This document shows positions 1 through 64,000 of a stretch of DNA of 64,000 nucleotides, in pieces (the first letter of the stretch is position 1; each line of letters begins with the position of its first letter). This DNA comes from Faecalibacillus intestinalis (GTDB lineage: Bacteria > Bacillota_I > Bacilli_A > Erysipelotrichales > Coprobacillaceae). The translations under genes were made by a program, and so were the position numbers. The stretch lies in the NCBI RefSeq assembly GCF_003024685.1, contig NZ_PYLQ01000002.1, positions 13,062-77,061 on the forward strand. Reading direction: 5' to 3'. The notes beneath the pieces were generated by a model. It saw nothing but the letters and a program-made list of their open reading frames with translations, was not told the DNA's origin and searched no databases.

Positions 1-626
1 ACTTTATGCCAATGGAAATGGTTTAATCCAGCAAACTTATAAGTTAATTGATCTAATGTTTTACCAATTGTTTTTGGTTCATCTAACATTGCTCCAACAG
101 GAACATTACATAAACCAATGACTTTATCCCATTTACCAAATCTCATGACAGCTTCAGTTACCATTCCTGATGGATTTGTAAAGTTAACAAGCCAAGCATC
201 TGGGCATAATTCTTTCATATCTTCAACGATTGATAAAATAACTGGAATTGTTCTTAAAGCTTTAAACATACCTCCAGCACCATTTGTTTCTTGACCTAAC
301 ATACCATAGCTAAATGGAATTCTTTCGTCTTTAATACGAGCATTTAATAAACCAACTCTAAATTGAGTTGTAACGAAATCTGCATCTTTTAACGCTTCTC
401 GACGATCTAATGTTAGATGAACTTTAACATCATAAGGAGAAGCATCCCACATACGTTGTGCCATTTTACCAACGATTTCTAATTTTTCTTTCCCATCTTC
501 AATATCGACAAGCCAAATTTCCTTGATTGGAAGTTCATCATATCTTTTAATAAATCCTTCCATTAACTCTGGTGTATAACTACTTCCTCCACCAATTGTT
601 ACAATTTTTACAGGTTTTTTACTCAT
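1..626 (-). CDS. licH: 6-phospho-beta-glucosidase, GH4 family (partial, C-terminus outside window)
   Basis: Hydrolyses 6-phospho-beta-glucosides such as cellobiose-6-phosphate in the cytoplasm after PTS uptake; GH4 enzymes use NAD+ and a divalent metal. About 208 N-terminal codons are present. Seen: the nucleotide-binding start KIVTIGGGSSYTPEL, the GH4 signature GQETNGAGG, the stretch TNPSGMVTEA, the metal-site Cys in GLCNVPVG, and GLNHFHWHK at the window edge. The ATG at 626 follows AGGAGG with normal spacing. The wording is the LicH/CelF kind rather than the GlvA kind seen at 46569-47900. An RpiR regulator lies directly upstream on the same strand. Family assignment is firm; the beta specificity is inferred from motif resemblance. 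Confidence 0.88.
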   Translation of the reverse strand, partial: MSKKPVKIVTIGGGSSYTPELMEGFIKRYDELPIKEIWLVDIEDGKEKLEIVGKMAQRMWDASPYDVKVHLTLDRREALKDADFVTTQFRVGLLNARIKDERIPFSYGMLGQETNGAGGMFKALRTIPVILSIVEDMKELCPDAWLVNFTNPSGMVTEAVMRFGKWDKVIGLCNVPVGAMLDEPKTIGKTLDQLTYKFAGLNHFHWHK

Positions 627-735
627 TTTTATATCCTCCTTATTTTTACAAAACTATTCTAGTTTTATACTTTTCTTAAATCAATAAAGAGGAATTTTAT
701 AGTTACACTGTTCCAACAAAACAAACATAATTCAA

Positions 736-764
736 ACAAAAATAGAGAACACTGTTCCCTATTT
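736..764 (-). terminator. Terminator hairpin of the RpiR gene
   Basis: Read on the minus strand, AAATAG/CTATTT and GAAC/GTTC arms pair around a 3-nt loop with one internal mismatch, followed by TTTTTGTTTG. The stem overlaps the RpiR stop codon. The inner part (747-757) is also a perfect 11-bp palindrome, so it could double as an operator for the GH4 gene. Confidence 0.55.
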
Positions 765-1649
765 GATTAAATCATTGCTTGTATCTCTTATAAGTGACGA
801 TGTAAAATTTTCATATTCATCAGCAATCTTAATTTTTTTCTTTTTATTTTCTTTATAATTTAAGCTAAAATACATACTATACAATAAATCTAACAAATAA
901 AGTGTTGATAAATTCATAGAAAAAGTTCCCAAATTGTTTCTAATTTTTTCTCTTGTAGAAACATGTAGAACACAACGTGATAAAGAAGATAAAGTATTCG
1001 TTCCAAATGATGTAATAGTAATAAAATCGATATTTCTTTCATTTAATTTATTCGCCATTCTTATACAATTTTGTGTTTCACCTGTATAGCTAATTAAAAG
1101 AAAACAGGCATCTCCTTTATTTAAATAACAAGCCTCATAATATGGTTCATCGATACTTTGATATACATTTACATGTTTTCCTATTCTAGCCATTTTATCT
1201 CTAAAAGTTAAAGCAAGATCATTTTGCGATCCAGAAGAAATAATATAAATATTTTTATTGTTTTTTAATAAATTCAATGATTTTCTTAACATATCGTGAT
1301 CCAATAGTGAATGTGTGTCATCAATTATTTCATGATACAATGAACACATTTTATTTGATATTGTTTGTATGTTATCTTCTGTCATAAAAGGTATACTGGG
1401 GTTTATATCTGAAAAATTCGAATTTAAATAGTGAAGTTCTTCGACATACATTTCTTTAAATTCTTCAAATCCAGTAAATCCTAATTTTTGACAAAGTCGT
1501 ATTATTGATGATGGCGAACAATACAATCTCTTTGATATTTCACGTGTTGATTGTCTTGCAATTTCTTCCTTTTGATTCAAAAAATACTTTACTATTTCTT
1601 TTTCTGCATACGTAAAATCAAAAGACTTTAATTTATCACTTATTAACAT
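759..1649 (-). CDS. RpiR-family transcriptional regulator (HTH + SIS)
   Basis: DNA-binding regulator that senses a phospho-sugar. The N-terminal RpiR helix-turn-helix spans about residues 1-75 (STREISKRLYCSPSSIIRLC is the recognition region). The SIS sugar-phosphate domain spans about 110-250, with IYIISSGSQNDLA and LLISYTGETQN typical of SIS loops. ATG 1649 is preferred over 1661, because GATGAGG lies 7 nt before it whereas the earlier ATG abuts its purine tract. It is transcribed toward the GH4 gene (626-1), which it most likely controls. Effector and sign of control are unknown. Confidence 0.85.
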   Translation of the reverse strand: MLISDKLKSFDFTYAEKEIVKYFLNQKEEIARQSTREISKRLYCSPSSIIRLCQKLGFTGFEEFKEMYVEELHYLNSNFSDINPSIPFMTEDNIQTISNKMCSLYHEIIDDTHSLLDHDMLRKSLNLLKNNKNIYIISSGSQNDLALTFRDKMARIGKHVNVYQSIDEPYYEACYLNKGDACFLLISYTGETQNCIRMANKLNERNIDFITITSFGTNTLSSLSRCVLHVSTREKIRNNLGTFSMNLSTLYLLDLLYSMYFSLNYKENKKKKIKIADEYENFTSSLIRDTSNDLIK

Positions 1650-1798
1650 TTTTAACCTCATCCCTTTTCAATTCTATAAAGATTATACCTACAACATAAA
1701 TTATTTTTAACCATAAAAGCCCATCTAATTCACTATGAATCCACTGAGCTTTATTCATTATATTCTTATCTTCAATAAGTATTTGTAAAAAACCTAGG

Positions 1799-2278
1799 CT
1801 ACTTATGGTACGTTTGATTGTTCATAATTTTGAATGCTCGATAGACTTGTTCAACTAAGATAAGCTTCATTAATTGATGTGGAAAAGTCATTTTAGAGAA
1901 ACATAAACGATAATTTGCTCTTTGTAATAAAGATTTTCCTAAACCTAAAGAACCCCCAATCACAAAAGTAATCGTACTCTTTCCTCTAATCATACATTCT
2001 TCAATATGTTTTGAAAAAGCCACACTATCTATTTCTTTTCCATGTAGATCTAAAACGATAACATATTCATCATCTTTAATTTTAGCAACAATTTTATCTG
2101 CTTCTTTATCTTTGATGATATTTTCTACATTTTCACTTGCATTGTCAGGAATTGGTTCATCTGGTACTTCAACCATTTCTACTTTACAGTAAGCATTCAA
2201 TCTTTTGACATATTCATTGATTCCATTAACAAGATATTTTTCTTTAAGCTTACCAATTGTTAAGATTCTAATTTTCAT
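1799..2278 (-). CDS. rlmH: 23S rRNA (pseudouridine1915-N3)-methyltransferase RlmH
   Basis: SPOUT-class methyltransferase that methylates pseudouridine 1915 in helix 69 of 23S rRNA, using SAM. The protein is 159 aa, the usual length. The knot region FVIGGSLGLG and the conserved C-terminal end QTYHK are present. The ATG at 2278 follows GGAGG by 4 nt. The gene overlaps the end of the upstream metallo-hydrolase gene by 11 bp, indicating translational coupling. In B. subtilis rlmH also lies downstream of the wal operon, so the order WalJ-like then RlmH is conserved. Confidence 0.95.
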   Translation of the reverse strand: MKIRILTIGKLKEKYLVNGINEYVKRLNAYCKVEMVEVPDEPIPDNASENVENIIKDKEADKIVAKIKDDEYVIVLDLHGKEIDSVAFSKHIEECMIRGKSTITFVIGGSLGLGKSLLQRANYRLCFSKMTFPHQLMKLILVEQVYRAFKIMNNQTYHK

Positions 2279-3017
2279 AATGTCCTCCAGAAACAATTTC
2301 TTTTTGATCTGCGATCTTTATATTATCAAAATATATATGTTCTTCGTCAAAAACTCTTTGATATGTATCCAATGCCATTTCTTTTGTATTAGCTTCTTGT
2401 GATAAATGGGCCAAACAAATTTCTTTTGTATTTTCACCAATCACCTGCGCCATAACATGTGCACTATATTCATTATTAAGATGGCCCTTATCTCCAAAAA
2501 TACGATTTTTTAAAAATAAAGGTCTTCTTGTATTCATTAACATCTCAATATCATGATTACTTTCAAAAATATAGTAATCTAAATTTTTTATATATTCCAT
2601 ATTCTTTTGTGAAACATAACCTGTATCTGTCATATAGAGAATTGTTTCATCTTTTCCTTTGATTACAAACCCTAAAGGGGATGTTGCATCATGTGATAAA
2701 GGTAATGGTGTAATTATATAATGATCTAATTGTATATTTTGATAATTTTCTAATTCATGACTTTCATCTATACCAGGGATGCATCCTTTTCCACAATAAA
2801 CAATACTTTGATCAAAGATACCAATATTTTTATTATGGTCAATATGATCATGTGTTAATAAAACATGATGAATATCACTTTCACGAAATCCTAATTGATT
2901 AAGTTTTGTATAAAGTTGTCTTTTACTAATTCCACAATCAATTAAAAGTCCGTTTCCTTGATCATAAATGAAAATACTGTTTCCTTTAGAACCACTTGCT
3001 AAGACATGATATTTCAT
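2268..3017 (-). CDS. Metallo-beta-lactamase-fold hydrolase, WalJ/YycJ-like
   Basis: Putative metal-dependent hydrolase or exonuclease of the WalJ/YycJ group, linked in other Firmicutes to cell-wall and DNA-replication coordination. The protein is 249 aa. The metal-binding motif THDHIDH (His56, His58, Asp60, His61) and later ligand regions TDTGYVS and ESNHD are present. ATG 3017 follows GGAGG. WalR/WalK genes are not in the window; the gene sits between rpmE and rlmH. The catalytic fold is clear, the exact substrate is not. Confidence 0.85.
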   Translation of the reverse strand: MKYHVLASGSKGNSIFIYDQGNGLLIDCGISKRQLYTKLNQLGFRESDIHHVLLTHDHIDHNKNIGIFDQSIVYCGKGCIPGIDESHELENYQNIQLDHYIITPLPLSHDATSPLGFVIKGKDETILYMTDTGYVSQKNMEYIKNLDYYIFESNHDIEMLMNTRRPLFLKNRIFGDKGHLNNEYSAHVMAQVIGENTKEICLAHLSQEANTKEMALDTYQRVFDEEHIYFDNIKIADQKEIVSGGHYEN

Positions 3018-3059
3018 TTTTTCCTCCAAAACAAAAATGAGTACCAAGTACTCATTTTC

Positions 3060-3263
3060 TTATTTAAGTCCGTATTTTTTGTTGAATTTTTCAACACGTC
3101 CATCAGCACTAGCAAATCTTTGTTTTCCAGTATAGAATGGATGACAGTTAGAACAAGTATCAACACGTACTTCATCTAATACTGAACCACTTTCAAATTC
3201 TGCTCCACATGATGTACAAACTACTTTTACTTTTTTGTAATTTGGATGAATTCCTTTTTTCAT
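3060..3263 (-). CDS. rpmE: 50S ribosomal protein L31 (zinc-binding type)
   Basis: Large-subunit protein contributing to the central intersubunit bridge. The protein is 67 aa. Four cysteines (VCTSC and TCSNC) form the zinc site of the C+ type, and the family hallmark HPFYTGKQ follows. The start is preceded by AAGGAG. A well-formed sigma-A promoter and a leader hairpin lie upstream (3281-3347). Its own transcription unit may run on into the metallo-hydrolase gene, which begins 42 bp downstream. Confidence 0.97.
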
Positions 3264-3280
3264 TGTTATTTCTCCTTCCG

Positions 3281-3347
3281 CCTTGTAGATTTCTCACTAC
3301 AAAGTAAGTTGCTATGATATATTAACATTAAATTATGTTGTTTTCAA
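3281..3347 (-). promoter_or_regulatory. rpmE promoter and possible L31 leader hairpin
   Basis: On the minus strand TTGAAA (3347-3342), a 17-bp spacer and TAATAT (3324-3319) form a good sigma-A promoter. The resulting 5' leader is about 50 nt and holds an 8-bp stem, CTTTGTAG pairing with CTACAAGG (3304-3281), ending just before the ribosome site. L31 autoregulatory leaders are known in Firmicutes; that this is one is inference from position and structure. Confidence 0.55.
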
Positions 3348-3363
3348 GCCCTTTTTTATAATT

Positions 3364-4629
3364 TTAATCATCAACTTTGATTCTTCTAATAACAGCACCT
3401 AAAGTAATTAATTTTTGATCGATATTCGCATATCCTCTATCTATATGATATACATTGCTAATTTCTGTAATTCCATCAGCGATTAACCCTGCTATTAACA
3501 ATGCTGCTCCGCATCTTAAATCTGTTGCTTCTACTTTTGCTCCTTTTAATGGTGTTTTTCCATTTATATAACACATTGATTCATCTAATTCTATATTTGC
3601 ACCCATCTTATTAAGTTGTTCACAATGTCTAAATCTCTCTGGATAAATTGTTTCTATTACTTGTGATTGTCCGTTTGCTTGTGTAAGCAGTGCTGTTAAT
3701 GGCTGTTGTAGATCTGTTGCAAAACCTGGATATACCTGTGTTCTGACATCGACTGCATTAAAGTTCTTGTTATCACCATAAACAATAATACTATCACCAA
3801 CATTTTCCATTTTAACACCCATTTCTTTCAATTTTGAAATAAGTGATTCCAAATGTTGTGGAATGATATTTTGAATAATAACTCTTTCTCCTGCAGCTGC
3901 TGCCATAATTAAGAATGTCCCTGCTTCAATACGATCTGGAATGATTTCATGAGTACATCCTTTTAGATGTTCTACTCCTTCAATCGTAATCGTATCAGTA
4001 CCAGCACCTCTAATTTTAGCTCCCATTTTTGTAAGCAAGTTTACTACATCAATGATTTCTGGTTCTTTTGCTGCATTTTCAATAACTGTTTTTCCTTCAG
4101 CTTTTACTGCTGCTAACAAGATATTGATTGTTGCTCCTACTGAAGCAAAATCTAAATATATTTTTGCACCTACTAAACGATCTGCTGTAATTACATGCGC
4201 ACCATCAACAAATTCTACTTTGGCACCCAATGCTTCAAATCCTTTAATATGTAAATCTATCGGACGAGGTCCTAAAAAGCAACCACCTGGTGCTTTCATC
4301 ACAACTTTTTTACATTTTCCAAGTAATGCTCCCATTAAATAATATGATGCTCTTAACTTATCAACGGCATCTGACACTAATGGAACATTTTCCATACGAG
4401 AGGGATCAACAATTAAACTATCATGACTTCTTAATACTGTACAATTAAGTTCTTCTAATAAAACTGCTAAAGCGTCCACATCGCTGATTTCTGGTACACC
4501 ATAAATCGTTACAGGACTATCTGCTAAAATAATAGCTGGAATAAGTGCTACAGTGGCATTTTTTGCACCCGAGATTTCTACTGTACCATTTAATTTATGT
4601 CCGCCTTCAATCGCAATAATTTCACTCAT
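3364..4629 (-). CDS. murA: UDP-N-acetylglucosamine 1-carboxyvinyltransferase
   Basis: First committed step of peptidoglycan synthesis: transfers enolpyruvate from PEP to UDP-GlcNAc in the cytoplasm. The protein is 421 aa, the standard length. Lys23-Asn24 (GAKNA) and the catalytic loop [13 protein letters not shown] with Cys117 are intact, so fosfomycin sensitivity is predicted. ATG 4629 has AAGGGG upstream. Low-GC Firmicutes usually carry two murA paralogues; which one this is cannot be decided here. Confidence 0.96.
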
Positions 4630-4719
4630 GACTTTACCCCTTTTCTTCTATCTATATTCCCTAATACTATATTATAAATTCATTAAAAAAACAACTTAAT
4701 AAAGAGATTTCACATAAAC

Positions 4720-4745
4720 AAAAAAAGCCCGAAGGCTTTTTTTAT
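4720..4745 (-). terminator. Intrinsic terminator after fba
   Basis: Minus-strand stem AAAAGCC/GGCTTTT closed by a TTCG tetraloop and followed by a T run, 5 bp after the fba stop. The sequence is also T-flanked on the other strand. Confidence 0.85.
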
Positions 4746-4749
4746 TTGA

Positions 4750-5616
4750 TTAAGCTTTACCGATACAACCAAATACTTCCATTCTATCTTTAACACATTG
4801 TTTGATAGCTTCTGCACCTGGTGCTAATAATTTACGAGGATCATATCCTTTTCCTTCTAAATCTTTTCCAGCTTCAATGTATTTACGTGTAGCTTCTTGG
4901 AAATATAATTGACATTCAGTGTTTACGTTTACTTTAGATACTCCTAAAGTGATTGCTTTTTTGATCATTTCATCAGGAATTCCTGAACCACCATGTAATA
5001 CTAATGGTAATTTCCCAGTTTCAGCTTGGATTGCATCTAATGCATCAAAGTCTAATCCTTCCCAGTTTGCTGGGTATTTACCATGAATATTTCCGATACC
5101 TGCAGCTAAGAAATCTACTCCTAAATCTGCGATTGATCTACATTCTTTTGGATCAGCTACTTCACCTTTACCGATGACACCATCTTCTTCTCCACCGATT
5201 GATCCAACTTCTGCTTCTACTGAAACACCTTTTGAATGACATAATTCAACGATTTCTTTTGTTTTTTCGATGTTTTCTTCGATTCCATAATGAGAACCAT
5301 CAAACATGATTGAAGAGAAACCTGCATCTAAAGCAGCTTTAGCTCCTTCGTATGAACCATGATCTAAGTGTAAAGCTACTGGTACAGTGATATTTAATGC
5401 TTCTACCATTGCTTTAACCATTGCTGCAACTGTTGTATACCCAGTCATATATTTAGCAGCACCTTCTGAAACACCTAAGATTACTGGCGCTTTTAATTCT
5501 TCTGCAGTTAATAATACTGATTTAGTCCATTCTAAGTTGTTGATATTGAATTGACCTACTGCATAATGTCCTTCTTTAGCTTTCTTTAACATTTCTGTTG
5601 CTGATACTAATCCCAT
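4750..5616 (-). CDS. fba: Class II fructose-1,6-bisphosphate aldolase
   Basis: Zinc-dependent glycolytic aldolase (fructose-1,6-bisphosphate to DHAP and glyceraldehyde-3-phosphate). The protein is 288 aa. The class II motif LHLDHGSYEGAK (Asp85, zinc ligand His86), acidic EAEVGSIGGEEDG, GNIHGKYP and LHGGSGIP are all present. ATG 5616 follows AAGGAGAT. The gene appears monocistronic, with its own terminator at 4720-4745. A close tagatose-bisphosphate aldolase is the only realistic alternative. Confidence 0.93.
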   Translation of the reverse strand: MGLVSATEMLKKAKEGHYAVGQFNINNLEWTKSVLLTAEELKAPVILGVSEGAAKYMTGYTTVAAMVKAMVEALNITVPVALHLDHGSYEGAKAALDAGFSSIMFDGSHYGIEENIEKTKEIVELCHSKGVSVEAEVGSIGGEEDGVIGKGEVADPKECRSIADLGVDFLAAGIGNIHGKYPANWEGLDFDALDAIQAETGKLPLVLHGGSGIPDEMIKKAITLGVSKVNVNTECQLYFQEATRKYIEAGKDLEGKGYDPRKLLAPGAEAIKQCVKDRMEVFGCIGKA

Positions 5617-5695
5617 AACAAATCTCCTTTTCTTTTTTTCGGTTATATAATACTATCTTTTATTTAGAATTTCCATAGTTTTTATCATAAAAACC

Positions 5696-6865
5696 TTATT
5701 TTCCAAAAGCTTTTAATAATCTTTGACAAGCATCTTCTAAAACACTTCTTGGAATTGCAAAATTAAATCTTTCAAAACCTTCTCCACCTGTTCCAAAGAT
5801 ATATCCTTCATCTAACCATAAACCGGCTTTTTCTAACATTGTTTTTTCTAATTCATCTTTATTTAAACCACATTTTCTAAAATCAACCCATCCTAAATAT
5901 AAACCTTCTGGTTTAACTAAATGAATATGAGGTAAATTTTCTTTTAAGAATTCATCGAAATAAGTAAAGTTATCATAAACATATTCCAACATTTCATCTA
6001 CCCATAATTCACATTCATTATAGGCTGTCATACAAGCAATAATACCTAAGAAGTTTGGTTCATTAACCCCATAACGATTCATTGTTTCTTGATAAACTTT
6101 TCTTAATTTTTCATTCGCAATAATAATATTAGATGTTTGTAGTCCTGCTAAGTTAAATGTTTTTGATGGAGCAGTTAAAACAACAGAGAATTCTTTATAA
6201 CTTTCATCTACATTATAGAAAGGAATATGTACATGATCTCCATAAACAAAATCTTCATGAATTTCATCAACAATGACTAAAACATCATGTTTTTTACAAA
6301 TTTCCCCAATTTGTTTTAATTCATCTTCTTTCCATACTTTTCCAATTGGGTTATACGGATTACATAAAATAAACATTTTAACATCATTTTCTACAATCGC
6401 TTTTTCAAAAGCATCATAATCCATTTCATAAAAACCATCTTTATAAACCATTTGATTTTCAATAATTCTACGATGATTTAATTCAATTGAAAAATCAAAT
6501 GGATAATATACAGGCTTATTAATAATAATGGCATCATTTTCCTTTGTATAAGCATTTACACATAATTTAATAGCTGTTACCACACCTGGTGTTGGGATGA
6601 TCCATTCTTTATCGACATGAAAATCATGTCTTCTTTTCATCCAAGAAATAACCGCATCAAAATACTCATCTGGCGCAAATGAATACCCATAAACGCCTTG
6701 TTTAATTCTTTTAACTAAAGCATTTTCAATTTCCTTTGGTGATTTAAAATCCATATCTGCAACCCACATAGGTAACACATCTTTAGGTTTATTCTTTGCT
6801 TCAATCGTATCCCATTTAGCACAATTTGTTCCTTTTCTATCTACAACTTCATCAAAATCAAACAT
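5696..6865 (-). CDS. MalY/PatB-type PLP-dependent C-S lyase (cystathionine beta-lyase-like aminotransferase fold)
   Basis: Fold-type I PLP enzyme that typically cleaves C-S bonds (cystathionine or S-conjugates) to pyruvate, ammonia and a thiol. The protein is 389 aa. CNPYNPIGKVW, DEIHEDFVYG and the PLP lysine K235 in TAPSKTFNLAG are seen. MalY of E. coli also modulates the maltose regulon. A paralogue lies at 10405-11580. The TrmH-type gene begins 11 bp upstream, so these genes are probably co-transcribed. Family is sure; the natural substrate is not. Confidence 0.88.
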   Translation of the reverse strand: MFDFDEVVDRKGTNCAKWDTIEAKNKPKDVLPMWVADMDFKSPKEIENALVKRIKQGVYGYSFAPDEYFDAVISWMKRRHDFHVDKEWIIPTPGVVTAIKLCVNAYTKENDAIIINKPVYYPFDFSIELNHRRIIENQMVYKDGFYEMDYDAFEKAIVENDVKMFILCNPYNPIGKVWKEDELKQIGEICKKHDVLVIVDEIHEDFVYGDHVHIPFYNVDESYKEFSVVLTAPSKTFNLAGLQTSNIIIANEKLRKVYQETMNRYGVNEPNFLGIIACMTAYNECELWVDEMLEYVYDNFTYFDEFLKENLPHIHLVKPEGLYLGWVDFRKCGLNKDELEKTMLEKAGLWLDEGYIFGTGGEGFERFNFAIPRSVLEDACQRLLKAFGK

Positions 6866-6876
6866 ACTTTTCTCTC

Positions 6877-7614
6877 CTATAACACTTCTTTATCTTTAAA
6901 TTCATCTTTTGAAAAATGCATTAAAGTCATTCCTAAAGCCATGGAAAGATTCAATGAATCTATATAATGACTATGAGGAATAAAAATAGATTTTCCATAA
7001 TCTAGATATTCATCAGGTAAACCACTACTTTCATTACCAAAAACAAGTGAATGATAGCCTTTTTTTGATTCAACCTTATGAATATTCGTTGCTCCTTTCA
7101 ACATCAATGTATAAATATCATGACTTGGAAATCTTTTTAAATAATCTTCAAAACTATCAAAATACTCAATATTCAAATGAAACATCGCTCCCATCGAAGC
7201 TCTTAAAACACGAGGATCAAAAACATCGACACCTGGTCTAATAATCGCTAAATTATAATAATTGAATCCTAACATCGTTCTCATAATTGTCCCCATATTT
7301 CCCATATCTCCAGGATTTACTAAAACAACATGATTTCCTTCTTGTAAAGTCATTTCATATTTTTTAATGATTGCTATCGCAAAACAATTATCTTTTTTTG
7401 ATAATTTTTGAATTGTATTATCACTTTCAATCAATTCAATATGTTTTTCTCTACAAATTTCATCAATAATAGGAATACCTTTATTCTTATAAGAATTACT
7501 TTTTATATATACTCTTAAAACAAGATCAGGTCGATTTTTTAATAACTCAATCGTTTCAAAAACTCCTAAAGTATAGGTATAATCAAAATCCTTCTTATAT
7601 GCTTTAATCTTCAT
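6877..7614 (-). CDS. TrmH/SpoU-family RNA 2'-O-methyltransferase
   Basis: SPOUT methyltransferase acting on the 2'-OH of rRNA or tRNA with SAM. The protein is 245 aa. The three SpoU motifs are visible: NPGDMGNMGTIMRT, FGNESSGLP and DSLNLSMALG. A short N-terminal substrate-binding region (about residues 1-95) precedes the knot domain. It overlaps the small upstream gene by 11 bp. The exact RNA target cannot be told from sequence alone. Confidence 0.88.
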   Translation of the reverse strand: MKIKAYKKDFDYTYTLGVFETIELLKNRPDLVLRVYIKSNSYKNKGIPIIDEICREKHIELIESDNTIQKLSKKDNCFAIAIIKKYEMTLQEGNHVVLVNPGDMGNMGTIMRTMLGFNYYNLAIIRPGVDVFDPRVLRASMGAMFHLNIEYFDSFEDYLKRFPSHDIYTLMLKGATNIHKVESKKGYHSLVFGNESSGLPDEYLDYGKSIFIPHSHYIDSLNLSMALGMTLMHFSKDEFKDKEVL

Positions 7615-7870
7615 CTAATAAACCTTCTACTCTCTTTGTTTCTTCTTCTACACTTTCTTTTAAAGAAAGAAAATGTTTTTCTTCAAAATTAGCTCCTTGA
7701 TGAATTAAATCAATCAATTCATCATACTTACGACAAGCCAATTTCAATTGTGAATATTTGATGGTCACATCTAATTCATTTCCGGCATCAGCTGTAATTT
7801 TATTTACTTCATGATATACTTCTTTAAATTTAGCATCTAAGTCTACTTTTTGTTTCTTTCTAAAAAACAT
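7604..7870 (-). CDS. Small conserved-looking protein of unknown function
   Basis: Not recognised. An 88-aa, charged, predicted all-helical protein with no signal peptide or membrane segment (begins MFFRKKQKVDLDAKF, ends VEGLLDED). ATG 7870 is chosen because GGGAGG lies upstream at normal spacing. It overlaps the TrmH-type methyltransferase gene by 11 bp, so the two are probably translated together. It is divergent from rlmA (7969), sharing a 98-bp intergenic region. Confidence 0.7.
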   Translation of the reverse strand: MFFRKKQKVDLDAKFKEVYHEVNKITADAGNELDVTIKYSQLKLACRKYDELIDLIHQGANFEEKHFLSLKESVEEETKRVEGLLDED

Positions 7871-7968
7871 CAAGCATTCCTCCCTTGCCCTTAATAGTAT
7901 CACAAATTCATCATAAATTCAGTTAATTTTTAGATTGTCTTTTGTTATAATACATTCGAGGTGATACT

Positions 7969-8778
7969 ATGAAATTATTAGCTTGTCCCAAATGTCATCA
8001 ACAACTTCATTTAGAAAACAAAACACTTAAATGTGAAAACAATCATTGTTATGACATTTCTAAAAGAGGATATATCAATTTGTTATTAAACCCTGATAAA
8101 GCTACCAATAATCCAGGAGATAGTAAAGAATCTCTTGTCGCAAGAAAAGCATACTTAAATAAAGGCTATTATGATCCTATCTTAAATCAAGTGATTACGT
8201 GTATTGATGAATTCAAACATCAAGATGATTTAAGTATTTTAGATTTAGGATGTGGAGAAGGATATTATACTCAAGGTTTAAAAAAACATTTTGAAAACAG
8301 TGATATCTATGGTTTAGATATTTCCAAGATTGCTATTGATATGGCAACACGTTATCGTAAAGATGTTACTTGGCTTGTAGGAAATTCTAAAAATATTCCT
8401 ATTCTAGATCATAGTTTAGATTTTATCTGTGCTTTATTTACAGTAGTAAATCAAGATGAATTAAAAAGAGCACTTAAAGAAGATGGTTATATTATTCATG
8501 TTACTGCTAATAATCAACATTTAATTGAAATTAAAGAATTGATTTATGATGAAATTAAAGTAAAAAGTGATAAGTATATTCGTTTAGACTTTAATCAAGT
8601 GAAAAGTTATGACTTTAAAGAAAAAGTTCATATTTCTAATCGTGAAGATGCTTTAAATCTTTTAATGATGACACCACACTATTATCATATTAAAAAAGAA
8701 AAACGTGGCGTTTTAGATACTTTACAAGGTTTAGATATCACAATTGATATCAAAGTAACAGTTTATGCACTATCATAA
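7969..8778 (+). CDS. rlmA: 23S rRNA (guanine-N1)-methyltransferase RlmA-type
   Basis: SAM-dependent methyltransferase for the N1 of a guanine in helix 35 of 23S rRNA (G745 or G748 type). The N-terminal zinc knuckle uses CPKC and CENNHCYD (about residues 6-27), followed by the typical KRGYINLLL. The class I SAM site LDLGCGEGYY lies at about 90-100. The protein is 269 aa. GAGGTGATACT lies before ATG 7969. The next gene, an RluA-type synthase, overlaps by 14 bp. Homologues in some bacteria affect macrolide resistance; nothing here proves that role. Confidence 0.88.
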   Translation: MKLLACPKCHQQLHLENKTLKCENNHCYDISKRGYINLLLNPDKATNNPGDSKESLVARKAYLNKGYYDPILNQVITCIDEFKHQDDLSILDLGCGEGYYTQGLKKHFENSDIYGLDISKIAIDMATRYRKDVTWLVGNSKNIPILDHSLDFICALFTVVNQDELKRALKEDGYIIHVTANNQHLIEIKELIYDEIKVKSDKYIRLDFNQVKSYDFKEKVHISNREDALNLLMMTPHYYHIKKEKRGVLDTLQGLDITIDIKVTVYALS

Positions 8779-9655
8779 AGAAAAGAATCATTTAGTAATA
8801 GAAATTGATGAAAGAATTCAAGGAATGACACTTCTTGAATTCTTTCATTATCTGCATCTTTCTAAAAAAACAATTCACTTACTTCGTCAAAATAAAGACT
8901 ATACTTTAAATAATACTTATGTTGATTATCAAATCATTTTAAAAGATAAAGATATTCTTTCAATTAAAGCCTACGAACAAGGAAGAGACTTTGTTGAACA
9001 AGAAAGTTCCTTAGATATCATCTATGAAGATGACTTGCTTTGTATTGTTAATAAACCAAGCAACCTCATTATTCATCCTGATGATAAAAGTAAAAAAGAT
9101 ACTCTTTGTAATTATGTCAGTTATTACTACCAACAAACTCATCAAGATTTACCAATTCGTTATCTCCATCGTTTAGATAGAGATACGACCGGTTTGGTGA
9201 TGTTTTGTAAATGTGCTTTATTACAACCTTACTTTGATGCCTTGATTGCATCCAAAGAAATCAAGAAAACCTATCTTGCCATCATTCAAGGACATTTACC
9301 TAAAAGAGAAATGACTATTGATTTACCTATTGGTCAAGATCGTCATAGTAAAAATAAAATGTGTATTTCTAAAACAGGTAAAGATGCTTTAACACATTTT
9401 AAAGAAATTAAAACAAAAGGAAATTACACGCTTATCGAATGTCAAATTGAAACTGGTAGAAAACATCAAATAAGGGTTCACTTAAATTCTTTACACCATC
9501 CTTTAATTGGTGATCAGCTTTATGGTAAGTCTTCTCCTTTTATTAATAGAATGGCTTTACATGCCTATCGTTTAGAATTTGTTCATCCTTTAAGTAATCA
9601 ACCAATGATGATTGAATGCCCTCTTCCATTCGATATGGAAAAGATATTAAAATAA
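8765..9655 (+). CDS. RluA-family pseudouridine synthase
   Basis: Converts uridine to pseudouridine in rRNA or tRNA. The protein is 296 aa, with a short N-terminal S4-like part and the catalytic motif LHRLDRDTTGLVMF (catalytic Asp) near residue 140, then RKHQIRVHL. The start overlaps rlmA by 14 bp and has no strong Shine-Dalgarno, so translation is probably coupled to rlmA. Target site (RluA, RluC or RluD type) cannot be decided. Confidence 0.88.
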   Translation: MHYHKEKNHLVIEIDERIQGMTLLEFFHYLHLSKKTIHLLRQNKDYTLNNTYVDYQIILKDKDILSIKAYEQGRDFVEQESSLDIIYEDDLLCIVNKPSNLIIHPDDKSKKDTLCNYVSYYYQQTHQDLPIRYLHRLDRDTTGLVMFCKCALLQPYFDALIASKEIKKTYLAIIQGHLPKREMTIDLPIGQDRHSKNKMCISKTGKDALTHFKEIKTKGNYTLIECQIETGRKHQIRVHLNSLHHPLIGDQLYGKSSPFINRMALHAYRLEFVHPLSNQPMMIECPLPFDMEKILK

Positions 9656-9657
9656 GT

Positions 9658-9697
9658 AAAAAGAACAATGTAACGTTGATAAACATTGTTCTTTTTT
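9658..9697. terminator. Bidirectional terminator between RluA-type and RDD genes
   Basis: AAAAGAACAATGT and ACATTGTTCTTTT form a 13-bp stem with A and T runs on either side. It serves the plus-strand rlmA/RluA unit and possibly the convergent minus-strand operon ending at 9713. Confidence 0.85.
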
Positions 9698-9712
9698 CAT
9701 AGAAAATAATTA

Positions 9713-10393
9713 TTATGCATTATTTTTCTTTTTATTTTTTTTGTTCTTTTTTTCTTTTCTTTTTACTGGCTTTTCATCTTCTCCAACAACTCTTGTCTTC
9801 GCAAGATAATCATGAATACTTCTTTGAGAAGCAGTGCTTAAAACAAAAACTCCTGAAATCATCGTAATAACCATTCCAATTAATTTTAAGTAATAATCAA
9901 AATAAAAACCAGTTGCAAGTGTAAGCATTTGTCTTAAATAATTAGTTACAACAATTGCTGAACCTTCTAATAAAAACAAACCAATACCTTGTCTAATAAT
10001 TAACGTTTTTAAACTCACATCACTGTAATCATCATTATTTACAATTTTTATTTTTAACCAACGTTTTCCAAGTGTTTGCCCTGGATATTTCTTATAAGGA
10101 ATATAAATATAGTAAATAAAGGCTACAACAATACATAATATGCCTGCAAGATAAGACCAATATGTTGGAAAACCTAAGCTAGGAAAAACATAAAGATCAC
10201 TAAACATATCTGATCTACCAGTAATTCCACCATAAAATAAGACAGCAGGAAAACCACTAATAATACCGCCAACTGCCCAATCAATAGCATAAGCTATCAA
10301 ACGTTTACTCACTGGAACTTTTACTGGATTTCTATCTAACCATTTTGTATGTTTAGTCCACAGTAATTGTATTTTAATTAGTAAATAATGCAT
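9713..10393 (-). CDS. RDD-domain membrane protein
   Basis: Integral membrane protein of 226 aa with an RDD domain. The family features R-x-x-A-Y-A-I-D in the first segment (KRLIAYAIDWAVGG), GQTLGKRWLKIKIV, and RSIHDYLAKTRVV near the end are seen. There are about four membrane segments and a strongly basic lysine-rich C-terminal tail. RDD proteins have been tied to ion exchange or transport, but function here is unknown. It is the last gene of the PTS/peptidase operon, 11 bp after the MalY-like gene. Confidence 0.82.
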   Translation of the reverse strand: MHYLLIKIQLLWTKHTKWLDRNPVKVPVSKRLIAYAIDWAVGGIISGFPAVLFYGGITGRSDMFSDLYVFPSLGFPTYWSYLAGILCIVVAFIYYIYIPYKKYPGQTLGKRWLKIKIVNNDDYSDVSLKTLIIRQGIGLFLLEGSAIVVTNYLRQMLTLATGFYFDYYLKLIGMVITMISGVFVLSTASQRSIHDYLAKTRVVGEDEKPVKRKEKKNKKNKKKNNA

Positions 10394-10404
10394 AATATGT
10401 CCTC

Positions 10405-11580
10405 CTATTTTGAATATAAAGCGTCCATTGCTATTTTGAATCGACGTAATCCTTCTTTTAATTTAGATTGTGGGCATCCTATATTCATTCTTAAATATTT
10501 AGGACCACCATAAATTTCACCTTTCATAATACCAATTCCACCAACATTGACTAAAGCATCTTGAATTTCTTCGGTAGTATAAGATACATCCCTTGCATCA
10601 ATCCAAGCTAAATAAGTACCATCAGGTATTTTAAATTTAAAATCAGGTAATTCTTTCTTTATAAATTCCTCTACAATTTTCATATTTTCTTTAATATAAT
10701 CATTAAGTTGATCAATATAATCATCGCATTGTGTATAACCTATCATTGTAGCATACATTCCAAAAATACTTACAGAATTTAAAAAATCTTTTCTTCTAGT
10801 ATGCATTAAGAATTTTTCTCTTATTTTTTCATTAGGTACCATCAAATATGATCCAATTAATCCAGGTGTATTAAAGGTTTTACTAGATGAAGCTGCTGTA
10901 TAAAGTTCATCATATTCATGAATATATGATAATAAAGGAATATGTTTTCTATCCCTTAATTGAATATCCATATGAATTTCATCAGAAATTATTTTTACTT
11001 GATATTTTTTGCATATTTTTATAATTTGATCCATTTCTTCTTTTGTCCAAATTCTTCCTGTTGGATTATGTGGTGAACAAAGTAATAATAATTGACATTC
11101 TTGTGCTTGTTTTTCAAAAAGATCAAAATCTATTTCAAAGGATCCATCTTTTGATATTAAACGATGAGCAACTAATTGTCTATCATTATCTTGAATAACT
11201 GTATAAAATGAATCATACATTGGTTCAAATGTTAGAACTTTATCATGAGGTTGACTTAATAAACGAATCAATAAAGAAACTGAATACATGACTGTTGGAC
11301 TATATAAAATCCAATCTTCTTCAATATGTGTATGATGTCTTCTTTCAAAATATCCTGTAATAGAAGATTTAAAATCATGATGATTCCATCTTGTATATCC
11401 ATAAATTTGATGATGTGCCACCTCAAATATTTTTTCAGTAATAGGTTTAGGAATAATAAAATCTGTATCAGATATTGAAAATGGTATTAAATCCTTTTTA
11501 TTAAAACGATCTTGTATATAATCCCATTGTGTACAATAAGTACCTAAACGATTATGAACCTCATTAAAATCATACTTCAT
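10405..11580 (-). CDS. MalY/PatB-type PLP-dependent C-S lyase (second copy)
   Basis: Same family as 5696-6865. The protein is 391 aa, with SPHNPTGRIW, DEIHMDIQLRD and PLP lysine K234 in SSSKTFNTPG. Probable beta-elimination of cystathionine or another cysteine conjugate. Its ATG (11580) directly abuts the stop codon of the M24 peptidase gene, and its ribosome site TTGGAGGAAAA is inside that gene, so the pair is coupled. Presence in a PTS operon with peptidases hints that the imported compound contains an amino acid or thioether; this is inference. Confidence 0.87.
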   Translation of the reverse strand: MKYDFNEVHNRLGTYCTQWDYIQDRFNKKDLIPFSISDTDFIIPKPITEKIFEVAHHQIYGYTRWNHHDFKSSITGYFERRHHTHIEEDWILYSPTVMYSVSLLIRLLSQPHDKVLTFEPMYDSFYTVIQDNDRQLVAHRLISKDGSFEIDFDLFEKQAQECQLLLLCSPHNPTGRIWTKEEMDQIIKICKKYQVKIISDEIHMDIQLRDRKHIPLLSYIHEYDELYTAASSSKTFNTPGLIGSYLMVPNEKIREKFLMHTRRKDFLNSVSIFGMYATMIGYTQCDDYIDQLNDYIKENMKIVEEFIKKELPDFKFKIPDGTYLAWIDARDVSYTTEEIQDALVNVGGIGIMKGEIYGGPKYLRMNIGCPQSKLKEGLRRFKIAMDALYSK

Positions 11581-12669
11581 TTATTTTTCCTCCAAAATAA
11601 TATAATCCTTTGTTGTTTTATTTAATGGTACACCTACACCATCAATAATAACAACATCATCTTCAATACGAACACCACCAACACCAGGAACATAAACACC
11701 TGGTTCACAAGACATCATCATATGTTCTTGTAAAACTGTTTCACTCTTTGAATTTAAAGTTGGTCCTTCACCATCTTCACCAATTCCTAATCCATGTCCT
11801 AAACCATGATTAAAATATTCACCATAACCTGCAGCCTCAATCACATCTCTAGCTGCTTTATCAACATCTTTTCCCTTAGCTCCTGCTTTAATAGCACCAA
11901 GACCAGCGAGCTGTGCTTTTAAAACAACATCATAGATTTCTTTAATTTTTGGATCAGGTTCACCAATAAAACACATACGTGTCATATCTGATTGATAATT
12001 TTGATATTGAATACCAAAATCAATCATAATAGGTTCATGTGCTTTTACTTTTCTTGAAGTTGGACGCCCATGTGGTAAAGCTGTTCTTTCACCTGTTGCT
12101 ACTATTGTATCAAAAGACATTTGTTGTGCACCAGATGCAATTGAATAATATTGTACTAAAGCGCTAATTTCATATTCACTCATCCCTACATGAATGTGCT
12201 CAATTACTTTTTGATAGATTTCATCAGTAATTGCAATTGATTTTTTCATAGCTTCAATTTCTTCATCTTCTTTAACAATACGAAGATGAGCAATTTCTTG
12301 ATCCAATAAAAGAACTTCTATCCCTAATTTTTCTATTTCTTGATATTCCTTAACTAATACTTGATACGCTTCTACCCCTAGCGTTTTACAATTTTCTTTT
12401 TTTAATATTTCTTCTACTGTCCCTAAATAATTACGTCCCGTTAAATGTGGATTATGTAATATAATTTCTAAATCATGTTCTTTTTCTTTGGCTTCTGTAA
12501 TATAACGCCCATCTACAATTAAATAGCCATGTTCTTTTGTAATCAATACTTGACAACCACTACCAGTCATAGTATTCATCCATTTTTTTACTGTTTTACT
12601 TTTAATTAATAAAGCATCTATATCTTTTTCATCTAAAAATTCTTGTATTTTATTTATTCTTTTTGCCAT
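11581..12669 (-). CDS. Xaa-Pro aminopeptidase-like M24B metallopeptidase
   Basis: Cytoplasmic peptidase that removes an N-terminal residue before proline. The protein is 362 aa: an N-terminal creatinase-like domain (about 1-130) and a C-terminal pita-bread domain. Metal ligands are seen in IMIDFGIQYQNYQSDMTRM (two Asp), HGLGHGLGI (His), CEPGVY (Glu) and VRIEDDVV (Glu). ATG 12669 is chosen because AGGAGG lies upstream. Part of the PTS operon: it follows EIIC after a 46-bp gap that holds a hairpin. Confidence 0.9.
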   Translation of the reverse strand: MAKRINKIQEFLDEKDIDALLIKSKTVKKWMNTMTGSGCQVLITKEHGYLIVDGRYITEAKEKEHDLEIILHNPHLTGRNYLGTVEEILKKENCKTLGVEAYQVLVKEYQEIEKLGIEVLLLDQEIAHLRIVKEDEEIEAMKKSIAITDEIYQKVIEHIHVGMSEYEISALVQYYSIASGAQQMSFDTIVATGERTALPHGRPTSRKVKAHEPIMIDFGIQYQNYQSDMTRMCFIGEPDPKIKEIYDVVLKAQLAGLGAIKAGAKGKDVDKAARDVIEAAGYGEYFNHGLGHGLGIGEDGEGPTLNSKSETVLQEHMMMSCEPGVYVPGVGGVRIEDDVVIIDGVGVPLNKTTKDYIILEEK

Positions 12670-12682
12670 TTTTAATCCTCCT

Positions 12683-12710
12683 ACAAATAAAGGCAAGTCG
12701 AAACTTGCCT
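12683..12710 (-). terminator. Intercistronic hairpin between celB and the M24 peptidase gene
   Basis: On the minus strand AGGCAAGT pairs with ACTTGCCT around a TTCG loop, followed by the weak T tract TTATTTG. It overlaps the end of the EIIC region and lies just before the peptidase ribosome site. It looks like a partial terminator or mRNA-stabilising stem that would lower expression of the three downstream genes. Confidence 0.6.
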
Positions 12711-12715
12711 ATTAA

Positions 12716-14029
12716 TTAGAAGTCTAAGTCTAAATCATCTAAGATAGCTGCATCTTCTGCACTGATAGCATTAGTTTCTTCTTCTTTATTACCATAAGTC
12801 CTTTCATATGATTTAACAAATGGATACCATATTAAAATAGATAGTATTAATTGTACTGCATTAACAACTATAGACATAGGATCCATATTCGTTAAGAATC
12901 CTTCTAGGAATACTCCTACATATGGTGGTGTAAAGGTTGAACATTTCATAATACCTAAATACATCGCCCATCCACCTAATGAACCAATAATACCACCACA
13001 AATAACAAATGGAATAAAGAACATTGGATTTAATACGATTGGCGCACCAAATAGAATTGGTTCATTAATACCAAATAATGCTGGAATAAATGATAATCTA
13101 CCAACTTGTTTTAAAGCTTTATTCTTACTCATTAAGCACCAGAATACACAACCAATAGTAACACCACTACCTGTAAAGTTACCAAATGCTGATTCAGGTC
13201 CAGGAGCATAGAAGTGAGTTGCTACATGACCAGCTTGAACAGCAGCAATATTTTCTGCTAAGAATTGAGTCGAAATTGGGCTTGTAATTGGGCTTAATAC
13301 TGATGGATGAATACCAAAGAAGAATATTAGAGCTTGTAACATTTTTAAGAAAGTATAAGCAATTGGATTATCCATAGATCCTACTAATGGTGCAAAGATT
13401 GCTGTAAAGATTAATGGTGGCATTGTATTTAATACATTGACACAAACAATACGTACAATTAAGAAGAACCCAATAATGATTACTGAAATAGGAATCATTT
13501 CAAAAGAACGAGATACGAAATCAGGTACTGTATCTGGCATCTTGATTGTAAAGTTTTTCTTTTTACACCAACGGAATAATTCAACAGCGATAAATCCTGC
13601 AAACATTGCACAGAATAAACCTTTAGGTCCTAAATAAGTTTTAGAAATTCCACCATCTTCTGTGAATTCTACAACTAACATTAAGAATGATACTAATCCC
13701 ATTGTTACACATCCTGGAATATCTAACTTATAAGAGTTAGCTAATTGATATGCAATAATTACAGTAACATAAACTGACATTAAAGCCATACCTACATTAT
13801 AAGGAATATAGATAATATCCAAATTTGTTAAGATCCATTGAGAAATTACATGTTTTTCTCCAATCATATTTGGAATTGCTTCTGGAATCAAACAAAAACT
13901 ACCGATAATTAACAATGGTGTCATTGCAACCATTGCTTTTTTAACAGCGCTCAAATGAACTTCTTTATCCATTTTATCAGCAAGCGGTGCTAAATACTTT
14001 TTCATAAAGTTCTCAAATTTTGAGTACAT
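12716..14029 (-). CDS. celB: PTS permease EIIC, lactose/cellobiose family
   Basis: Membrane channel domain that takes up a beta-glucoside-type sugar while it is phosphorylated by EIIB. The protein is 437 aa with about ten hydrophobic segments. The family signature GINEPILFGAPIVLNP and PGPESAFGNFTGSG are present. ATG 14029 is preferred over 14047 because the sequence of the upstream ATG codons is itself the ribosome site (GGGGAGGA). It lies 22 bp after the EIIB gene in the operon EIIA-EIIB-EIIC. Cellobiose, chitobiose or a related conjugate are possible substrates. Confidence 0.92.
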   Translation of the reverse strand: MYSKFENFMKKYLAPLADKMDKEVHLSAVKKAMVAMTPLLIIGSFCLIPEAIPNMIGEKHVISQWILTNLDIIYIPYNVGMALMSVYVTVIIAYQLANSYKLDIPGCVTMGLVSFLMLVVEFTEDGGISKTYLGPKGLFCAMFAGFIAVELFRWCKKKNFTIKMPDTVPDFVSRSFEMIPISVIIIGFFLIVRIVCVNVLNTMPPLIFTAIFAPLVGSMDNPIAYTFLKMLQALIFFFGIHPSVLSPITSPISTQFLAENIAAVQAGHVATHFYAPGPESAFGNFTGSGVTIGCVFWCLMSKNKALKQVGRLSFIPALFGINEPILFGAPIVLNPMFFIPFVICGGIIGSLGGWAMYLGIMKCSTFTPPYVGVFLEGFLTNMDPMSIVVNAVQLILSILIWYPFVKSYERTYGNKEEETNAISAEDAAILDDLDLDF

Positions 14030-14051
14030 CGTTTTTTTCCTCCCCATAAAA

Positions 14052-14384
14052 TTATTTTTTTAAATCTGCTTTTCTACGCGCAATTAACGCTTGTTTCATG
14101 ACAGTTGCCCCATCCATTTTTCCATATGTTTCTTGATCAACAATAACATAAGGAATCTTACGAGGTTCGATGATAGGTTTTACTGCATCTAATTTATGTG
14201 CAACTTGTGGTCCTAAAACTAAAACATCACAATTGTCTGCTTCAGATTGTAGAATATCAATTGGAATAGCGATAAAATCAAAATCAGCATCATTTAATTT
14301 TGCACTGTTATGTACTGTATCTTTCATACTATTCATAAGCATTGTTGTAGAAAGTCCACCTGCACAGCATAATACAATTCTCAT
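14052..14384 (-). CDS. celA: PTS EIIB component, lactose/cellobiose family
   Basis: Soluble phosphocarrier that passes phosphate from EIIA to the incoming sugar. The protein is 110 aa. The N-terminal phospho-cysteine loop LCCAGGLSTTML carries the likely active Cys7, preceded by a second Cys6. Its ATG overlaps the EIIA stop codon by one base (TAATG), indicating tight coupling. It may also serve the orphan EIIC proteins at 43222 and 50531; that is inference. Confidence 0.93.
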   Translation of the reverse strand: MRIVLCCAGGLSTTMLMNSMKDTVHNSAKLNDADFDFIAIPIDILQSEADNCDVLVLGPQVAHKLDAVKPIIEPRKIPYVIVDQETYGKMDGATVMKQALIARRKADLKK

Positions 14385-14704
14385 TATTTACCCTCCTTTG
14401 CTTCAAATACATTTATTAGTTCTTCAATTAGATCTCTTGCTAATTGAGAAGTCATATAATGGTCTTGTGCATGAACCATTAATAACCCAACTTCTGGCTT
14501 ATTTCCAGAGCCTGACATTTCGGCTTGAATAAGCTTTGTTTGAACAGTGTGAGCTTGTAAATCAGCTTCTTTAGCTTGTTCTAATATCTTTCTTGCTTCA
14601 TCATATTCACCTGTTTTTACTTTCTTCAATGCTTCAAAAGCTAAAGATTTGCTTTGTCCAGCTGAAGAAATTAATCCTACAATAATTTGTTCCGTTTCTG
14701 TCAT
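14384..14704 (-). CDS. celC: PTS EIIA component, lactose/cellobiose family
   Basis: Trimeric helical phosphocarrier that receives phosphate from HPr. The protein is 106 aa. The active histidine lies in LLMVHAQDHYMTSQ. Start ATG 14704 is chosen because GGAGG lies just upstream, whereas an in-frame upstream TTG would overlap that site. It follows the M42 peptidase gene by 4 bp and overlaps the EIIB start by 1 bp. Confidence 0.93.
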   Translation of the reverse strand: MTETEQIIVGLISSAGQSKSLAFEALKKVKTGEYDEARKILEQAKEADLQAHTVQTKLIQAEMSGSGNKPEVGLLMVHAQDHYMTSQLARDLIEELINVFEAKEGK

Positions 14705-14708
14705 TTGT

Positions 14709-15755
14709 TTATCCTCCAATAAAATTAATAAAATTTTGATAATCTTGATATGTCAAATGATCTATTAAGCAGTTAACTAACTGTGTCAAACTTTCTAAAT
14801 CATCACTATGAACAAATGAATAAGATCCATGACAATATCTAAGTGGTATTCCTAAAACAAGTGCCAAACGTCCACCTTTTTCTAAGTGTGCATTTCCAGC
14901 ATCTGTTCCTCCTCCACCGAACATATCGCTTTGATAAGGTATTCCATGTTTACTGGCTAATTCTTTAACATATTTAATCAATTTTTTATTTGGTGAAAGA
15001 GTTTTGTCATAATGAACAATCATTGGTCCTTTACCAATTAAACGATGATTCGTATAGTTTTTAACAAGTTCTGGATTATTTGCAACATCAAGTGCAAAAA
15101 CAATATCAGGATCAATAAGATGAGTCGCTGTTTTACCACCTCTTACACCAACTTCTTCACTACTTGTTCCTACAAAATAAATATCATTTTCAACATCTCC
15201 ATAAATTCTTTTCATCGCTTCTATCATGACATAGCATCCTGTTCGATCGTCCATTGCCTTGCCAGCAATCACTTTATCTTGAATCTGTCTTGCTTCACTA
15301 GCAAAACAAACCATGTCACCAACATCAATTCCTAAAGCTTTTACTTCATCTGCACTATCAACTCCAATATCAACGTACATTTCTTTAACGTTACCGTTGC
15401 TATCTTTAGTCACATTTAATAAGCCTTCCACTTTTTTACCATCTTGCGTCGTAATTCTAACCATTTGCATTTCTTTGCTTTTATTTAAAACTGAACCTAA
15501 AGCCACTAAATATACAAAACCAATATCAGAAATATGTCTTACCATAAAACCTACTTCATCTATATGAGCACAAAACATAATTTTTAAAGGATTGGGTGAA
15601 GTTCCTTTCTTATGAAAGATAATACTTCCTAAACAATCACTAAAAACTTCATCACTATGTTTTGCTAATTCTCGATAGAGAATCGATCTTACTTCATCTT
15701 CCACTGATGCTACACTATCAGCATTACTCAATTCTTTTAACAATTCACTATTCAT
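14709..15755 (-). CDS. M42-family metallo-aminopeptidase (FrvX/YsdC/PepA-like)
   Basis: Dinuclear zinc or cobalt aminopeptidase of the tetrahedral TET type; some members were once called endoglucanases. The protein is 348 aa. Ligand and catalytic stretches MFCAHIDEVGFMV, GKAMDDRTGC, SSEEVGVRGG, FALDVA and the final HSDDLE are seen. ATG 15755 is chosen because AGGAGGTGG precedes it. It overlaps the regulator gene end by 8 bp and precedes celC by 4 bp. E. coli frv also pairs an M42 protein (FrvX) with PTS genes and a PRD regulator, a known precedent for this layout. Confidence 0.9.
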   Translation of the reverse strand: MNSELLKELSNADSVASVEDEVRSILYRELAKHSDEVFSDCLGSIIFHKKGTSPNPLKIMFCAHIDEVGFMVRHISDIGFVYLVALGSVLNKSKEMQMVRITTQDGKKVEGLLNVTKDSNGNVKEMYVDIGVDSADEVKALGIDVGDMVCFASEARQIQDKVIAGKAMDDRTGCYVMIEAMKRIYGDVENDIYFVGTSSEEVGVRGGKTATHLIDPDIVFALDVANNPELVKNYTNHRLIGKGPMIVHYDKTLSPNKKLIKYVKELASKHGIPYQSDMFGGGGTDAGNAHLEKGGRLALVLGIPLRYCHGSYSFVHSDDLESLTQLVNCLIDHLTYQDYQNFINFIGG

Positions 15756-17655
15756 TATTTCCACCTCCTATTTCTTTCATTAAACTCATCATTTCTTCAA
15801 AAGAATCAACCTTCGTTAACATTTCAACATAATTACTCTTTTGCATTAAACGATATAACTTTTTAGTTATTACTTTATATATTTCAACTTGATCTTTCTT
15901 TAAACAAATCATAAAAACTATTTTTATTTCTTTGCCATTTTGTACAAATGGTTTCTTTAAAATAGCTACAGAAATCATATTTTTAAGTGCGTCTGTTTCA
16001 AGTGGATGGGGTATACAAACTCCATTTGTATAAATAGTACTTACATACGATTCACGTTCAAAAATCAAATCAGTATAGCCTTTTTTACCATAACCTTTTT
16101 CCTCTAATTCTTGTCCCATCATCCGAATAATATTTTCATAACTATCTGCTTCTATAAATTTAAAAAAATCTTTAGAAAAAAATGAATAATACATAGGATT
16201 ATCTTGAATCAAAGTATAAGGATCATATTCTTCACATTGTAAAATTTGTTTAATCTTAACTAAATCTCTATCATCAAGTAGTTCTTTAATATAAATAATT
16301 GGTGTCTTGATTTCTTGAGATAAAGGCATGATTGTAAAAATTAAATCAGGTTGAAATGTTTTCAATTCATCTTGTTGTAAAAATGAAAATGTTTGTACCT
16401 CTGCTTGAGGAAATAATGATTCAATTTGTATCTTGATCATATAAGCACTTCCACCACCTGATGAACAAACAATTCCAATATGATTATAAGATAACAATTT
16501 ACCTTGTTTTTCCTTTTCCATATGCGATGCAAAATGCATCGCTACAAAACCAATTTCATCAAATGTCACTTCAACGTTGTATTTTTCATGTAACATGCTA
16601 CAAAATTGAAGAGCGATATTAAACATCATTGGGTATGTAATATTTAGCTCATTGGCTAATGGATTTTGATATGAAATTTTATTATGTAATCTATCTATTA
16701 ATAATGAAACATGTGTTAACAACATTTTCTTAAAGTCTTCATCTTCAAGAAATTTCGTATCATATTTTTCATCTATTTGTTTTATAAATTCTTCAATGTC
16801 TTCTTTTAAATAATTTGTAAAAGAAGATATTGAACCTATTTCTCTTTTTATATTTTTTTGTAAAACTTTTAAAATCTCTTCTATGCTTTTTTTACTTAAT
16901 CCTATAGCATATTTCTTTTCTAATATTCCAACTAAGAATTCAACAATTCGATGAATTTCATTATTTTTATCAAAAATAAATTCCTCTTTTTGTTCATCTT
17001 GTCTATGTGCAATATAAATAACAATTTTTAAATACTCAATCACATTTAAAAGTTCATTATAGTTGATTTTCAATCCTTCTTTATTCAACTGTCTAATTAA
17101 CTTTTGTTCAATGTCATTAAATTCTTCAATAACATCATTTACTGCCGTTTGAATAAAAACATTTTGATTTAAATATTCTTCAACTAAGTACTTTTTAAAA
17201 GATGTCAATTCATAACGTAACAAAATACCATAATGTGTTTTTCTTTCTAATTCAAAATGATAACTCTTTGCTAGATTTTCAACATCATTCATATCATGCT
17301 TTATAACAGTCTTAGATACTTGAAAAGTATCTGCAATGTTATCCATTGAAATATATCCAGTTTGAATAGCAAGATAAGCTAAAATTTGTGCTGGTCTTTC
17401 TTTAACCTGAAAATAAATACCTTCATTTAAGCTTTCCATAAAATCTTTAAACAATTCTTCATTTGTTATTTCTAAGAGATATCCAGAACCTCTTTTGTTA
17501 TGAAATGTAAAACCTTTTCGAGGAGAAATACGCATTAAGTATGATAAGTCATTTTGAATCGTTCTTTTTGAAACATCATACTTTTGAACAAAGTAATCTA
17601 GTGAGAGATATATATTTGAATTTATAAAATCTTTCATAATTAGATACATTCTCAT
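15748..17655 (-). CDS. PRD-containing transcriptional regulator with EIIB- and EIIA-like domains (LicR/MtlR type)
   Basis: Sugar-PTS-controlled activator. The protein is 635 aa: two N-terminal helix-turn-helix parts (about 1-160; YDVSKRTIQNDLSYL), two PRD domains (about 170-400, HRQDE and HFASH phospho-histidine regions), a EIIB-like domain (about 405-495; GIVCSSGGGSAYM with Cys), and a EIIA-Fru-like domain (about 500-635; CIPHPLETDA with His). Start ATG 17655 follows GAGGAAGG. It is the first gene of the PTS/peptidase operon and likely activates it when HPr and EIIs signal substrate. Confidence 0.9.
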   Translation of the reverse strand: MRMYLIMKDFINSNIYLSLDYFVQKYDVSKRTIQNDLSYLMRISPRKGFTFHNKRGSGYLLEITNEELFKDFMESLNEGIYFQVKERPAQILAYLAIQTGYISMDNIADTFQVSKTVIKHDMNDVENLAKSYHFELERKTHYGILLRYELTSFKKYLVEEYLNQNVFIQTAVNDVIEEFNDIEQKLIRQLNKEGLKINYNELLNVIEYLKIVIYIAHRQDEQKEEFIFDKNNEIHRIVEFLVGILEKKYAIGLSKKSIEEILKVLQKNIKREIGSISSFTNYLKEDIEEFIKQIDEKYDTKFLEDEDFKKMLLTHVSLLIDRLHNKISYQNPLANELNITYPMMFNIALQFCSMLHEKYNVEVTFDEIGFVAMHFASHMEKEKQGKLLSYNHIGIVCSSGGGSAYMIKIQIESLFPQAEVQTFSFLQQDELKTFQPDLIFTIMPLSQEIKTPIIYIKELLDDRDLVKIKQILQCEEYDPYTLIQDNPMYYSFFSKDFFKFIEADSYENIIRMMGQELEEKGYGKKGYTDLIFERESYVSTIYTNGVCIPHPLETDALKNMISVAILKKPFVQNGKEIKIVFMICLKKDQVEIYKVITKKLYRLMQKSNYVEMLTKVDSFEEMMSLMKEIGGGNNE

Positions 17656-17681
17656 TGGTATTTCCACCTTCCTCTATCTTT

Positions 17682-17707
17682 ATTATATCAAATTAAAATT
17701 TTGTCAA
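17682..17707 (-). promoter_or_regulatory. Candidate promoter of the PRD-PTS-peptidase operon
   Basis: On the minus strand a perfect TATAAT (17687-17682) lies 27 bp before the ATG. A TTGACA (17707-17702) sits only 14 bp upstream of it, closer than the ideal 17. A weak -35 is common where an activator such as a PRD regulator helps polymerase. Confidence 0.5.
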
Positions 17708-17830
17708 AAGGAAACCTTCTACATTTAAAAATGCAATAATTTTCCTAATCTCATCAAAAAAAGATATTGAATATAATTTTAACATCTCTACCATTTAAAA
17801 GGTTAAATATTACAAAATATAAAAGCCATA

Positions 17831-17860
17831 AAAAAAGAAGTCTAACAGCGTTAGACTTCT
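17831..17860 (-). terminator. Terminator after the lectin-like gene
   Basis: Minus-strand 11-bp stem AGAAGTCTAAC/GTTAGACTTCT with a 3-nt loop, followed by TTTTTTATGG. It lies 13 bp after the stop of 17873-18481. The rest of 17656-17830 shows only the operon promoter. Confidence 0.85.
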
Positions 17861-17872
17861 AGAAATTATCTT

Positions 17873-18481
17873 TTAATCAAAATAAGTAATTTTTAAATCT
17901 TTAAAAAAAGCTTCTGTTCCAATATCTACAAAGAAACCAATATTTCCTCTCATAGATTTACCATGAATCATTTGATCCACTACCAATAATGGTTGAGGAT
18001 CATCATTTAAATAAAATGTAGCTTTTTCATCTTCAATCACAGCTTTTAAACTGATCCATTCATTTAAATCAATATCTACTTGATTTTCATATTTTGTAAT
18101 ACCATGTTCTCTAAAATAAGCAAATGTATAGGTTGGATAAGAAAAATATTGACAACCATGCTGCTTTCTTACTGAATCATCACATTGTCTACCATTTGTT
18201 GGTCTTACATAAAATGATTCAAACTTTGTATCATCTTCATTAATACGATAAGCAATACCAATAAACCCTCTGGCAAAATCAGGAGCATCTTTTAATAAAC
18301 GACTTAACATCTTTACTTCAATAATTCCATTATGAAATGATGAATCAACTAATTTAGCGTATGTATTTTCATCATATTCATTAATTTTTCCACTTTTAAC
18401 AACTCTTAAAACCTTTTCATTATCAATCACTTCATTTGAAATATGTGTATAATTTTCTTTCCAATTTTCTTTATTAATCAT
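17873..18481 (-). CDS. Concanavalin A-like lectin/glucanase-fold protein (DUF1080-like)
   Basis: A 202-aa cytoplasmic protein without signal peptide. The pattern of beta-strands, the stretch RGFIGIAYRINEDDTKFESF, LNEWISLKAVIEDEKATFYL and the final GNIGFFVDIGTEAFFKDLKI resemble jelly-roll domains of the DUF1080/laminin-G-like type that bind or cleave sugars. No catalytic residues can be assigned. It is a single-gene unit divergent from groES. Function is a guess at the level of fold only. Confidence 0.6.
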   Translation of the reverse strand: MINKENWKENYTHISNEVIDNEKVLRVVKSGKINEYDENTYAKLVDSSFHNGIIEVKMLSRLLKDAPDFARGFIGIAYRINEDDTKFESFYVRPTNGRQCDDSVRKQHGCQYFSYPTYTFAYFREHGITKYENQVDIDLNEWISLKAVIEDEKATFYLNDDPQPLLVVDQMIHGKSMRGNIGFFVDIGTEAFFKDLKITYFD

Positions 18482-18558
18482 TTCTTATCCTTCCTTTCAC
18501 TAACATCATAAAGTAGCTTTTTTATTTGGTAAAGTAGGCACTTTTTTGTAACCTCGAT

Positions 18559-18585
18559 TTAGCACTTAATTGATTTAAGTGCTAA
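18559..18585 (+). promoter_or_regulatory. CIRCE operator 1 (HrcA binding site)
   Basis: TTAGCACTT-N9-AAGTGCTAA, a perfect 9-bp inverted repeat with 9-nt spacing. It differs from the consensus TTAGCACTC-N9-GAGTGCTAA only in one symmetric pair. It lies just upstream of the groES promoter. Confidence 0.93.
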
Positions 18586-18589
18586 AAAG

Positions 18590-18620
18590 TTCACATTAAG
18601 TTAACATATAAGACTATAAT
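18590..18620 (+). promoter_or_regulatory. groESL promoter
   Basis: TATAAT at 18615-18620 with TTCACA at 18590-18595, spacer 19 bp. It lies between two CIRCE operators, so HrcA bound at either site would block polymerase. Confidence 0.65.
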
Positions 18621-18625
18621 ACAAA

Positions 18626-18652
18626 CTAGCACAAGGATATGGTGAGTGCTAA
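18626..18652 (+). promoter_or_regulatory. CIRCE operator 2, imperfect left arm
   Basis: CTAGCACAA-N9-GAGTGCTAA: the right arm matches the consensus exactly, the left arm at 6 core bases (TAGCAC). It covers the expected transcription start and ends directly before the groES ribosome site AAAGGAGTGA. Confidence 0.85.
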
Positions 18653-18665
18653 AGGAGTGAATAGT

Positions 18666-20554
<1,889 letters not shown>

Positions 20555-20562
20555 TAGATAAG

Positions 20563-20600
20563 AAAAGTGATTCTTGTTTTAAATGAGAATCACTTTTTTC
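20563..20600 (+). terminator. Terminator of groESL
   Basis: AAAAGTGATTCT pairs with AGAATCACTTTT around an 11-nt loop, followed by a T run. Shared flank with the convergent thioesterase gene ending at 20629. Confidence 0.88.
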
Positions 20601-20628
20601 TTAGTATATTATGATATAACTTTATCCA

Positions 20629-21360
20629 TTACTCTTTCTTTTCTTTAAATCTTCCTGATATGACAAAATGTATTTGTTCTGCAATCTTAAATTCTATTTT
20701 AAAATGATCATCTTCTTGCCCATAATATAAATCCACAATACTCTCTGGAGCAATTTCTTTTTGATAGTGCATTGTCATTTCTCCAATAAAATATTTTTCT
20801 AATACGTTTTGAGGAAGAAGATCCATGACCCATTCAAGATATCTTGCATTATTCATATGCTTATTTAAATCAATATCACTATACATGACTTCTCTTGTTT
20901 GAACTTTTTGAGTCTCTATATCTAAAAGCGGCTCGTATTTTTCTACAAAACTCGAATATTCTTCACATTCAGGAATTGTAATTCCTACTTTTTGTGGTCT
21001 GACAATTCTTCTTTTTTCAATATCTATTAATGTCCAAATAGAATAAATGCCTCCTACAACTTCATCATTAATTTTTAAATCATAGGTTCTAAAATATTGA
21101 ATTTTTCTTTCCCCTTTAGCACGTGTAGAAACTATCAGTTCCTCTCCTACTAATAGTGGTCTTTTTAATTTAACTGTTTGTTTAACTAATACCCAACCAT
21201 ATTTTCCATTAAAACTTTCCTTCCACAAACCTATTTCCATCGCATTTTTAGTTGCAAGATTAGAAAGCTTTGATAATAAATCCGCATATTTATATTCACC
21301 ATAATAATCGGCGTTTTGGTATTCTATTTCATATCGTTCAAATGTTTCACTGTTTTTCAT
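20629..21360 (-). CDS. Acyl-ACP thioesterase (FatA/FatB family)
   Basis: Releases fatty acids from acyl carrier protein in the cytoplasm. The protein is 243 aa, a tandem double hot-dog fold. The C-terminal active-site stretch SDIDLNKHMNNARYLEW has the conserved Asn/His, and the first half shows YGWVLVKQTVKLKRPL. Bacterial members in gut Firmicutes may feed free fatty acid or lipid recycling. It is a single gene, convergent with groEL and divergent from the CapA-like gene. Confidence 0.85.
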   Translation of the reverse strand: MKNSETFERYEIEYQNADYYGEYKYADLLSKLSNLATKNAMEIGLWKESFNGKYGWVLVKQTVKLKRPLLVGEELIVSTRAKGERKIQYFRTYDLKINDEVVGGIYSIWTLIDIEKRRIVRPQKVGITIPECEEYSSFVEKYEPLLDIETQKVQTREVMYSDIDLNKHMNNARYLEWVMDLLPQNVLEKYFIGEMTMHYQKEIAPESIVDLYYGQEDDHFKIEFKIAEQIHFVISGRFKEKKE

Positions 21361-21438
21361 TTTTTTTCTCCAAAATGTTTATTTTTTATTAAATTAATAA
21401 TAATATATTTATAATCAAAAGGAAAGGCTGGAAAATAT

Positions 21439-22617
21439 ATGAAAAAAATAAATAAGAAAAAAATATTCTTTGTTTCAATCACTTTCTTAATAACACTATG
21501 TTTACTTTTTTATTTTATATTTTCTTATTATTCTACTCTTATCCAACCTAGAACAATACATAAAAAAAATAAAAAAAACACATCCTATCCTACTGTTTCC
21601 TTTGTTGCAGTAGGAGACAATATTATCCATGAAAATGTTTATCAATATGCCTTAAAACAAGGAAATAATACAACCTATAATTTTAAACCTTGTTATCAAA
21701 ATATAAAAAAATATATTTCTGATCATGATTTAGCTTATATTAATCAAGAAACTTTGATTGCTGGTGATTCTTATGGAATTAAAGGTTATCCTAATTTTAA
21801 TTCTCCTGAATCTTTAATTGATGATCTACAAGATACAGGATTTAATATGGCTTCTAGTGCTACAAATCATTCCATGGATCTAGGAAAAAATGCTTTGATA
21901 TCATCTGCACATATTTGGAAACAACATTCCGATATTCTCTTTTCTGGACTATATGAAAATCAAGAAGACCGGCAAACAATAAGAGTCATTGAAAAAAACG
22001 GAATTCGTTTTAGTCTTTTAGCTTATACTTTTGGTGTTAATGAAACAACCAACTATAAATCTATTCAAAAACAATTAAAAACGTATCCTTATATATTAGG
22101 ACAATTAGATAAGGAACAAATTAAAGAAGATGTAAACAACGCTAAAGCTCAAAGTGATGTAGTTATTGTAGCTGTTCATTGGGGTAAAGAAGGACATAGT
22201 GAATTATCTGATTTACAACAAGAATATGCTCATTATTTTGCTGATTTAGGTGTTGATGTTGTAATTGGAAATCATCCTCATTTAATTCAACCTATTGAAA
22301 AAATCAATCATACACTTGTTATTTATTCTTTAGGTAATTTTTTAAGTACGATGAAAGATGTTTATAATCAGTTAGAAGGAATGGTATGTTTTGATTTTGT
22401 TAAAAAAGAAGATGAAATCAGTATTGAAAATATTCAATATGTTCCTCTTGTCAATCATTATAATGATAATGTTGTAACTATTTATTCACTTAAAGAATAT
22501 ACTTCTACTCTTGCTAGTCAACATAGTATTTTAAAAGATCAAGCTAATATCATTAAAGAATTCAAAAATTATGTTAAACAAATGATTAGTAATGATGATA
22601 TTGATATAGAAATGTGA
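21439..22617 (+). CDS. CapA-family (PGA synthesis type) metallophosphatase-like protein
   Basis: A 392-aa membrane-anchored protein: an N-terminal lysine-rich start and one membrane segment (about residues 8-30), then an extracellular CapA domain. Motifs FVAVGDNIIHENVY, TNHSMDLGKNA, VHWGKEGHSE, GNHPHLIQPIE and YSLGNFLS match the metallophosphatase-like fold of poly-gamma-glutamate synthesis protein CapA. No capB or capC is nearby, so a role in capsule synthesis is doubtful; the role is open. Seven bp before the VanY-like gene, probably one operon. Confidence 0.83.
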   Translation: MKKINKKKIFFVSITFLITLCLLFYFIFSYYSTLIQPRTIHKKNKKNTSYPTVSFVAVGDNIIHENVYQYALKQGNNTTYNFKPCYQNIKKYISDHDLAYINQETLIAGDSYGIKGYPNFNSPESLIDDLQDTGFNMASSATNHSMDLGKNALISSAHIWKQHSDILFSGLYENQEDRQTIRVIEKNGIRFSLLAYTFGVNETTNYKSIQKQLKTYPYILGQLDKEQIKEDVNNAKAQSDVVIVAVHWGKEGHSELSDLQQEYAHYFADLGVDVVIGNHPHLIQPIEKINHTLVIYSLGNFLSTMKDVYNQLEGMVCFDFVKKEDEISIENIQYVPLVNHYNDNVVTIYSLKEYTSTLASQHSILKDQANIIKEFKNYVKQMISNDDIDIEM

Positions 22618-22624
22618 GGTTTAT

Positions 22625-23452
22625 ATGAAGAAAAGAATAAGTCTATTAATATTAATAATCTGTATGGTTGGTAGTATCGTTTTTTTCTTTCCTAAAAAGA
22701 ATACTCAGGAAGTAAAAACGGTAAAAAAGAAACAAACACCTGAAATAAGTTTTTATCATCAAGAATATAAAGAAAGATATGATACCTACCAAAAAGCACA
22801 CCAAGATTTAAGTAAAAAAGAAGTTATTACACTTGTAAATATGAATCGTGATTTTGATTTTTATGGAAAAATCATCAAACAAGAACATCCTAATGATTTA
22901 AATACAATTGTTAATAAATATTATCAATTAGATGAAACCTATGAACCGAGTGATCTTGTTGAAATAAATACAAACGCAGGTACTTATGGAAGTTCTTATA
23001 GTAAACATACTGCTAGAAAAGTGATTTATGATGATTTTCAAGCTTTAAAACAAGCTTGTATAAATAAAGGTTTTGAACTGTATGTGACTTCAGGCTATCG
23101 TTCAACAGCCTGGCAAAAAGAAATTTATAATCATATGGTAGAAACTTATAGTGTAGAAAGAGCAGATGAAACTTGTTCACGTCCTGGTCATAGTGAACAT
23201 ACAACGGGGTTAGGCTTAGATATTGCTTTAGATCAATATAAATATGAAGAAGTTGAAAATCACCCTCAATATTCTTGGTTTTTAAGTCAGTTAAGCAACT
23301 ATGGTTTTATTTTACGTTATCCTAAAGATAAAGAAAATTTAACAGGATACAGTTATGAAGCTTGGCACATCCGTTACGTTGGTAAAGAACTTGCTCAAAA
23401 GATTGAAAAAAGCGGATTAACCTTTGATGAATATTATGCAAGACATTTTTAA
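22625..23452 (+). CDS. D-alanyl-D-alanine carboxypeptidase, M15B (VanY/DacB-like)
   Basis: Zinc peptidase that trims the terminal D-Ala from peptidoglycan stem peptides outside the cell. The protein is 275 aa with an N-terminal membrane anchor (about 5-22). The zinc motif is seen as RPGHSEHTTGLGLDIA (His, Asp ligands) and the third ligand region as EAWHIRYVG. No vanH/A/X genes are nearby, so this is ordinary wall maintenance rather than vancomycin resistance. Confidence 0.9.
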   Translation: MKKRISLLILIICMVGSIVFFFPKKNTQEVKTVKKKQTPEISFYHQEYKERYDTYQKAHQDLSKKEVITLVNMNRDFDFYGKIIKQEHPNDLNTIVNKYYQLDETYEPSDLVEINTNAGTYGSSYSKHTARKVIYDDFQALKQACINKGFELYVTSGYRSTAWQKEIYNHMVETYSVERADETCSRPGHSEHTTGLGLDIALDQYKYEEVENHPQYSWFLSQLSNYGFILRYPKDKENLTGYSYEAWHIRYVGKELAQKIEKSGLTFDEYYARHF

Positions 23453-23470
23453 AAGAAGATAGCTTTCATA

Positions 23471-23854
23471 CTATCTTCTATGTTTCCAATATTCAAAAAC
23501 AGGTATTTCTGGATGTTCATCATCCCAAGGCATTTCATGTCTTTCAAAATAACCAATGACGTGTTTATTAGAATCTCTAACAGGTACAAAGAATTCTCTT
23601 TCACCTGTTTTCATATTATACGTTTCAAACATTTCATCTTCACCATTATCTGCTCTTTTTAAAAATTCTTCGATTTTCTTTTTAGAATTTTCATTATGAC
23701 AATTAAATAAGCTTTGGTTAATTTGTACACGATCACCATAGCGTTTCTTTGCAGTTTTATTCATATAACGTACAATATGTTGACGATCAACAAAAACAAT
23801 TTCATAACTATAAGCATCTAAAATGCTTTCTAATATTTCTTTTGTTATTTCCAT
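23471..23854 (-). CDS. PAS-domain protein (DUF438 C-terminal-like)
   Basis: A 127-aa single-domain protein. The helix-rich start ESILDAYSYEIVFVDRQHI followed by VRYMNKTAKKRYG and later FFVPVRDSNKHVIGYFERH is a PAS fold. The Cys-His pair in SLFNCHNENS is also found in the PAS part of DUF438 proteins, where it may bind a cofactor. No output domain is fused. Cofactor and partner are unknown. Confidence 0.7.
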   Translation of the reverse strand: MEITKEILESILDAYSYEIVFVDRQHIVRYMNKTAKKRYGDRVQINQSLFNCHNENSKKKIEEFLKRADNGEDEMFETYNMKTGEREFFVPVRDSNKHVIGYFERHEMPWDDEHPEIPVFEYWKHRR

Positions 23855-23979
23855 GGTATTTCCTCTTTCTTAATTTACCCACATTATAACATAAAGTCTG
23901 ATTGTCTTTATTTTTTAACTATACTATTTTTGTTTTTTCTTGTATAATAATAAGGTAATTATTTAAAGGAGCGTCTTTT

Positions 23980-24471
23980 ATGGGAGATTTAAAATATTTA
24001 TTACCTATTTTAGTAGCTGTTATTTTAGTGTGGATTACTTATCTTGTCATTAATTTCGTAGCTACAATTATTAAAACAAAGAAGAAAGATGATACCATGG
24101 TTTGTGGTTTAAACATGCAAGGAAAAATATTCTATGCAATCATTATTGTTATTTATTTAGTAATGCTTGTTTATTGTATCTATTACATGATTACGCATTT
24201 ATTAAGTGGAGATGTTGATAGTGTTTATTTACCATTAAATGCTTTAACAATTTATTCTTTTGTTTTCTATTTAATGATTCAATGGATTATTTTCTTTGGA
24301 CAAAAACAAGTTTTAATTGGTCGTGTTTTATTTGATTATAGAAAAATTAAAAGAGTGACTTATCCAAAGAAAACAAAATTACGTTTTACTTATGGACAAA
24401 AGACATTAGAAACATATATTCGCTTCATCGATGATTCTATTCTTAAAAAATCATTACAAAGATCAAGATAA
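23980..24471 (+). CDS. Small integral membrane protein of unknown function
   Basis: Not recognised. A 163-aa protein with three strong hydrophobic segments (about residues 6-30, 49-72 and 87-108) and a basic C-terminal half (RKIKRVTYPKKTK) likely in the cytoplasm. GGAGCG ribosome site precedes ATG 23980. It stands alone, with its own terminator, convergent with the MerR gene. Confidence 0.7.
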   Translation: MGDLKYLLPILVAVILVWITYLVINFVATIIKTKKKDDTMVCGLNMQGKIFYAIIIVIYLVMLVYCIYYMITHLLSGDVDSVYLPLNALTIYSFVFYLMIQWIIFFGQKQVLIGRVLFDYRKIKRVTYPKKTKLRFTYGQKTLETYIRFIDDSILKKSLQRSR

Positions 24472-24500
24472 AAAGCAATTTCGGTTGAAATTGCTTTTTT
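24470..24500. terminator. Bidirectional terminator
   Basis: AAAAAGCAATTTC/GAAATTGCTTTTT, 13-bp stem with GGTT loop, A- and T-rich flanks. Serves the membrane-protein gene on plus and the MerR gene on minus, whose stop codon lies in the right flank. Confidence 0.85.
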
Positions 24501-25302
24501 ATTGGACTGGAATCCAAATTGTATGATAATTAAAATATTCGTCTTCAGGTTTCCACATTGAAACCACTTGAGAAATCACATCTCCTGCAAGTTGGAGATT
24601 ATTTTTTTCCATATAATCAAAGGCGGGCTGTAAAACCTCATATGTCAGTATTTGACTCGAACGAGAAGGAACGCACATATAAAGACATAACTGTTCAGGA
24701 TAGTAATGAACATATTCACTTTCCTTAATATCAAGTACTCCCGCAAATTCTTCCTCTACCCCTATTCCATAGTAGAATTCCTTATTTTCATTTTCAATAT
24801 GTTCTTTAGGAAAAAGCGCCGTAGAAAAAACAAATGGTATTTTTTGACAAAATTCTTTAAGTTCTTCACGTTCTTCTTTCTTTAAATCTATCGTATAACA
24901 TTTTTGTGTATCAATACGATAGATTCCTGGTCTTTTTTGTAAAGTAAAGTTTAAGTTTTCACTTCGACTAATCAACTTTCTATTCGTACGCAATCTTTTC
25001 AATAAATTCATTTGATAAATAATATTCTTTTGAATGATTTGTTCTTGTTCTTCTAATAAATCATCAATTTCTTCTAAAGACTTACTTTGGAGTATTCCCG
25101 CTGTTTCTTCAATAGATAAACCAAAGCCAAGATAACAACGTGCACGAATCAGCATATGAAGATCCCAAGTTGTATAATAGCGATATCCTGTTTCTTGATC
25201 ATGGATGGGCGCAATGATTCCTTTTCTTTCATAATAACGAATTGTTTCAGCTGTAATTCCTAGTATTTTAGCAAGTTCTCCTATTGTATAAGTATTGTAC
25301 AT
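24499..25302 (-). CDS. MerR-family regulator with effector-binding (GyrI-like) domain
   Basis: A 267-aa transcription factor that twists an over-spaced promoter when a ligand binds. The N-terminal winged helix is TIGELAKILGITAETIRYYERKG (shown in parts as TIGELAKILG and TIRYYERKG), a coiled-coil dimer helix spans about 80-120, and a GyrI-like ligand domain fills about 150-267. ATG 25302 is chosen for its adjacent GGGGGA and because the MerR domain begins right after it. It is divergent from the SDR/MFS operon, and the operator at 25394-25424 has the typical MerR geometry. Confidence 0.87.
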   Translation of the reverse strand: MYNTYTIGELAKILGITAETIRYYERKGIIAPIHDQETGYRYYTTWDLHMLIRARCYLGFGLSIEETAGILQSKSLEEIDDLLEEQEQIIQKNIIYQMNLLKRLRTNRKLISRSENLNFTLQKRPGIYRIDTQKCYTIDLKKEEREELKEFCQKIPFVFSTALFPKEHIENENKEFYYGIGVEEEFAGVLDIKESEYVHYYPEQLCLYMCVPSRSSQILTYEVLQPAFDYMEKNNLQLAGDVISQVVSMWKPEDEYFNYHTIWIPVQ

Positions 25303-25393
25303 AATCCCCCAACCTTCAAATTGTTTTAAAGTTTTCACCAAATTATAACATATTTTCCTCTTTTTTGACCTTATTTGACACTTTTTTACCCCC

Positions 25394-25424
25394 TTGACTC
25401 TCAAATCGTTTGAGAGTTTAAAAT
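25394..25424 (+). promoter_or_regulatory. MerR-type promoter/operator of the SDR-MFS operon
   Basis: TTGACT (25394-25399) and TAAAAT (25419-25424) are 19 bp apart. The spacer is filled by a perfect dyad, ACTCTCAAA-TCG-TTTGAGAGT (25397-25417). A 19-bp spacer with a central dyad is the known hallmark of MerR-activated promoters. Confidence 0.9.
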
Positions 25425-25482
25425 GACTTTGTTAAAAAAATAACATGTGATGTTAAATAAATAACAAAGGGAGAGAAAAATT

Positions 25483-26259
25483 ATGGAAGAAAAAAAAGTT
25501 GTTCTTATTACAGGTGGAGCAATGGGACAAGGTCATGCTCATGCCTACAAATATGCTGAAAACGGATTTAATGTTGTTTTAGCCGATATGTTAGATCCAT
25601 CTCACGAAGCATTTAAAGAAACAATTGCTAGTTGTGAAGCTAAAGGAGCAAAAGTTTTAGCTAAAAAAGCAAACATTACTTCTACTGAAGATATGGAAGC
25701 ATTATTTGCTTCAGCATGGGAAACATTTGGTCGTTTAGATGTTGTGATTGCTAATGCTGGTGTTATTAACTTCGGTTATACTTGGGAATTAACTGATGAA
25801 CAAGTTGAAAAAGTAATGGATATTAACTTAATTGGTACTTGGCGTACTGATAAATATGCTGCTCAATATATGTTAAAACAAGGATTTGGTCGTATTATTA
25901 ATATTTCATCAACTTCTGGTTTATATGGTACTCCTCAATTAGCTACTTATTGTATGAGTAAATGGGGTATTTTAGGATTAACTAAAACTCTTGCTAAAGA
26001 AGTGGGTTCTAAAGGAATTATTGTTAATGCTTTATGTCCTACTAAAGTTAAAACTCCAATGTGTGAAACAATGGATTATGTTAAATTCATTAATGATTTA
26101 ACTGGTAAAGATTTCAAATCTGTTGAAGAAATGTATGCAGGAGTTCCATTCCTTGAAGTAGAAGATATCGCTAGTATGGTTTACTGGTTAGGAACTAGTA
26201 GAGAAGCTGGTAAATTTAATGGACAAGGTGTACCACTTGATTTAGGTACTTTACAATAA
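25483..26259 (+). CDS. Short-chain dehydrogenase/reductase (SDR), NAD-type
   Basis: Reversible oxidation of an alcohol to a ketone. The protein is 258 aa. The cofactor loop TGGAMGQGHA, NANAG-type stretch VIANAGV, and the catalytic set Ser142/143, Tyr156 and Lys160 (TYCMSK) are intact. Asp35 at the end of the second strand (VVLADMLD) points to NAD(H). Cotranscribed with an MFS transporter under the MerR promoter. A hydroxysteroid or xenobiotic ketone substrate is possible in a gut bacterium but is not shown by the sequence. Confidence 0.9.
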   Translation: MEEKKVVLITGGAMGQGHAHAYKYAENGFNVVLADMLDPSHEAFKETIASCEAKGAKVLAKKANITSTEDMEALFASAWETFGRLDVVIANAGVINFGYTWELTDEQVEKVMDINLIGTWRTDKYAAQYMLKQGFGRIINISSTSGLYGTPQLATYCMSKWGILGLTKTLAKEVGSKGIIVNALCPTKVKTPMCETMDYVKFINDLTGKDFKSVEEMYAGVPFLEVEDIASMVYWLGTSREAGKFNGQGVPLDLGTLQ

Positions 26260-26278
26260 TAAAGGGAGAAAAGAGAAT

Positions 26279-27499
26279 ATGAAAATTACAAAAGCAACAC
26301 GTTGGCGTGTTTTTGCAGGAGTTTGGATTCAAAGTTTATTCACTTCTGCCACTGCCTTCTTTAGTTTATTCTGTTTGCCATTTTGTAATCAATTTGGATG
26401 GAGTAATTCAGATTTTTCAATGGCATACACAATTTATATGTTTATCTACTGTGCAGTAGGTTTCCTTGGTGGTATTTTAGCTGAAAAATTACAACCAAGA
26501 GTCGCAATTTATATTGGTTTAGTTTTATTTGCTGGAGGATGGATCTTAACTGGTTTTGCTTCATCTATTCCATTCTTATATATTGCTTATGGTGTCATTG
26601 CTGGTGCTGGTGCTGGAACAATTTATCCTGCATGTTTACCAACAGCATTAAAATGGTTCCCAGATAAAAGTGGTTCTATCTCTGGTTTAGTTCAAGCTGG
26701 AGCTGCTTGTGGGCCTTTCATTATGTCACCTATCGCTCAAATGTTAATTGATAACTTTGGAGCACCAATGGCTTGTAAAATTTTAGGTGTTGTATTCTTA
26801 ATCGGTGTTGGAGCTGTTGCTTGGATGATTGTTCCTTGTCCTGATGGATGGACTCCTGAAGGTTGGGTACCAAATGCACAACAAAGCAAAGAATTACATA
26901 CAAAAGATTATAATATTCCTCAAATGGTTAAAACTCCAATCTTCTGGGTATTATTAGTAATGTTTATTTTCGCTAATGCCGCTGGAACAATGATGGTTTC
27001 TGCAACATCACCAATTGCTCAAACTCAAATTGGTTTATCAGCGATGGATGCAGCTTTATGTGTAAGTTTAATGACTTTATTTAATATGTTTGGTCGTTTA
27101 TCATTTGGTGTTATTTATGATAAGTTAAAAGGATGGAATTCTTTAATTCTTGTCTTGATTTTAAATGGTATTTCAATGCTTATGTTAACAGTAGCTCATT
27201 CATTTGCATACTTTGTCGCTTGTATTGCTTTAGTTGGTTTCTCATTTGGTGGATTACTTGTTGTTTTCGCACCAATGGTTAAAACAATCTTTGGTTCTAA
27301 ATATTATAATAGAAACTATGGTTTGATCTTTATTGGTTATGGTATTGGGGCTTTCGTTGGTCCTAAGATTTCCGCAAGTTTCTTTGATGCTACAGGATCT
27401 TATGTGATGGGATTCATTGGTTCAGCTATTCTTGCTGCAGTTGCTGTTTTATTAGTCGTTGTGGCTAAAAAACTTGCTAACAAAATGTTAAATGCTTAA
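26279..27499 (+). CDS. MFS transporter, oxalate/formate antiporter (OFA)-like
   Basis: A 406-aa protein with about 12 membrane segments. The start WRVFAGVWIQSLFTS and the motif GAGAGTIYPACLPTALKWFP (family region around segment 4) are typical of OFA-type carriers of organic acids. It lies 19 bp after the SDR gene with its own GGGAGA site. Likely moves the SDR substrate or product. A divergent MerR controls both. A second OFA-like carrier lies at 57906-59133. Confidence 0.87.
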   Translation: MKITKATRWRVFAGVWIQSLFTSATAFFSLFCLPFCNQFGWSNSDFSMAYTIYMFIYCAVGFLGGILAEKLQPRVAIYIGLVLFAGGWILTGFASSIPFLYIAYGVIAGAGAGTIYPACLPTALKWFPDKSGSISGLVQAGAACGPFIMSPIAQMLIDNFGAPMACKILGVVFLIGVGAVAWMIVPCPDGWTPEGWVPNAQQSKELHTKDYNIPQMVKTPIFWVLLVMFIFANAAGTMMVSATSPIAQTQIGLSAMDAALCVSLMTLFNMFGRLSFGVIYDKLKGWNSLILVLILNGISMLMLTVAHSFAYFVACIALVGFSFGGLLVVFAPMVKTIFGSKYYNRNYGLIFIGYGIGAFVGPKISASFFDATGSYVMGFIGSAILAAVAVLLVVVAKKLANKMLNA

Positions 27500-27503
27500 T
27501 TTT

Positions 27504-27532
27504 AAGGGGTGAAAAATTTCACCCCTTTATTT
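27504..27532. terminator. Terminator between MFS and wHTH genes
   Basis: AAGGGGTGA/TCACCCCTT stem followed by TATTTTAT on plus. Convergent genes meet here, and the stem covers the stop of the minus-strand gene. Confidence 0.75.
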
Positions 27533-27842
27533 TATACTTTCCTTTACCTTCTTTAATCATTTTTCCTTCATCACAAAGTTTCTTTAAGATTCTTTGTAAT
27601 TGTCTTCGACTACAATGAAGATAATTTGTGGCTTCTTCAATGCTTTTTAATGAACCATAACAATAATATTTCAATAACAAACCATTTTCATTTAAATAAT
27701 GATCTAATATCTTCTTTGCTTGTAATTCTCCTTCTTTCCCTGCAATTCTTTTTTGATCTTCATCATCTTCATCACTTGATAAACTTAAAAGTAAAAATAT
27801 GAATAATATAATTACAAAAAAGATAATCACTATTATCTGCAT
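27519..27842 (-). CDS. Membrane-anchored protein with C-terminal winged-helix-like domain
   Basis: Not recognised by name. A 107-aa protein: one N-terminal membrane segment (about 3-23), an acidic linker (SSDEDDEDQ) and a C-terminal helical part whose end (SIEEATNYLHCSRRQLQRIL then KMIKEGKGKYKIKG) looks like a small winged helix. Such one-pass membrane HTH proteins can be sensors, but no partner is evident. Confidence 0.6.
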   Translation of the reverse strand: MQIIVIIFFVIILFIFLLLSLSSDEDDEDQKRIAGKEGELQAKKILDHYLNENGLLLKYYCYGSLKSIEEATNYLHCSRRQLQRILKKLCDEGKMIKEGKGKYKIKG

Positions 27843-27873
27843 TATGTATCACCTCTTATCCATTATAACAAAA

Positions 27874-27895
27874 AGAGAAGAACCAAATCTTCTCT
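27874..27895 (-). terminator. Terminator of the vWA surface-protein gene
   Basis: Minus-strand AGAGAAGA/TCTTCTCT stem with a 6-nt loop, followed by TTTTTGTT, 10 bp after the stop codon. Confidence 0.75.
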
Positions 27896-27905
27896 CTTTT
27901 ACTTT

Positions 27906-30398
27906 CTAACGAACATATTTTTTCATTACAATCATATAAATTCCTAATAAGCTTATACCTAGTAAAACTATTGGCACAATACTATTTGTATTATCTCCTG
28001 TTGTTACAGCTTTTTTACTTTCTACTTTTATTTCTTTTTTAGAAGCTGTTTCTTCTTTCTTTGTTTCAGTTTTCACATTTTCTAACTTAGCAATCTTTTC
28101 TGTTTCTAACACTTCTTTACATACTGTACATTCTTTATGTTTTGATCCTTCTTTAGCTACTGTTGGTTGTTGATCAATGATCCAATCACTTGATATATGT
28201 TCTCCTTTAGAATCCTTATCTTCATAATATTTATTGATTGTTTTTGATGTTTTTCCACATCTTGAACATACATACCAATATGTATCGTGTTCCTTACAAT
28301 TAGTTGCTTTTTCTCTTAAAAATTGTGGATTCTTAACTTCTATATAAGCATGTCCTAAATGAGTACCTGTTGCTGCAAATGCTTCTGTACCTTTTGCTCC
28401 ACAAATACAACTCTTATAATATCTAGCAGGTGTCATACAAGTAGCTGGAGTCGCTAAATATTCACTACTTTCAACTTCTTGATTATACACATGATTTCCT
28501 TTATCTGAAACTTCATTACATCCTGGAACTGTGCATGAATGCCAATGATTATTAGAATCTTTATGCCAATCTTTAGAGAATACATGATTTCCTACTTCTG
28601 CAGATTCATAATACTTATCTTGTGCATTTTCATCATCTTTAGCACTTACATCACATCTTGAACATGCATACCAATATACATCATGTTCTTGACAGTTACT
28701 TCCTTGAGATTTTAAGTATTTTGAATCTTTTATTTGTTTTGTATATTCATGTCCTAATTTTGTATCTTTATCTTCAAATGTTTCTGTAGTACTTACTTGA
28801 CCACAAGCACAGCTTTTATAATAGATAGCATTTGTTGTACATGTTGCTTTGTCTTTTAAAGTACTTACTCCATTGACTTCTTTTAATTTTTGATCAAAAG
28901 TATGTTCTTCCCAAACTGCTTTAATTTCCTTATTTTGATCATCTTTAGTAAATACTCTTTCATCTCCTACTTTATAAACAGTATTGTCTACTTGCCAACC
29001 TTTAAAATGTTTTCCATTTGGAGCAACATATTCGCATTTTTGGAAAATAAATTCTTTATCTAATTCAACAGTTGGATTAGCCATTGTTCCTGTTCCACCA
29101 TTGGAACCATATTTGATTTTTAATTGGAATACTAATGCATCAATTGCATCATTGATGGCTTTTGCCATAGCATCTACTTCATCTTGTTCTGTTATATTTT
29201 TACTACGTACAACTGTTTTAATAGCATCTTCTACCTTTGAAAAATCTTTATAGTTATCTTTATTAAGTTTATTTGCTTTTTCAATAGCTTTATCTACTTC
29301 TGTATAATCTGCAGCTTTATATTCTAATTGATCAATCGCTTCATTAATAGCCTTAGCATAACCATTAACAACCTCTTGTTCAGTAATATCTTTATCACGA
29401 TTGACTGCGTTAATAGCATCCTCTACCTTTGAAAAATCTTTATAATTATCTTTATTAAGTGAATTTGCTCTTTTAATAGCTGCATCTACATCTGTATAAT
29501 CTGCACCAGCATATGTCATACTTAATAATTTAGCTATAACACTATCAAATATTGCTGTAGCCTCTTTTGAGCTTTTAGCTCCCATATAATAAGCACTATT
29601 TTCTGCTCTAGTTCCTAAGTTTTTATAACTTTGGGCATCTGAGTAATTACTAGAAACTCCATGCATATAAGCATTAAACTTTTCCGCATCTGACCAACTA
29701 CCACTTCCTACATGTCCAGTAATAGATGGATCAGTTAAAGAAAACATTCCAAATGTATAAACTTCTGCATCTTTTTTTATTTCTTTTGATGTATTAATTG
29801 CTCCATTTGCGACATCATCATCAAAATTATTCAAAGTCGTTGGCTGACCATCCGTTACAAAAAAAACAATTCTTTTGGCATCTTTTCTACTTTCATCATT
29901 TTTACTTTGATTAATTTGTTTTAATGCTAATTCCATTGCAAAATCTGAACGTGTTGCCCCTGCAGGACTAATGCTATTTACAACATCTTCTAACTTTGCT
30001 TTATTGTCATTTGTGGCAGTAAAGAAATCATTCATAATTTGCGTATAATTATATCTATATCTATTTTCAGTATAGGTATCATTCCCTACTTTATCTGATT
30101 TATCTCCAGCAAATTTAATAATAGAAATTCTACTTTGATATTTTTCATCACTCTGTTTTGAATTATTTTCAGCAAAGCCCTCAATAAATTGATTAATTGA
30201 ATCTTTTAAAATTGTAATCCTTTTAGTACTATCAGTTAAAGTTATAGGATCTACCATACTCCCTGAAACATCTAAAACCAAGACAATATCAAGTGGTATA
30301 TTATTCTTTTGATTAGCCGCAAATACGTTGACTGGCATTTGTGCAAAGAACATCATTAATGTCAGTATACATGCCATCACTTTCTTATATATTTTCAT
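27906..30398 (-). CDS. Large secreted von Willebrand factor A-domain surface protein
   Basis: Cell-surface protein of 830 aa. Order: signal peptide (about 1-28), vWA domain with MIDAS DVSGS (residues 43-47) and TDGQPT, two near-identical FIVAR-like helical repeats of about 63 aa (each with LNKDNYKDFSKVEDAI), an InlB-type beta repeat (GSNGGTGTMANP), then four cysteine-rich repeats (CxC/CSRC pairs), a Lys/Glu-rich linker and a final membrane segment ending KKYVR. No LPXTG is present; TTGDNTN precedes the segment. Start ATG 30398 is chosen for the AAAGGGG upstream. Divergent from a LytTR system that likely controls it. Confidence 0.88.
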   Translation of the reverse strand: MKIYKKVMACILTLMMFFAQMPVNVFAANQKNNIPLDIVLVLDVSGSMVDPITLTDSTKRITILKDSINQFIEGFAENNSKQSDEKYQSRISIIKFAGDKSDKVGNDTYTENRYRYNYTQIMNDFFTATNDNKAKLEDVVNSISPAGATRSDFAMELALKQINQSKNDESRKDAKRIVFFVTDGQPTTLNNFDDDVANGAINTSKEIKKDAEVYTFGMFSLTDPSITGHVGSGSWSDAEKFNAYMHGVSSNYSDAQSYKNLGTRAENSAYYMGAKSSKEATAIFDSVIAKLLSMTYAGADYTDVDAAIKRANSLNKDNYKDFSKVEDAINAVNRDKDITEQEVVNGYAKAINEAIDQLEYKAADYTEVDKAIEKANKLNKDNYKDFSKVEDAIKTVVRSKNITEQDEVDAMAKAINDAIDALVFQLKIKYGSNGGTGTMANPTVELDKEFIFQKCEYVAPNGKHFKGWQVDNTVYKVGDERVFTKDDQNKEIKAVWEEHTFDQKLKEVNGVSTLKDKATCTTNAIYYKSCACGQVSTTETFEDKDTKLGHEYTKQIKDSKYLKSQGSNCQEHDVYWYACSRCDVSAKDDENAQDKYYESAEVGNHVFSKDWHKDSNNHWHSCTVPGCNEVSDKGNHVYNQEVESSEYLATPATCMTPARYYKSCICGAKGTEAFAATGTHLGHAYIEVKNPQFLREKATNCKEHDTYWYVCSRCGKTSKTINKYYEDKDSKGEHISSDWIIDQQPTVAKEGSKHKECTVCKEVLETEKIAKLENVKTETKKEETASKKEIKVESKKAVTTGDNTNSIVPIVLLGISLLGIYMIVMKKYVR

Positions 30399-30480
30399 TT
30401 TCCCTATCCCCTTTCTTTGAATATTATTCATTTCCTTCTATGCTTTTATTTTACTTTTTTTAATTGTTATTTTTTATAAT

Positions 30481-30514
30481 TGGCGCGAAATGTCGTTTTT
30501 AGGGTGTGAAATGT
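30481..30514. promoter_or_regulatory. Direct repeats, probable LytTR-regulator binding sites
   Basis: GGCGCGAAATGT (30482-30493) and GGTGTGAAATGT (30503-30514) are direct repeats exactly 21 bp apart, two helical turns. LytTR regulators such as AgrA bind paired direct repeats at this spacing. On the minus strand they lie immediately upstream of TATAAA, where an activator of the vWA gene would sit. Confidence 0.65.
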
Positions 30515-30561
30515 ATATAAGAAGTGTTTTTATTTTGATAAAATAGTATTAGGTGATGTAT

Positions 30562-31278
30562 ATGAATATAGCAATATGTGATGATGATCTTTTATATATG
30601 AATCAAGTTAAAGAAATGATAGAAAAATGGGGAAGGGAACATCATGAAGATGTTTCTATTTATCTTTTTAATCATGGGGATGCTTTAATTAATAGTTATC
30701 AAAAAAGTCATATCGAAGTTATTTTATTAGATATTATGATGCCTTTATTAAATGGTATGGAAACAGCTCATGAAATTAGAAAAAATGATTCTGTCGTTAA
30801 AATTATTTTTTTAACCTCTTCTCCTGAATTTGCCTTAGAATCTTATGATGTTAAAGCAAGTGGATATCTTTTAAAACCTACAACTTATGAAAAACTATGC
30901 TCTCTTTTAAATGATTGTAAACAAGCATTTCATTATGAACCTGAATCTATTATTGTTAAAACAGATAAAGGATATCGTAAAATTTATTATCATTTGATTG
31001 AATGTGTTGAAGCACAAAATAAAAAAGTTTTATTTTGTTTAAATGATGGTGAATGTCTAGAAGTTTTAGATACTTTTGTTCATTGTAGTAATGAATTAAC
31101 TACAAATGATGCATTTTATAAATGTCATCGAAGTTACTTAGTTCATATGCCTGCTATTGATCATTTTAATTCTATAGAAATTGAAACAAAAACACACAAG
31201 AAAGTTCCCATCGCAAGAAGTTATGCTAAATCTTTTAAAGAAGCTTATTTTGAATATATGTTTAAAGAAGGTGATTAA
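30562..31278 (+). CDS. LytTR-family response regulator (AgrA/VirR-like)
   Basis: A 238-aa two-component regulator: receiver domain (about 1-120) with the acidic pocket CDDD, phospho-acceptor Asp57 (LLDIMMP), and Lys in LLKPT; then a LytTR DNA-binding domain (about 135-238; CHRSYLVH). ATG 30562 follows AGGTGAT; the earlier GTG/ATG codons sit inside the ribosome site. Three bp before the kinase gene, so one operon. Confidence 0.93.
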   Translation: MNIAICDDDLLYMNQVKEMIEKWGREHHEDVSIYLFNHGDALINSYQKSHIEVILLDIMMPLLNGMETAHEIRKNDSVVKIIFLTSSPEFALESYDVKASGYLLKPTTYEKLCSLLNDCKQAFHYEPESIIVKTDKGYRKIYYHLIECVEAQNKKVLFCLNDGECLEVLDTFVHCSNELTTNDAFYKCHRSYLVHMPAIDHFNSIEIETKTHKKVPIARSYAKSFKEAYFEYMFKEGD

Positions 31279-31281
31279 CAT

Positions 31282-32541
31282 ATGATTTATACTATTTTAG
31301 AATCTATTCGTTATACTTTAACTTTATTATTCGGTATCTTTGTTTCTGCACTGTTTCTAGATATTAGAATCAATAAAAAGAATGTCATTTGTCTTTTTCT
31401 ATTCTTTTATATTGATTTAGTACTTCAGGGAATTTTCTATTTTACTAAAGATTTATCGGCTGTTATTTCTTTATATCCTTTTATTACCCATTTACCACTT
31501 TTATTATTTTTTGTTTTAATTTTCAAAAAACGATTATTTCCAAGTTTAATTGCTATAACAAGTGCTTATTTATGTTGTCAAATAAGTAACTGGACAACAA
31601 TCTTTGTTTCCTCTTTTATTAAGAATATAGATAATATAACCTATTCTTTAACACTCATTATTTCTTTTGTTTTCATTATTAAATTTGTTTATTTACCTAT
31701 TTCTCAATTATTAAAAAAACAATCACATGAACTTATTTCTTTTGGTATCATTCCAATGTTCTATTATATATTTGATTATCTTTCTACCGTTTATACAAAG
31801 CTTCTTTATATTGGAAATAAAACAACTGTAGAATTTACACCATTTCTTTTATGTATCTGTTATTTTGTATTCTGTACCGTTTATTTTAAACAATATGAAG
31901 AAAAGCAAAAAATAGAAACGACCAATAAGGTTATTTATATGAAACAAGCACAATCAAAAAAAGAAATGAAGCTGATGGAAGAAAATGAAAAAAAGATTAT
32001 TTTAATGAGACATGATATGCGTCATTTTTTAAACAATATACTAAACGATCTTAAAAATAATCAAAATGAACATGCTATCGAATATATTCATACTTTATTT
32101 GATGTCATCGATCAAACTGTAAGAAAGAAATATTGTTTAAATGATACTGTTAATATGATTATGACATCTTATGAAAATAGAATGAAAGATGAAAATATTG
32201 ATTTTCATTATCATTTAGATGTTCCTCAACAATTGTCTATTAGTGATATCGATTTAACTTCTATTCTATCTAATGGTTTAGAAAATGCTTTTAAAGCTGT
32301 TATGTTATTAGAAAATGAACGTTTTATAGAATTAAATATGCAAGAAAAATGTGGTAAGTTACTTATATCTATTGAAAATAATTACTTAAATGAACCTATT
32401 TTTGTAGATGGTATTCCTATATCTAAAGAAAAAGATCATGGCTTTGGAACTCAAAGTATTGCTTATACAGTTGAAAAGCTCCATGGAAATTGTCAATTTT
32501 CTACTCATCAACACCATTTTAAATTAAGAGTTGTCATTTAA
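31282..32541 (+). CDS. GHKL-type sensor histidine kinase (AgrC-like)
   Basis: A 419-aa membrane kinase. Six predicted membrane segments (about 1-205), a coiled linker, phospho-acceptor His244 in MRHDMRHFLNN, the N-box SNGLENAFKA and the G-box HGFGTQSI of the HATPase_c_5 type. Works with the adjacent LytTR regulator. No agrD-like peptide gene or agrB lies in the window, so the signal is unknown. Confidence 0.92.
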   Translation: MIYTILESIRYTLTLLFGIFVSALFLDIRINKKNVICLFLFFYIDLVLQGIFYFTKDLSAVISLYPFITHLPLLLFFVLIFKKRLFPSLIAITSAYLCCQISNWTTIFVSSFIKNIDNITYSLTLIISFVFIIKFVYLPISQLLKKQSHELISFGIIPMFYYIFDYLSTVYTKLLYIGNKTTVEFTPFLLCICYFVFCTVYFKQYEEKQKIETTNKVIYMKQAQSKKEMKLMEENEKKIILMRHDMRHFLNNILNDLKNNQNEHAIEYIHTLFDVIDQTVRKKYCLNDTVNMIMTSYENRMKDENIDFHYHLDVPQQLSISDIDLTSILSNGLENAFKAVMLLENERFIELNMQEKCGKLLISIENNYLNEPIFVDGIPISKEKDHGFGTQSIAYTVEKLHGNCQFSTHQHHFKLRVVI

Positions 32542-32577
32542 AAAGGATTACAGGTTAAGCACCTTGTAATCCTTTTA
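32541..32577. terminator. Shared terminator between kinase and LCP genes
   Basis: AAAAGGATTACA/TGTAATCCTTTT stem with an extra GGT/ACC pair, one bulge and a short loop. It contains the last codons of the convergent LCP gene and is bidirectional. Confidence 0.75.
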
Positions 32578-34069
32578 CATCTTGATCAGTAATTCTTTTA
32601 CCATCTTCAATTTTATTAATAACATTAATAATACCATTCAAAGATTTTTTATTAGGTTTCATTGTATAACATTTCTTACCTTTCATAGAATATGTTTTAT
32701 ATGAAATTTCTGGATCTCCCGTAAGTTGAACATTGTACATTTTCCATTTAGACATATCATCTAATTGCATTTGAACAAGTGATTTTATATCTTCAGATGA
32801 CATATTAGTTTCAAAACATCCTTCTACTGCTTGTAAAATATTTGAATAGTTTGTAATGATTTTAGGAGAAACAGCTTTATTGATCATGGCTTTAAGTAAT
32901 CTTTGTTGGTTTCTTCCTCGATCAAAATCACCACTTGGCAAAGCATATCTTTCTCTTACAAAACATAAAGCTTTATCTCCATCCATTTCATTAATTCCTT
33001 TATTAATATGATAATGCCCATGTAATGTTGTAAATTCATAAGGTGAATCAATTGTTACTCCACCCAAGGCATCAATGATATTAGTAATTCCACTAAAGTT
33101 TGTCTTAGCATAATAATTCACTTTTAAATCCAAGAAATCTTCTATAGAAGAAATTGTCTCGTTAATACCATACATAGCTGAATGCGTTAATTTATCCATT
33201 TTTCCATTTTTATGCAAGGTAATTTGTGTATCTCTAGGAATAGATACAATTAATATTTGTTTTTGAATTGGGGAAACACAGACAGCAAGATTAACATCAG
33301 CTCTTGAAATTGCTGAAACTGTCCCATAAGTATCTATTCCTGTCATATAAACAATAAATGGATTTTTAGTCACATTTGTTTCTTGTGTCACAGAATTTAA
33401 TTTTTCTTGAATTTCTACTTTATATAAACTCTTTAGATTTTCATCAATGCCTTCATGATTTGCTTCTAATAAAGCCATATAAGCATTATCAGCAACAATA
33501 ACATCAATGTCTCCATCCATGATAGCATCTCCTAATAAAGAATAATCTTTATAATCTTTTGTCTGAAAATCTTTATTTGCTTTATTTTCTATTTTAGCAA
33601 TTGCTGATGTAATATTCTTTGAGCCTTTTTCACTAGCAATTCCAATTTCTGTATTATCTTTTACATCTCTTAAACTTTTAATAGCACTCTCTTTTTTCAC
33701 ATACATACAAATAACTCTTGTTTGTGTAAAAGAACCTGTAATATTAGATAAAAAATTATTTCCTTTAAAAGCCATTACCGAAACAAATCCTAAAGCAATG
33801 CTAAGTATTAAAGATAATAGCTTTCCAAAAATCAATCTAGCATATTTATTTTCTCGCTTTTTCTTTTTAATCCCTGATTTAATAAGCAATGAACTTAACA
33901 TCCATAACAAAAAAATAATACCACATAAAATCAAATAATATTTCATTGGTAACATCTTTAATATGTAAATACATCCTAAAAAAATGATAGAAACGATAAA
34001 TTGTATTAATAATAAAATACGTCTAGAAAACAACTTAGACATAAAACTTCTTTTCTTTTTTTTAACCAT
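32555..34069 (-). CDS. LytR-CpsA-Psr (LCP) family glycopolymer transferase
   Basis: Attaches wall teichoic acid or capsule polymers to peptidoglycan outside the membrane. The protein is 504 aa: three N-terminal membrane segments (about 10-110), an extra region (about 115-230) resembling a solute-binding-like domain, then the LCP domain (about 255-430; VSIPRDTQITL, DRGRNQQRLLKAMI with catalytic Arg). ATG 34069 follows GAGGGTG. Next to sortase B. Confidence 0.9.
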   Translation of the reverse strand: MVKKKKRSFMSKLFSRRILLLIQFIVSIIFLGCIYILKMLPMKYYLILCGIIFLLWMLSSLLIKSGIKKKKRENKYARLIFGKLLSLILSIALGFVSVMAFKGNNFLSNITGSFTQTRVICMYVKKESAIKSLRDVKDNTEIGIASEKGSKNITSAIAKIENKANKDFQTKDYKDYSLLGDAIMDGDIDVIVADNAYMALLEANHEGIDENLKSLYKVEIQEKLNSVTQETNVTKNPFIVYMTGIDTYGTVSAISRADVNLAVCVSPIQKQILIVSIPRDTQITLHKNGKMDKLTHSAMYGINETISSIEDFLDLKVNYYAKTNFSGITNIIDALGGVTIDSPYEFTTLHGHYHINKGINEMDGDKALCFVRERYALPSGDFDRGRNQQRLLKAMINKAVSPKIITNYSNILQAVEGCFETNMSSEDIKSLVQMQLDDMSKWKMYNVQLTGDPEISYKTYSMKGKKCYTMKPNKKSLNGIINVINKIEDGKRITDQDVKGLQGA

Positions 34070-34148
34070 TAAAACACCCTCTTAACATGCAAATATTTTA
34101 GCACATCGGACATACTTATTCAATTCAAGCTCATTTACAATTAACAAC

Positions 34149-34173
34149 AAAAAAACTAGATTTCTCTAGTTTT
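34149..34173 (-). terminator. Terminator after the sortase gene
   Basis: AAAACTAGA/TCTAGTTTT stem, 4-nt loop, T run on the minus strand. It overlaps the end of the sortase coding region. Confidence 0.75.
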
Positions 34174-34930
34174 CCATTTTTTCTTTTACAGGATCAATCC
34201 CTTTTCTTTGTAAAATCGCATGTACTACATTTCTTTTACCACTTTCACTTCCTGCAGAAGTACAAGTAGATAAAGTAATTACCGATTGTACTTGAGATTG
34301 ATCAAAATCTACTTTAATAGAAGATGTCTTTACCATTTCTTGTACAAATGAAGCTGTATCTACAATATGTGTATTATATAAAACACTTGTTTCTGAAATA
34401 ATATGACCAACAACAACCTTATATTGACTTACTGTACCATCAGGTAAATAAATATAAACATAAGGATGTTCATCCGCAAAGCTTTGATCCGTATAGGATT
34501 TAATATTATTAAACATTGAACCATTTTTCATATTATGACCATAAATAACCGTATTAAAATCATTAAATGGATCTTCATTTTCACTTGCGATAAAAATACT
34601 ACCTGCACTTAATTCATTATGATCTATATCACTATGAATATAAGTGTCATTCGTTTCGCCTTGTAAAACAGGATAATTCACATTTGTATTTGGAATTTGA
34701 ATCCACGCTTTCACATCTTTATTTCTTTGTAAAAGCTCATCCCAATTAATTTGTAAATAGCTTTCCTTTTCTTCTTTTTCTTCTTTTTCTTTCGTATAAG
34801 TTTTAGCTAATTCTCCATAATCATCATCTATTTTTTTATAATTCAAATAAATATTAATTAAATTATATGCTGAATAACAAAATACACAAACACAGACAGT
34901 TAATAAGATATATCTAATTGCTTTTTTCAT
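34166..34930 (-). CDS. srtB: Class B sortase
   Basis: Membrane transpeptidase that anchors proteins to the wall or assembles pili. The protein is 254 aa with an N-terminal membrane segment (about 5-28). The active-site Cys lies in TLSTCTSAG, the catalytic His in IYGHNMKNGSMF, and Arg in the region GKRNVVHA. No standard sorting signal is seen in the window, though the vWA protein has a TTGDN tail. The start overlaps the YchF stop by one base. Confidence 0.92.
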   Translation of the reverse strand: MKKAIRYILLTVCVCVFCYSAYNLINIYLNYKKIDDDYGELAKTYTKEKEEKEEKESYLQINWDELLQRNKDVKAWIQIPNTNVNYPVLQGETNDTYIHSDIDHNELSAGSIFIASENEDPFNDFNTVIYGHNMKNGSMFNNIKSYTDQSFADEHPYVYIYLPDGTVSQYKVVVGHIISETSVLYNTHIVDTASFVQEMVKTSSIKVDFDQSQVQSVITLSTCTSAGSESGKRNVVHAILQRKGIDPVKEKMEN

Positions 34931-36030
34931 TATACATTAAATTTAAACAACATGATGTCTCCGTCTTGACCTACATATTGTTTACCTTCTTGTCTAATTT
35001 TTCCAGCTTCTTTTAAAGCATGTTCACTACCATATTTCACTAAATCATCAAAACTATATGTTTCTGCTTTAATAAAACCTCTTTGGAAATCACTATGAAT
35101 GATACCCGCCATTTCTGGAGCTGTCATTCCTTCTTTAAATGTCCATGCTCTTACTTCTTGTACTCCAGCTGTAAAATATGTTCTAAGACCTAATAAGCTA
35201 TAAGCTTCTTTAATTAATTTATCAAGACCACTTTCTTCAATACCTAAATCTTGCATAAACATAGCTTTTTCTTCTTTATCCATTCCTACTAATTCAGCTT
35301 CAATTTTTGCACAAATAGGAACAACGTCGCTACCTTCTTCTTTCGCAAATTCTAAAACTTGAACATAATATGGATTTTGCATTGGATCTTCTAAATCTTC
35401 TTCACCTAAGTTAGCTACATAGATTAATGGTTTCATTGTAAGTAAAGTATATTGTTTGACAATTAACATTTCTTCTTTATCAAATTCAATACTTCTTGCT
35501 GGTTTATTTGCTTCTAATGTTGGTTTTAGTTTTTCTAAAACACTCATTTCAGCTTTAGCTTCTTTATCACCTGATTTAGCTTTCTTTTCTAAACGTCCAA
35601 TACGTTTTTCAACTGTTTCTAAATCAGCCATGATCAATTCTAAATTAATTGTTTCAATATCTCTAATAGGATCTACATCACCATCAACATGTGTTACATC
35701 CTTATCTCTAAAACATCTTACAACCTCACAAATTGCATCCGTTTCTCTAATATTTCCTAAGAATTTATTTCCTAAACCTTCACCTCTACTTGCACCTCTT
35801 ACAAGTCCTGCAATATCCGTAAATTCAAAAGTTGTTGGAACTGTCTTTTTAGGTTCAATCATTTCTGTTAATTTATCTAAACGATAGTCTGGTACTTCTA
35901 CGACACCTACATTTGGATCAATTGTCGCAAACGGATAGTTTGCTGCTTCTACTTGTGCATTTGTAATTGCGTTAAATAATGTTGATTTACCAACATTTGG
36001 TAATCCTACAATACCTGCTGTTAATGCCAT
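34930..36030 (-). CDS. ychF: Ribosome-binding ATPase YchF
   Basis: Obg-family P-loop ATPase that binds ribosomes and affects stress responses. The protein is 366 aa. The P-loop GLPNVGKST, the switch region NYPFATIDPN, DIAGLVRGAS, and the C-terminal TGS-like DGDIMLFKFNV are present. ATG 36030 is preferred over an upstream in-frame GTG that is part of the ribosome site AGAGGAGTG. Coupled to the sortase gene by a TAATG overlap. Confidence 0.95.
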   Translation of the reverse strand: MALTAGIVGLPNVGKSTLFNAITNAQVEAANYPFATIDPNVGVVEVPDYRLDKLTEMIEPKKTVPTTFEFTDIAGLVRGASRGEGLGNKFLGNIRETDAICEVVRCFRDKDVTHVDGDVDPIRDIETINLELIMADLETVEKRIGRLEKKAKSGDKEAKAEMSVLEKLKPTLEANKPARSIEFDKEEMLIVKQYTLLTMKPLIYVANLGEEDLEDPMQNPYYVQVLEFAKEEGSDVVPICAKIEAELVGMDKEEKAMFMQDLGIEESGLDKLIKEAYSLLGLRTYFTAGVQEVRAWTFKEGMTAPEMAGIIHSDFQRGFIKAETYSFDDLVKYGSEHALKEAGKIRQEGKQYVGQDGDIMLFKFNV

Positions 36031-36150
36031 CTTTTTCACTCCTCTTTTTTTACCTCTTTATTGTAATGAAAAATACCCATAAAAGCAATATTTTCGTTTT
36101 GTCATTTTTTTTCATTTAAATTTATTTTATAATATCAAAGAGGTGATTGG

Positions 36151-36375
36151 ATGTTATCAACAATAGATTTACACGGATGTAGTCAAAGTGAAGCTAAAGT
36201 AAAACTAGATCATTTTTTAAAAGGAACTTCAATTCTTGTAAAAGAGGTCACTGTGATCCATGGATATTCTTCTTCTATTCTTTTAAATTACGTTAGAAAA
36301 AAATATTCTCATCCAAGAATTGAAAGAAAAATACTGACACTTAATAAAGGAGAAACAGTCTTTATCTTAAAATAA
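36151..36375 (+). CDS. Small Smr-domain protein
   Basis: A 74-aa protein with the Smr hallmarks DLHG (residues 6-9) and IHGYSSSILLNYVRKK (HGxG-like region). Smr domains are nicking or RNA-cleaving endonuclease folds, here isolated instead of fused to MutS2. Starts after GAGGTGATTGG. TAATG overlap with the next gene indicates coupling. Confidence 0.8.
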   Translation: MLSTIDLHGCSQSEAKVKLDHFLKGTSILVKEVTVIHGYSSSILLNYVRKKYSHPRIERKILTLNKGETVFILK

Positions 36376-36845
36376 TGGAAAAATTTTATCAAAACAATCT
36401 CAATTACATCCGTCAACATCATTTAGACAAAATATGCGTTGTAATAGCTAAAATAACCCCTTATCTTACAGCCGCACCTTATGCTTTAACACTTCTCATA
36501 TTATTTATTAATCATTCATCAAAGCTATTATTGACAATCATTAAACCATTAAGTTCTTTTTTGATTGTAACACTTATTAGAAAACTCTATAATCGTCCAC
36601 GTCCTTGTATGACATTTAATATTGAACCACTTGTAGGTCATAAAACAGGAGAATCTTTTCCTAGTCGTCATACAGTAAGTGCTTTTGCGATTGCATTTGC
36701 CTTATTGAATATTAATATTCATTTAGGAATCATTGCTTTATTTATTGCATGTATTGTAGGGCTATCAAGAATCATTTGTGCTGTTCATTTTATAAGTGAT
36801 GTTCTTTGTGGTTTTTTAATTGCATTGATCATTTATTTGATATAA
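36375..36845 (+). CDS. PAP2-family membrane phosphatase
   Basis: A 156-aa integral membrane phosphatase. The three catalytic motifs are seen: RKLYNRPRP, PSRHTVSAF and SRIICAVHFISD. About five membrane segments. Family members dephosphorylate undecaprenyl-pyrophosphate or phosphatidate. One base overlap with the Smr gene. Confidence 0.88.
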   Translation: MEKFYQNNLNYIRQHHLDKICVVIAKITPYLTAAPYALTLLILFINHSSKLLLTIIKPLSSFLIVTLIRKLYNRPRPCMTFNIEPLVGHKTGESFPSRHTVSAFAIAFALLNINIHLGIIALFIACIVGLSRIICAVHFISDVLCGFLIALIIYLI

Positions 36846-36870
36846 CGAAATTTTTATTTCGTTATTTTTT
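36842..36870 (+). terminator. Terminator after PAP2 gene
   Basis: ATAACGAAAT/ATTTCGTTAT stem, 3-nt loop, T run. It starts within the last codons of the gene. Confidence 0.85.
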
Positions 36871-36939
36871 TACTTTTTTTAAAAAATAAAAAGAAAAACA
36901 TCAAAAAATTGTCTATATAATAATAGGAGGAAAAACTAA

Positions 36940-37893
36940 ATGGAAAAAGTATTAGATATCACATCAAATGATCATATTATCATGATTGATAAACTCTGTA
37001 AAAGAATATTAGGACATCCTGAAATCTTAGGAAGAATCATTAAAGGATTTATTAAAGAAGCTGAGGATGTATCTTTAGAAGAAATCATTGAACTTATTAA
37101 AGGAAAGAAGGATCAGGAAGGGAATTCTTATTTCCAACAGCTAAATAATGTCATCGATATTGCTCATCATGGAAGAGTGGAATTCGATTATTTCTGCTGT
37201 ATCAATCTGCCACAAGCTGATGGAACAATGAAAAGAATTTATCTAGATGTAGAGATACAAAATGTAGAGAATCCCGGATATGCCCCACTAACAAGAGGAA
37301 ATGATTATCTTTCAAGAATGATTACCAGTCAAAATGGAAAGGAATATGATTATAGAAACTATGATGGAATGAAAAAGACCTATGTCATATGGATACTTCC
37401 ACAGGCAGCAAAAAAACGAGATGGACATGTCAATCGCATAAACTCTAAATTAGAAAATGTCAGTGGAAGTACTATTGAAAGGTTAGAAAGTTATGATAAA
37501 AGCGAACAGATTATGATATACTTAAATAAAGATCATGATATCAAAAATAAGTATGAAGATAGTGATTGGATAAAGACACCATTAGTCATATTTTTAAATA
37601 ATACATACGATCTTTTGATAAAGAAAGAAGTTATGAAAGAATATGGATTTGAAGAAATAGAGAAGGAGGTTAAAAAGATGTGTAATTTAGGAGAAATGAT
37701 AGCCAGAGAAAATATAGAAAAAGGACATTCTATGGGGCTTGAACAAGGACTAGTACAAGGACAAAAATTGGAAAGAATTGCATCGATTAAAAATTTAATG
37801 AAAAAAATGGCAATACCATTAGATAAAGCAATGGACCTATTAGATTTATCTAGTATAGAAAAAGAAGAAATGAAAAAACATTTTCAATCTTAA
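36940..37893 (+). CDS. Rpn-family PD-(D/E)XK nuclease / transposase-like protein
   Basis: Member of the recombination-promoting nuclease group often duplicated in Firmicute genomes. The protein is 317 aa. The nuclease core is visible as VEFDYFCCINLP and YLDVEIQNVENPG (Asp, Glu-x-Gln), followed by LTRGNDYLSRMI; the C-terminus has an EQGLVQGQKLERI helix. Codon use (more ATA and AGA) differs from its neighbours, a sign of transfer. No terminal inverted repeats or target duplication are seen. Own promoter-like region and AGGAGG upstream. Confidence 0.87.
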   Translation: MEKVLDITSNDHIIMIDKLCKRILGHPEILGRIIKGFIKEAEDVSLEEIIELIKGKKDQEGNSYFQQLNNVIDIAHHGRVEFDYFCCINLPQADGTMKRIYLDVEIQNVENPGYAPLTRGNDYLSRMITSQNGKEYDYRNYDGMKKTYVIWILPQAAKKRDGHVNRINSKLENVSGSTIERLESYDKSEQIMIYLNKDHDIKNKYEDSDWIKTPLVIFLNNTYDLLIKKEVMKEYGFEEIEKEVKKMCNLGEMIARENIEKGHSMGLEQGLVQGQKLERIASIKNLMKKMAIPLDKAMDLLDLSSIEKEEMKKHFQS

Positions 37894-37920
37894 AAGAACG
37901 TGCACCTACACGTTCTTTTG
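37892..37920. terminator. Shared terminator, Rpn and LTA synthase genes
   Basis: AAAGAACGTG/CACGTTCTTT stem with T-rich flanks on both sides. The convergent LTA-synthase-like gene stops inside it. Confidence 0.8.
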
Positions 37921-39339
37921 TTTATTAATCAATATTTTACGGTAAAATTGAGAATATTTAGTGACTTCACTATTAATTTTCTTTACCCCATATTTTTCTA
38001 AAAGTGTTTTTTCATCACTAAATAAGTTTGTTCCTAATCCTAGATGTTCACCTTTGATCTTGACTCCTAGACTCGCAAGAATTGTTGGATAAAAATCAAA
38101 GATAGCAAATTTTCTGTTTTTAGGTTGAAGAGGTTCAATTGCACTATTAATAAAACAATTATAAGGAGTACGTAAATAGGTTTTATCTAAGTGCTTAAAG
38201 AATTTTTCAGACATACTTTTATGATCACCCGTAATAACAATTGTTGTATTTTCATACCATTCTTGTTTTTGACACCATCTTACAAAAGCTTCCACTTGTC
38301 TTGATTGACAACTAATAACATTAGCGTATTGACTATCATATTCATGTTTACACTCGTCACAAATATATCCATCTGGTGTATGAGTATCAATTGTCACCAG
38401 TTCCATACAAAATGGTTGATTACTTTTAGCCATTTCTGTTAAATCTTCTTTCGCAAATTCAAAGACTTTTTTATCTTCAAATCCCCAAAAAACATGATAA
38501 TCTTGAGGAAGTCTTCCTTCTTTCTTTAAAGAAGTTGTATCTTCTATTTTAAAATTTCCATGTTGTTTATAAAAATTAGAGGTACAACCAAAGTTAGCAT
38601 CTGATCCCATTAAAATTCGATTTTGATAACCTTGTTTTTCTAATATTTCACCCAATGTATAACATCCTGATAAAAATGAAGAATTTTCATCATATTTATT
38701 TTTTGACATCGGTAATAAAAGCGGAATTCCCGCTTCTTGTGCAACCATTGAAGCAATAGTCCATTGTGTTCCTTCAATAGTATAAGAACCCCCTATTTTA
38801 TTCGAATGTGAAAAATTAATATTTTCTTTTGCTAGCTTACCTAATTCTTTAATATAATTATTTTTTTCTTGTCCGCCATCTTCTTTAGAAAGATACGTAT
38901 TTTCTACAGATTCTAAATAAATATGAATTAAATTTCTTTTTTCTTTAAATTCTAATTCAACATTTTGAGGATCCACATAATGTTCTTCATAAAGTTTAGA
39001 TGTTCTAACCATATCAAAAACATACGTAATAATTTGATAATTAATTAATGCGTAAAGCAATGTTCCAAGAATTAAAATAGTAATACAAATACCTTGGTAA
39101 TCAAATAAAAAAACAAGTGGTGTTTTATATAATAAAAATACTCCTATTAAAGTTGTTAAAAAGGTTGGTGGTGCACAATTTAAAAACCAATCTTTAAAAA
39201 TACCTTCATCTGTTCCATCACAAGGAACAATCATGTGATAAATCATTTGATTTAAGGTTTTTACTGAAAAAGTACGATTTCCCCATAAAATACTAAAGAT
39301 TACTAACATTACAATAAATAAAATTATTATTAAACTCAT
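37906..39339 (-). CDS. LTA synthase-like sulfatase-family phosphoglycerol transferase
   Basis: Membrane enzyme of the alkaline phosphatase superfamily that transfers glycerol-phosphate outside the cell, for teichoic acid or glycolipid decoration. The protein is 477 aa: three N-terminal hydrophobic segments (about 1-110), then a catalytic domain with IHIYLESVENTYLS (Thr nucleophile), TIDTHTPDG and VITGDHKSM (Asp-His metal site). Shorter than LtaS (about 640 aa) and with fewer membrane segments, so it may be a related transferase. Confidence 0.85.
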   Translation of the reverse strand: MSLIIILFIVMLVIFSILWGNRTFSVKTLNQMIYHMIVPCDGTDEGIFKDWFLNCAPPTFLTTLIGVFLLYKTPLVFLFDYQGICITILILGTLLYALINYQIITYVFDMVRTSKLYEEHYVDPQNVELEFKEKRNLIHIYLESVENTYLSKEDGGQEKNNYIKELGKLAKENINFSHSNKIGGSYTIEGTQWTIASMVAQEAGIPLLLPMSKNKYDENSSFLSGCYTLGEILEKQGYQNRILMGSDANFGCTSNFYKQHGNFKIEDTTSLKKEGRLPQDYHVFWGFEDKKVFEFAKEDLTEMAKSNQPFCMELVTIDTHTPDGYICDECKHEYDSQYANVISCQSRQVEAFVRWCQKQEWYENTTIVITGDHKSMSEKFFKHLDKTYLRTPYNCFINSAIEPLQPKNRKFAIFDFYPTILASLGVKIKGEHLGLGTNLFSDEKTLLEKYGVKKINSEVTKYSQFYRKILINKQKNV

Positions 39340-39450
39340 ATCATCATTCCTTTTTATTGGTTCATTCTATCATAATTTTTTATAAAGAGCGAGAAACAAA
39401 ATACCCTTTTTTTCGATTATTCGTTATAATACTTACGAAGGAGTAAAAAA

Positions 39451-40233
39451 ATGAAAGATAGAAAATTATTATTTTTTGATATTGATGGTACATTATTGAG
39501 TGAAAAGACTCATACTGTTCCTCAAAGTGCTAAAGAAGCTTTAAAAAAAGCTAAAGAAAATGGACATCTCATTTTTATTAATACAGGTCGACCTATTTCT
39601 ACAATAGATCAAGAGATTCATGATTTAAACCCTGATGGTTATATTTGTGGATGTGGAACATACATCACTTATCATGACCAAGTAATCTATCATCATCAAT
39701 TATCTAAAGAAAGATGTAAAGAAATTGCATCTCTTATTAAAAAATATGAAATTGATGCTGTTTTAGAATCAAAAGATCATGTTTATTTTAATACTCATAT
39801 TAAAAATTCTTTTGTTCAAGGAATTCAAGAAAGATATACAAATAATGGTTTCAATGTTTCAACAAGTGAAGATTCAAATCTTTCCTTTGATAAATTTACT
39901 ATTTGGTTTGATCATGATATCCAAGCCTTTAGAGATAATATTTCTCAAGATTTTGATATTATTGAACGTAGTGAAGAAATGTGGGAAATCGTACCAAAGA
40001 ATCACTCAAAAGCTACAGGTATTCAAACTGTTGCGGATGATTTTAAAAGCGATTTAGATCATTGTTATGTCTTTGGAGATTCTTTCAATGATGAAAGTAT
40101 GTTACGTTATGTTAAACATTCTATTGTTATGGCTAATGGTGTACAAGCTATGAAAGATATTGCTTATTTTGTGACAAAAGATATTGAAGATGATGGTATT
40201 GCATATGCTTTAGAAAAACTTGATCTTATCTAA
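39451..40233 (+). CDS. Cof-type HAD-superfamily phosphatase
   Basis: Broad sugar-phosphate or cofactor phosphatase. The protein is 260 aa. HAD motif I FFDIDGTLL with nucleophile Asp, motif II NTGRP, motif III Lys (SKATGIQ) and motif IV GDSFNDESML. A C2 cap lies between. GAAGGAG precedes ATG 39451. Substrate unknown. Confidence 0.9.
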   Translation: MKDRKLLFFDIDGTLLSEKTHTVPQSAKEALKKAKENGHLIFINTGRPISTIDQEIHDLNPDGYICGCGTYITYHDQVIYHHQLSKERCKEIASLIKKYEIDAVLESKDHVYFNTHIKNSFVQGIQERYTNNGFNVSTSEDSNLSFDKFTIWFDHDIQAFRDNISQDFDIIERSEEMWEIVPKNHSKATGIQTVADDFKSDLDHCYVFGDSFNDESMLRYVKHSIVMANGVQAMKDIAYFVTKDIEDDGIAYALEKLDLI

Positions 40234-40239
40234 GATTAA

Positions 40240-40266
40240 AAAAGCCTGCTTGGCAGGTTTTTTCAT
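40240..40266 (+). terminator. Terminator after HAD gene
   Basis: Stem GCCTGC/GCAGGT (GT pair) with a short TTG loop, preceded by A-run and followed by TTTTTT. Confidence 0.75.
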
Positions 40267-40274
40267 TTATTATA

Positions 40275-40838
40275 TTAATCTAACTTACATAACATAATGC
40301 CTGGATTTTCTTCAAATGCCTTAAATCCCATTTTTTCATAAAATCTAACCGCACGTTTATTATTTGTATCAACTAAAACACATATACCAGGTACTTTTTC
40401 TTCTTTTAAAACTTCAAATAAAGCTTGCATTAACTTTGAACCCACACCATTACCTGTATATTCTTCTAATATATCAATATGAATATGTGCTGGATATTCA
40501 GGATAAAAACGTTCTAGTTCACGATTAGCATTAGAAAATCTTTTTGCTTTTACTTCATCTAATTCTTTTAAAGTCAAATAATAAGGATATGCATTTTTTT
40601 CATAAGCCTTTAAATCCTTGGCACATAAAATATAACCACACACCTCATCTAAATCATTTTTAAGTATTAAACAGATTTCTTTATCAATATAAGGATCACA
40701 ATATAAAGCTAATGTTGCCTTTTTAGCATTATCATCTTTATATCTAGATGTTGATTGAGAAATACATACATTTTGTACTTGTTGTTTATATTTTAGTTCA
40801 TATTTAATTATTTCCATTTTTTCTTTCAAAAGAACCAT
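40275..40838 (-). CDS. GNAT-family N-acetyltransferase
   Basis: Acetyl-CoA dependent acetyltransferase, substrate unknown. About 187 aa. The acetyl-CoA loop is seen in EYTGNGVGSKLMQALFE and the closing NNKRAVRFYEKMGF. Start is uncertain: ATG 40838 has a distant AAGGGAAAGGG, while ATG 40817 has GAAAG. Single gene. Confidence 0.82.
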   Translation of the reverse strand: MVLLKEKMEIIKYELKYKQQVQNVCISQSTSRYKDDNAKKATLALYCDPYIDKEICLILKNDLDEVCGYILCAKDLKAYEKNAYPYYLTLKELDEVKAKRFSNANRELERFYPEYPAHIHIDILEEYTGNGVGSKLMQALFEVLKEEKVPGICVLVDTNNKRAVRFYEKMGFKAFEENPGIMLCKLD

Positions 40839-40914
40839 TGCAAGTTCTTTCCCTTTCCCTTTTATCATTCAAATTATTACATAAAAATGACTATACCATC
40901 AAGCTCTTAATATT

Positions 40915-40950
40915 CCTAAAAAAAGAGTATTTATGAAATTTCATAAATAC
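40915..40950 (-). terminator. Terminator after folD-DUF951 unit
   Basis: AGTATTTATGA/TCATAAATACT 11-bp stem with AATT loop, then CTCTTTTTTTAGG on the minus strand. It overlaps the DUF951 stop. Confidence 0.85.
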
Positions 40951-41138
40951 TACTCTACATGTTCTACAACTTTTTTTAAACGTTTTTCAAAATCACGTCT
41001 AGAAAACATAACAATTGCATTACATCCTAAACATTTAATTTTAATATCAGCACCCATTCTTACAATCTTCCATTGATTTGATTTTTTACATGGATGTTGT
41101 TTCTTCATTTCTACTATATCATTTAATTGATAATCCAT
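40950..41138 (-). CDS. DUF951 family small zinc-ribbon-like protein
   Basis: A 62-aa protein of a conserved Firmicute family of unknown function. The C-x(n)-C pairs KQHPCKKSNQW and IKCLGCNAIVMFSR fit a small metal-binding fold with nucleic-acid-like contacts. It follows folD by 2 bp and is in the same operon. Confidence 0.88.
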   Translation of the reverse strand: MDYQLNDIVEMKKQHPCKKSNQWKIVRMGADIKIKCLGCNAIVMFSRRDFEKRLKKVVEHVE

Positions 41139-41140
41139 AT

Positions 41141-41989
41141 TTACTCTCCTTGATGATGATAAAATGCTTCTAAAGTGTTTTGTAATAACATTGTAATCGT
41201 CATTGGTCCAATTCCTCCTGGAACAGGAGTGATTGCATAAACTTTATCTTTCACATCTTCAAAGTCGACATCTCCACAAAGTTTATTATTTTCATCACGA
41301 TTAATACCAACATCTAAAACAACAGCGCCTTCTTTAACATAGTCACTATTGATCATTTTAGCACGACCAACAGCTGCAATTAAAACATCTGCTCTTTGAC
41401 AAACTTCTTTTAAATTTTTTGTTTTACTATGAGCGATTGTTACAGTGGCATTTTTTTGTAAACATAAAAGCGCTACTGGTTTTCCTACAATGTTACTTCT
41501 TCCCACAACAACAACTTCTTTTCCTGTTAAATCATAGTTGATTTCATCTAATAAAACCATCATTCCTTTAGGTGTACATGGTACTAAACTTCTTTGTCCT
41601 AAAAATAACTTAGCCACATTTTCTGGATGAAAACCATCTACATCTTTTGATGGATCAATGGCTTCTAAAACTTTATCTTCATTAATATGTTTAGGTAAAG
41701 GTAATTGTACTAAAATTCCATCAACTGTTTCATCTTCATTTAATTGTTTGATTTCGTTTAAAAGTTCTTCTTCACTAAAAGTTGCATCATGTGTAATTTT
41801 TAAAGAATCCATTCCTACATAAGAACATCCTCTTTCTTTATTTCTAACGTATACTTGACTTGCTTGATTTTCCCCTACTAAAATAACCGCAAGTTTTGGT
41901 AATCTATTGTATTTATTTTTTATTTCTTCAACTTCAACTTTTAACTGTTCTTTTATCTTTTTTGATATCTCTTTTCCACTAATAATCAT
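41141..41989 (-). CDS. folD: Bifunctional methylenetetrahydrofolate dehydrogenase/cyclohydrolase FolD
   Basis: Interconverts 5,10-methylene- and 10-formyl-tetrahydrofolate for one-carbon supply. The protein is 282 aa, the standard length. VRNKERGCSYVGM (catalytic Lys), DGILVQLPLPKH, VVVGRSNIVGKPVA (NADP site) and TPVPGGIGPMT are present. ATG 41989 follows GAGGGGG. Operon with DUF951. Confidence 0.96.
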   Translation of the reverse strand: MIISGKEISKKIKEQLKVEVEEIKNKYNRLPKLAVILVGENQASQVYVRNKERGCSYVGMDSLKITHDATFSEEELLNEIKQLNEDETVDGILVQLPLPKHINEDKVLEAIDPSKDVDGFHPENVAKLFLGQRSLVPCTPKGMMVLLDEINYDLTGKEVVVVGRSNIVGKPVALLCLQKNATVTIAHSKTKNLKEVCQRADVLIAAVGRAKMINSDYVKEGAVVLDVGINRDENNKLCGDVDFEDVKDKVYAITPVPGGIGPMTITMLLQNTLEAFYHHQGE

Positions 41990-42098
41990 GATATGTCCCC
42001 CTCATATTATTTATGATTATATAGGAATGACCTTGTAAATTCAATATAAAGAAACACATGTATTTATATTAAACATCGATATCAAAAACAATCTTTTT

Positions 42099-43118
42099 CT
42101 ATCCTGTATGTTTCGCATAATAAAGTTTGTGATCCGCTCGATTAAACAATTTAACAATTTCATCTTCTTGATAAAAAACTTCTACACCACCACTAAAAGA
42201 TAATTCAATTCCTTTTGATTGTTTTCCATAAAGTGCAAATTCTTCAGCAACTTTATTCAAGGTATCCTCTATAACTTCATGATTTATATCATCAAATACA
42301 AGCATAAATTCTTCACCACAAAAACGTGTAACAATTCCTTTATTATCCATATTTTTCTTCATAGAATCTGAAAAAGCTTGCAATGTTTGGTCACCATAAA
42401 TATGTCCATATTGATCATTAATACTTTTAAAATCATCTATATCTAATAAAGCGACTGCAAATTCTTGATTTTCAATCTTCTTTTTTTTATTTAAATATTC
42501 AACTAAATATCTTCTATTATAAATATGTGTTAAAGGATCTAAGTGTGCCATCTCTTGAAGTTGGTTTGCTAGTTCTGAAAGTTTATCTTGTTGTAAACGA
42601 TAATGTTTCATTAAAATAATCGACATCATAACAATACTGATCATTGCTATAAAATAAGTCACTAAAATAGCAATAAGATTAGGATTAATCTCTATTCCTG
42701 CAAAAAGATGCGAATACATCACTTTAATATAAATAACAATTCCATCGTAAAAAAAAATAAATAAAGAACCTATTATTTGCCACTTTTCTTCTAAAAATAA
42801 TACTGTACTTACAATACCTAAAATCATATACAAAATATAATAAGCACCATAAACCAAATATAAAACAGGAAACTCTATAATATTTCCTAATACTAAAATA
42901 ATTACTGACGGCAACTTGCTATTTTTAGTATACATTCCCATAATTCCCGCAATATACATAATAATTGCACAAACTAAAGTAAATATTGTTATAGACGTAA
43001 AACCATAAATAATAGCATTAGATATAAATCCTATCGTATTAGCAACAATAGCTGTAATTGATAGTACATAAAATAAACGTATTTTTAATTCCTCATTCAT
43101 CTTTACAATAGATTGCAT
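42099..43118 (-). CDS. Membrane GGDEF-domain protein (putative diguanylate cyclase)
   Basis: A 339-aa protein. Six membrane segments (about 15-170), a coiled linker, then a GGDEF domain (about 190-339). The metal site LLDIDDFKSINDQYGH is intact, but the signature loop reads CGEEF (residues 267-271) instead of GGDEF or GGEEF. Activity may be altered; it may bind GTP only. Start ATG 43118 follows AAGGAG. Confidence 0.88.
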   Translation of the reverse strand: MQSIVKMNEELKIRLFYVLSITAIVANTIGFISNAIIYGFTSITIFTLVCAIIMYIAGIMGMYTKNSKLPSVIILVLGNIIEFPVLYLVYGAYYILYMILGIVSTVLFLEEKWQIIGSLFIFFYDGIVIYIKVMYSHLFAGIEINPNLIAILVTYFIAMISIVMMSIILMKHYRLQQDKLSELANQLQEMAHLDPLTHIYNRRYLVEYLNKKKKIENQEFAVALLDIDDFKSINDQYGHIYGDQTLQAFSDSMKKNMDNKGIVTRFCGEEFMLVFDDINHEVIEDTLNKVAEEFALYGKQSKGIELSFSGGVEVFYQEDEIVKLFNRADHKLYYAKHTG

Positions 43119-43184
43119 TTATCAAACTCCTTAAAATACTTTTTGTGGATTTCATAATAATATATGTGTAAATAAAAAGCAAAC

Positions 43185-43214
43185 AAAAAAGCTACTTTTT
43201 ATCGTAGCTTTTCA
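43185..43214 (-). terminator. Terminator after EIIC gene 43222-44499
   Basis: AAAAGCTAC/GTAGCTTTT stem with an 8-nt loop and T run on the minus strand. Confidence 0.85.
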
Positions 43215-43221
43215 ATATATT

Positions 43222-44499
43222 TTATTCACCTTCATGATCCAAAGTATTTTTTTCATATACTTTAAAGAATGGATAGTATACTGCCACAGAAATAGCAATA
43301 AGTACAAACATAAAGATAACATTTCTGATATCTAATGCTGATAAGAATCCTTGTGCAAAGAATGGTGTAAATGAAGGATCAACAATATATCCTAATGATA
43401 CAATTCCCATTTTTTGAACAAGATATCCAAGTCCTGATGAAATACATGGCATAATTAAAAATGGAATAGATAAAATAGGATTTAATACAATTGGTGTTCC
43501 AAAGATAATTGGTTCATTAATACCACAAATACCAGGTAAAACACTTAAACGACCAATTGATCTAATGTGTTTAGATTTAGATTTACACATTAGTAAAACA
43601 AGACCTAATGTATTACCAGCTCCACCAATTAATACATATCTAAACATTTGTAGGTTAATTAAAGCTGTTGGTTCTTTTCCAGCATTCACTAATTCAGCAT
43701 TGATTCCAGTATTTGAAATACATAATGCGAATACAATTGGGAATACAATAGAAGAACCATTAATTCCAAATAACCATAAAATATTAGAGAATAAATAAAT
43801 TCCCATAAACATCCAAATATTATCAACACCTGAAATAGCTGGTGTTAAAATAGACATAATGAAATCTGGTAAATTTTTACCTGAAGCTGCTACTAAAGCA
43901 ATATTTAAACCATAAATAATAATAATATTAGCTGCAAGTGGTAATAAACTATTTACAAAATCAGTAACTGCACTTGGTACACTTGCTGGAAATGAAATAA
44001 CTAATTTCTTGCTTACAAATCGTGAAATTTCTACTGAAATCAAAGCAATAATAATTGCAACAAATAATCCATCAGCTCCTAAATAGCTTGTTTGGATACC
44101 ACCATCTTTTAATGGTGCTGACACCATTAAGAAAGTACACATTGCAATAATACCATAGACTGCTGATTTCATTTGATAGCTTTCTGCTAAACAATAAGCA
44201 ATACCAAATGCTGAAATAAGACCAACAAGTCCCATTGTATAATTATATGGTAAAGTTAATACATCATAATTTGCGACAGCAAATTGTTTCCAACTAATTA
44301 ATGCTTTTAAAAAGATATTTCCTGTATGTAAATCAACTAAATCTAGATTAATTGGTGGATTTGCAACAATTAAAAATAAAGATCCAATAACAATTAATCC
44401 AAGTGGCATCATCATTCCTGATGAAATAGCTTGTAAATGTCTTTGTTGTGCTAACTTATTAGCGAAAGGCTCTAATAGCTTTTCTAATTTTTCTATCAT
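43222..44499 (-). CDS. PTS permease EIIC, lactose/cellobiose family (no EIIA/EIIB beside it)
   Basis: Membrane channel of a sugar PTS. The protein is 425 aa with about ten hydrophobic segments; the signature GINEPIIFGTPIVLNP and VLIGGAGNTLGLVLL are seen. GGGGAATAGGA precedes ATG 44499. It follows the RarA-C-like gene by 27 bp in a two-gene operon. No EIIA or EIIB gene is adjacent. An RpiR regulator is divergent. Substrate probably a beta- or alpha-glucoside; not determinable. Confidence 0.9.
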   Translation of the reverse strand: MIEKLEKLLEPFANKLAQQRHLQAISSGMMMPLGLIVIGSLFLIVANPPINLDLVDLHTGNIFLKALISWKQFAVANYDVLTLPYNYTMGLVGLISAFGIAYCLAESYQMKSAVYGIIAMCTFLMVSAPLKDGGIQTSYLGADGLFVAIIIALISVEISRFVSKKLVISFPASVPSAVTDFVNSLLPLAANIIIIYGLNIALVAASGKNLPDFIMSILTPAISGVDNIWMFMGIYLFSNILWLFGINGSSIVFPIVFALCISNTGINAELVNAGKEPTALINLQMFRYVLIGGAGNTLGLVLLMCKSKSKHIRSIGRLSVLPGICGINEPIIFGTPIVLNPILSIPFLIMPCISSGLGYLVQKMGIVSLGYIVDPSFTPFFAQGFLSALDIRNVIFMFVLIAISVAVYYPFFKVYEKNTLDHEGE

Positions 44500-44526
44500 T
44501 TTTTCCTATTCCCCTTAAATATTTAA

Positions 44527-45138
44527 TTAAAATTGCCAACCATTAAATGTAAATGCTGTATCTACTACATTTTCTGGATCATATTCTTCTAAGATTTTAG
44601 CATAACGTTCTTTATAATCGTTATCTACTTCCATTTGAGGAATAACTTTACTTGCTTCATGTAAGAAATGGAATGAATCACGTCCCATTGCTTTTCCTCT
44701 TACTGTATGTTTATCTAAAGCAACATCTGGAATTTCTGGGAATTTACCCATTGCAAATGATTTAATACAAATATTTTTTAATAAATCACTTGAACGATCT
44801 TTTTGACAACTGCATAAATAACGAATTGCATGAATGAAATACATTGGTTGATCTCCATCTGCATAATCAAAGTTTTTAGACATTTGATATAAGTTATTAA
44901 CTAATACAGCAGCCATAGGATCTCCCATCCCAATATCTTCTACTGAAATAGTTAATAAACGTCTCCACATCTTTTCTAATAATTGTGGTGAAGAGATATA
45001 CATTTCATATGCAAACATACATGCATCTTCTTCTTTTGCTCTTCTAATTGATTTTTGTAATGCAGAAATAACTTCATCTCCTGCATAACCGTTTTTTGTA
45101 ACGATTTTTGACCATGGGTCATACATTGCTTTTGCCAT
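44527..45138 (-). CDS. Stand-alone protein like the C-terminal domain of RarA/MgsA (copy 1)
   Basis: A 203-aa protein without any P-loop. ALQKSIRRAKEEDA (residues 26-39) and WRRLLTISVEDIGMGDP (58-74) match the collar domain of RarA/MgsA, where KSIRGSD and RRL..SEDIG stand at equivalent places. A second motif DKHTVRGKAMGR starts at 142. ATG 45138 has AAAGGAG upstream. It shares most of these blocks with the gene at 47982-48584. Both sit directly next to Lac-family PTS genes, which is unexpected for a DNA-repair-type domain. The similarity is by eye; the job is unknown. Confidence 0.7.
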   Translation of the reverse strand: MAKAMYDPWSKIVTKNGYAGDEVISALQKSIRRAKEEDACMFAYEMYISSPQLLEKMWRRLLTISVEDIGMGDPMAAVLVNNLYQMSKNFDYADGDQPMYFIHAIRYLCSCQKDRSSDLLKNICIKSFAMGKFPEIPDVALDKHTVRGKAMGRDSFHFLHEASKVIPQMEVDNDYKERYAKILEEYDPENVVDTAFTFNGWQF

Positions 45139-45189
45139 TACTCTTGCTCCTTTATTTTTTCTGTGACATAATTGTGGCGAGGTGATTTT

Positions 45190-45876
45190 ATGAACATTGA
45201 TCATTTAAAAGATAAATTTGATTTAAATGAATTAGAAGTTTCTATATTAACTTATATTAAAAAAAATCAAAAAAATTTAAAAAATATTACCATTAGACAA
45301 ATGGCAAAAGATAATTTTACATCAACTTCTGCCATCTATCGTTTATGTAATAAATTAGAATTTAGTGGTTATAGTGATATGATTTATCATCTATCTAGTA
45401 ATACTCAGAATAATGCTCCTGCTCAAAAATACGAAAACTATTTACCTCATTTTATTCAATTATTAAATAAACATAAAAATAGTAAAATCGTTGTTTTTGG
45501 TATGGGATTTTCAGCTCCAATTGCTGATTACATTTGTCAAAGACTTACACTTAATGGCTTTTATGCCATGAGTGTCATTCATACCGAAATGCTTGATGAA
45601 AATTTCCAAGATGATACCTTATTGATTATCATTTCTAATTCAGGTATTACCAATAGATTAATTGATTTTGTTGAATTAGCACATAAGCAACATATTGATA
45701 CACTTTGTTTTTTAGCTAATAAAAATTCTAAAACTTATCAATATGCAACTTTACCAATTATTGTTGGTACATATAATCCTTTTAGTCATGATAACCTTGT
45801 ACCTAATACCTTTTTTGGACAAGTTCTCATTGTTTTTGAGTCACTTCTTTATTCATATTTATCCTCAAAAAAATAA
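45190..45876 (+). CDS. RpiR-family transcriptional regulator
   Basis: A 228-aa sugar-phosphate-responsive regulator. HTH about 1-72 (IRQMAKDNFTSTSAIYRLCN), SIS domain about 80-210 (IVVFGMGFSAPIADY, IISNSGITNRLID). ATG 45190 follows GAGGTGAT. Only 51 bp separate it from the divergent RarA-C-like/EIIC operon, which it probably controls. Confidence 0.86.
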   Translation: MNIDHLKDKFDLNELEVSILTYIKKNQKNLKNITIRQMAKDNFTSTSAIYRLCNKLEFSGYSDMIYHLSSNTQNNAPAQKYENYLPHFIQLLNKHKNSKIVVFGMGFSAPIADYICQRLTLNGFYAMSVIHTEMLDENFQDDTLLIIISNSGITNRLIDFVELAHKQHIDTLCFLANKNSKTYQYATLPIIVGTYNPFSHDNLVPNTFFGQVLIVFESLLYSYLSSKK

Positions 45877-45916
45877 TATACTTCTTACAAATTTATTAAA
45901 ATAATTTGTCGATATA

Positions 45917-45950
45917 AAAAAACATGTTTCTATTTTCGAAACATGTTTTT
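45917..45950. terminator. Bidirectional terminator between RpiR and YczE genes
   Basis: AAAAACATGTTTC/GAAACATGTTTTT stem, 7-nt loop, A and T runs on both sides. Confidence 0.85.
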
Positions 45951-45951
45951 A

Positions 45952-46566
45952 TTAATCTAATTTCATATTTATTCTATCAACTTCACAAAAAATTCTTTTT
46001 ATCATGAATTCATTAGAGAATTGAATAATCTTTCCTACAAACAATACTGCCATAATAGTTGCTATACCAAAATGAGCATTCATCGTTAATCCGATAACAA
46101 GCGATAGCAAATCAAATAAGCTGCGTACAAAGAAAAGCTTTTTATTGAAGCGATGAGCAGTCCCAAATACTATAGCATCATATGCACCTTTTCCTAAATC
46201 ACTTGAAGTATAAATACCTACTCCAATTGCCATAATAAACACTCCTAAAATAGACTGCATCATTTGGAGTCCTTCTATAGAAAACGGTCTTATTATTTGC
46301 ATAAATAAATCAGTTGATATACTCATAACAAGAGGATTAATAATTGTACCTATTGATATTTGCTTTTTATCAACAAATAATGTCATTACAATAAATATAG
46401 ATGAAACAATTAAATTAGCAATTCCTAACGATATAGGAAAGCGAATCGTTAGACCTTCCCATACCATTGATAACGGATCACATCCATAGCCACCCTTAAC
46501 AGCTAATGTGACACCTAAAGCCATGATTACCGTTCCTATAACAAGTAAACTATATCTTTTTTTCAT
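45952..46566 (-). CDS. YczE/YitT-type multipass membrane protein
   Basis: A 204-aa protein with about five membrane segments. The start LGVTLAVKGGYGCDPLSMVWEGL and later SDLGKGAYDAIVFG repeats are typical of the YczE (DUF6198) group. Function unproven; B. subtilis YczE lies near surfactin genes. Last gene of the GlvA/EIIC operon, 2 bp after the glucosidase. Confidence 0.82.
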   Translation of the reverse strand: MKKRYSLLVIGTVIMALGVTLAVKGGYGCDPLSMVWEGLTIRFPISLGIANLIVSSIFIVMTLFVDKKQISIGTIINPLVMSISTDLFMQIIRPFSIEGLQMMQSILGVFIMAIGVGIYTSSDLGKGAYDAIVFGTAHRFNKKLFFVRSLFDLLSLVIGLTMNAHFGIATIMAVLFVGKIIQFSNEFMIKRIFCEVDRINMKLD

Positions 46567-46568
46567 AA

Positions 46569-47921
<1,353 letters not shown>

Positions 47922-47981
47922 TTATTTTTAAAATCATACATTGGTAGACTTATCTTTGATTATATGATTTAGTTATTTTAA

Positions 47982-48584
47982 TTAAAATTGTTCACTACTA
48001 TAAACAAATGCATTTTCAATAGCATTTTTTGGATCATATGTTTCTAAAATTTTTCCATATCTTTCTCTATAATCATTATCAATTTCTAATTGTGGAACAA
48101 CAATTGTTGCTTCTTCAAAGAAGTGTTTTGATCCTCTTCCCATTTCTCTTCCACGTTTAGTGTGTTTATCTAAAGCTAAATCAATAATTGTTGGCGTTTT
48201 TCCCATGGCAAAACCTTTAATAATAATATTTTTTAAATAGTCACTTGATCTATCTTTTGTACTTTCACATAAAATTCTAATTGCATGAATGAAATACATT
48301 GGTTGATCACCATCATCATATGGAAAATTTTTTCTCATTTCATTTAAAGCATGCACATGATCTGCAGCGTTTAAATTTCCAAATCCAATATCTTCTACTG
48401 AAATTGTTAATAAACGACGCCATAATTTATCTAACATTTGTGGAGAAGTAATATACATTTCATACGCACATTCACATGCTTCTTCCACCTTACTTCTACG
48501 AATTGATTTTTGTAATGTCGAAATGATTTCATCAGCAGCAAAACCATTTCTTGTTTTTATTTCTGTCCAGTATGTATAAGCCAT
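47982..48584 (-). CDS. Stand-alone protein like the C-terminal domain of RarA/MgsA (copy 2)
   Basis: A 200-aa paralogue of the protein at 44527-45138. LQKSIRRSKVEEAC (residues 24-37), LWRRLLTISVEDIGFGN (54-70) and DKHTKRGREMGR (139-150) are shared. No ATPase domain. AGAGGA lies before ATG 48584. It lies between the PRD regulator and the 6-phospho-alpha-glucosidase, so it is transcribed with a PTS locus like its sister. Role unknown. Confidence 0.7.
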   Translation of the reverse strand: MAYTYWTEIKTRNGFAADEIISTLQKSIRRSKVEEACECAYEMYITSPQMLDKLWRRLLTISVEDIGFGNLNAADHVHALNEMRKNFPYDDGDQPMYFIHAIRILCESTKDRSSDYLKNIIIKGFAMGKTPTIIDLALDKHTKRGREMGRGSKHFFEEATIVVPQLEIDNDYRERYGKILETYDPKNAIENAFVYSSEQF

Positions 48585-48598
48585 ATTTCTATCCTCTT

Positions 48599-50527
48599 TT
48601 ATTGTATATTTTTTGATAAATAAACAATTTTTTGTAAAAATTGTTTAGAATTATTAGAAGATGTTAATTCTATAGAATTTTCCTTATTTAAAGATATTCT
48701 TCTGATAAAATCTAATAAATAACACATTTCAATATCATCTTCTTTATTAAATGCAAGTAAAAATACAAGTTTTACATCTTTGTTATTAAGTGAAATTGGA
48801 TTTTTTAATATACCAACAGCTACTCCTGATTTCTTTTCCTTATTTATAAGTGGATGTGGTAAAGCAATTTTACTATTAATAACTGTTGAATAGAGGGTTT
48901 CACGTTCAATCACTCTTTGTGAAAAATCCTCTACATTTTCAATATAGCCATTTTGATAGAGTTGTTTCGATAATTGTAATATAACATCATTAAAATCTTC
49001 ATTATGATTAAAGTATTGAATTATTTCAGGTGAAAACAATTCTTTTACAATTTCTTCAAATTGATTATTGTCACTTATACGATGAACTAAGCTAGTTAAT
49101 AGTTCAAAATCCCTTTTATTAGGAATTCCTTCAATAACATAATAAGGAATCTTCATAGATTGTGTAATTCTTCTTGATGATATAACAATATCTATATGAT
49201 TATTTTTTATAAATGTATCAAGATCGTGAAGTGTCACAAATCCATAGAAGTTCATTCTATATGAAAAGTTGTTTTTTAACCAACTTTCAATCATATAATT
49301 GAGTCCTGGACGTGCTTCACTTACAATAACTACTCTTAATTTTCTATTATAATTGTGTAAAAAATTTTCAATATATAATGTAATATAAGATAATTCATCA
49401 TCATTAGGATAACATTTGACATGTTTATAAATGACATCTGATAAAACGATTGCTATTTCATATGACACAGGATACATTTTTTTAATTTCGTATATGATTG
49501 GATTTTTTAGCTCGTATTTTGTTTCAATGCGTCTAATCATATATTCGATATGTGTACTTAAATATTGAATGGTTTCTGTTGATTCTAAAAAATATACGTG
49601 GAAACGATCTGCAACCTTTTGACAAAACTCACTCAATACTTCATAACATTGGGAGGAAATATTGATTTGATCATTCGCACAAGACATTTTAATTCCCCAA
49701 CAAAAATCATTAAGCAATAAACCATCATTTTCATTAATTTCAAAATCACAATTACTTAATTCTTCAATCATCAAATCAACAAAAGAATAGGCTGCTTTAT
49801 TTGAAATAGGGTTCTCTATATAGAACTGACTTCTATTTCTCACAATCATCATATAGAAAGCTAAAGCTATCATATCAAGGCTTTGTCCTTCAATCACCAT
49901 ATAAATTGATTCAGCTTTTTCTTTAATAATATTTAAGATTTTTTGATATTCATTGTCAAAAAAATTATCATTTAATAACAATTCAATTTGTATTAAATAA
50001 TCACTACGTTTTGACATAATAAGCTCTATCGTCAATTGTAATAATAATTGTCTTACTTCCTCTTCTTTACAATTGATATCAATATATTCACTTTTAATAA
50101 CAAAATAATTAAAATTGTATTGTCTTACAAAATAATTTTTTATTTTTTGACAAACTTTATATAAAGTTTGTTCACTTAAATCTAATTCCTCTGATAAATC
50201 TAAGAAATATTGTTTACCATCAAACAATACTCTTCCTACAATAGCATACATCCTATTTTTATCATCTAATGACTTAGATAAATAGGGTCTGATAAAAGAG
50301 CACATATCCTGATACTTTTCATTATCTATGTAATATCCTTTTTTACTAGAAGACTTAATCATAAAATCATATTCTTTCAAAATTGTATTAATCACTACAA
50401 TATCACTTCTAATAGTGCGTGATGAAACAGATAATACTTCAGCCATTCTTGAGCCAGTAATGCCATAAGAATTTCTAATTATAAGTTCAAGTATTCTGAG
50501 TTGTCTTTTGGTAAACATATTTTTCAT
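48599..50527 (-). CDS. PRD-containing transcriptional regulator with C-terminal EIIA domain (LicR/MtlR type)
   Basis: A 642-aa regulator. N-terminal HTH (about 1-80; MAEVLSVSSRTIRSDIVVI), a second HTH (about 85-160), PRD domains (about 180-400), a short EIIB-like part (about 405-490; SEARPGLNYMIES, without a clear phospho-Cys), and a EIIA-Fru-like domain (about 500-640; ALPHPLINKEKKSGVAV with active His). Presumably regulates its own operon with EIIC (upstream) and GlvA. The start may be at Met4. Three bp after the EIIC stop. Confidence 0.88.
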   Translation of the reverse strand: MKNMFTKRQLRILELIIRNSYGITGSRMAEVLSVSSRTIRSDIVVINTILKEYDFMIKSSSKKGYYIDNEKYQDMCSFIRPYLSKSLDDKNRMYAIVGRVLFDGKQYFLDLSEELDLSEQTLYKVCQKIKNYFVRQYNFNYFVIKSEYIDINCKEEEVRQLLLQLTIELIMSKRSDYLIQIELLLNDNFFDNEYQKILNIIKEKAESIYMVIEGQSLDMIALAFYMMIVRNRSQFYIENPISNKAAYSFVDLMIEELSNCDFEINENDGLLLNDFCWGIKMSCANDQINISSQCYEVLSEFCQKVADRFHVYFLESTETIQYLSTHIEYMIRRIETKYELKNPIIYEIKKMYPVSYEIAIVLSDVIYKHVKCYPNDDELSYITLYIENFLHNYNRKLRVVIVSEARPGLNYMIESWLKNNFSYRMNFYGFVTLHDLDTFIKNNHIDIVISSRRITQSMKIPYYVIEGIPNKRDFELLTSLVHRISDNNQFEEIVKELFSPEIIQYFNHNEDFNDVILQLSKQLYQNGYIENVEDFSQRVIERETLYSTVINSKIALPHPLINKEKKSGVAVGILKNPISLNNKDVKLVFLLAFNKEDDIEMCYLLDFIRRISLNKENSIELTSSNNSKQFLQKIVYLSKNIQ

Positions 50528-50530
50528 CTC

Positions 50531-51793
50531 TTATTCTTTATCTAAATTTTCTTTTTTTAATTCTTCTAATTCCATTATCTTAAAAAATGGGTAATAAATC
50601 AATGTCATTACAGCAAGGCAAACAAATACTACAATAATTGATCTATAATCTAAAGTTGCTAAGAAAGCACCTACACCTGGTGGTAAAAAACCTGGTGGAT
50701 TTGTAATTGGTAATCCACATAATCCTAATTTCATTGATAAGTAAACAATTATAGTAGGAATTAAAGGTCCAAATACAAATGGAATAAACATAATCGGATT
50801 TAAAATGATTGGTGTTCCAAAAATAATTGGTTCATTAATTCCAAATAAAGAAGGAATAATTCCCAACTTACCAATCGAATTTAAACTTTTTGCTTTTGAT
50901 CTCATCATTAAGATAACTAAACCAATTGTTAAACCTGAGCCTGTAACTTGTAACATGTTATAGTAAGCATCATATGTAAAAACGTGTGTTACTGTTTTTC
51001 CTGCTGCATAATTTGCTATGTTTTCTGCAGCATATTGAATTGCAAATGGAGCCCATACTGCAGAAGTAATTGCTGGTCCATGCAATCCAAAGAACCACAA
51101 TAATTGTGTAATAAGAATCACTAATAACAACATTGGTAATGTATCCATAGAGGAAATTGCAGGAGCCAGTAAGCTCATAATAAGTGCTGGTAACAATTTT
51201 CCACTCATACCCAAACAAATATTAGCAATAGCTGTAAAAACAATTACATTAATAACAAATGGTAATAAACTTGAAAAACTCTTTCCTACCATTTCTGGAA
51301 CACTACCTGGAAGTGTAATTGTGATATTATGTTCTACCATAAATCTTGAAATTTCCACTACTAGAATTGCTGTAACGATAGCTGTAAATAAGCCTTCAGC
51401 TCCTAAGTAAGTAGTGCTTATTCCATTTTCAATAGAAGAACCACAAACAATTAAATGACATACAGCTGCCATAATCCCAATAAATCCTAAATCGAGATTA
51501 TATTTTTCTTTTAAGGCCTCTGCAATAAAATAAGCAGCATAAAGTGATAGTAATCCATTAGTAAATTTATCAGGATAAGTAAAAACACTAAGATTATTAG
51601 CAATAAAATCATGAATTGTACCTGAACCTAATAAGTTCATAATCCCCATCGGTAATATACATAACGAACCGATAATGATAATAGGTATAATAGCGATCAT
51701 ACCGTCTTTGATAGCCTGTAAGTGTTTTTGCTCTTCAACTTTATTGGCAATAGGCATCAACCATTTTGACAGTATATCTTGTAACTTAGACAT
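50531..51793 (-). CDS. PTS permease EIIC, lactose/cellobiose family (GlvA operon)
   Basis: First gene of the operon EIIC - PRD - RarA-C-like - GlvA - YczE. The protein is 420 aa, about ten membrane segments, signature GINEPIIFGTPIILNP, VTGSGLTIGLVILMM. AAGGAG before ATG 51793. No EIIA or EIIB gene in the operon. Since GlvA cleaves alpha-glucoside phosphates, uptake of an alpha-glucoside by a Lac-family channel is implied, unlike the glucose-family GlvC. Confidence 0.9.
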   Translation of the reverse strand: MSKLQDILSKWLMPIANKVEEQKHLQAIKDGMIAIIPIIIIGSLCILPMGIMNLLGSGTIHDFIANNLSVFTYPDKFTNGLLSLYAAYFIAEALKEKYNLDLGFIGIMAAVCHLIVCGSSIENGISTTYLGAEGLFTAIVTAILVVEISRFMVEHNITITLPGSVPEMVGKSFSSLLPFVINVIVFTAIANICLGMSGKLLPALIMSLLAPAISSMDTLPMLLLVILITQLLWFFGLHGPAITSAVWAPFAIQYAAENIANYAAGKTVTHVFTYDAYYNMLQVTGSGLTIGLVILMMRSKAKSLNSIGKLGIIPSLFGINEPIIFGTPIILNPIMFIPFVFGPLIPTIIVYLSMKLGLCGLPITNPPGFLPPGVGAFLATLDYRSIIVVFVCLAVMTLIYYPFFKIMELEELKKENLDKE

Positions 51794-51924
51794 ATTCGTT
51801 TCTCCTTTTTTTATTTAATTTCTGCTAGCTAGTTGAAATACAACTGTATAATACCAATCGTTAAAATAAATTACTAATCACAAATTTCCTAGTCAATAGG
51901 AAACACATTAAAATTAACAAACAA

Positions 51925-51956
51925 AAAAGAGTTAGTCATGAAAACCAACTCTTTTC
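51925..51956 (-). terminator. Terminator after FAD-dependent oxidoreductase gene
   Basis: AAAAGAGTT/AACTCTTTT stem with a 13-nt loop and T run on the minus strand. It lies just past the stop (51964). The adjacent stretch 51794-51924 is the operon's upstream region, with no clear promoter match. Confidence 0.7.
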
Positions 51957-51963
51957 TATCTTT

Positions 51964-53382
51964 TTATTTAATATTTTCAACAATATGTCGTGCGACTAAA
52001 ATACCATTTGCACCCGCTTGGGCAAGCCCTCTTGTAAGTCCTGCTCCATCCCCAGCAACATATAAATCATCAATTTCAGATTCAAAACCATCTCTTACTT
52101 TTGGTCTTGCTGAATAGAATTTTGCTTCTACACCATATAATAAAGTATGTTCATTCGCAATTCCTGGTGTTACATTATCTAACGCTTCAATCATTTCAAT
52201 AATTGATTTCATTGTATTGTATGGTAACACAAGCCCTAAGTCTCCAGGTACTGCTTCTGGTAAAGTAGGATCTGTATATCCTTCTTTTAATCTCTTATAT
52301 GTTGTTCTTCTTCCACGTTTGATATCTCCATATCTTTGAACAATAACTGAACCATTTGATAATTTATTCGCTAATCTTGATATTTCATGGGCAAATTCAT
52401 TTGGTTCATTGAATGGTTCACTAAATGTATGAGATACAAGTAAAGCAAAGTTTGTATTTTTACTTCCAAGTTTTGGATCATGATAAGCATGACCATTAGC
52501 AAGCATTGTTCCACTATGGTTTTCAATAACAACATGACCACTAGGATTTGAACAGAAAGTTCTTACTTTTGTTCCTACTGAAGTATTGTAAACAAATTTA
52601 CCTTCATATAAGTTCTTATTAATTTCTTCCATAACAATATTGCTTGTTTCTACACGAACACCAATATCTACTTGATTATTATAAAGTTTTAATCCTTGAT
52701 TTGATAAAACTTTTGTAAGCCATGCTGAACCATCTCTACCTGGCGCTAAAACAACTTTTTTAGCGTGAATCGTTTGTCCATTTTCTAAAACAATTCCTGT
52801 TGCATGATGGTCTTCTACAAGAATATCTTGAACAGATGTTTTAAATTGTAAATCCATATGTTGTTTTAATTCATTAGACATTTCTGTCATAATTCTTAAG
52901 TTTTCTTCCGTACCTAAATGTCTTACTTTTGCTCTTAAAAGTTTTAACCCAACAGCATATCCACGGTGTTCAATTTCTTTAACTTTATCTGTAGTAGGAT
53001 CTGTAATTTCTTTAGTAGCTCCATGTTTTAAATAAAGATTATCTACATAATGAATCACATCTTCAACTTCATCATTATTTAAATAGTCAGTTAACCAACC
53101 ACCAAACTCACTTGTAATATTAAACTTACCATCAGAATAAGCTCCCGCTCCACCAAAACCATCAGTAATAGAACACGCTGGGATACATCCAGGTTCACGA
53201 TCTTTATGAACTGGACATTGTTTGATCTTTTTATCTTTAATAGGACAATGTCTATTCATAACGTCATGTCCTTTATCTATAAGTAATACTTCTAATTCAG
53301 GATTTTTTAAATATAATTCGTAACATGTCATAATTCCTGCTGGACCTGCACCAACAACGATTACATCATAATTTTCTTTCAC
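51964..53382 (-). CDS. Uncharacterised FAD-dependent dehydrogenase (COG2509-type)
   Basis: A 472-aa flavoprotein. Rossmann start DVIVVGAGPAGIMTCYEL, a Cys cluster region (CPIKDKKIKQCPVHKD and CIPACSITDG), GGAGAYSDGKFN, and the second FAD motif YVAGDGAGLTRGLAQAG. Resembles the HI0933/COG2509 group of unknown function. GTG 53382 is chosen because the ribosome site GAAGGAG lies upstream at normal spacing, whereas an in-frame TTG precedes that site. Single gene. Confidence 0.86.
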   Translation of the reverse strand: MKENYDVIVVGAGPAGIMTCYELYLKNPELEVLLIDKGHDVMNRHCPIKDKKIKQCPVHKDREPGCIPACSITDGFGGAGAYSDGKFNITSEFGGWLTDYLNNDEVEDVIHYVDNLYLKHGATKEITDPTTDKVKEIEHRGYAVGLKLLRAKVRHLGTEENLRIMTEMSNELKQHMDLQFKTSVQDILVEDHHATGIVLENGQTIHAKKVVLAPGRDGSAWLTKVLSNQGLKLYNNQVDIGVRVETSNIVMEEINKNLYEGKFVYNTSVGTKVRTFCSNPSGHVVIENHSGTMLANGHAYHDPKLGSKNTNFALLVSHTFSEPFNEPNEFAHEISRLANKLSNGSVIVQRYGDIKRGRRTTYKRLKEGYTDPTLPEAVPGDLGLVLPYNTMKSIIEMIEALDNVTPGIANEHTLLYGVEAKFYSARPKVRDGFESEIDDLYVAGDGAGLTRGLAQAGANGILVARHIVENIK

Positions 53383-53486
53383 TTTTTTCTCCTTCAATTT
53401 CCAAAAATATCCAAACCTTTCACATTATAGACGACTCTTTCTTATATCGCAAGTATTTACATGTTTTTTTATTTTGCAAAATGTTT

Positions 53487-54311
53487 TTATAGTTGATGAA
53501 AGATTGGTTTCATTTTTTCAAATGTACAAAAAGAATCAAAACCTATTTCTTTTAATAATTCTTTTGCTTCATCAATATAAGCTCCTAAATGTTCTGGCTT
53601 ATGACTATCACTACCAATCGTAATAATCTTTCCACCTAATTCTTTATAAAGCTTTAAAATATCTCTCGAAGGTGTTGAATCCTTTAAACCATAACGATGA
53701 CTTGAAGTATTAATTTCAATACCTTTACCATCTTGAATCACAGTTTTTAATATTTCTGTAATTATTGATTTTACTTTTTCAAAAGGATAATTGCCAATTT
53801 CATCATAACGTGTCATCAAATCCAAATGACCTAACACACTATAATTTTTATACTTTTTAACCACATTCAACATTTCTTGATAATAACCTTCTATATATTC
53901 TTGTTGTGATTTTTCTTTTTGATAATCTTGTGTCCAAAATTCTTGATCATTGACTTGATGTATAGATAAAATGATAAAATCAAAATCATATTGTTCATAA
54001 AGTTTTTGATAACGTGGTATTGTATGAACTTGCACACCAAATTCCATACCTTGTCTAATTGTAATTTTAGGATATTTTTTTCTTAAACTTTCAATTTCTT
54101 TAAAATACTTTGGATAATCTACATTTACTTGCGGTTGTCCGTAAAGGTACTCTATCGGACCTTCATCCCAATCTTTTTTGATTCCATAATCCACATGATC
54201 TGTAAAACAAATCTCGTCCATCTTCATCTTAATCGCATCTTTAATGACATCTTCCATTAAATAAGTGCTATCATCACTATAATTTGTATGTACATGATAA
54301 TCACTATACAT
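53487..54311 (-). CDS. PHP-domain histidinol-phosphatase-like protein
   Basis: A 274-aa metal-dependent phosphoesterase. DYHVHTNYSDDS (first His pair), ICFTDHVDYG (second), ILSIHQVND and GSDSHKPEHLG are all present, matching the HisK/HolPase type. No other his genes are in the window, so another phosphate ester may be the substrate. ATG 54311 is preferred over 54317 because the latter would sit inside the ribosome site AGGGTGAT. Confidence 0.86.
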   Translation of the reverse strand: MYSDYHVHTNYSDDSTYLMEDVIKDAIKMKMDEICFTDHVDYGIKKDWDEGPIEYLYGQPQVNVDYPKYFKEIESLRKKYPKITIRQGMEFGVQVHTIPRYQKLYEQYDFDFIILSIHQVNDQEFWTQDYQKEKSQQEYIEGYYQEMLNVVKKYKNYSVLGHLDLMTRYDEIGNYPFEKVKSIITEILKTVIQDGKGIEINTSSHRYGLKDSTPSRDILKLYKELGGKIITIGSDSHKPEHLGAYIDEAKELLKEIGFDSFCTFEKMKPIFHQL

Positions 54312-54346
54312 TTTCATCACCCTATCTCATTTTATCAAGTTTATAA

Positions 54347-54440
54347 ACACAAAAAAAGCCTCTCGGCTCTCTTTGATATATAATTGGGAAGGGAATATGA
54401 AAAACTATTCATATTGTAAAAGATTGTTTTATCTTTTACA
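54347..54440 (-). ncRNA. Candidate structured small RNA or attenuated leader upstream of the PHP gene
   Basis: Minus-strand elements in order: TATATT as -10 (54451-54446); stem GTAAAAGAT/ATCTTTTAC (54439-54416); stem ATATGAA/TTCATAT (54414-54395); a single-stranded stretch with TCCCTTCCCAA (54394-54384); and AGCC-GAGA-GGCT with seven T (54368-54351). This fits a ~90-nt RNA with a C-rich seed, or an attenuator before the PHP gene. On the other strand the same bases hold a 16-codon ORF (ATG 54397) after GGGAAGGGA. The rest of 54312-54567 shows nothing else. Confidence 0.4.
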
Positions 54441-54567
54441 TGTTTAATATACCCAGCTTTTGTGAACTCTATGCAACTTTTTTGTGTCAAACATGTAAAG
54501 AATTATTGTGAATTATGTGATGATAATCTTAAGTTTTTATTCACATACTTTAGATGGAGGTGATTTT

Positions 54568-55128
54568 GTGTCTTTACTTTATAAAGAAGTAGATGATTTT
54601 GAAGCTTATGCTTATCATCAAAAACAATTTAAGAAAATCACAAAGAAGGATTTACTAGGAAAATGGACTTTATTTTTCTTTTATCCTGCTGACTTTACTT
54701 TTGTCTGTCCTACTGAATTAGAAGATCTACAAGAAAAATATCAAGAATTTAAGAAAGTGAACTGTGAAATTTATGCCATTTCTACAGATACCCATTTTGC
54801 TCATAAGACATGGCATGATATTTCTGAAAACATTTCTAAAATAGAATATCCAATGATTGGCGATCCTACACATTCACTTACCTATGATTTTGATGTCTTT
54901 GATGAAAATGATGGTTTAGCTCAAAGAGGAAGTTTTATTATTGATCCTGAAGGTAAAATCGTTGTCTATGAAGTCAATGCTGGAAATGTTGGTAGAAATG
55001 CTGATGAACTTTTAAGACGTTTACATGCCTGTCAATTTGTATATGAACACGGGGATAATGTTTGTCCTGCTAAATGGAAATTAGGTGAAAAGACAATTCA
55101 AACAACTATTGAAAATATTGGTAAATAG
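54568..55128 (+). CDS. Peroxiredoxin, AhpC/Prx1 type
   Basis: Thiol peroxidase that reduces hydrogen peroxide and organic peroxides. The protein is 186 aa, the usual AhpC length. Peroxidatic Cys47 in FVCPTE and resolving Cys in NVCPAKW are intact (typical 2-Cys). Start GTG 54568 is chosen because GGAGGTGAT lies 5 nt before it; an upstream in-frame ATG would add 20 atypical residues. No ahpF is adjacent, so the reductant is unknown. Confidence 0.93.
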   Translation: MSLLYKEVDDFEAYAYHQKQFKKITKKDLLGKWTLFFFYPADFTFVCPTELEDLQEKYQEFKKVNCEIYAISTDTHFAHKTWHDISENISKIEYPMIGDPTHSLTYDFDVFDENDGLAQRGSFIIDPEGKIVVYEVNAGNVGRNADELLRRLHACQFVYEHGDNVCPAKWKLGEKTIQTTIENIGK

Positions 55129-55168
55129 AAATAATATGATAAAATGATATTGAGGGGAGGAAATAAGG

Positions 55169-55903
55169 ATGCTTATTGATAAGTTAAATATTATTTTAAA
55201 TTCTAACGATGAATTTTCTCCTAAATATATTATTAGTTCATTTGTTAAAAATAACTTAAATGATATTCCAACTATGTCTATTGATGCAATTGCTCTTTCC
55301 TGTCATACATCGAAAAGTCAAATTTCTAAATATGTAAAATCTTTAGGTTATGAAACTATGAAAGATTTTAAAGATGCTTGTTTAGATAACATTTCTAGTA
55401 TGGAAAGAACCAATAAAACCTTATTTTCATTACAGAATAGTATAGAAAAACAATTTTCATCTTTTACAAATCACATCATTGATGAATTACATTACACAAT
55501 GAATCAAATTGATGAAATCAATTTATTAAAATTAGTAAATGATATAAAGAAAAGTAAACGTATCTTTGTTTATGGTCATGGTCATGCAAGAACTCTTTGT
55601 ACCTATATTCAAAATGAACTTTCCGCAAAACAAAAAGAAACTATTATCTGTGATGTTGATTTTGAAAAAGAATATAATTTTCAAGATGGTGATCTTCTTT
55701 TACTCATTAGTATCAATGGAAATACGTTTTACTTTGATAAAAGAGTGGTGCATCATATTTTAAAGTGTTCAGTTAACACATGGCTGATTAGTTGTAAAGA
55801 TAATATAAACTTTTCAAAGAACTATTTATATATTCCAACATTAAATGATAAATATAATGATTATTTATTAAGACATATTCTTGATTTTATCTTGATGTAT
55901 TAA
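55169..55903 (+). CDS. RpiR-family transcriptional regulator
   Basis: A 244-aa regulator. HTH about 1-75 (SIDAIALSCHTSKSQISKYV), SIS part about 105-235 (RIFVYGHGHARTLC). Ribosome site GAGGGGAGG. Encoded upstream of the GH1 phospho-beta-glucosidase (55988) on the same strand and likely its regulator, although a terminator stands between. Gap of 40 bp after the peroxiredoxin gene. Confidence 0.83.
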   Translation: MLIDKLNIILNSNDEFSPKYIISSFVKNNLNDIPTMSIDAIALSCHTSKSQISKYVKSLGYETMKDFKDACLDNISSMERTNKTLFSLQNSIEKQFSSFTNHIIDELHYTMNQIDEINLLKLVNDIKKSKRIFVYGHGHARTLCTYIQNELSAKQKETIICDVDFEKEYNFQDGDLLLLISINGNTFYFDKRVVHHILKCSVNTWLISCKDNINFSKNYLYIPTLNDKYNDYLLRHILDFILMY

Positions 55904-55927
55904 GTTTCCATTTTGGAAACTTTTTTA
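55902..55927 (+). terminator. Terminator after RpiR gene
   Basis: AAGTTTCC/GGAAACTT stem with a 5-nt loop and T run. It begins in the RpiR stop codon. Confidence 0.8.
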
Positions 55928-55963
55928 TTTAATTTCTATATATTTTCTATAATACCTTTGTAA

Positions 55964-57410
<1,447 letters not shown>

Positions 57411-57412
<2 letters not shown>

Positions 57413-57436
57413 AAAAACAGCTACTGCTGTTTTTTT
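57411..57436. terminator. Bidirectional terminator between GH1 and NUDIX genes
   Basis: AAAAAACAGC/GCTGTTTTTT stem with TACT loop, flanked by A and T runs. Confidence 0.85.
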
Positions 57437-57906
57437 AAATATCTTTCTAAAAATGAATGTGCAAGCGATCCTTGTTTAATTTCTTTTCTTGATTCTTCAA
57501 TTGAATACCAATGAGCTTCATCGACTTCATTTGTCAGTTTAAAATCTTCACTATCAACAATAACGGCATAATTATGCATTAATGTATTAGATGGTTGATA
57601 ATATTCATTATCATTATATGTATAATCAATTACATTTAAATTAACTTCTTCTTTAATTTCTCTAATCAATGTTTCTTTCGCATTTTCACCTTTTGTAATA
57701 TATCCAGCTACTAATACATTAAAATCTTTTCCATATTGTTTAATAAGCAAAATCTTATCTTTTGTAGGATTAAAGATAATTGTTGAAATAGCACTATTAA
57801 ACATTGGAAAACGAAATTGTTTACAAGTTGGACAATAAGGTACAAGCCCATCTATCCCACATTCTTTTTCTATAAGTTTAGTTCCACATTCACTACAATA
57901 TTTCAT
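57421..57906 (-). CDS. NUDIX hydrolase with N-terminal zinc ribbon
   Basis: A 161-aa nucleoside-diphosphate-linked hydrolase. The zinc ribbon is CSECG and CPTCK (about 4-27), and the Nudix box is GYITKGENAKETLIREIKEEV (written in parts as GYITKGE and REIKEEV). The layout resembles NudC NADH pyrophosphatase without its N-terminal part. Overlaps the MFS stop codon by 1 base, so the two are coupled. Confidence 0.85.
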   Translation of the reverse strand: MKYCSECGTKLIEKECGIDGLVPYCPTCKQFRFPMFNSAISTIIFNPTKDKILLIKQYGKDFNVLVAGYITKGENAKETLIREIKEEVNLNVIDYTYNDNEYYQPSNTLMHNYAVIVDSEDFKLTNEVDEAHWYSIEESRKEIKQGSLAHSFLERYLKKQQ

Positions 57907-59133
57907 TATTTATCACCTACGCCATTATAACGTAAACAAATAATAACTAACAATATTAAATTTATAAGATGAAAACATAAAGCGATAATAAAAACAATTT
58001 GATAACTTTGTGTAAAATCATATAAATAACCAATTAATGTTAATGAACTGGCACTTCCTACATTTGTAAGAAAACCAATAAAAGAATAAGTTCTTGCATA
58101 ATTTTCATTTCCAAAGAAATAACGTGTTAACATTGGAATTCCTACAGCACCAACTGAATAAATAGAACCAAACATGAATGAACCGATATAAAGTAACATG
58201 ATTTCTTGATGAATTACACCTAAAAACAATAATCCTAAAGAAAAACAATTTGCTAGAATCATAATAATAACTGCTTTTATAGGATTTAATAAATCACTTA
58301 AAAAACCAATTAATAATTTTGTACTGATATTACCAATCATTGTAAGCGACATAAGTATTGCTCCGCTAGTAGCTGATAAATGAATACTCAAAGCAATACC
58401 TGATAAATGTTGAGAAATACCTGTAATGGATGTATGTAAAAGTGTGAATATACACATACATATAAAACTGATTGTTATTAAATTGACTTTTTTATTTTGT
58501 ATTTTAATAGTATCTTTTTTTTCTTGATATCCATAAGGTAGCATTCCTTCTTCTTGAGGATTAATTTTCCAAGGAACAATTAATACTGGAAGAACTAAAA
58601 TAAGGATACAACTAGCCATTAATCGATATGTCATTTGCCAACCATAACTTATAATCCATGAACTTAATAATGGGGAAAAGATAGCTCCTGCAAGACCACT
58701 AAAACTTAAAGCTAAGCTCGTTGCTAATCCGTGTTTTTCATCAAACCAATTTGTAATAATTACTGTAATAGGAACCATTCCTCCAATACCAACACCTATT
58801 CCTCGTAAAATACCTAATATATAAAATAAATACACTGATCGACTATAAGACATCATCCAAGTTGAAACACTTGATAAAAGAACTCCTATAAGAAGAATCT
58901 TTTTATAGTTATATTTTCTTATTAACTTTGACATTTTTAATGATGTCAAAGCCGTTATCAATGTGGATAATGTTGCATGCATTGCAAACGTTCCTTTTAA
59001 AACATGTAAACTTTTTGATACTGGTGTATAAAACATACCTATGGCATTTGTACATAAACCTATAGAACTTGCTGCTAAACAACACATCAAAAAAAACAAT
59101 CATCCAATGTTTATAACCTTTATTAATCATCAT
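57906..59133 (-). CDS. MFS transporter, OFA-like, with a probable frameshift in a T8 tract
   Basis: Carrier with about 12 membrane segments. The natural start is ATG 59133 (or 59130), which has GGAGGT upstream and reads MMINKGYKHWMIVF. The remaining 397 codons lie one frame away. The shift occurs at an A8 run on plus (59089-59096; T8 in the mRNA sense): with seven Ts the two frames join as MIVFLMCCLAASSIG, completing the first membrane helix. It may be phase-variable, a pseudogene, or a sequencing artefact. The operator at 59183-59199 lies upstream and the NUDIX gene follows. Confidence 0.8.
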
Positions 59134-59182
59134 TTTTACCTCCAATAAAAATATATATGATGTACTTCTATAAAACATTAGA

Positions 59183-59199
59183 TTTCCTAAATTAAGAAA
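59183..59199. promoter_or_regulatory. Palindromic operator-like site upstream of MFS gene
   Basis: TTTCCTAAATTAAGAAA, an imperfect palindrome. The same 17 bp recurs at 61150-61166 upstream of the DJ-1 operon. It lies 50 bp before the MFS start codon, next to a -35-like position. Probable target of the RpiR at 59207-59971. Confidence 0.65.
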
Positions 59200-59222
59200 A
59201 GGAGGATTAACCCCTCCTTGCA
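59198..59222 (-). terminator. Hairpin at the end of the RpiR gene
   Basis: AAGGAGG/CCTCCTT stem, 7-nt loop, T-rich minus-strand flank. It overlaps the RpiR stop codon and abuts the operator. Confidence 0.6.
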
Positions 59223-59971
59223 TACTCTTGTGCTATTAAACTTGCTATAAATTGTAATTGATAAGGGTGACTATTTTGATCTTGTTTAGAATCAAAGGTA
59301 ATCACATGATCAATAAAATCTGGATAACTTTCTTGTTTACTTGAAATCAACCAAATCTGTGGTTTCTTTAATCTATTCTTTAAAGTTCTAATATCAGGAT
59401 AATCAAAATAACTTCCTGTATAAGAAAAGATAATTAATAAATCATCTTCATTGGTTGATGAAATATATTGTAATTGTTGCTTATAGGAAATATTTGAATA
59501 AGTTTGTTTTCCTAACATCAATAAATCACTTTGTAAATTAAAAGCAACTGCTCCTGCTTTTAATAAACCAAAGATACCTACTTGTTCATATTTTTGGATT
59601 TCTTTGCATAATGCATCTATTTGTTGTATATCTATTGATTTTTCTACCATTGTAATACTTTCTTTTACTTTTGAACTATATTCTTTTAATCTATCTTTAG
59701 CTTTAGAAGATGTAGAATATTGTTCAAAAGTCATATTTGTAGTAATCAACAATTCTCTTAGTTCATTAAAATCATTTAACCCTATTTCCTTACAAAAACG
59801 AGATATAGAACTCATTGCTACAGAACATTCCTTAGCCATCTCTTGAATACCAATATCCTTAATATCATCTAAATGATTTAATAAATACGTTGCAATTTGA
59901 CTATTCGTTGAATCTTTCTTTTCACTCGCTAAAGTACTTAAAAAAACAATCGGTAACTTTCCATAAGGCAT
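59207..59971 (-). CDS. RpiR-family transcriptional regulator of the DJ-1/MFS regulon
   Basis: A 254-aa regulator. HTH about 15-90 (QEMAKECSVAMSSISRFCKE), SIS domain about 115-240 (GIFGLLKAGAVAFN, LLIIFSYTGSYFDY). Third gene of an operon with two DJ-1-family genes, 8 bp after the second. Repeated palindromes upstream of this operon and the next gene (MFS) are its likely sites. Confidence 0.84.
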   Translation of the reverse strand: MPYGKLPIVFLSTLASEKKDSTNSQIATYLLNHLDDIKDIGIQEMAKECSVAMSSISRFCKEIGLNDFNELRELLITTNMTFEQYSTSSKAKDRLKEYSSKVKESITMVEKSIDIQQIDALCKEIQKYEQVGIFGLLKAGAVAFNLQSDLLMLGKQTYSNISYKQQLQYISSTNEDDLLIIFSYTGSYFDYPDIRTLKNRLKKPQIWLISSKQESYPDFIDHVITFDSKQDQNSHPYQLQFIASLIAQEYARRG

Positions 59972-59979
59972 ATCATCAT

Positions 59980-60531
59980 CTACTTTCCACCAGCAAAATT
60001 ATACATTAATCCTTCTTTCATTTCAGTAACATCCTTACCAAAGACTTCTAAAATTTTAAAAGAAAAAGGATAAGGTGTTGCTGGTCCTTGACTCGTTACA
60101 ATATTTTGATCAAAAACAGCGACTTCATTTACAAAATCTCCACTTACAAGTTTATCTTGATAACCTGTATATCCTGTTACTTTTTTACCTTTAATGACAT
60201 TGGCTTTTTCTAAGACAACTGTTCCTGAACACATCGCTGCTATATATTGATGATGCTCATTAAAATATTGAACAAGTGAAATCACATCTTGATTTTCTAA
60301 TAAATTTTGACCACCAGGTCTTCCTCCAGGTAAAACAAGCATATCATAGTTTTTAATTTCATCATTAAAATACTTATCTGCTTTAATATACATATCATGC
60401 ATTCCTCTAACAAATTCATTATTAAAACTAAATGTCTGACATTCTAATCCCCCTCGACGAAGTAAATCCACAATTGTTAATGTTTCTCCTTCTTCATATC
60501 CTTCAGCCATTAATACTGCAACACGTCCCAT
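59980..60531 (-). CDS. DJ-1/PfpI-family protein (YajL-like), copy B
   Basis: Class I glutamine-amidotransferase-like fold: 183 aa, with Glu in YEEGETL and nucleophile-elbow Cys in AAMCSGTVVLEKA. Family members include deglycases, glyoxalase-like and chaperone activities. ATG 60531 is chosen over 60561 because AAGGAGG lies 9 nt before it. One bp after copy A. Confidence 0.85.
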   Translation of the reverse strand: MGRVAVLMAEGYEEGETLTIVDLLRRGGLECQTFSFNNEFVRGMHDMYIKADKYFNDEIKNYDMLVLPGGRPGGQNLLENQDVISLVQYFNEHHQYIAAMCSGTVVLEKANVIKGKKVTGYTGYQDKLVSGDFVNEVAVFDQNIVTSQGPATPYPFSFKILEVFGKDVTEMKEGLMYNFAGGK

Positions 60532-60532
60532 T

Positions 60533-61096
60533 TTATTCATCCTCCTTGACATCAAATGCATTAAAATAAACCATTCTCTTTTTAACTGCTAAAGCATCTC
60601 CACCTAATAATTCTACAAGTTTATAAGCAAAAGCATAAGCTGTTGCTGGTCCTCTACTTGTAACAATATTGCCATCAATGACCACTTTATCATTTAAATA
60701 AGTCCCTTGTTTTATTTTTTGATCATAGCCTTGATAAGCTGTAAATTTTTTATCAACTAATAAATTTGCTTTTTCTAAAACAATAGGTGCTGCACACATA
60801 GCACAAACATATTTACCTTTTTCATTCATTTGTTGTAAATATGAAATAAGTGTTGGGTTATTTTTCATCGCTTCTGCTCCACCATAACCCCCTGGTAAAA
60901 TAACCATGTCATAATCAAGAAGTGTCTCATTTAAGATGTGATCACTTCTTACAATGATTTCATGTCCTCCTTTAACCTCTTGTTCAAAACCTACTAAATC
61001 ACATTGAAGATGTGCTCTTTTTATAATATCTGCAATTGTTAGAGCTTCACCTTCTTCAAAACCTGACGCTATTATAATTGCTGCTTTTTTCATCAT
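60533..61096 (-). CDS. DJ-1/PfpI-family protein (YajL-like), copy A
   Basis: A 187-aa DJ-1-fold protein with Glu in FEEGEAL and elbow Cys in VCAMCAAPIVLEKA. First gene of an operon with copy B and an RpiR regulator. GGAGG lies before the tandem ATG codons (61096/61093). Upstream it has the operator at 61150-61166. The paired copies diverge near the elbow (CAAP against CSGT), suggesting different substrates. Confidence 0.86.
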   Translation of the reverse strand: MMKKAAIIIASGFEEGEALTIADIIKRAHLQCDLVGFEQEVKGGHEIIVRSDHILNETLLDYDMVILPGGYGGAEAMKNNPTLISYLQQMNEKGKYVCAMCAAPIVLEKANLLVDKKFTAYQGYDQKIKQGTYLNDKVVIDGNIVTSRGPATAYAFAYKLVELLGGDALAVKKRMVYFNAFDVKEDE

Positions 61097-61149
61097 TATT
61101 CCTCCATTTCATCTTTACAATAATCTTTACAATGAAATGAAACAATGGA

Positions 61150-61166
61150 TTTCCTAAATTAAGAAA
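61150..61166. promoter_or_regulatory. Palindromic operator-like site upstream of DJ-1 operon
   Basis: TTTCCTAAATTAAGAAA, identical to 59183-59199; flanking bases are also shared, 26 of 28 in total. A -35-like TTGTTT with TATTGT 17 bp on follows it on the minus strand. The site lies just upstream of the -35, an activator-like position. Confidence 0.65.
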
Positions 61167-61192
61167 AAAGCCTAAGAATTTCTTCTTAAGCT
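61163..61192 (-). terminator. Terminator after EIIA remnant
   Basis: AAGCTTAAGAA/TTCTTAGGCTT stem with GAAA loop and a T run that runs into the operator. Confidence 0.7.
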
Positions 61193-61390
61193 TTAAGATA
61201 TTCAATAACATCTTTAGCATCTTTGGCTTCTAATAAAACTTGCATGGCTTTTTTATTATCCATAACTGCATAAAGATCTTTTAAAGTATTTTTAGTTACT
61301 TGAGGTTCTTTCATATTCATAGCAATTATAAATCATTGTTTCTTTATCTCCTGTTAAATCTAGTAAGATAAGATCTTTATCAATCACCAT
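61186..61390 (-). pseudogene. Remnant of a PTS fructose-type EIIA domain
   Basis: 205 bp, so a frameshift is present. Frame 1 reads MVIDKDLILLDLTGDKET, the normal start of a EIIA-Fru domain. The next frame carries IAMNMKEPQVTKNTLKDL, then LLEAKDAKDVIEYL, the usual C-terminal helix. The middle of the domain with the active histidine (about 80 residues) is missing. This is a deletion-derived fossil. Confidence 0.7.
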
Positions 61391-61534
61391 TTTCTATTCA
61401 TCCGTTCCTTACACCTATATATTAGCAAACCCCTCTATTCTTGAATATAACAAAGAATCGCAAAAAACATGCCTCTCTTGGTATACTATTTTTGCAAAAA
61501 AATTGCACATAAACCTGTAAAAAAAAAGACTTCA
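61391..61534. other. Spacer between EIIA remnant and DUF2798 gene
   Basis: No gene seen. It contains a TTTTTGCAAAAA palindrome (61490-61501) of unknown role. Confidence 0.4.
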
Positions 61535-62050
61535 CTACTCAGCAAATCCTTCTTCTAATAATTCTTTTTCAATCTTTTCTTCCTCAACACCATTTGTAGA
61601 AGAAAATAAAACTCTAAATAAATATTTCGCCATGGCTCCTACAATAAACAGTTGAACAGGTAAAGCCATCATAAAACTACGACAATATGTTATCAAATAA
61701 TGAGGAATAAATTGACTATCAAAACCATAACTATGATATACACCTAAAATACTAGCAAGTGCCACTTGACTGATAACCGTAAATACTTGAATCATTAAAA
61801 CAATAACAATTCCTCGATCTATTGGCTGCACAACTTTAAAAGCAAAATACTTAGCAACTTTACTTGAAATAAAATAAGCACATAAAAAAATAATCACAAA
61901 CTCGATCCACATACTTTTTAAAACAATTAAAAAAGTACTATTGGTAAAAGATGATGTTGCAAGTACTGTATTGTAGAGTGTCATCACATAAACTATCATC
62001 CAAGCTGTAATAGCTGTAAAAACAATAGCTTCAAATTTTGTTTTGGGCAT
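61535..62050 (-). CDS. DUF2798 family membrane protein
   Basis: A 171-aa protein with four predicted membrane segments (about 10-30, 42-64, 82-104 and 130-150), matching the DUF2798 pattern (start MPKTKFEAIVF). Function unknown. The perfectly spaced ribosome site AGGAGG is 6 nt before a different ATG (62067) that opens a 4-codon reading frame through an A9 tract; with one more A it would join in frame as MKKKIK-MPKTK. A terminator-like hairpin directly precedes the site. Confidence 0.8.
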   Translation of the reverse strand: MPKTKFEAIVFTAITAWMIVYVMTLYNTVLATSSFTNSTFLIVLKSMWIEFVIIFLCAYFISSKVAKYFAFKVVQPIDRGIVIVLMIQVFTVISQVALASILGVYHSYGFDSQFIPHYLITYCRSFMMALPVQLFIVGAMAKYLFRVLFSSTNGVEEEKIEKELLEEGFAE

Positions 62051-62090
62051 TTTTATTTTTTTTTCATAAATTTCCTCCTAAAAAAATAAA

Positions 62091-62130
62091 TGCCACCTCG
62101 CCCTCTGACAGTAGCAAGGTGACATTTAGT
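62091..62130 (-). promoter_or_regulatory. Terminator-like hairpin (attenuator candidate) before the DUF2798 ribosome site
   Basis: Minus strand: AAATGTCACCTTGC pairs with GCGAGGTGGCATTT (14 bp with 2 GU pairs) around a 12-nt loop, followed by TTTATTTTTTT and then AGGAGG. A further CACCT upstream (ACACCTAG) could pair with the same AGGTG arm, allowing an alternative fold. Position and T run suggest transcription attenuation of the gene. Confidence 0.5.
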
Positions 62131-62164
62131 GTCTAGGTGTATTTTGGAGATATTTTATTTTAAA

Positions 62165-62190
62165 GACAAGAAAAAATATTTTTCTTGTGC
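62165..62190 (-). terminator. Terminator after the 84-aa membrane protein gene
   Basis: ACAAGAAAAA/TTTTTCTTGT stem with a short loop on the minus strand. Confidence 0.6.
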
Positions 62191-62216
62191 ATCTATCACA
62201 AAAAAATAATCAAGCT

Positions 62217-62471
62217 TTATTTATGCTCTATGCACAACAGTGCCTTTTTTAATTGTTTCTTCAAAGAGATGATCTTTATAACTTTATAAACCAAAATTCC
62301 TAAAATAATCAAGCATAAACAACTTAATTGATTATATCCACCCAAATAATATTCATCAGTATTTCTAACAGGATAAATATCAATTTCTATACAAATCCAA
62401 ATAAGTGCTAATACTCCTCCTGATAAATAATGCCAAAATAATTTATTTTCTATTTTCTCTTTCGTCATCAT
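62217..62471 (-). CDS. Small two-pass membrane protein of unknown function
   Basis: Not recognised. 84 aa with two hydrophobic segments (about 14-30 and 49-68) and a basic C-terminal tail. AAGGAG lies before tandem ATG codons at 62471/62468. Alone in its unit, near the DUF2798 gene. Confidence 0.65.
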   Translation of the reverse strand: MMTKEKIENKLFWHYLSGGVLALIWICIEIDIYPVRNTDEYYLGGYNQLSCLCLIILGILVYKVIKIISLKKQLKKALLCIEHK

Positions 62472-62784
62472 CTTTCTCCTTTATTTTAAATCTTCCAATT
62501 TATGAATTATTTCTTGGGAAATAATTTGTTAAAAAGGAATTATATTATTATACTGATTCATTTTTTCAAACTAAAATAACATAATAAATAATAAAAAACT
62601 TATTATCAAAATAACTATTTTTTCTATTTTATACTCTTCTATCAATGGATTATGTGAAAATTAATTTTTTTAATTATTTTGTTTTATTTATTCAATAAAA
62701 TAGTTTATAATAACCATGTTGGAAGTGTAGTGTTTGTATAGAGATTGAGCATCCTTGATGGATGCTCATCTTTTTTATACCATT
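62472..62784 (+). other. Gene-free AT-rich stretch with a small plus-strand terminator unit
   Basis: No coding sequence is seen. A TATAAT (62706-62711) stands 35 bp before a perfect 9-bp stem TGAGCATCC/GGATGCTCA (62746-62768) followed by TCTTTTTT on plus. A ~55-nt RNA could be made, or this is just a terminator facing away from the partial gene. On the minus strand the T run is absent. Confidence 0.4.
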
Positions 62785-64000
62785 TTAATAACCATGATCT
62801 ACATGTTTCCATTCACCCTGTTTATTTCTTACAAGTAACCAAATCCAATCTTTATAAGTACTATTAGGATTTAAAGAACCATCTCCACCACTTCCATCAA
62901 CATCAAATGTTGATGTTAAAACAATAGCTTCATCTCCACCATATTGTTGTAGTATTTCTTTAAAATAATTTTCATTATCTCCCGCATAATAAATTTCTTT
63001 TAATGTACAGCCTTTAAAATTTTCATTAAAATACTCAATAACTGTATTAATTGCTGAAGTAATATCATCATAGCTATAAATATTTGAAGTGACTTCTTTT
63101 TCTACAATATCATTTTCTTCTCTTTTTTCTATACGAACAAGCATATTGATATCTGTTTGAATAACATATTGATAAAAATCATCAATATATGCTTTATAGT
63201 TTCCTCCACTATAATGACTAGGAAGGATGACTTCTGTAAGAGGAAGTTGTTGATTCATCAAAATATCTTGTGCATGTTTAATAATTTCTATTGGGTCTTT
63301 TTCAAGAGTTGATGTAATGCTATCTGTAAAACCATATTCTTTTGAAACATATTGAATGATTTTGTTATTTTTATCATAACTAACATCAAGTCTTAAAGTT
63401 GGTTCATCTTTATCATTACTGAAATTAAAATAATTTTCTTTTTTATCTTCATAAACATAACCATTTTTCATCAATTCATCTATAACTTCTTGAGGAAGGA
63501 GTTCTTTTAATTCTTTGATTGTTTCTGATTCACTTAAAGTACTAAAACGTAAGTATTTATGTTTTGATTGCTTTAATTCGGTATTGATTTCTGTACGTTT
63601 TGTTTTTCTTTTTTGAACAAACATTTGTCCTTTTTGATTAAAAGAAAGTTCTACTTCAAAAAGTTTACTTGCTTTTGATTTATAGTTCACTTCAATTCTA
63701 AAATTATCAGAAATATCTTTTATCTTAGAGTTAAAAAGATAATCTTCTGGTTTCCAAATAACTTTTAAACCTTTTTTTGTATGATAATATTTTTTATAAA
63801 GATCATAAGAAATCGTAGTATCACTTTGATAGACTTTTCCACCTAGATGAATCTCTAAAGGATTTCCTCCTTGAACAATACGAATTGATTCTATTTTGTC
63901 ACTTTGTACATCTACTGTAAAATAACTTGTTGTAAGATACCCATCTAAATAATATTTTCCATCATAATTTTTTAAATCTAATTGCGATTGTTTAAAATCT
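62785..64000 (-). CDS. Protein of unknown function (5' end outside window)
   Basis: Not recognised. An open frame of at least 405 codons runs off the right edge of the window, with no start in view; the GTG at 63690 is only an internal codon. Visible: YDGKYYLDGYLTTSYFTVDV, then mixed Lys/Glu/Asn-rich beta-type sequence, and at the C-terminus AIVLTSTFDVDGSGGDGSLN then WIWLLVRN and HVDHGY. It looks like a secreted or surface repeat protein or one with a YjgB-like fold; unproven. Confidence 0.5.
   Translation of the reverse strand, partial: DFKQSQLDLKNYDGKYYLDGYLTTSYFTVDVQSDKIESIRIVQGGNPLEIHLGGKVYQSDTTISYDLYKKYYHTKKGLKVIWKPEDYLFNSKIKDISDNFRIEVNYKSKASKLFEVELSFNQKGQMFVQKRKTKRTEINTELKQSKHKYLRFSTLSESETIKELKELLPQEVIDELMKNGYVYEDKKENYFNFSNDKDEPTLRLDVSYDKNNKIIQYVSKEYGFTDSITSTLEKDPIEIIKHAQDILMNQQLPLTEVILPSHYSGGNYKAYIDDFYQYVIQTDINMLVRIEKREENDIVEKEVTSNIYSYDDITSAINTVIEYFNENFKGCTLKEIYYAGDNENYFKEILQQYGGDEAIVLTSTFDVDGSGGDGSLNPNSTYKDWIWLLVRNKQGEWKHVDHGY

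Follow-up and report, generated by a model that had tools for sequence, protein, structure and literature searches.

Why should the same 17-bp near-palindrome stand before two neighbouring transcription units, one encoding a pair of DJ-1 proteins with an RpiR-family regulator and the other an MFS transporter with a NUDIX hydrolase? The locus lies on the minus strand of a 64,000-nt stretch of the Faecalibacillus intestinalis genome, referred to here as the window, and a sequence-only reading had proposed that the repeat defines a regulon of the RpiR protein encoded between the two copies. This proposal is now backed by comparative footprinting, by the co-occurrence of the site with RpiR orthologues, and by unlinked sites that precede the same genes in other genomes, and it is very probably at this palindrome that the regulator encoded between the two copies binds.

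The repeat and the genes around it

The 17-mer TTTCCTAAATTAAGAAA is found at 59183-59199 and 61150-61166, exactly where it had first been placed, with no further exact copy in the window. These two copies, 1,967 nt apart, are also the only ones in the whole genome (about 2.79 Mb), and none appeared across 100 dinucleotide shuffles of the window. A whole-genome search with the degenerate form TTTCYTAAWTTARGAAA returned the window sites as its two perfect matches, plus a single one-mismatch site inside an ORF; the repeat is thus not scattered over unrelated intergenic regions, which the sequence-only reading had named as an outcome speaking against a regulon. A two-mismatch scan for the 17-mer gave 30 matches vs 57 in its reversed control, i.e., background only, and most one-mismatch sites outside the regulon lay within ORFs or in unrelated places and were discarded. 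In the direction of the genes (minus strand) the repeat reads TTTCTTAATTTAGGAAA, and the flank shared by the two copies, TTTTCTTAATTTAGGAAATC[C/T]A[T/A]TGTTT, is identical at 26 of 28 positions, a figure upheld on recount. The description of the repeat as a palindrome stands in part: it is palindromic but imperfect in the window (seven of eight pairs), with perfect versions, TTTCCTAATTTAGGAAA and TTTCTTAAATTAAGAAA, present among relatives in the family.

The gene placement was also correctly read, one copy preceding DJ1a-DJ1b-RpiR and the other MFS-NUDIX, both on the minus strand. The complete order on that strand is site, DJ1a (60533-61096), DJ1b (59980-60561, whose start may be internal to the listed ORF), RpiR (59207-59971), terminator-like hairpin, site, MFS transporter (57906-59099, with its N-terminus in another frame), and NUDIX hydrolase (57421-57906), which resembles the C-terminal part of NAD+ diphosphatase. 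Operator 1 (61150-61166, minus strand) lies about 54 nt upstream of DJ1a-DJ1b-RpiR and is kept in relatives. Operator 2 (59183-59199, minus strand) occupies the gap between RpiR and MFS, and is kept in relative L053 with the same linkage and at the unlinked MFS genes of genomes G004 and G058. The minus-strand hairpin that closes rpiR and directly precedes operator 2 (AAGGAGGGGTTAATCCTCCTT followed by a T-run, 59200-59219), has a counterpart just before operator 1 (hairpin and T-run, 61170-61194, minus strand), both being read from the sequence. With such a terminator-like structure after rpiR, the MFS-NUDIX unit would need its own promoter and so its own copy of the site.

The nearest NCBIfam models of the MFS transporter are of lactate and oxalate-formate type, all below their cut-offs, and these matches would loosely fit organic-acid export. 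Close to its start the gene shows a frameshift at a minus-strand T8 run (window 59086-59137), with MMINKGYKHWMIVFF and LMCCLAASSIGLCT in different frames, whereas the gene in L053 is open throughout; possible causes are a sequencing error, slippage, and phase variation. Near the locus there is also a GH1 6-phospho-beta-glucosidase-like gene (55988-57412), and such a gene lies near or adjoins DJ-1/RpiR in L166, L185, L186, L204, L220, and L224, e.g., in Trichococcus and Stoquefichus, a recurrent neighbourhood that may hint at the metabolic context of the locus. A second, more divergent RpiR-like gene (55169-55903), with HTH_6 below cut-off, is located between peroxiredoxin and GH1 genes, about 3 kb from the first.

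Distribution of the site and of the regulator

Orthologues of RpiR were called where identity changes abruptly along the match list. On this basis they were found in 19 of 43 family genomes, at 44-81% identity, most of them with DJ1a or DJ1a-DJ1b directly upstream of rpiR, and in every case where DJ1a adjoins rpiR the site precedes DJ1a. Of the 19 genomes with the orthologue, 9 carry exact matches to TTTCYTAAWTTARGAAA, vs none of the 24 without it (hypergeometric P about 1.6e-4, taking no account of relatedness). The site is also found away from the regulator. In G004, where rpiR (contig 64) has no DJ-1 gene beside it, sites stand before the MFS orthologue (contig 83) and before DJ1a-DJ1b-DUF1275 (contig 58), and DUF1275 is likewise preceded by a site in G035, G041, and G005. 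This indicates that the regulon follows its target genes and not only the neighbourhood of the regulator. Genome G041 further carries the 19-bp ATTTCTTAATTTAGGAAAT near a contig end beside a phage-type integrase (L101 3257-3273, G041:C6), with a second copy preceding DJ1a where another contig begins (L061 294-310, G041:C32), as though the operator had been the attachment site of an integrative element that is now flanked by the two copies. The G041:C6 site was rejected as regulatory, having no regulated gene downstream and resembling the end of an integrated element.

The 24 family genomes without the orthologue served as negative control and hold 25 distinct DJ-1 loci (26 matches, two being pieces of one broken gene), 23 of which have no site. 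The two exceptions, in G001 and G023, are both DJ1a relatives and look like relics. In G023 the DJ1a gene is decayed, with several stops, next to a good operator and with no RpiR orthologue at E <= 1e-20 (L153 2730-3170, G023:C13), likely a relic of the regulon. In G001, DJ1 and NUDIX are open and the site is good, no RpiR orthologue is found at E <= 1e-20, and an RpiR paralogue is present, so that in this case the site may serve a different regulator. This genome is the main difficulty for a simple one-regulator model.

One candidate for such a reader, alone or shared, is that paralogue (about 38% identical, G000:C51), the recognition helix of which is nearly identical to that of the window RpiR and which has a similar palindrome, TTTCCAATRTTTGGAAA, upstream of its own cluster. 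We nevertheless regard this as improbable: the genomes that have only the paralogue (G009, G015, G027, G028, and G033) contain no exact site, the DJ-1 genes found in G009, G015, G027, and G033 lack it, and over the 71 loci described below the site tracks the neighbourhood of the orthologue. The paralogue itself is present in many genera of the family, and its palindrome is conserved about 700 bp upstream (L071 5288-5304 and L072 5348-5364, with RpiR taken as the plus strand).

Used alone as query, the window RpiR retrieved no related loci, whereas an alignment of 17 RpiR orthologues retrieved 71 in named genomes, most with DJ-1 genes beside rpiR. The hosts include Thomasclavelia, Massilimicrobiota, Stoquefichus, Beduini, Sharpea, and Solobacterium, as well as Lachnospiraceae, Hungatella, Clostridium folliculivorans, Trichococcus, and Coriobacteriaceae/Atopobiaceae; some of these loci come from family genomes under other names, and the two sets are not independent. 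The general form of the operator is ATTTCC-N7-GGAAAT (in Trichococcus, for example, GATTTCCAGATTCTGGAAATT). With one fixed criterion it was found upstream of DJ1a at 48 of 49 RpiR-linked loci, spanning Erysipelotrichales, Lachnospiraceae, Trichococcus, and Coriobacteriia, vs 7 of 429 control ORFs from the same loci, and together with a -10 hexamer at 26 or 27 nt at 47 of the 49 vs 2 of the 429.

Scanning 18 whole distant genomes for the composite of operator, 27 nt, and TATNNT gave 17 matches and none in the reversed control. Fifteen precede a DJ-1 gene or an MFS orthologue, those at DJ-1 genes belonging either to the rpiR-linked operon or to a separate third DJ-1 gene (G048, G056, and G052) and the MFS orthologue being that of G058. 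Of the other two, one is a Trichococcus operator from among the fifteen, matched in the reverse direction, and one is unexplained. It follows that the predicted regulon is essentially DJ-1 plus the MFS transporter, with DUF1275 joining it in some lineages and NUDIX apparently riding along in the genus of the window.

These distributions also bear on a non-regulatory origin of the repeat, in which a piece of a terminator or of an AT-rich promoter happened to be duplicated. Both window copies do come directly after a terminator-like hairpin, with its T-run overlapping their edge, yet in relatives the palindrome follows unrelated upstream sequence, including in the G+C-richer Coriobacteriia, it is far better kept than the rest of the upstream DNA, and control ORFs lack it. 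Such an origin is hardly credible, and we rejected it on the cross-lineage conservation, the control ORFs, and the whole-genome composite scans.

Operator spacing and the direction of control

A -35-like element adjoins both window copies, as had been noticed initially, and to this can be added a -10 hexamer exactly 27 nt after each. Operator 1 is followed after 4 nt by the weak -35-like hexamer TTGTTT (61140-61145, minus strand) and then by TATTGT (61117-61122, minus strand), while downstream of operator 2 are the similarly weak ATGTTT (59173-59178, minus strand) and TATATT (59150-59155, minus strand). The two promoters, TTGTTT-17-TATTGT and ATGTTT-17-TATATT, obey a spacing rule that is general for these sites and shared by many gut bacteria. 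Of 69 distinct promoters, 52 have the -10 hexamer (TA...T) exactly 27 nt behind the operator and 11 have it at 26 nt, 63 in total, the highest count at any single offset across 2,000 shuffles being 10. The -35 element is TTG-like in its first half only, its last three positions holding about 0.2 bit or less, and its mean match to TTGACA is 2.6 of 6 vs 1.5 in shuffles. If the -10 hexamer is placed at -12 to -7, the operator covers roughly -56 to -40, with its centre near -48. In several rumen Erysipelotrichaceae a single operator lies between divergent DUF1275 and DJ1a. Of nine DUF1275 sites, only four follow the spacing rule.

A fixed distance from operator to -10 together with a poor -35 is a trait of activator-dependent sigma-70 promoters. 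Adding the operators shared by divergent genes, the architecture suggests an activator that touches the polymerase, as none of these features would be required by a repressor, and thus favours activation over simple repression. The same RpiR on the same operator might instead block the polymerase at the -35 and be released by its ligand, which we take to be rather unlikely. The operator does touch the -35 region, AlsR is named a repressor in its profile model, and most of the named RpiR regulators matched (MurR, AlsR, and HexR) are mainly known as repressors. Moreover, the centre near -48 differs from the textbook activator positions (-41.5 and -61.5), and a dimer bound at that position might also get in the way of sigma region 4 or alphaCTD. 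However, repressor operators need no fixed distance to the -10, which 63 of the 69 promoters keep in front of different genes; the -35 is degenerate, as expected where an activator is needed; and one operator is common to divergent promoters.

From the comparative evidence, which supports the operator and its regulon, their association with this RpiR clade, and the constant spacing, we infer both the contact between RpiR and operator and activation rather than repression. It is probable, in our judgement, that the palindrome is the operator of RpiR and that the regulator acts as an activator from a fixed site, a ligand of its SIS domain inducing the DJ-1 pair, rpiR, and MFS-NUDIX. An RpiR dimer (or tetramer) would sit directly in front of a promoter whose -10 is recognisable and whose -35 is poor, and would most likely recruit RNA polymerase from its fixed position, with the operator centre near -48. 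A metabolite bound in the SIS domain would switch on the genes, operator 1 driving the two DJ-1 enzymes and rpiR itself and operator 2 the MFS-NUDIX unit.

The regulator, the DJ-1 enzymes and related systems

The window RpiR contains Pfam HTH_6 (50.3 bits, cut-off 28.3), as do all 17 members of the alignment. The Pfam SIS profile matches 13 of 17 relatives at E <= 0.1, although at this threshold not the window protein itself, whose AlphaFold2 model (pLDDT 82) matches the SIS domain of MurR in Foldseek (TMt 0.83) and also matches NanR and RccR; the SIS domain, though diverged, is present in profile and fold. All NCBIfam equivalog cut-offs were widely missed. Of the four side chains through which NanR contacts the phosphate of ManNAc-6-phosphate, two are kept, S179 and S181 aligning with S183 and T185 of RpiR, and the others, Ser135 and Thr184, align with invariant Ala139 and Tyr188, an invariant Lys138 adjoining Ala139. 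As only half of these contacts are kept, a phosphosugar ligand is uncertain, and the pocket could plausibly take some other ligand with negative charge.

The two DJ-1 proteins score 148.9 and 170.8 bits against TIGR01383 (cut-off 131.25), and in the alignment DJ1a and DJ1b keep E15, E18, R28, G74-G75, C106, and P158 of human DJ-1, A107 being Ser in DJ1b. These are residues of the cPGA hydrolases, with catalytic Cys, Glu/Glu/Arg, GG oxyanion hole, and Pro. Human DJ-1 and Escherichia coli YajL are efficient cPGA hydrolases through these Glu, Glu, Arg, Gly-Gly, Cys, and Pro residues (PMC10915168, PMC12135873), and for DJ-1 the kcat/Km on cPGA is more than 10^4-fold higher than that of its methylglyoxalase reaction (PMC10915168). 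The handling of a reactive aldehyde or keto compound, initially suggested for this gene set, is possible but not singled out by the residues, which fit cPGA hydrolysis at least as well. The DJ-1 pair would remove a reactive side product of glycolysis, either cyclic 3-phosphoglyceric anhydride (cPGA) or methylglyoxal, and the inducer would be a phosphorylated central-carbon metabolite; as a hypothesis, it would make sense for cPGA hydrolases to be controlled by a SIS-type protein that senses an intermediate of glycolysis. A bolder and decidedly tentative generalisation is that of a widespread dedicated DJ-1 activator, an RpiR clade of Bacillota and Coriobacteriia that would respond to a phospho-metabolite of glycolysis by inducing tandem cPGA hydrolases and an exporter from about -48.

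If true, the RpiR/DJ-1 system would be a regulon for the control of metabolite damage. What DJ-1 (PARK7, the Parkinson protein) does in nature is still a matter of debate, and since the predicted regulon is essentially DJ-1 and one transporter, the compound sensed would tell what the enzymes are for. RpiR promoters with strictly fixed operator spacing would also be useful for learning how RpiR activators work.

RpiR regulators, RpiR activators (NanR), and DJ-1 enzymes are each already known; titles and abstracts of the open-access literature gave no description of an RpiR/DJ-1 regulon, also under PfpI, ThiJ, or methylglyoxal. Regulons of RpiR-family factors have been reconstructed comparatively in lactic acid bacteria, the main text of that work dealing with carbohydrate and agmatine regulons and making no mention of DJ-1 or PfpI (PMC3616900). 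RccR of Pseudomonas (PDB 8K3B, PMC5489143), MurR, AlsR, and HexR belong to the same family, RccR and MurR being among the best structural matches of the window RpiR, but have other target genes. NanR of Streptococcus pneumoniae (PMC12713135; PDB 8TX9, 9DQN) shares the RpiR fold with HTH and SIS, as seen in profile and Foldseek matches, a near-palindromic site of 17-18 bp, and a proposed activation, the mechanism of which its authors consider unique to date for an RpiR regulator (PMC12713135). Its sites, however, lie about 55 bp upstream of the -35, whereas the window site ends 4 nt from it; its sugar contact Arg148 aligns with Met152, and its minor-groove Arg67 is replaced by Ala/Asn in the RpiR clade, so DNA would be read differently. 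With DJ-1 and YajL (PMC10915168, PMC12135873) the window enzymes share the same aligned catalytic residues, but here they form a tandem pair under a dedicated predicted regulator.
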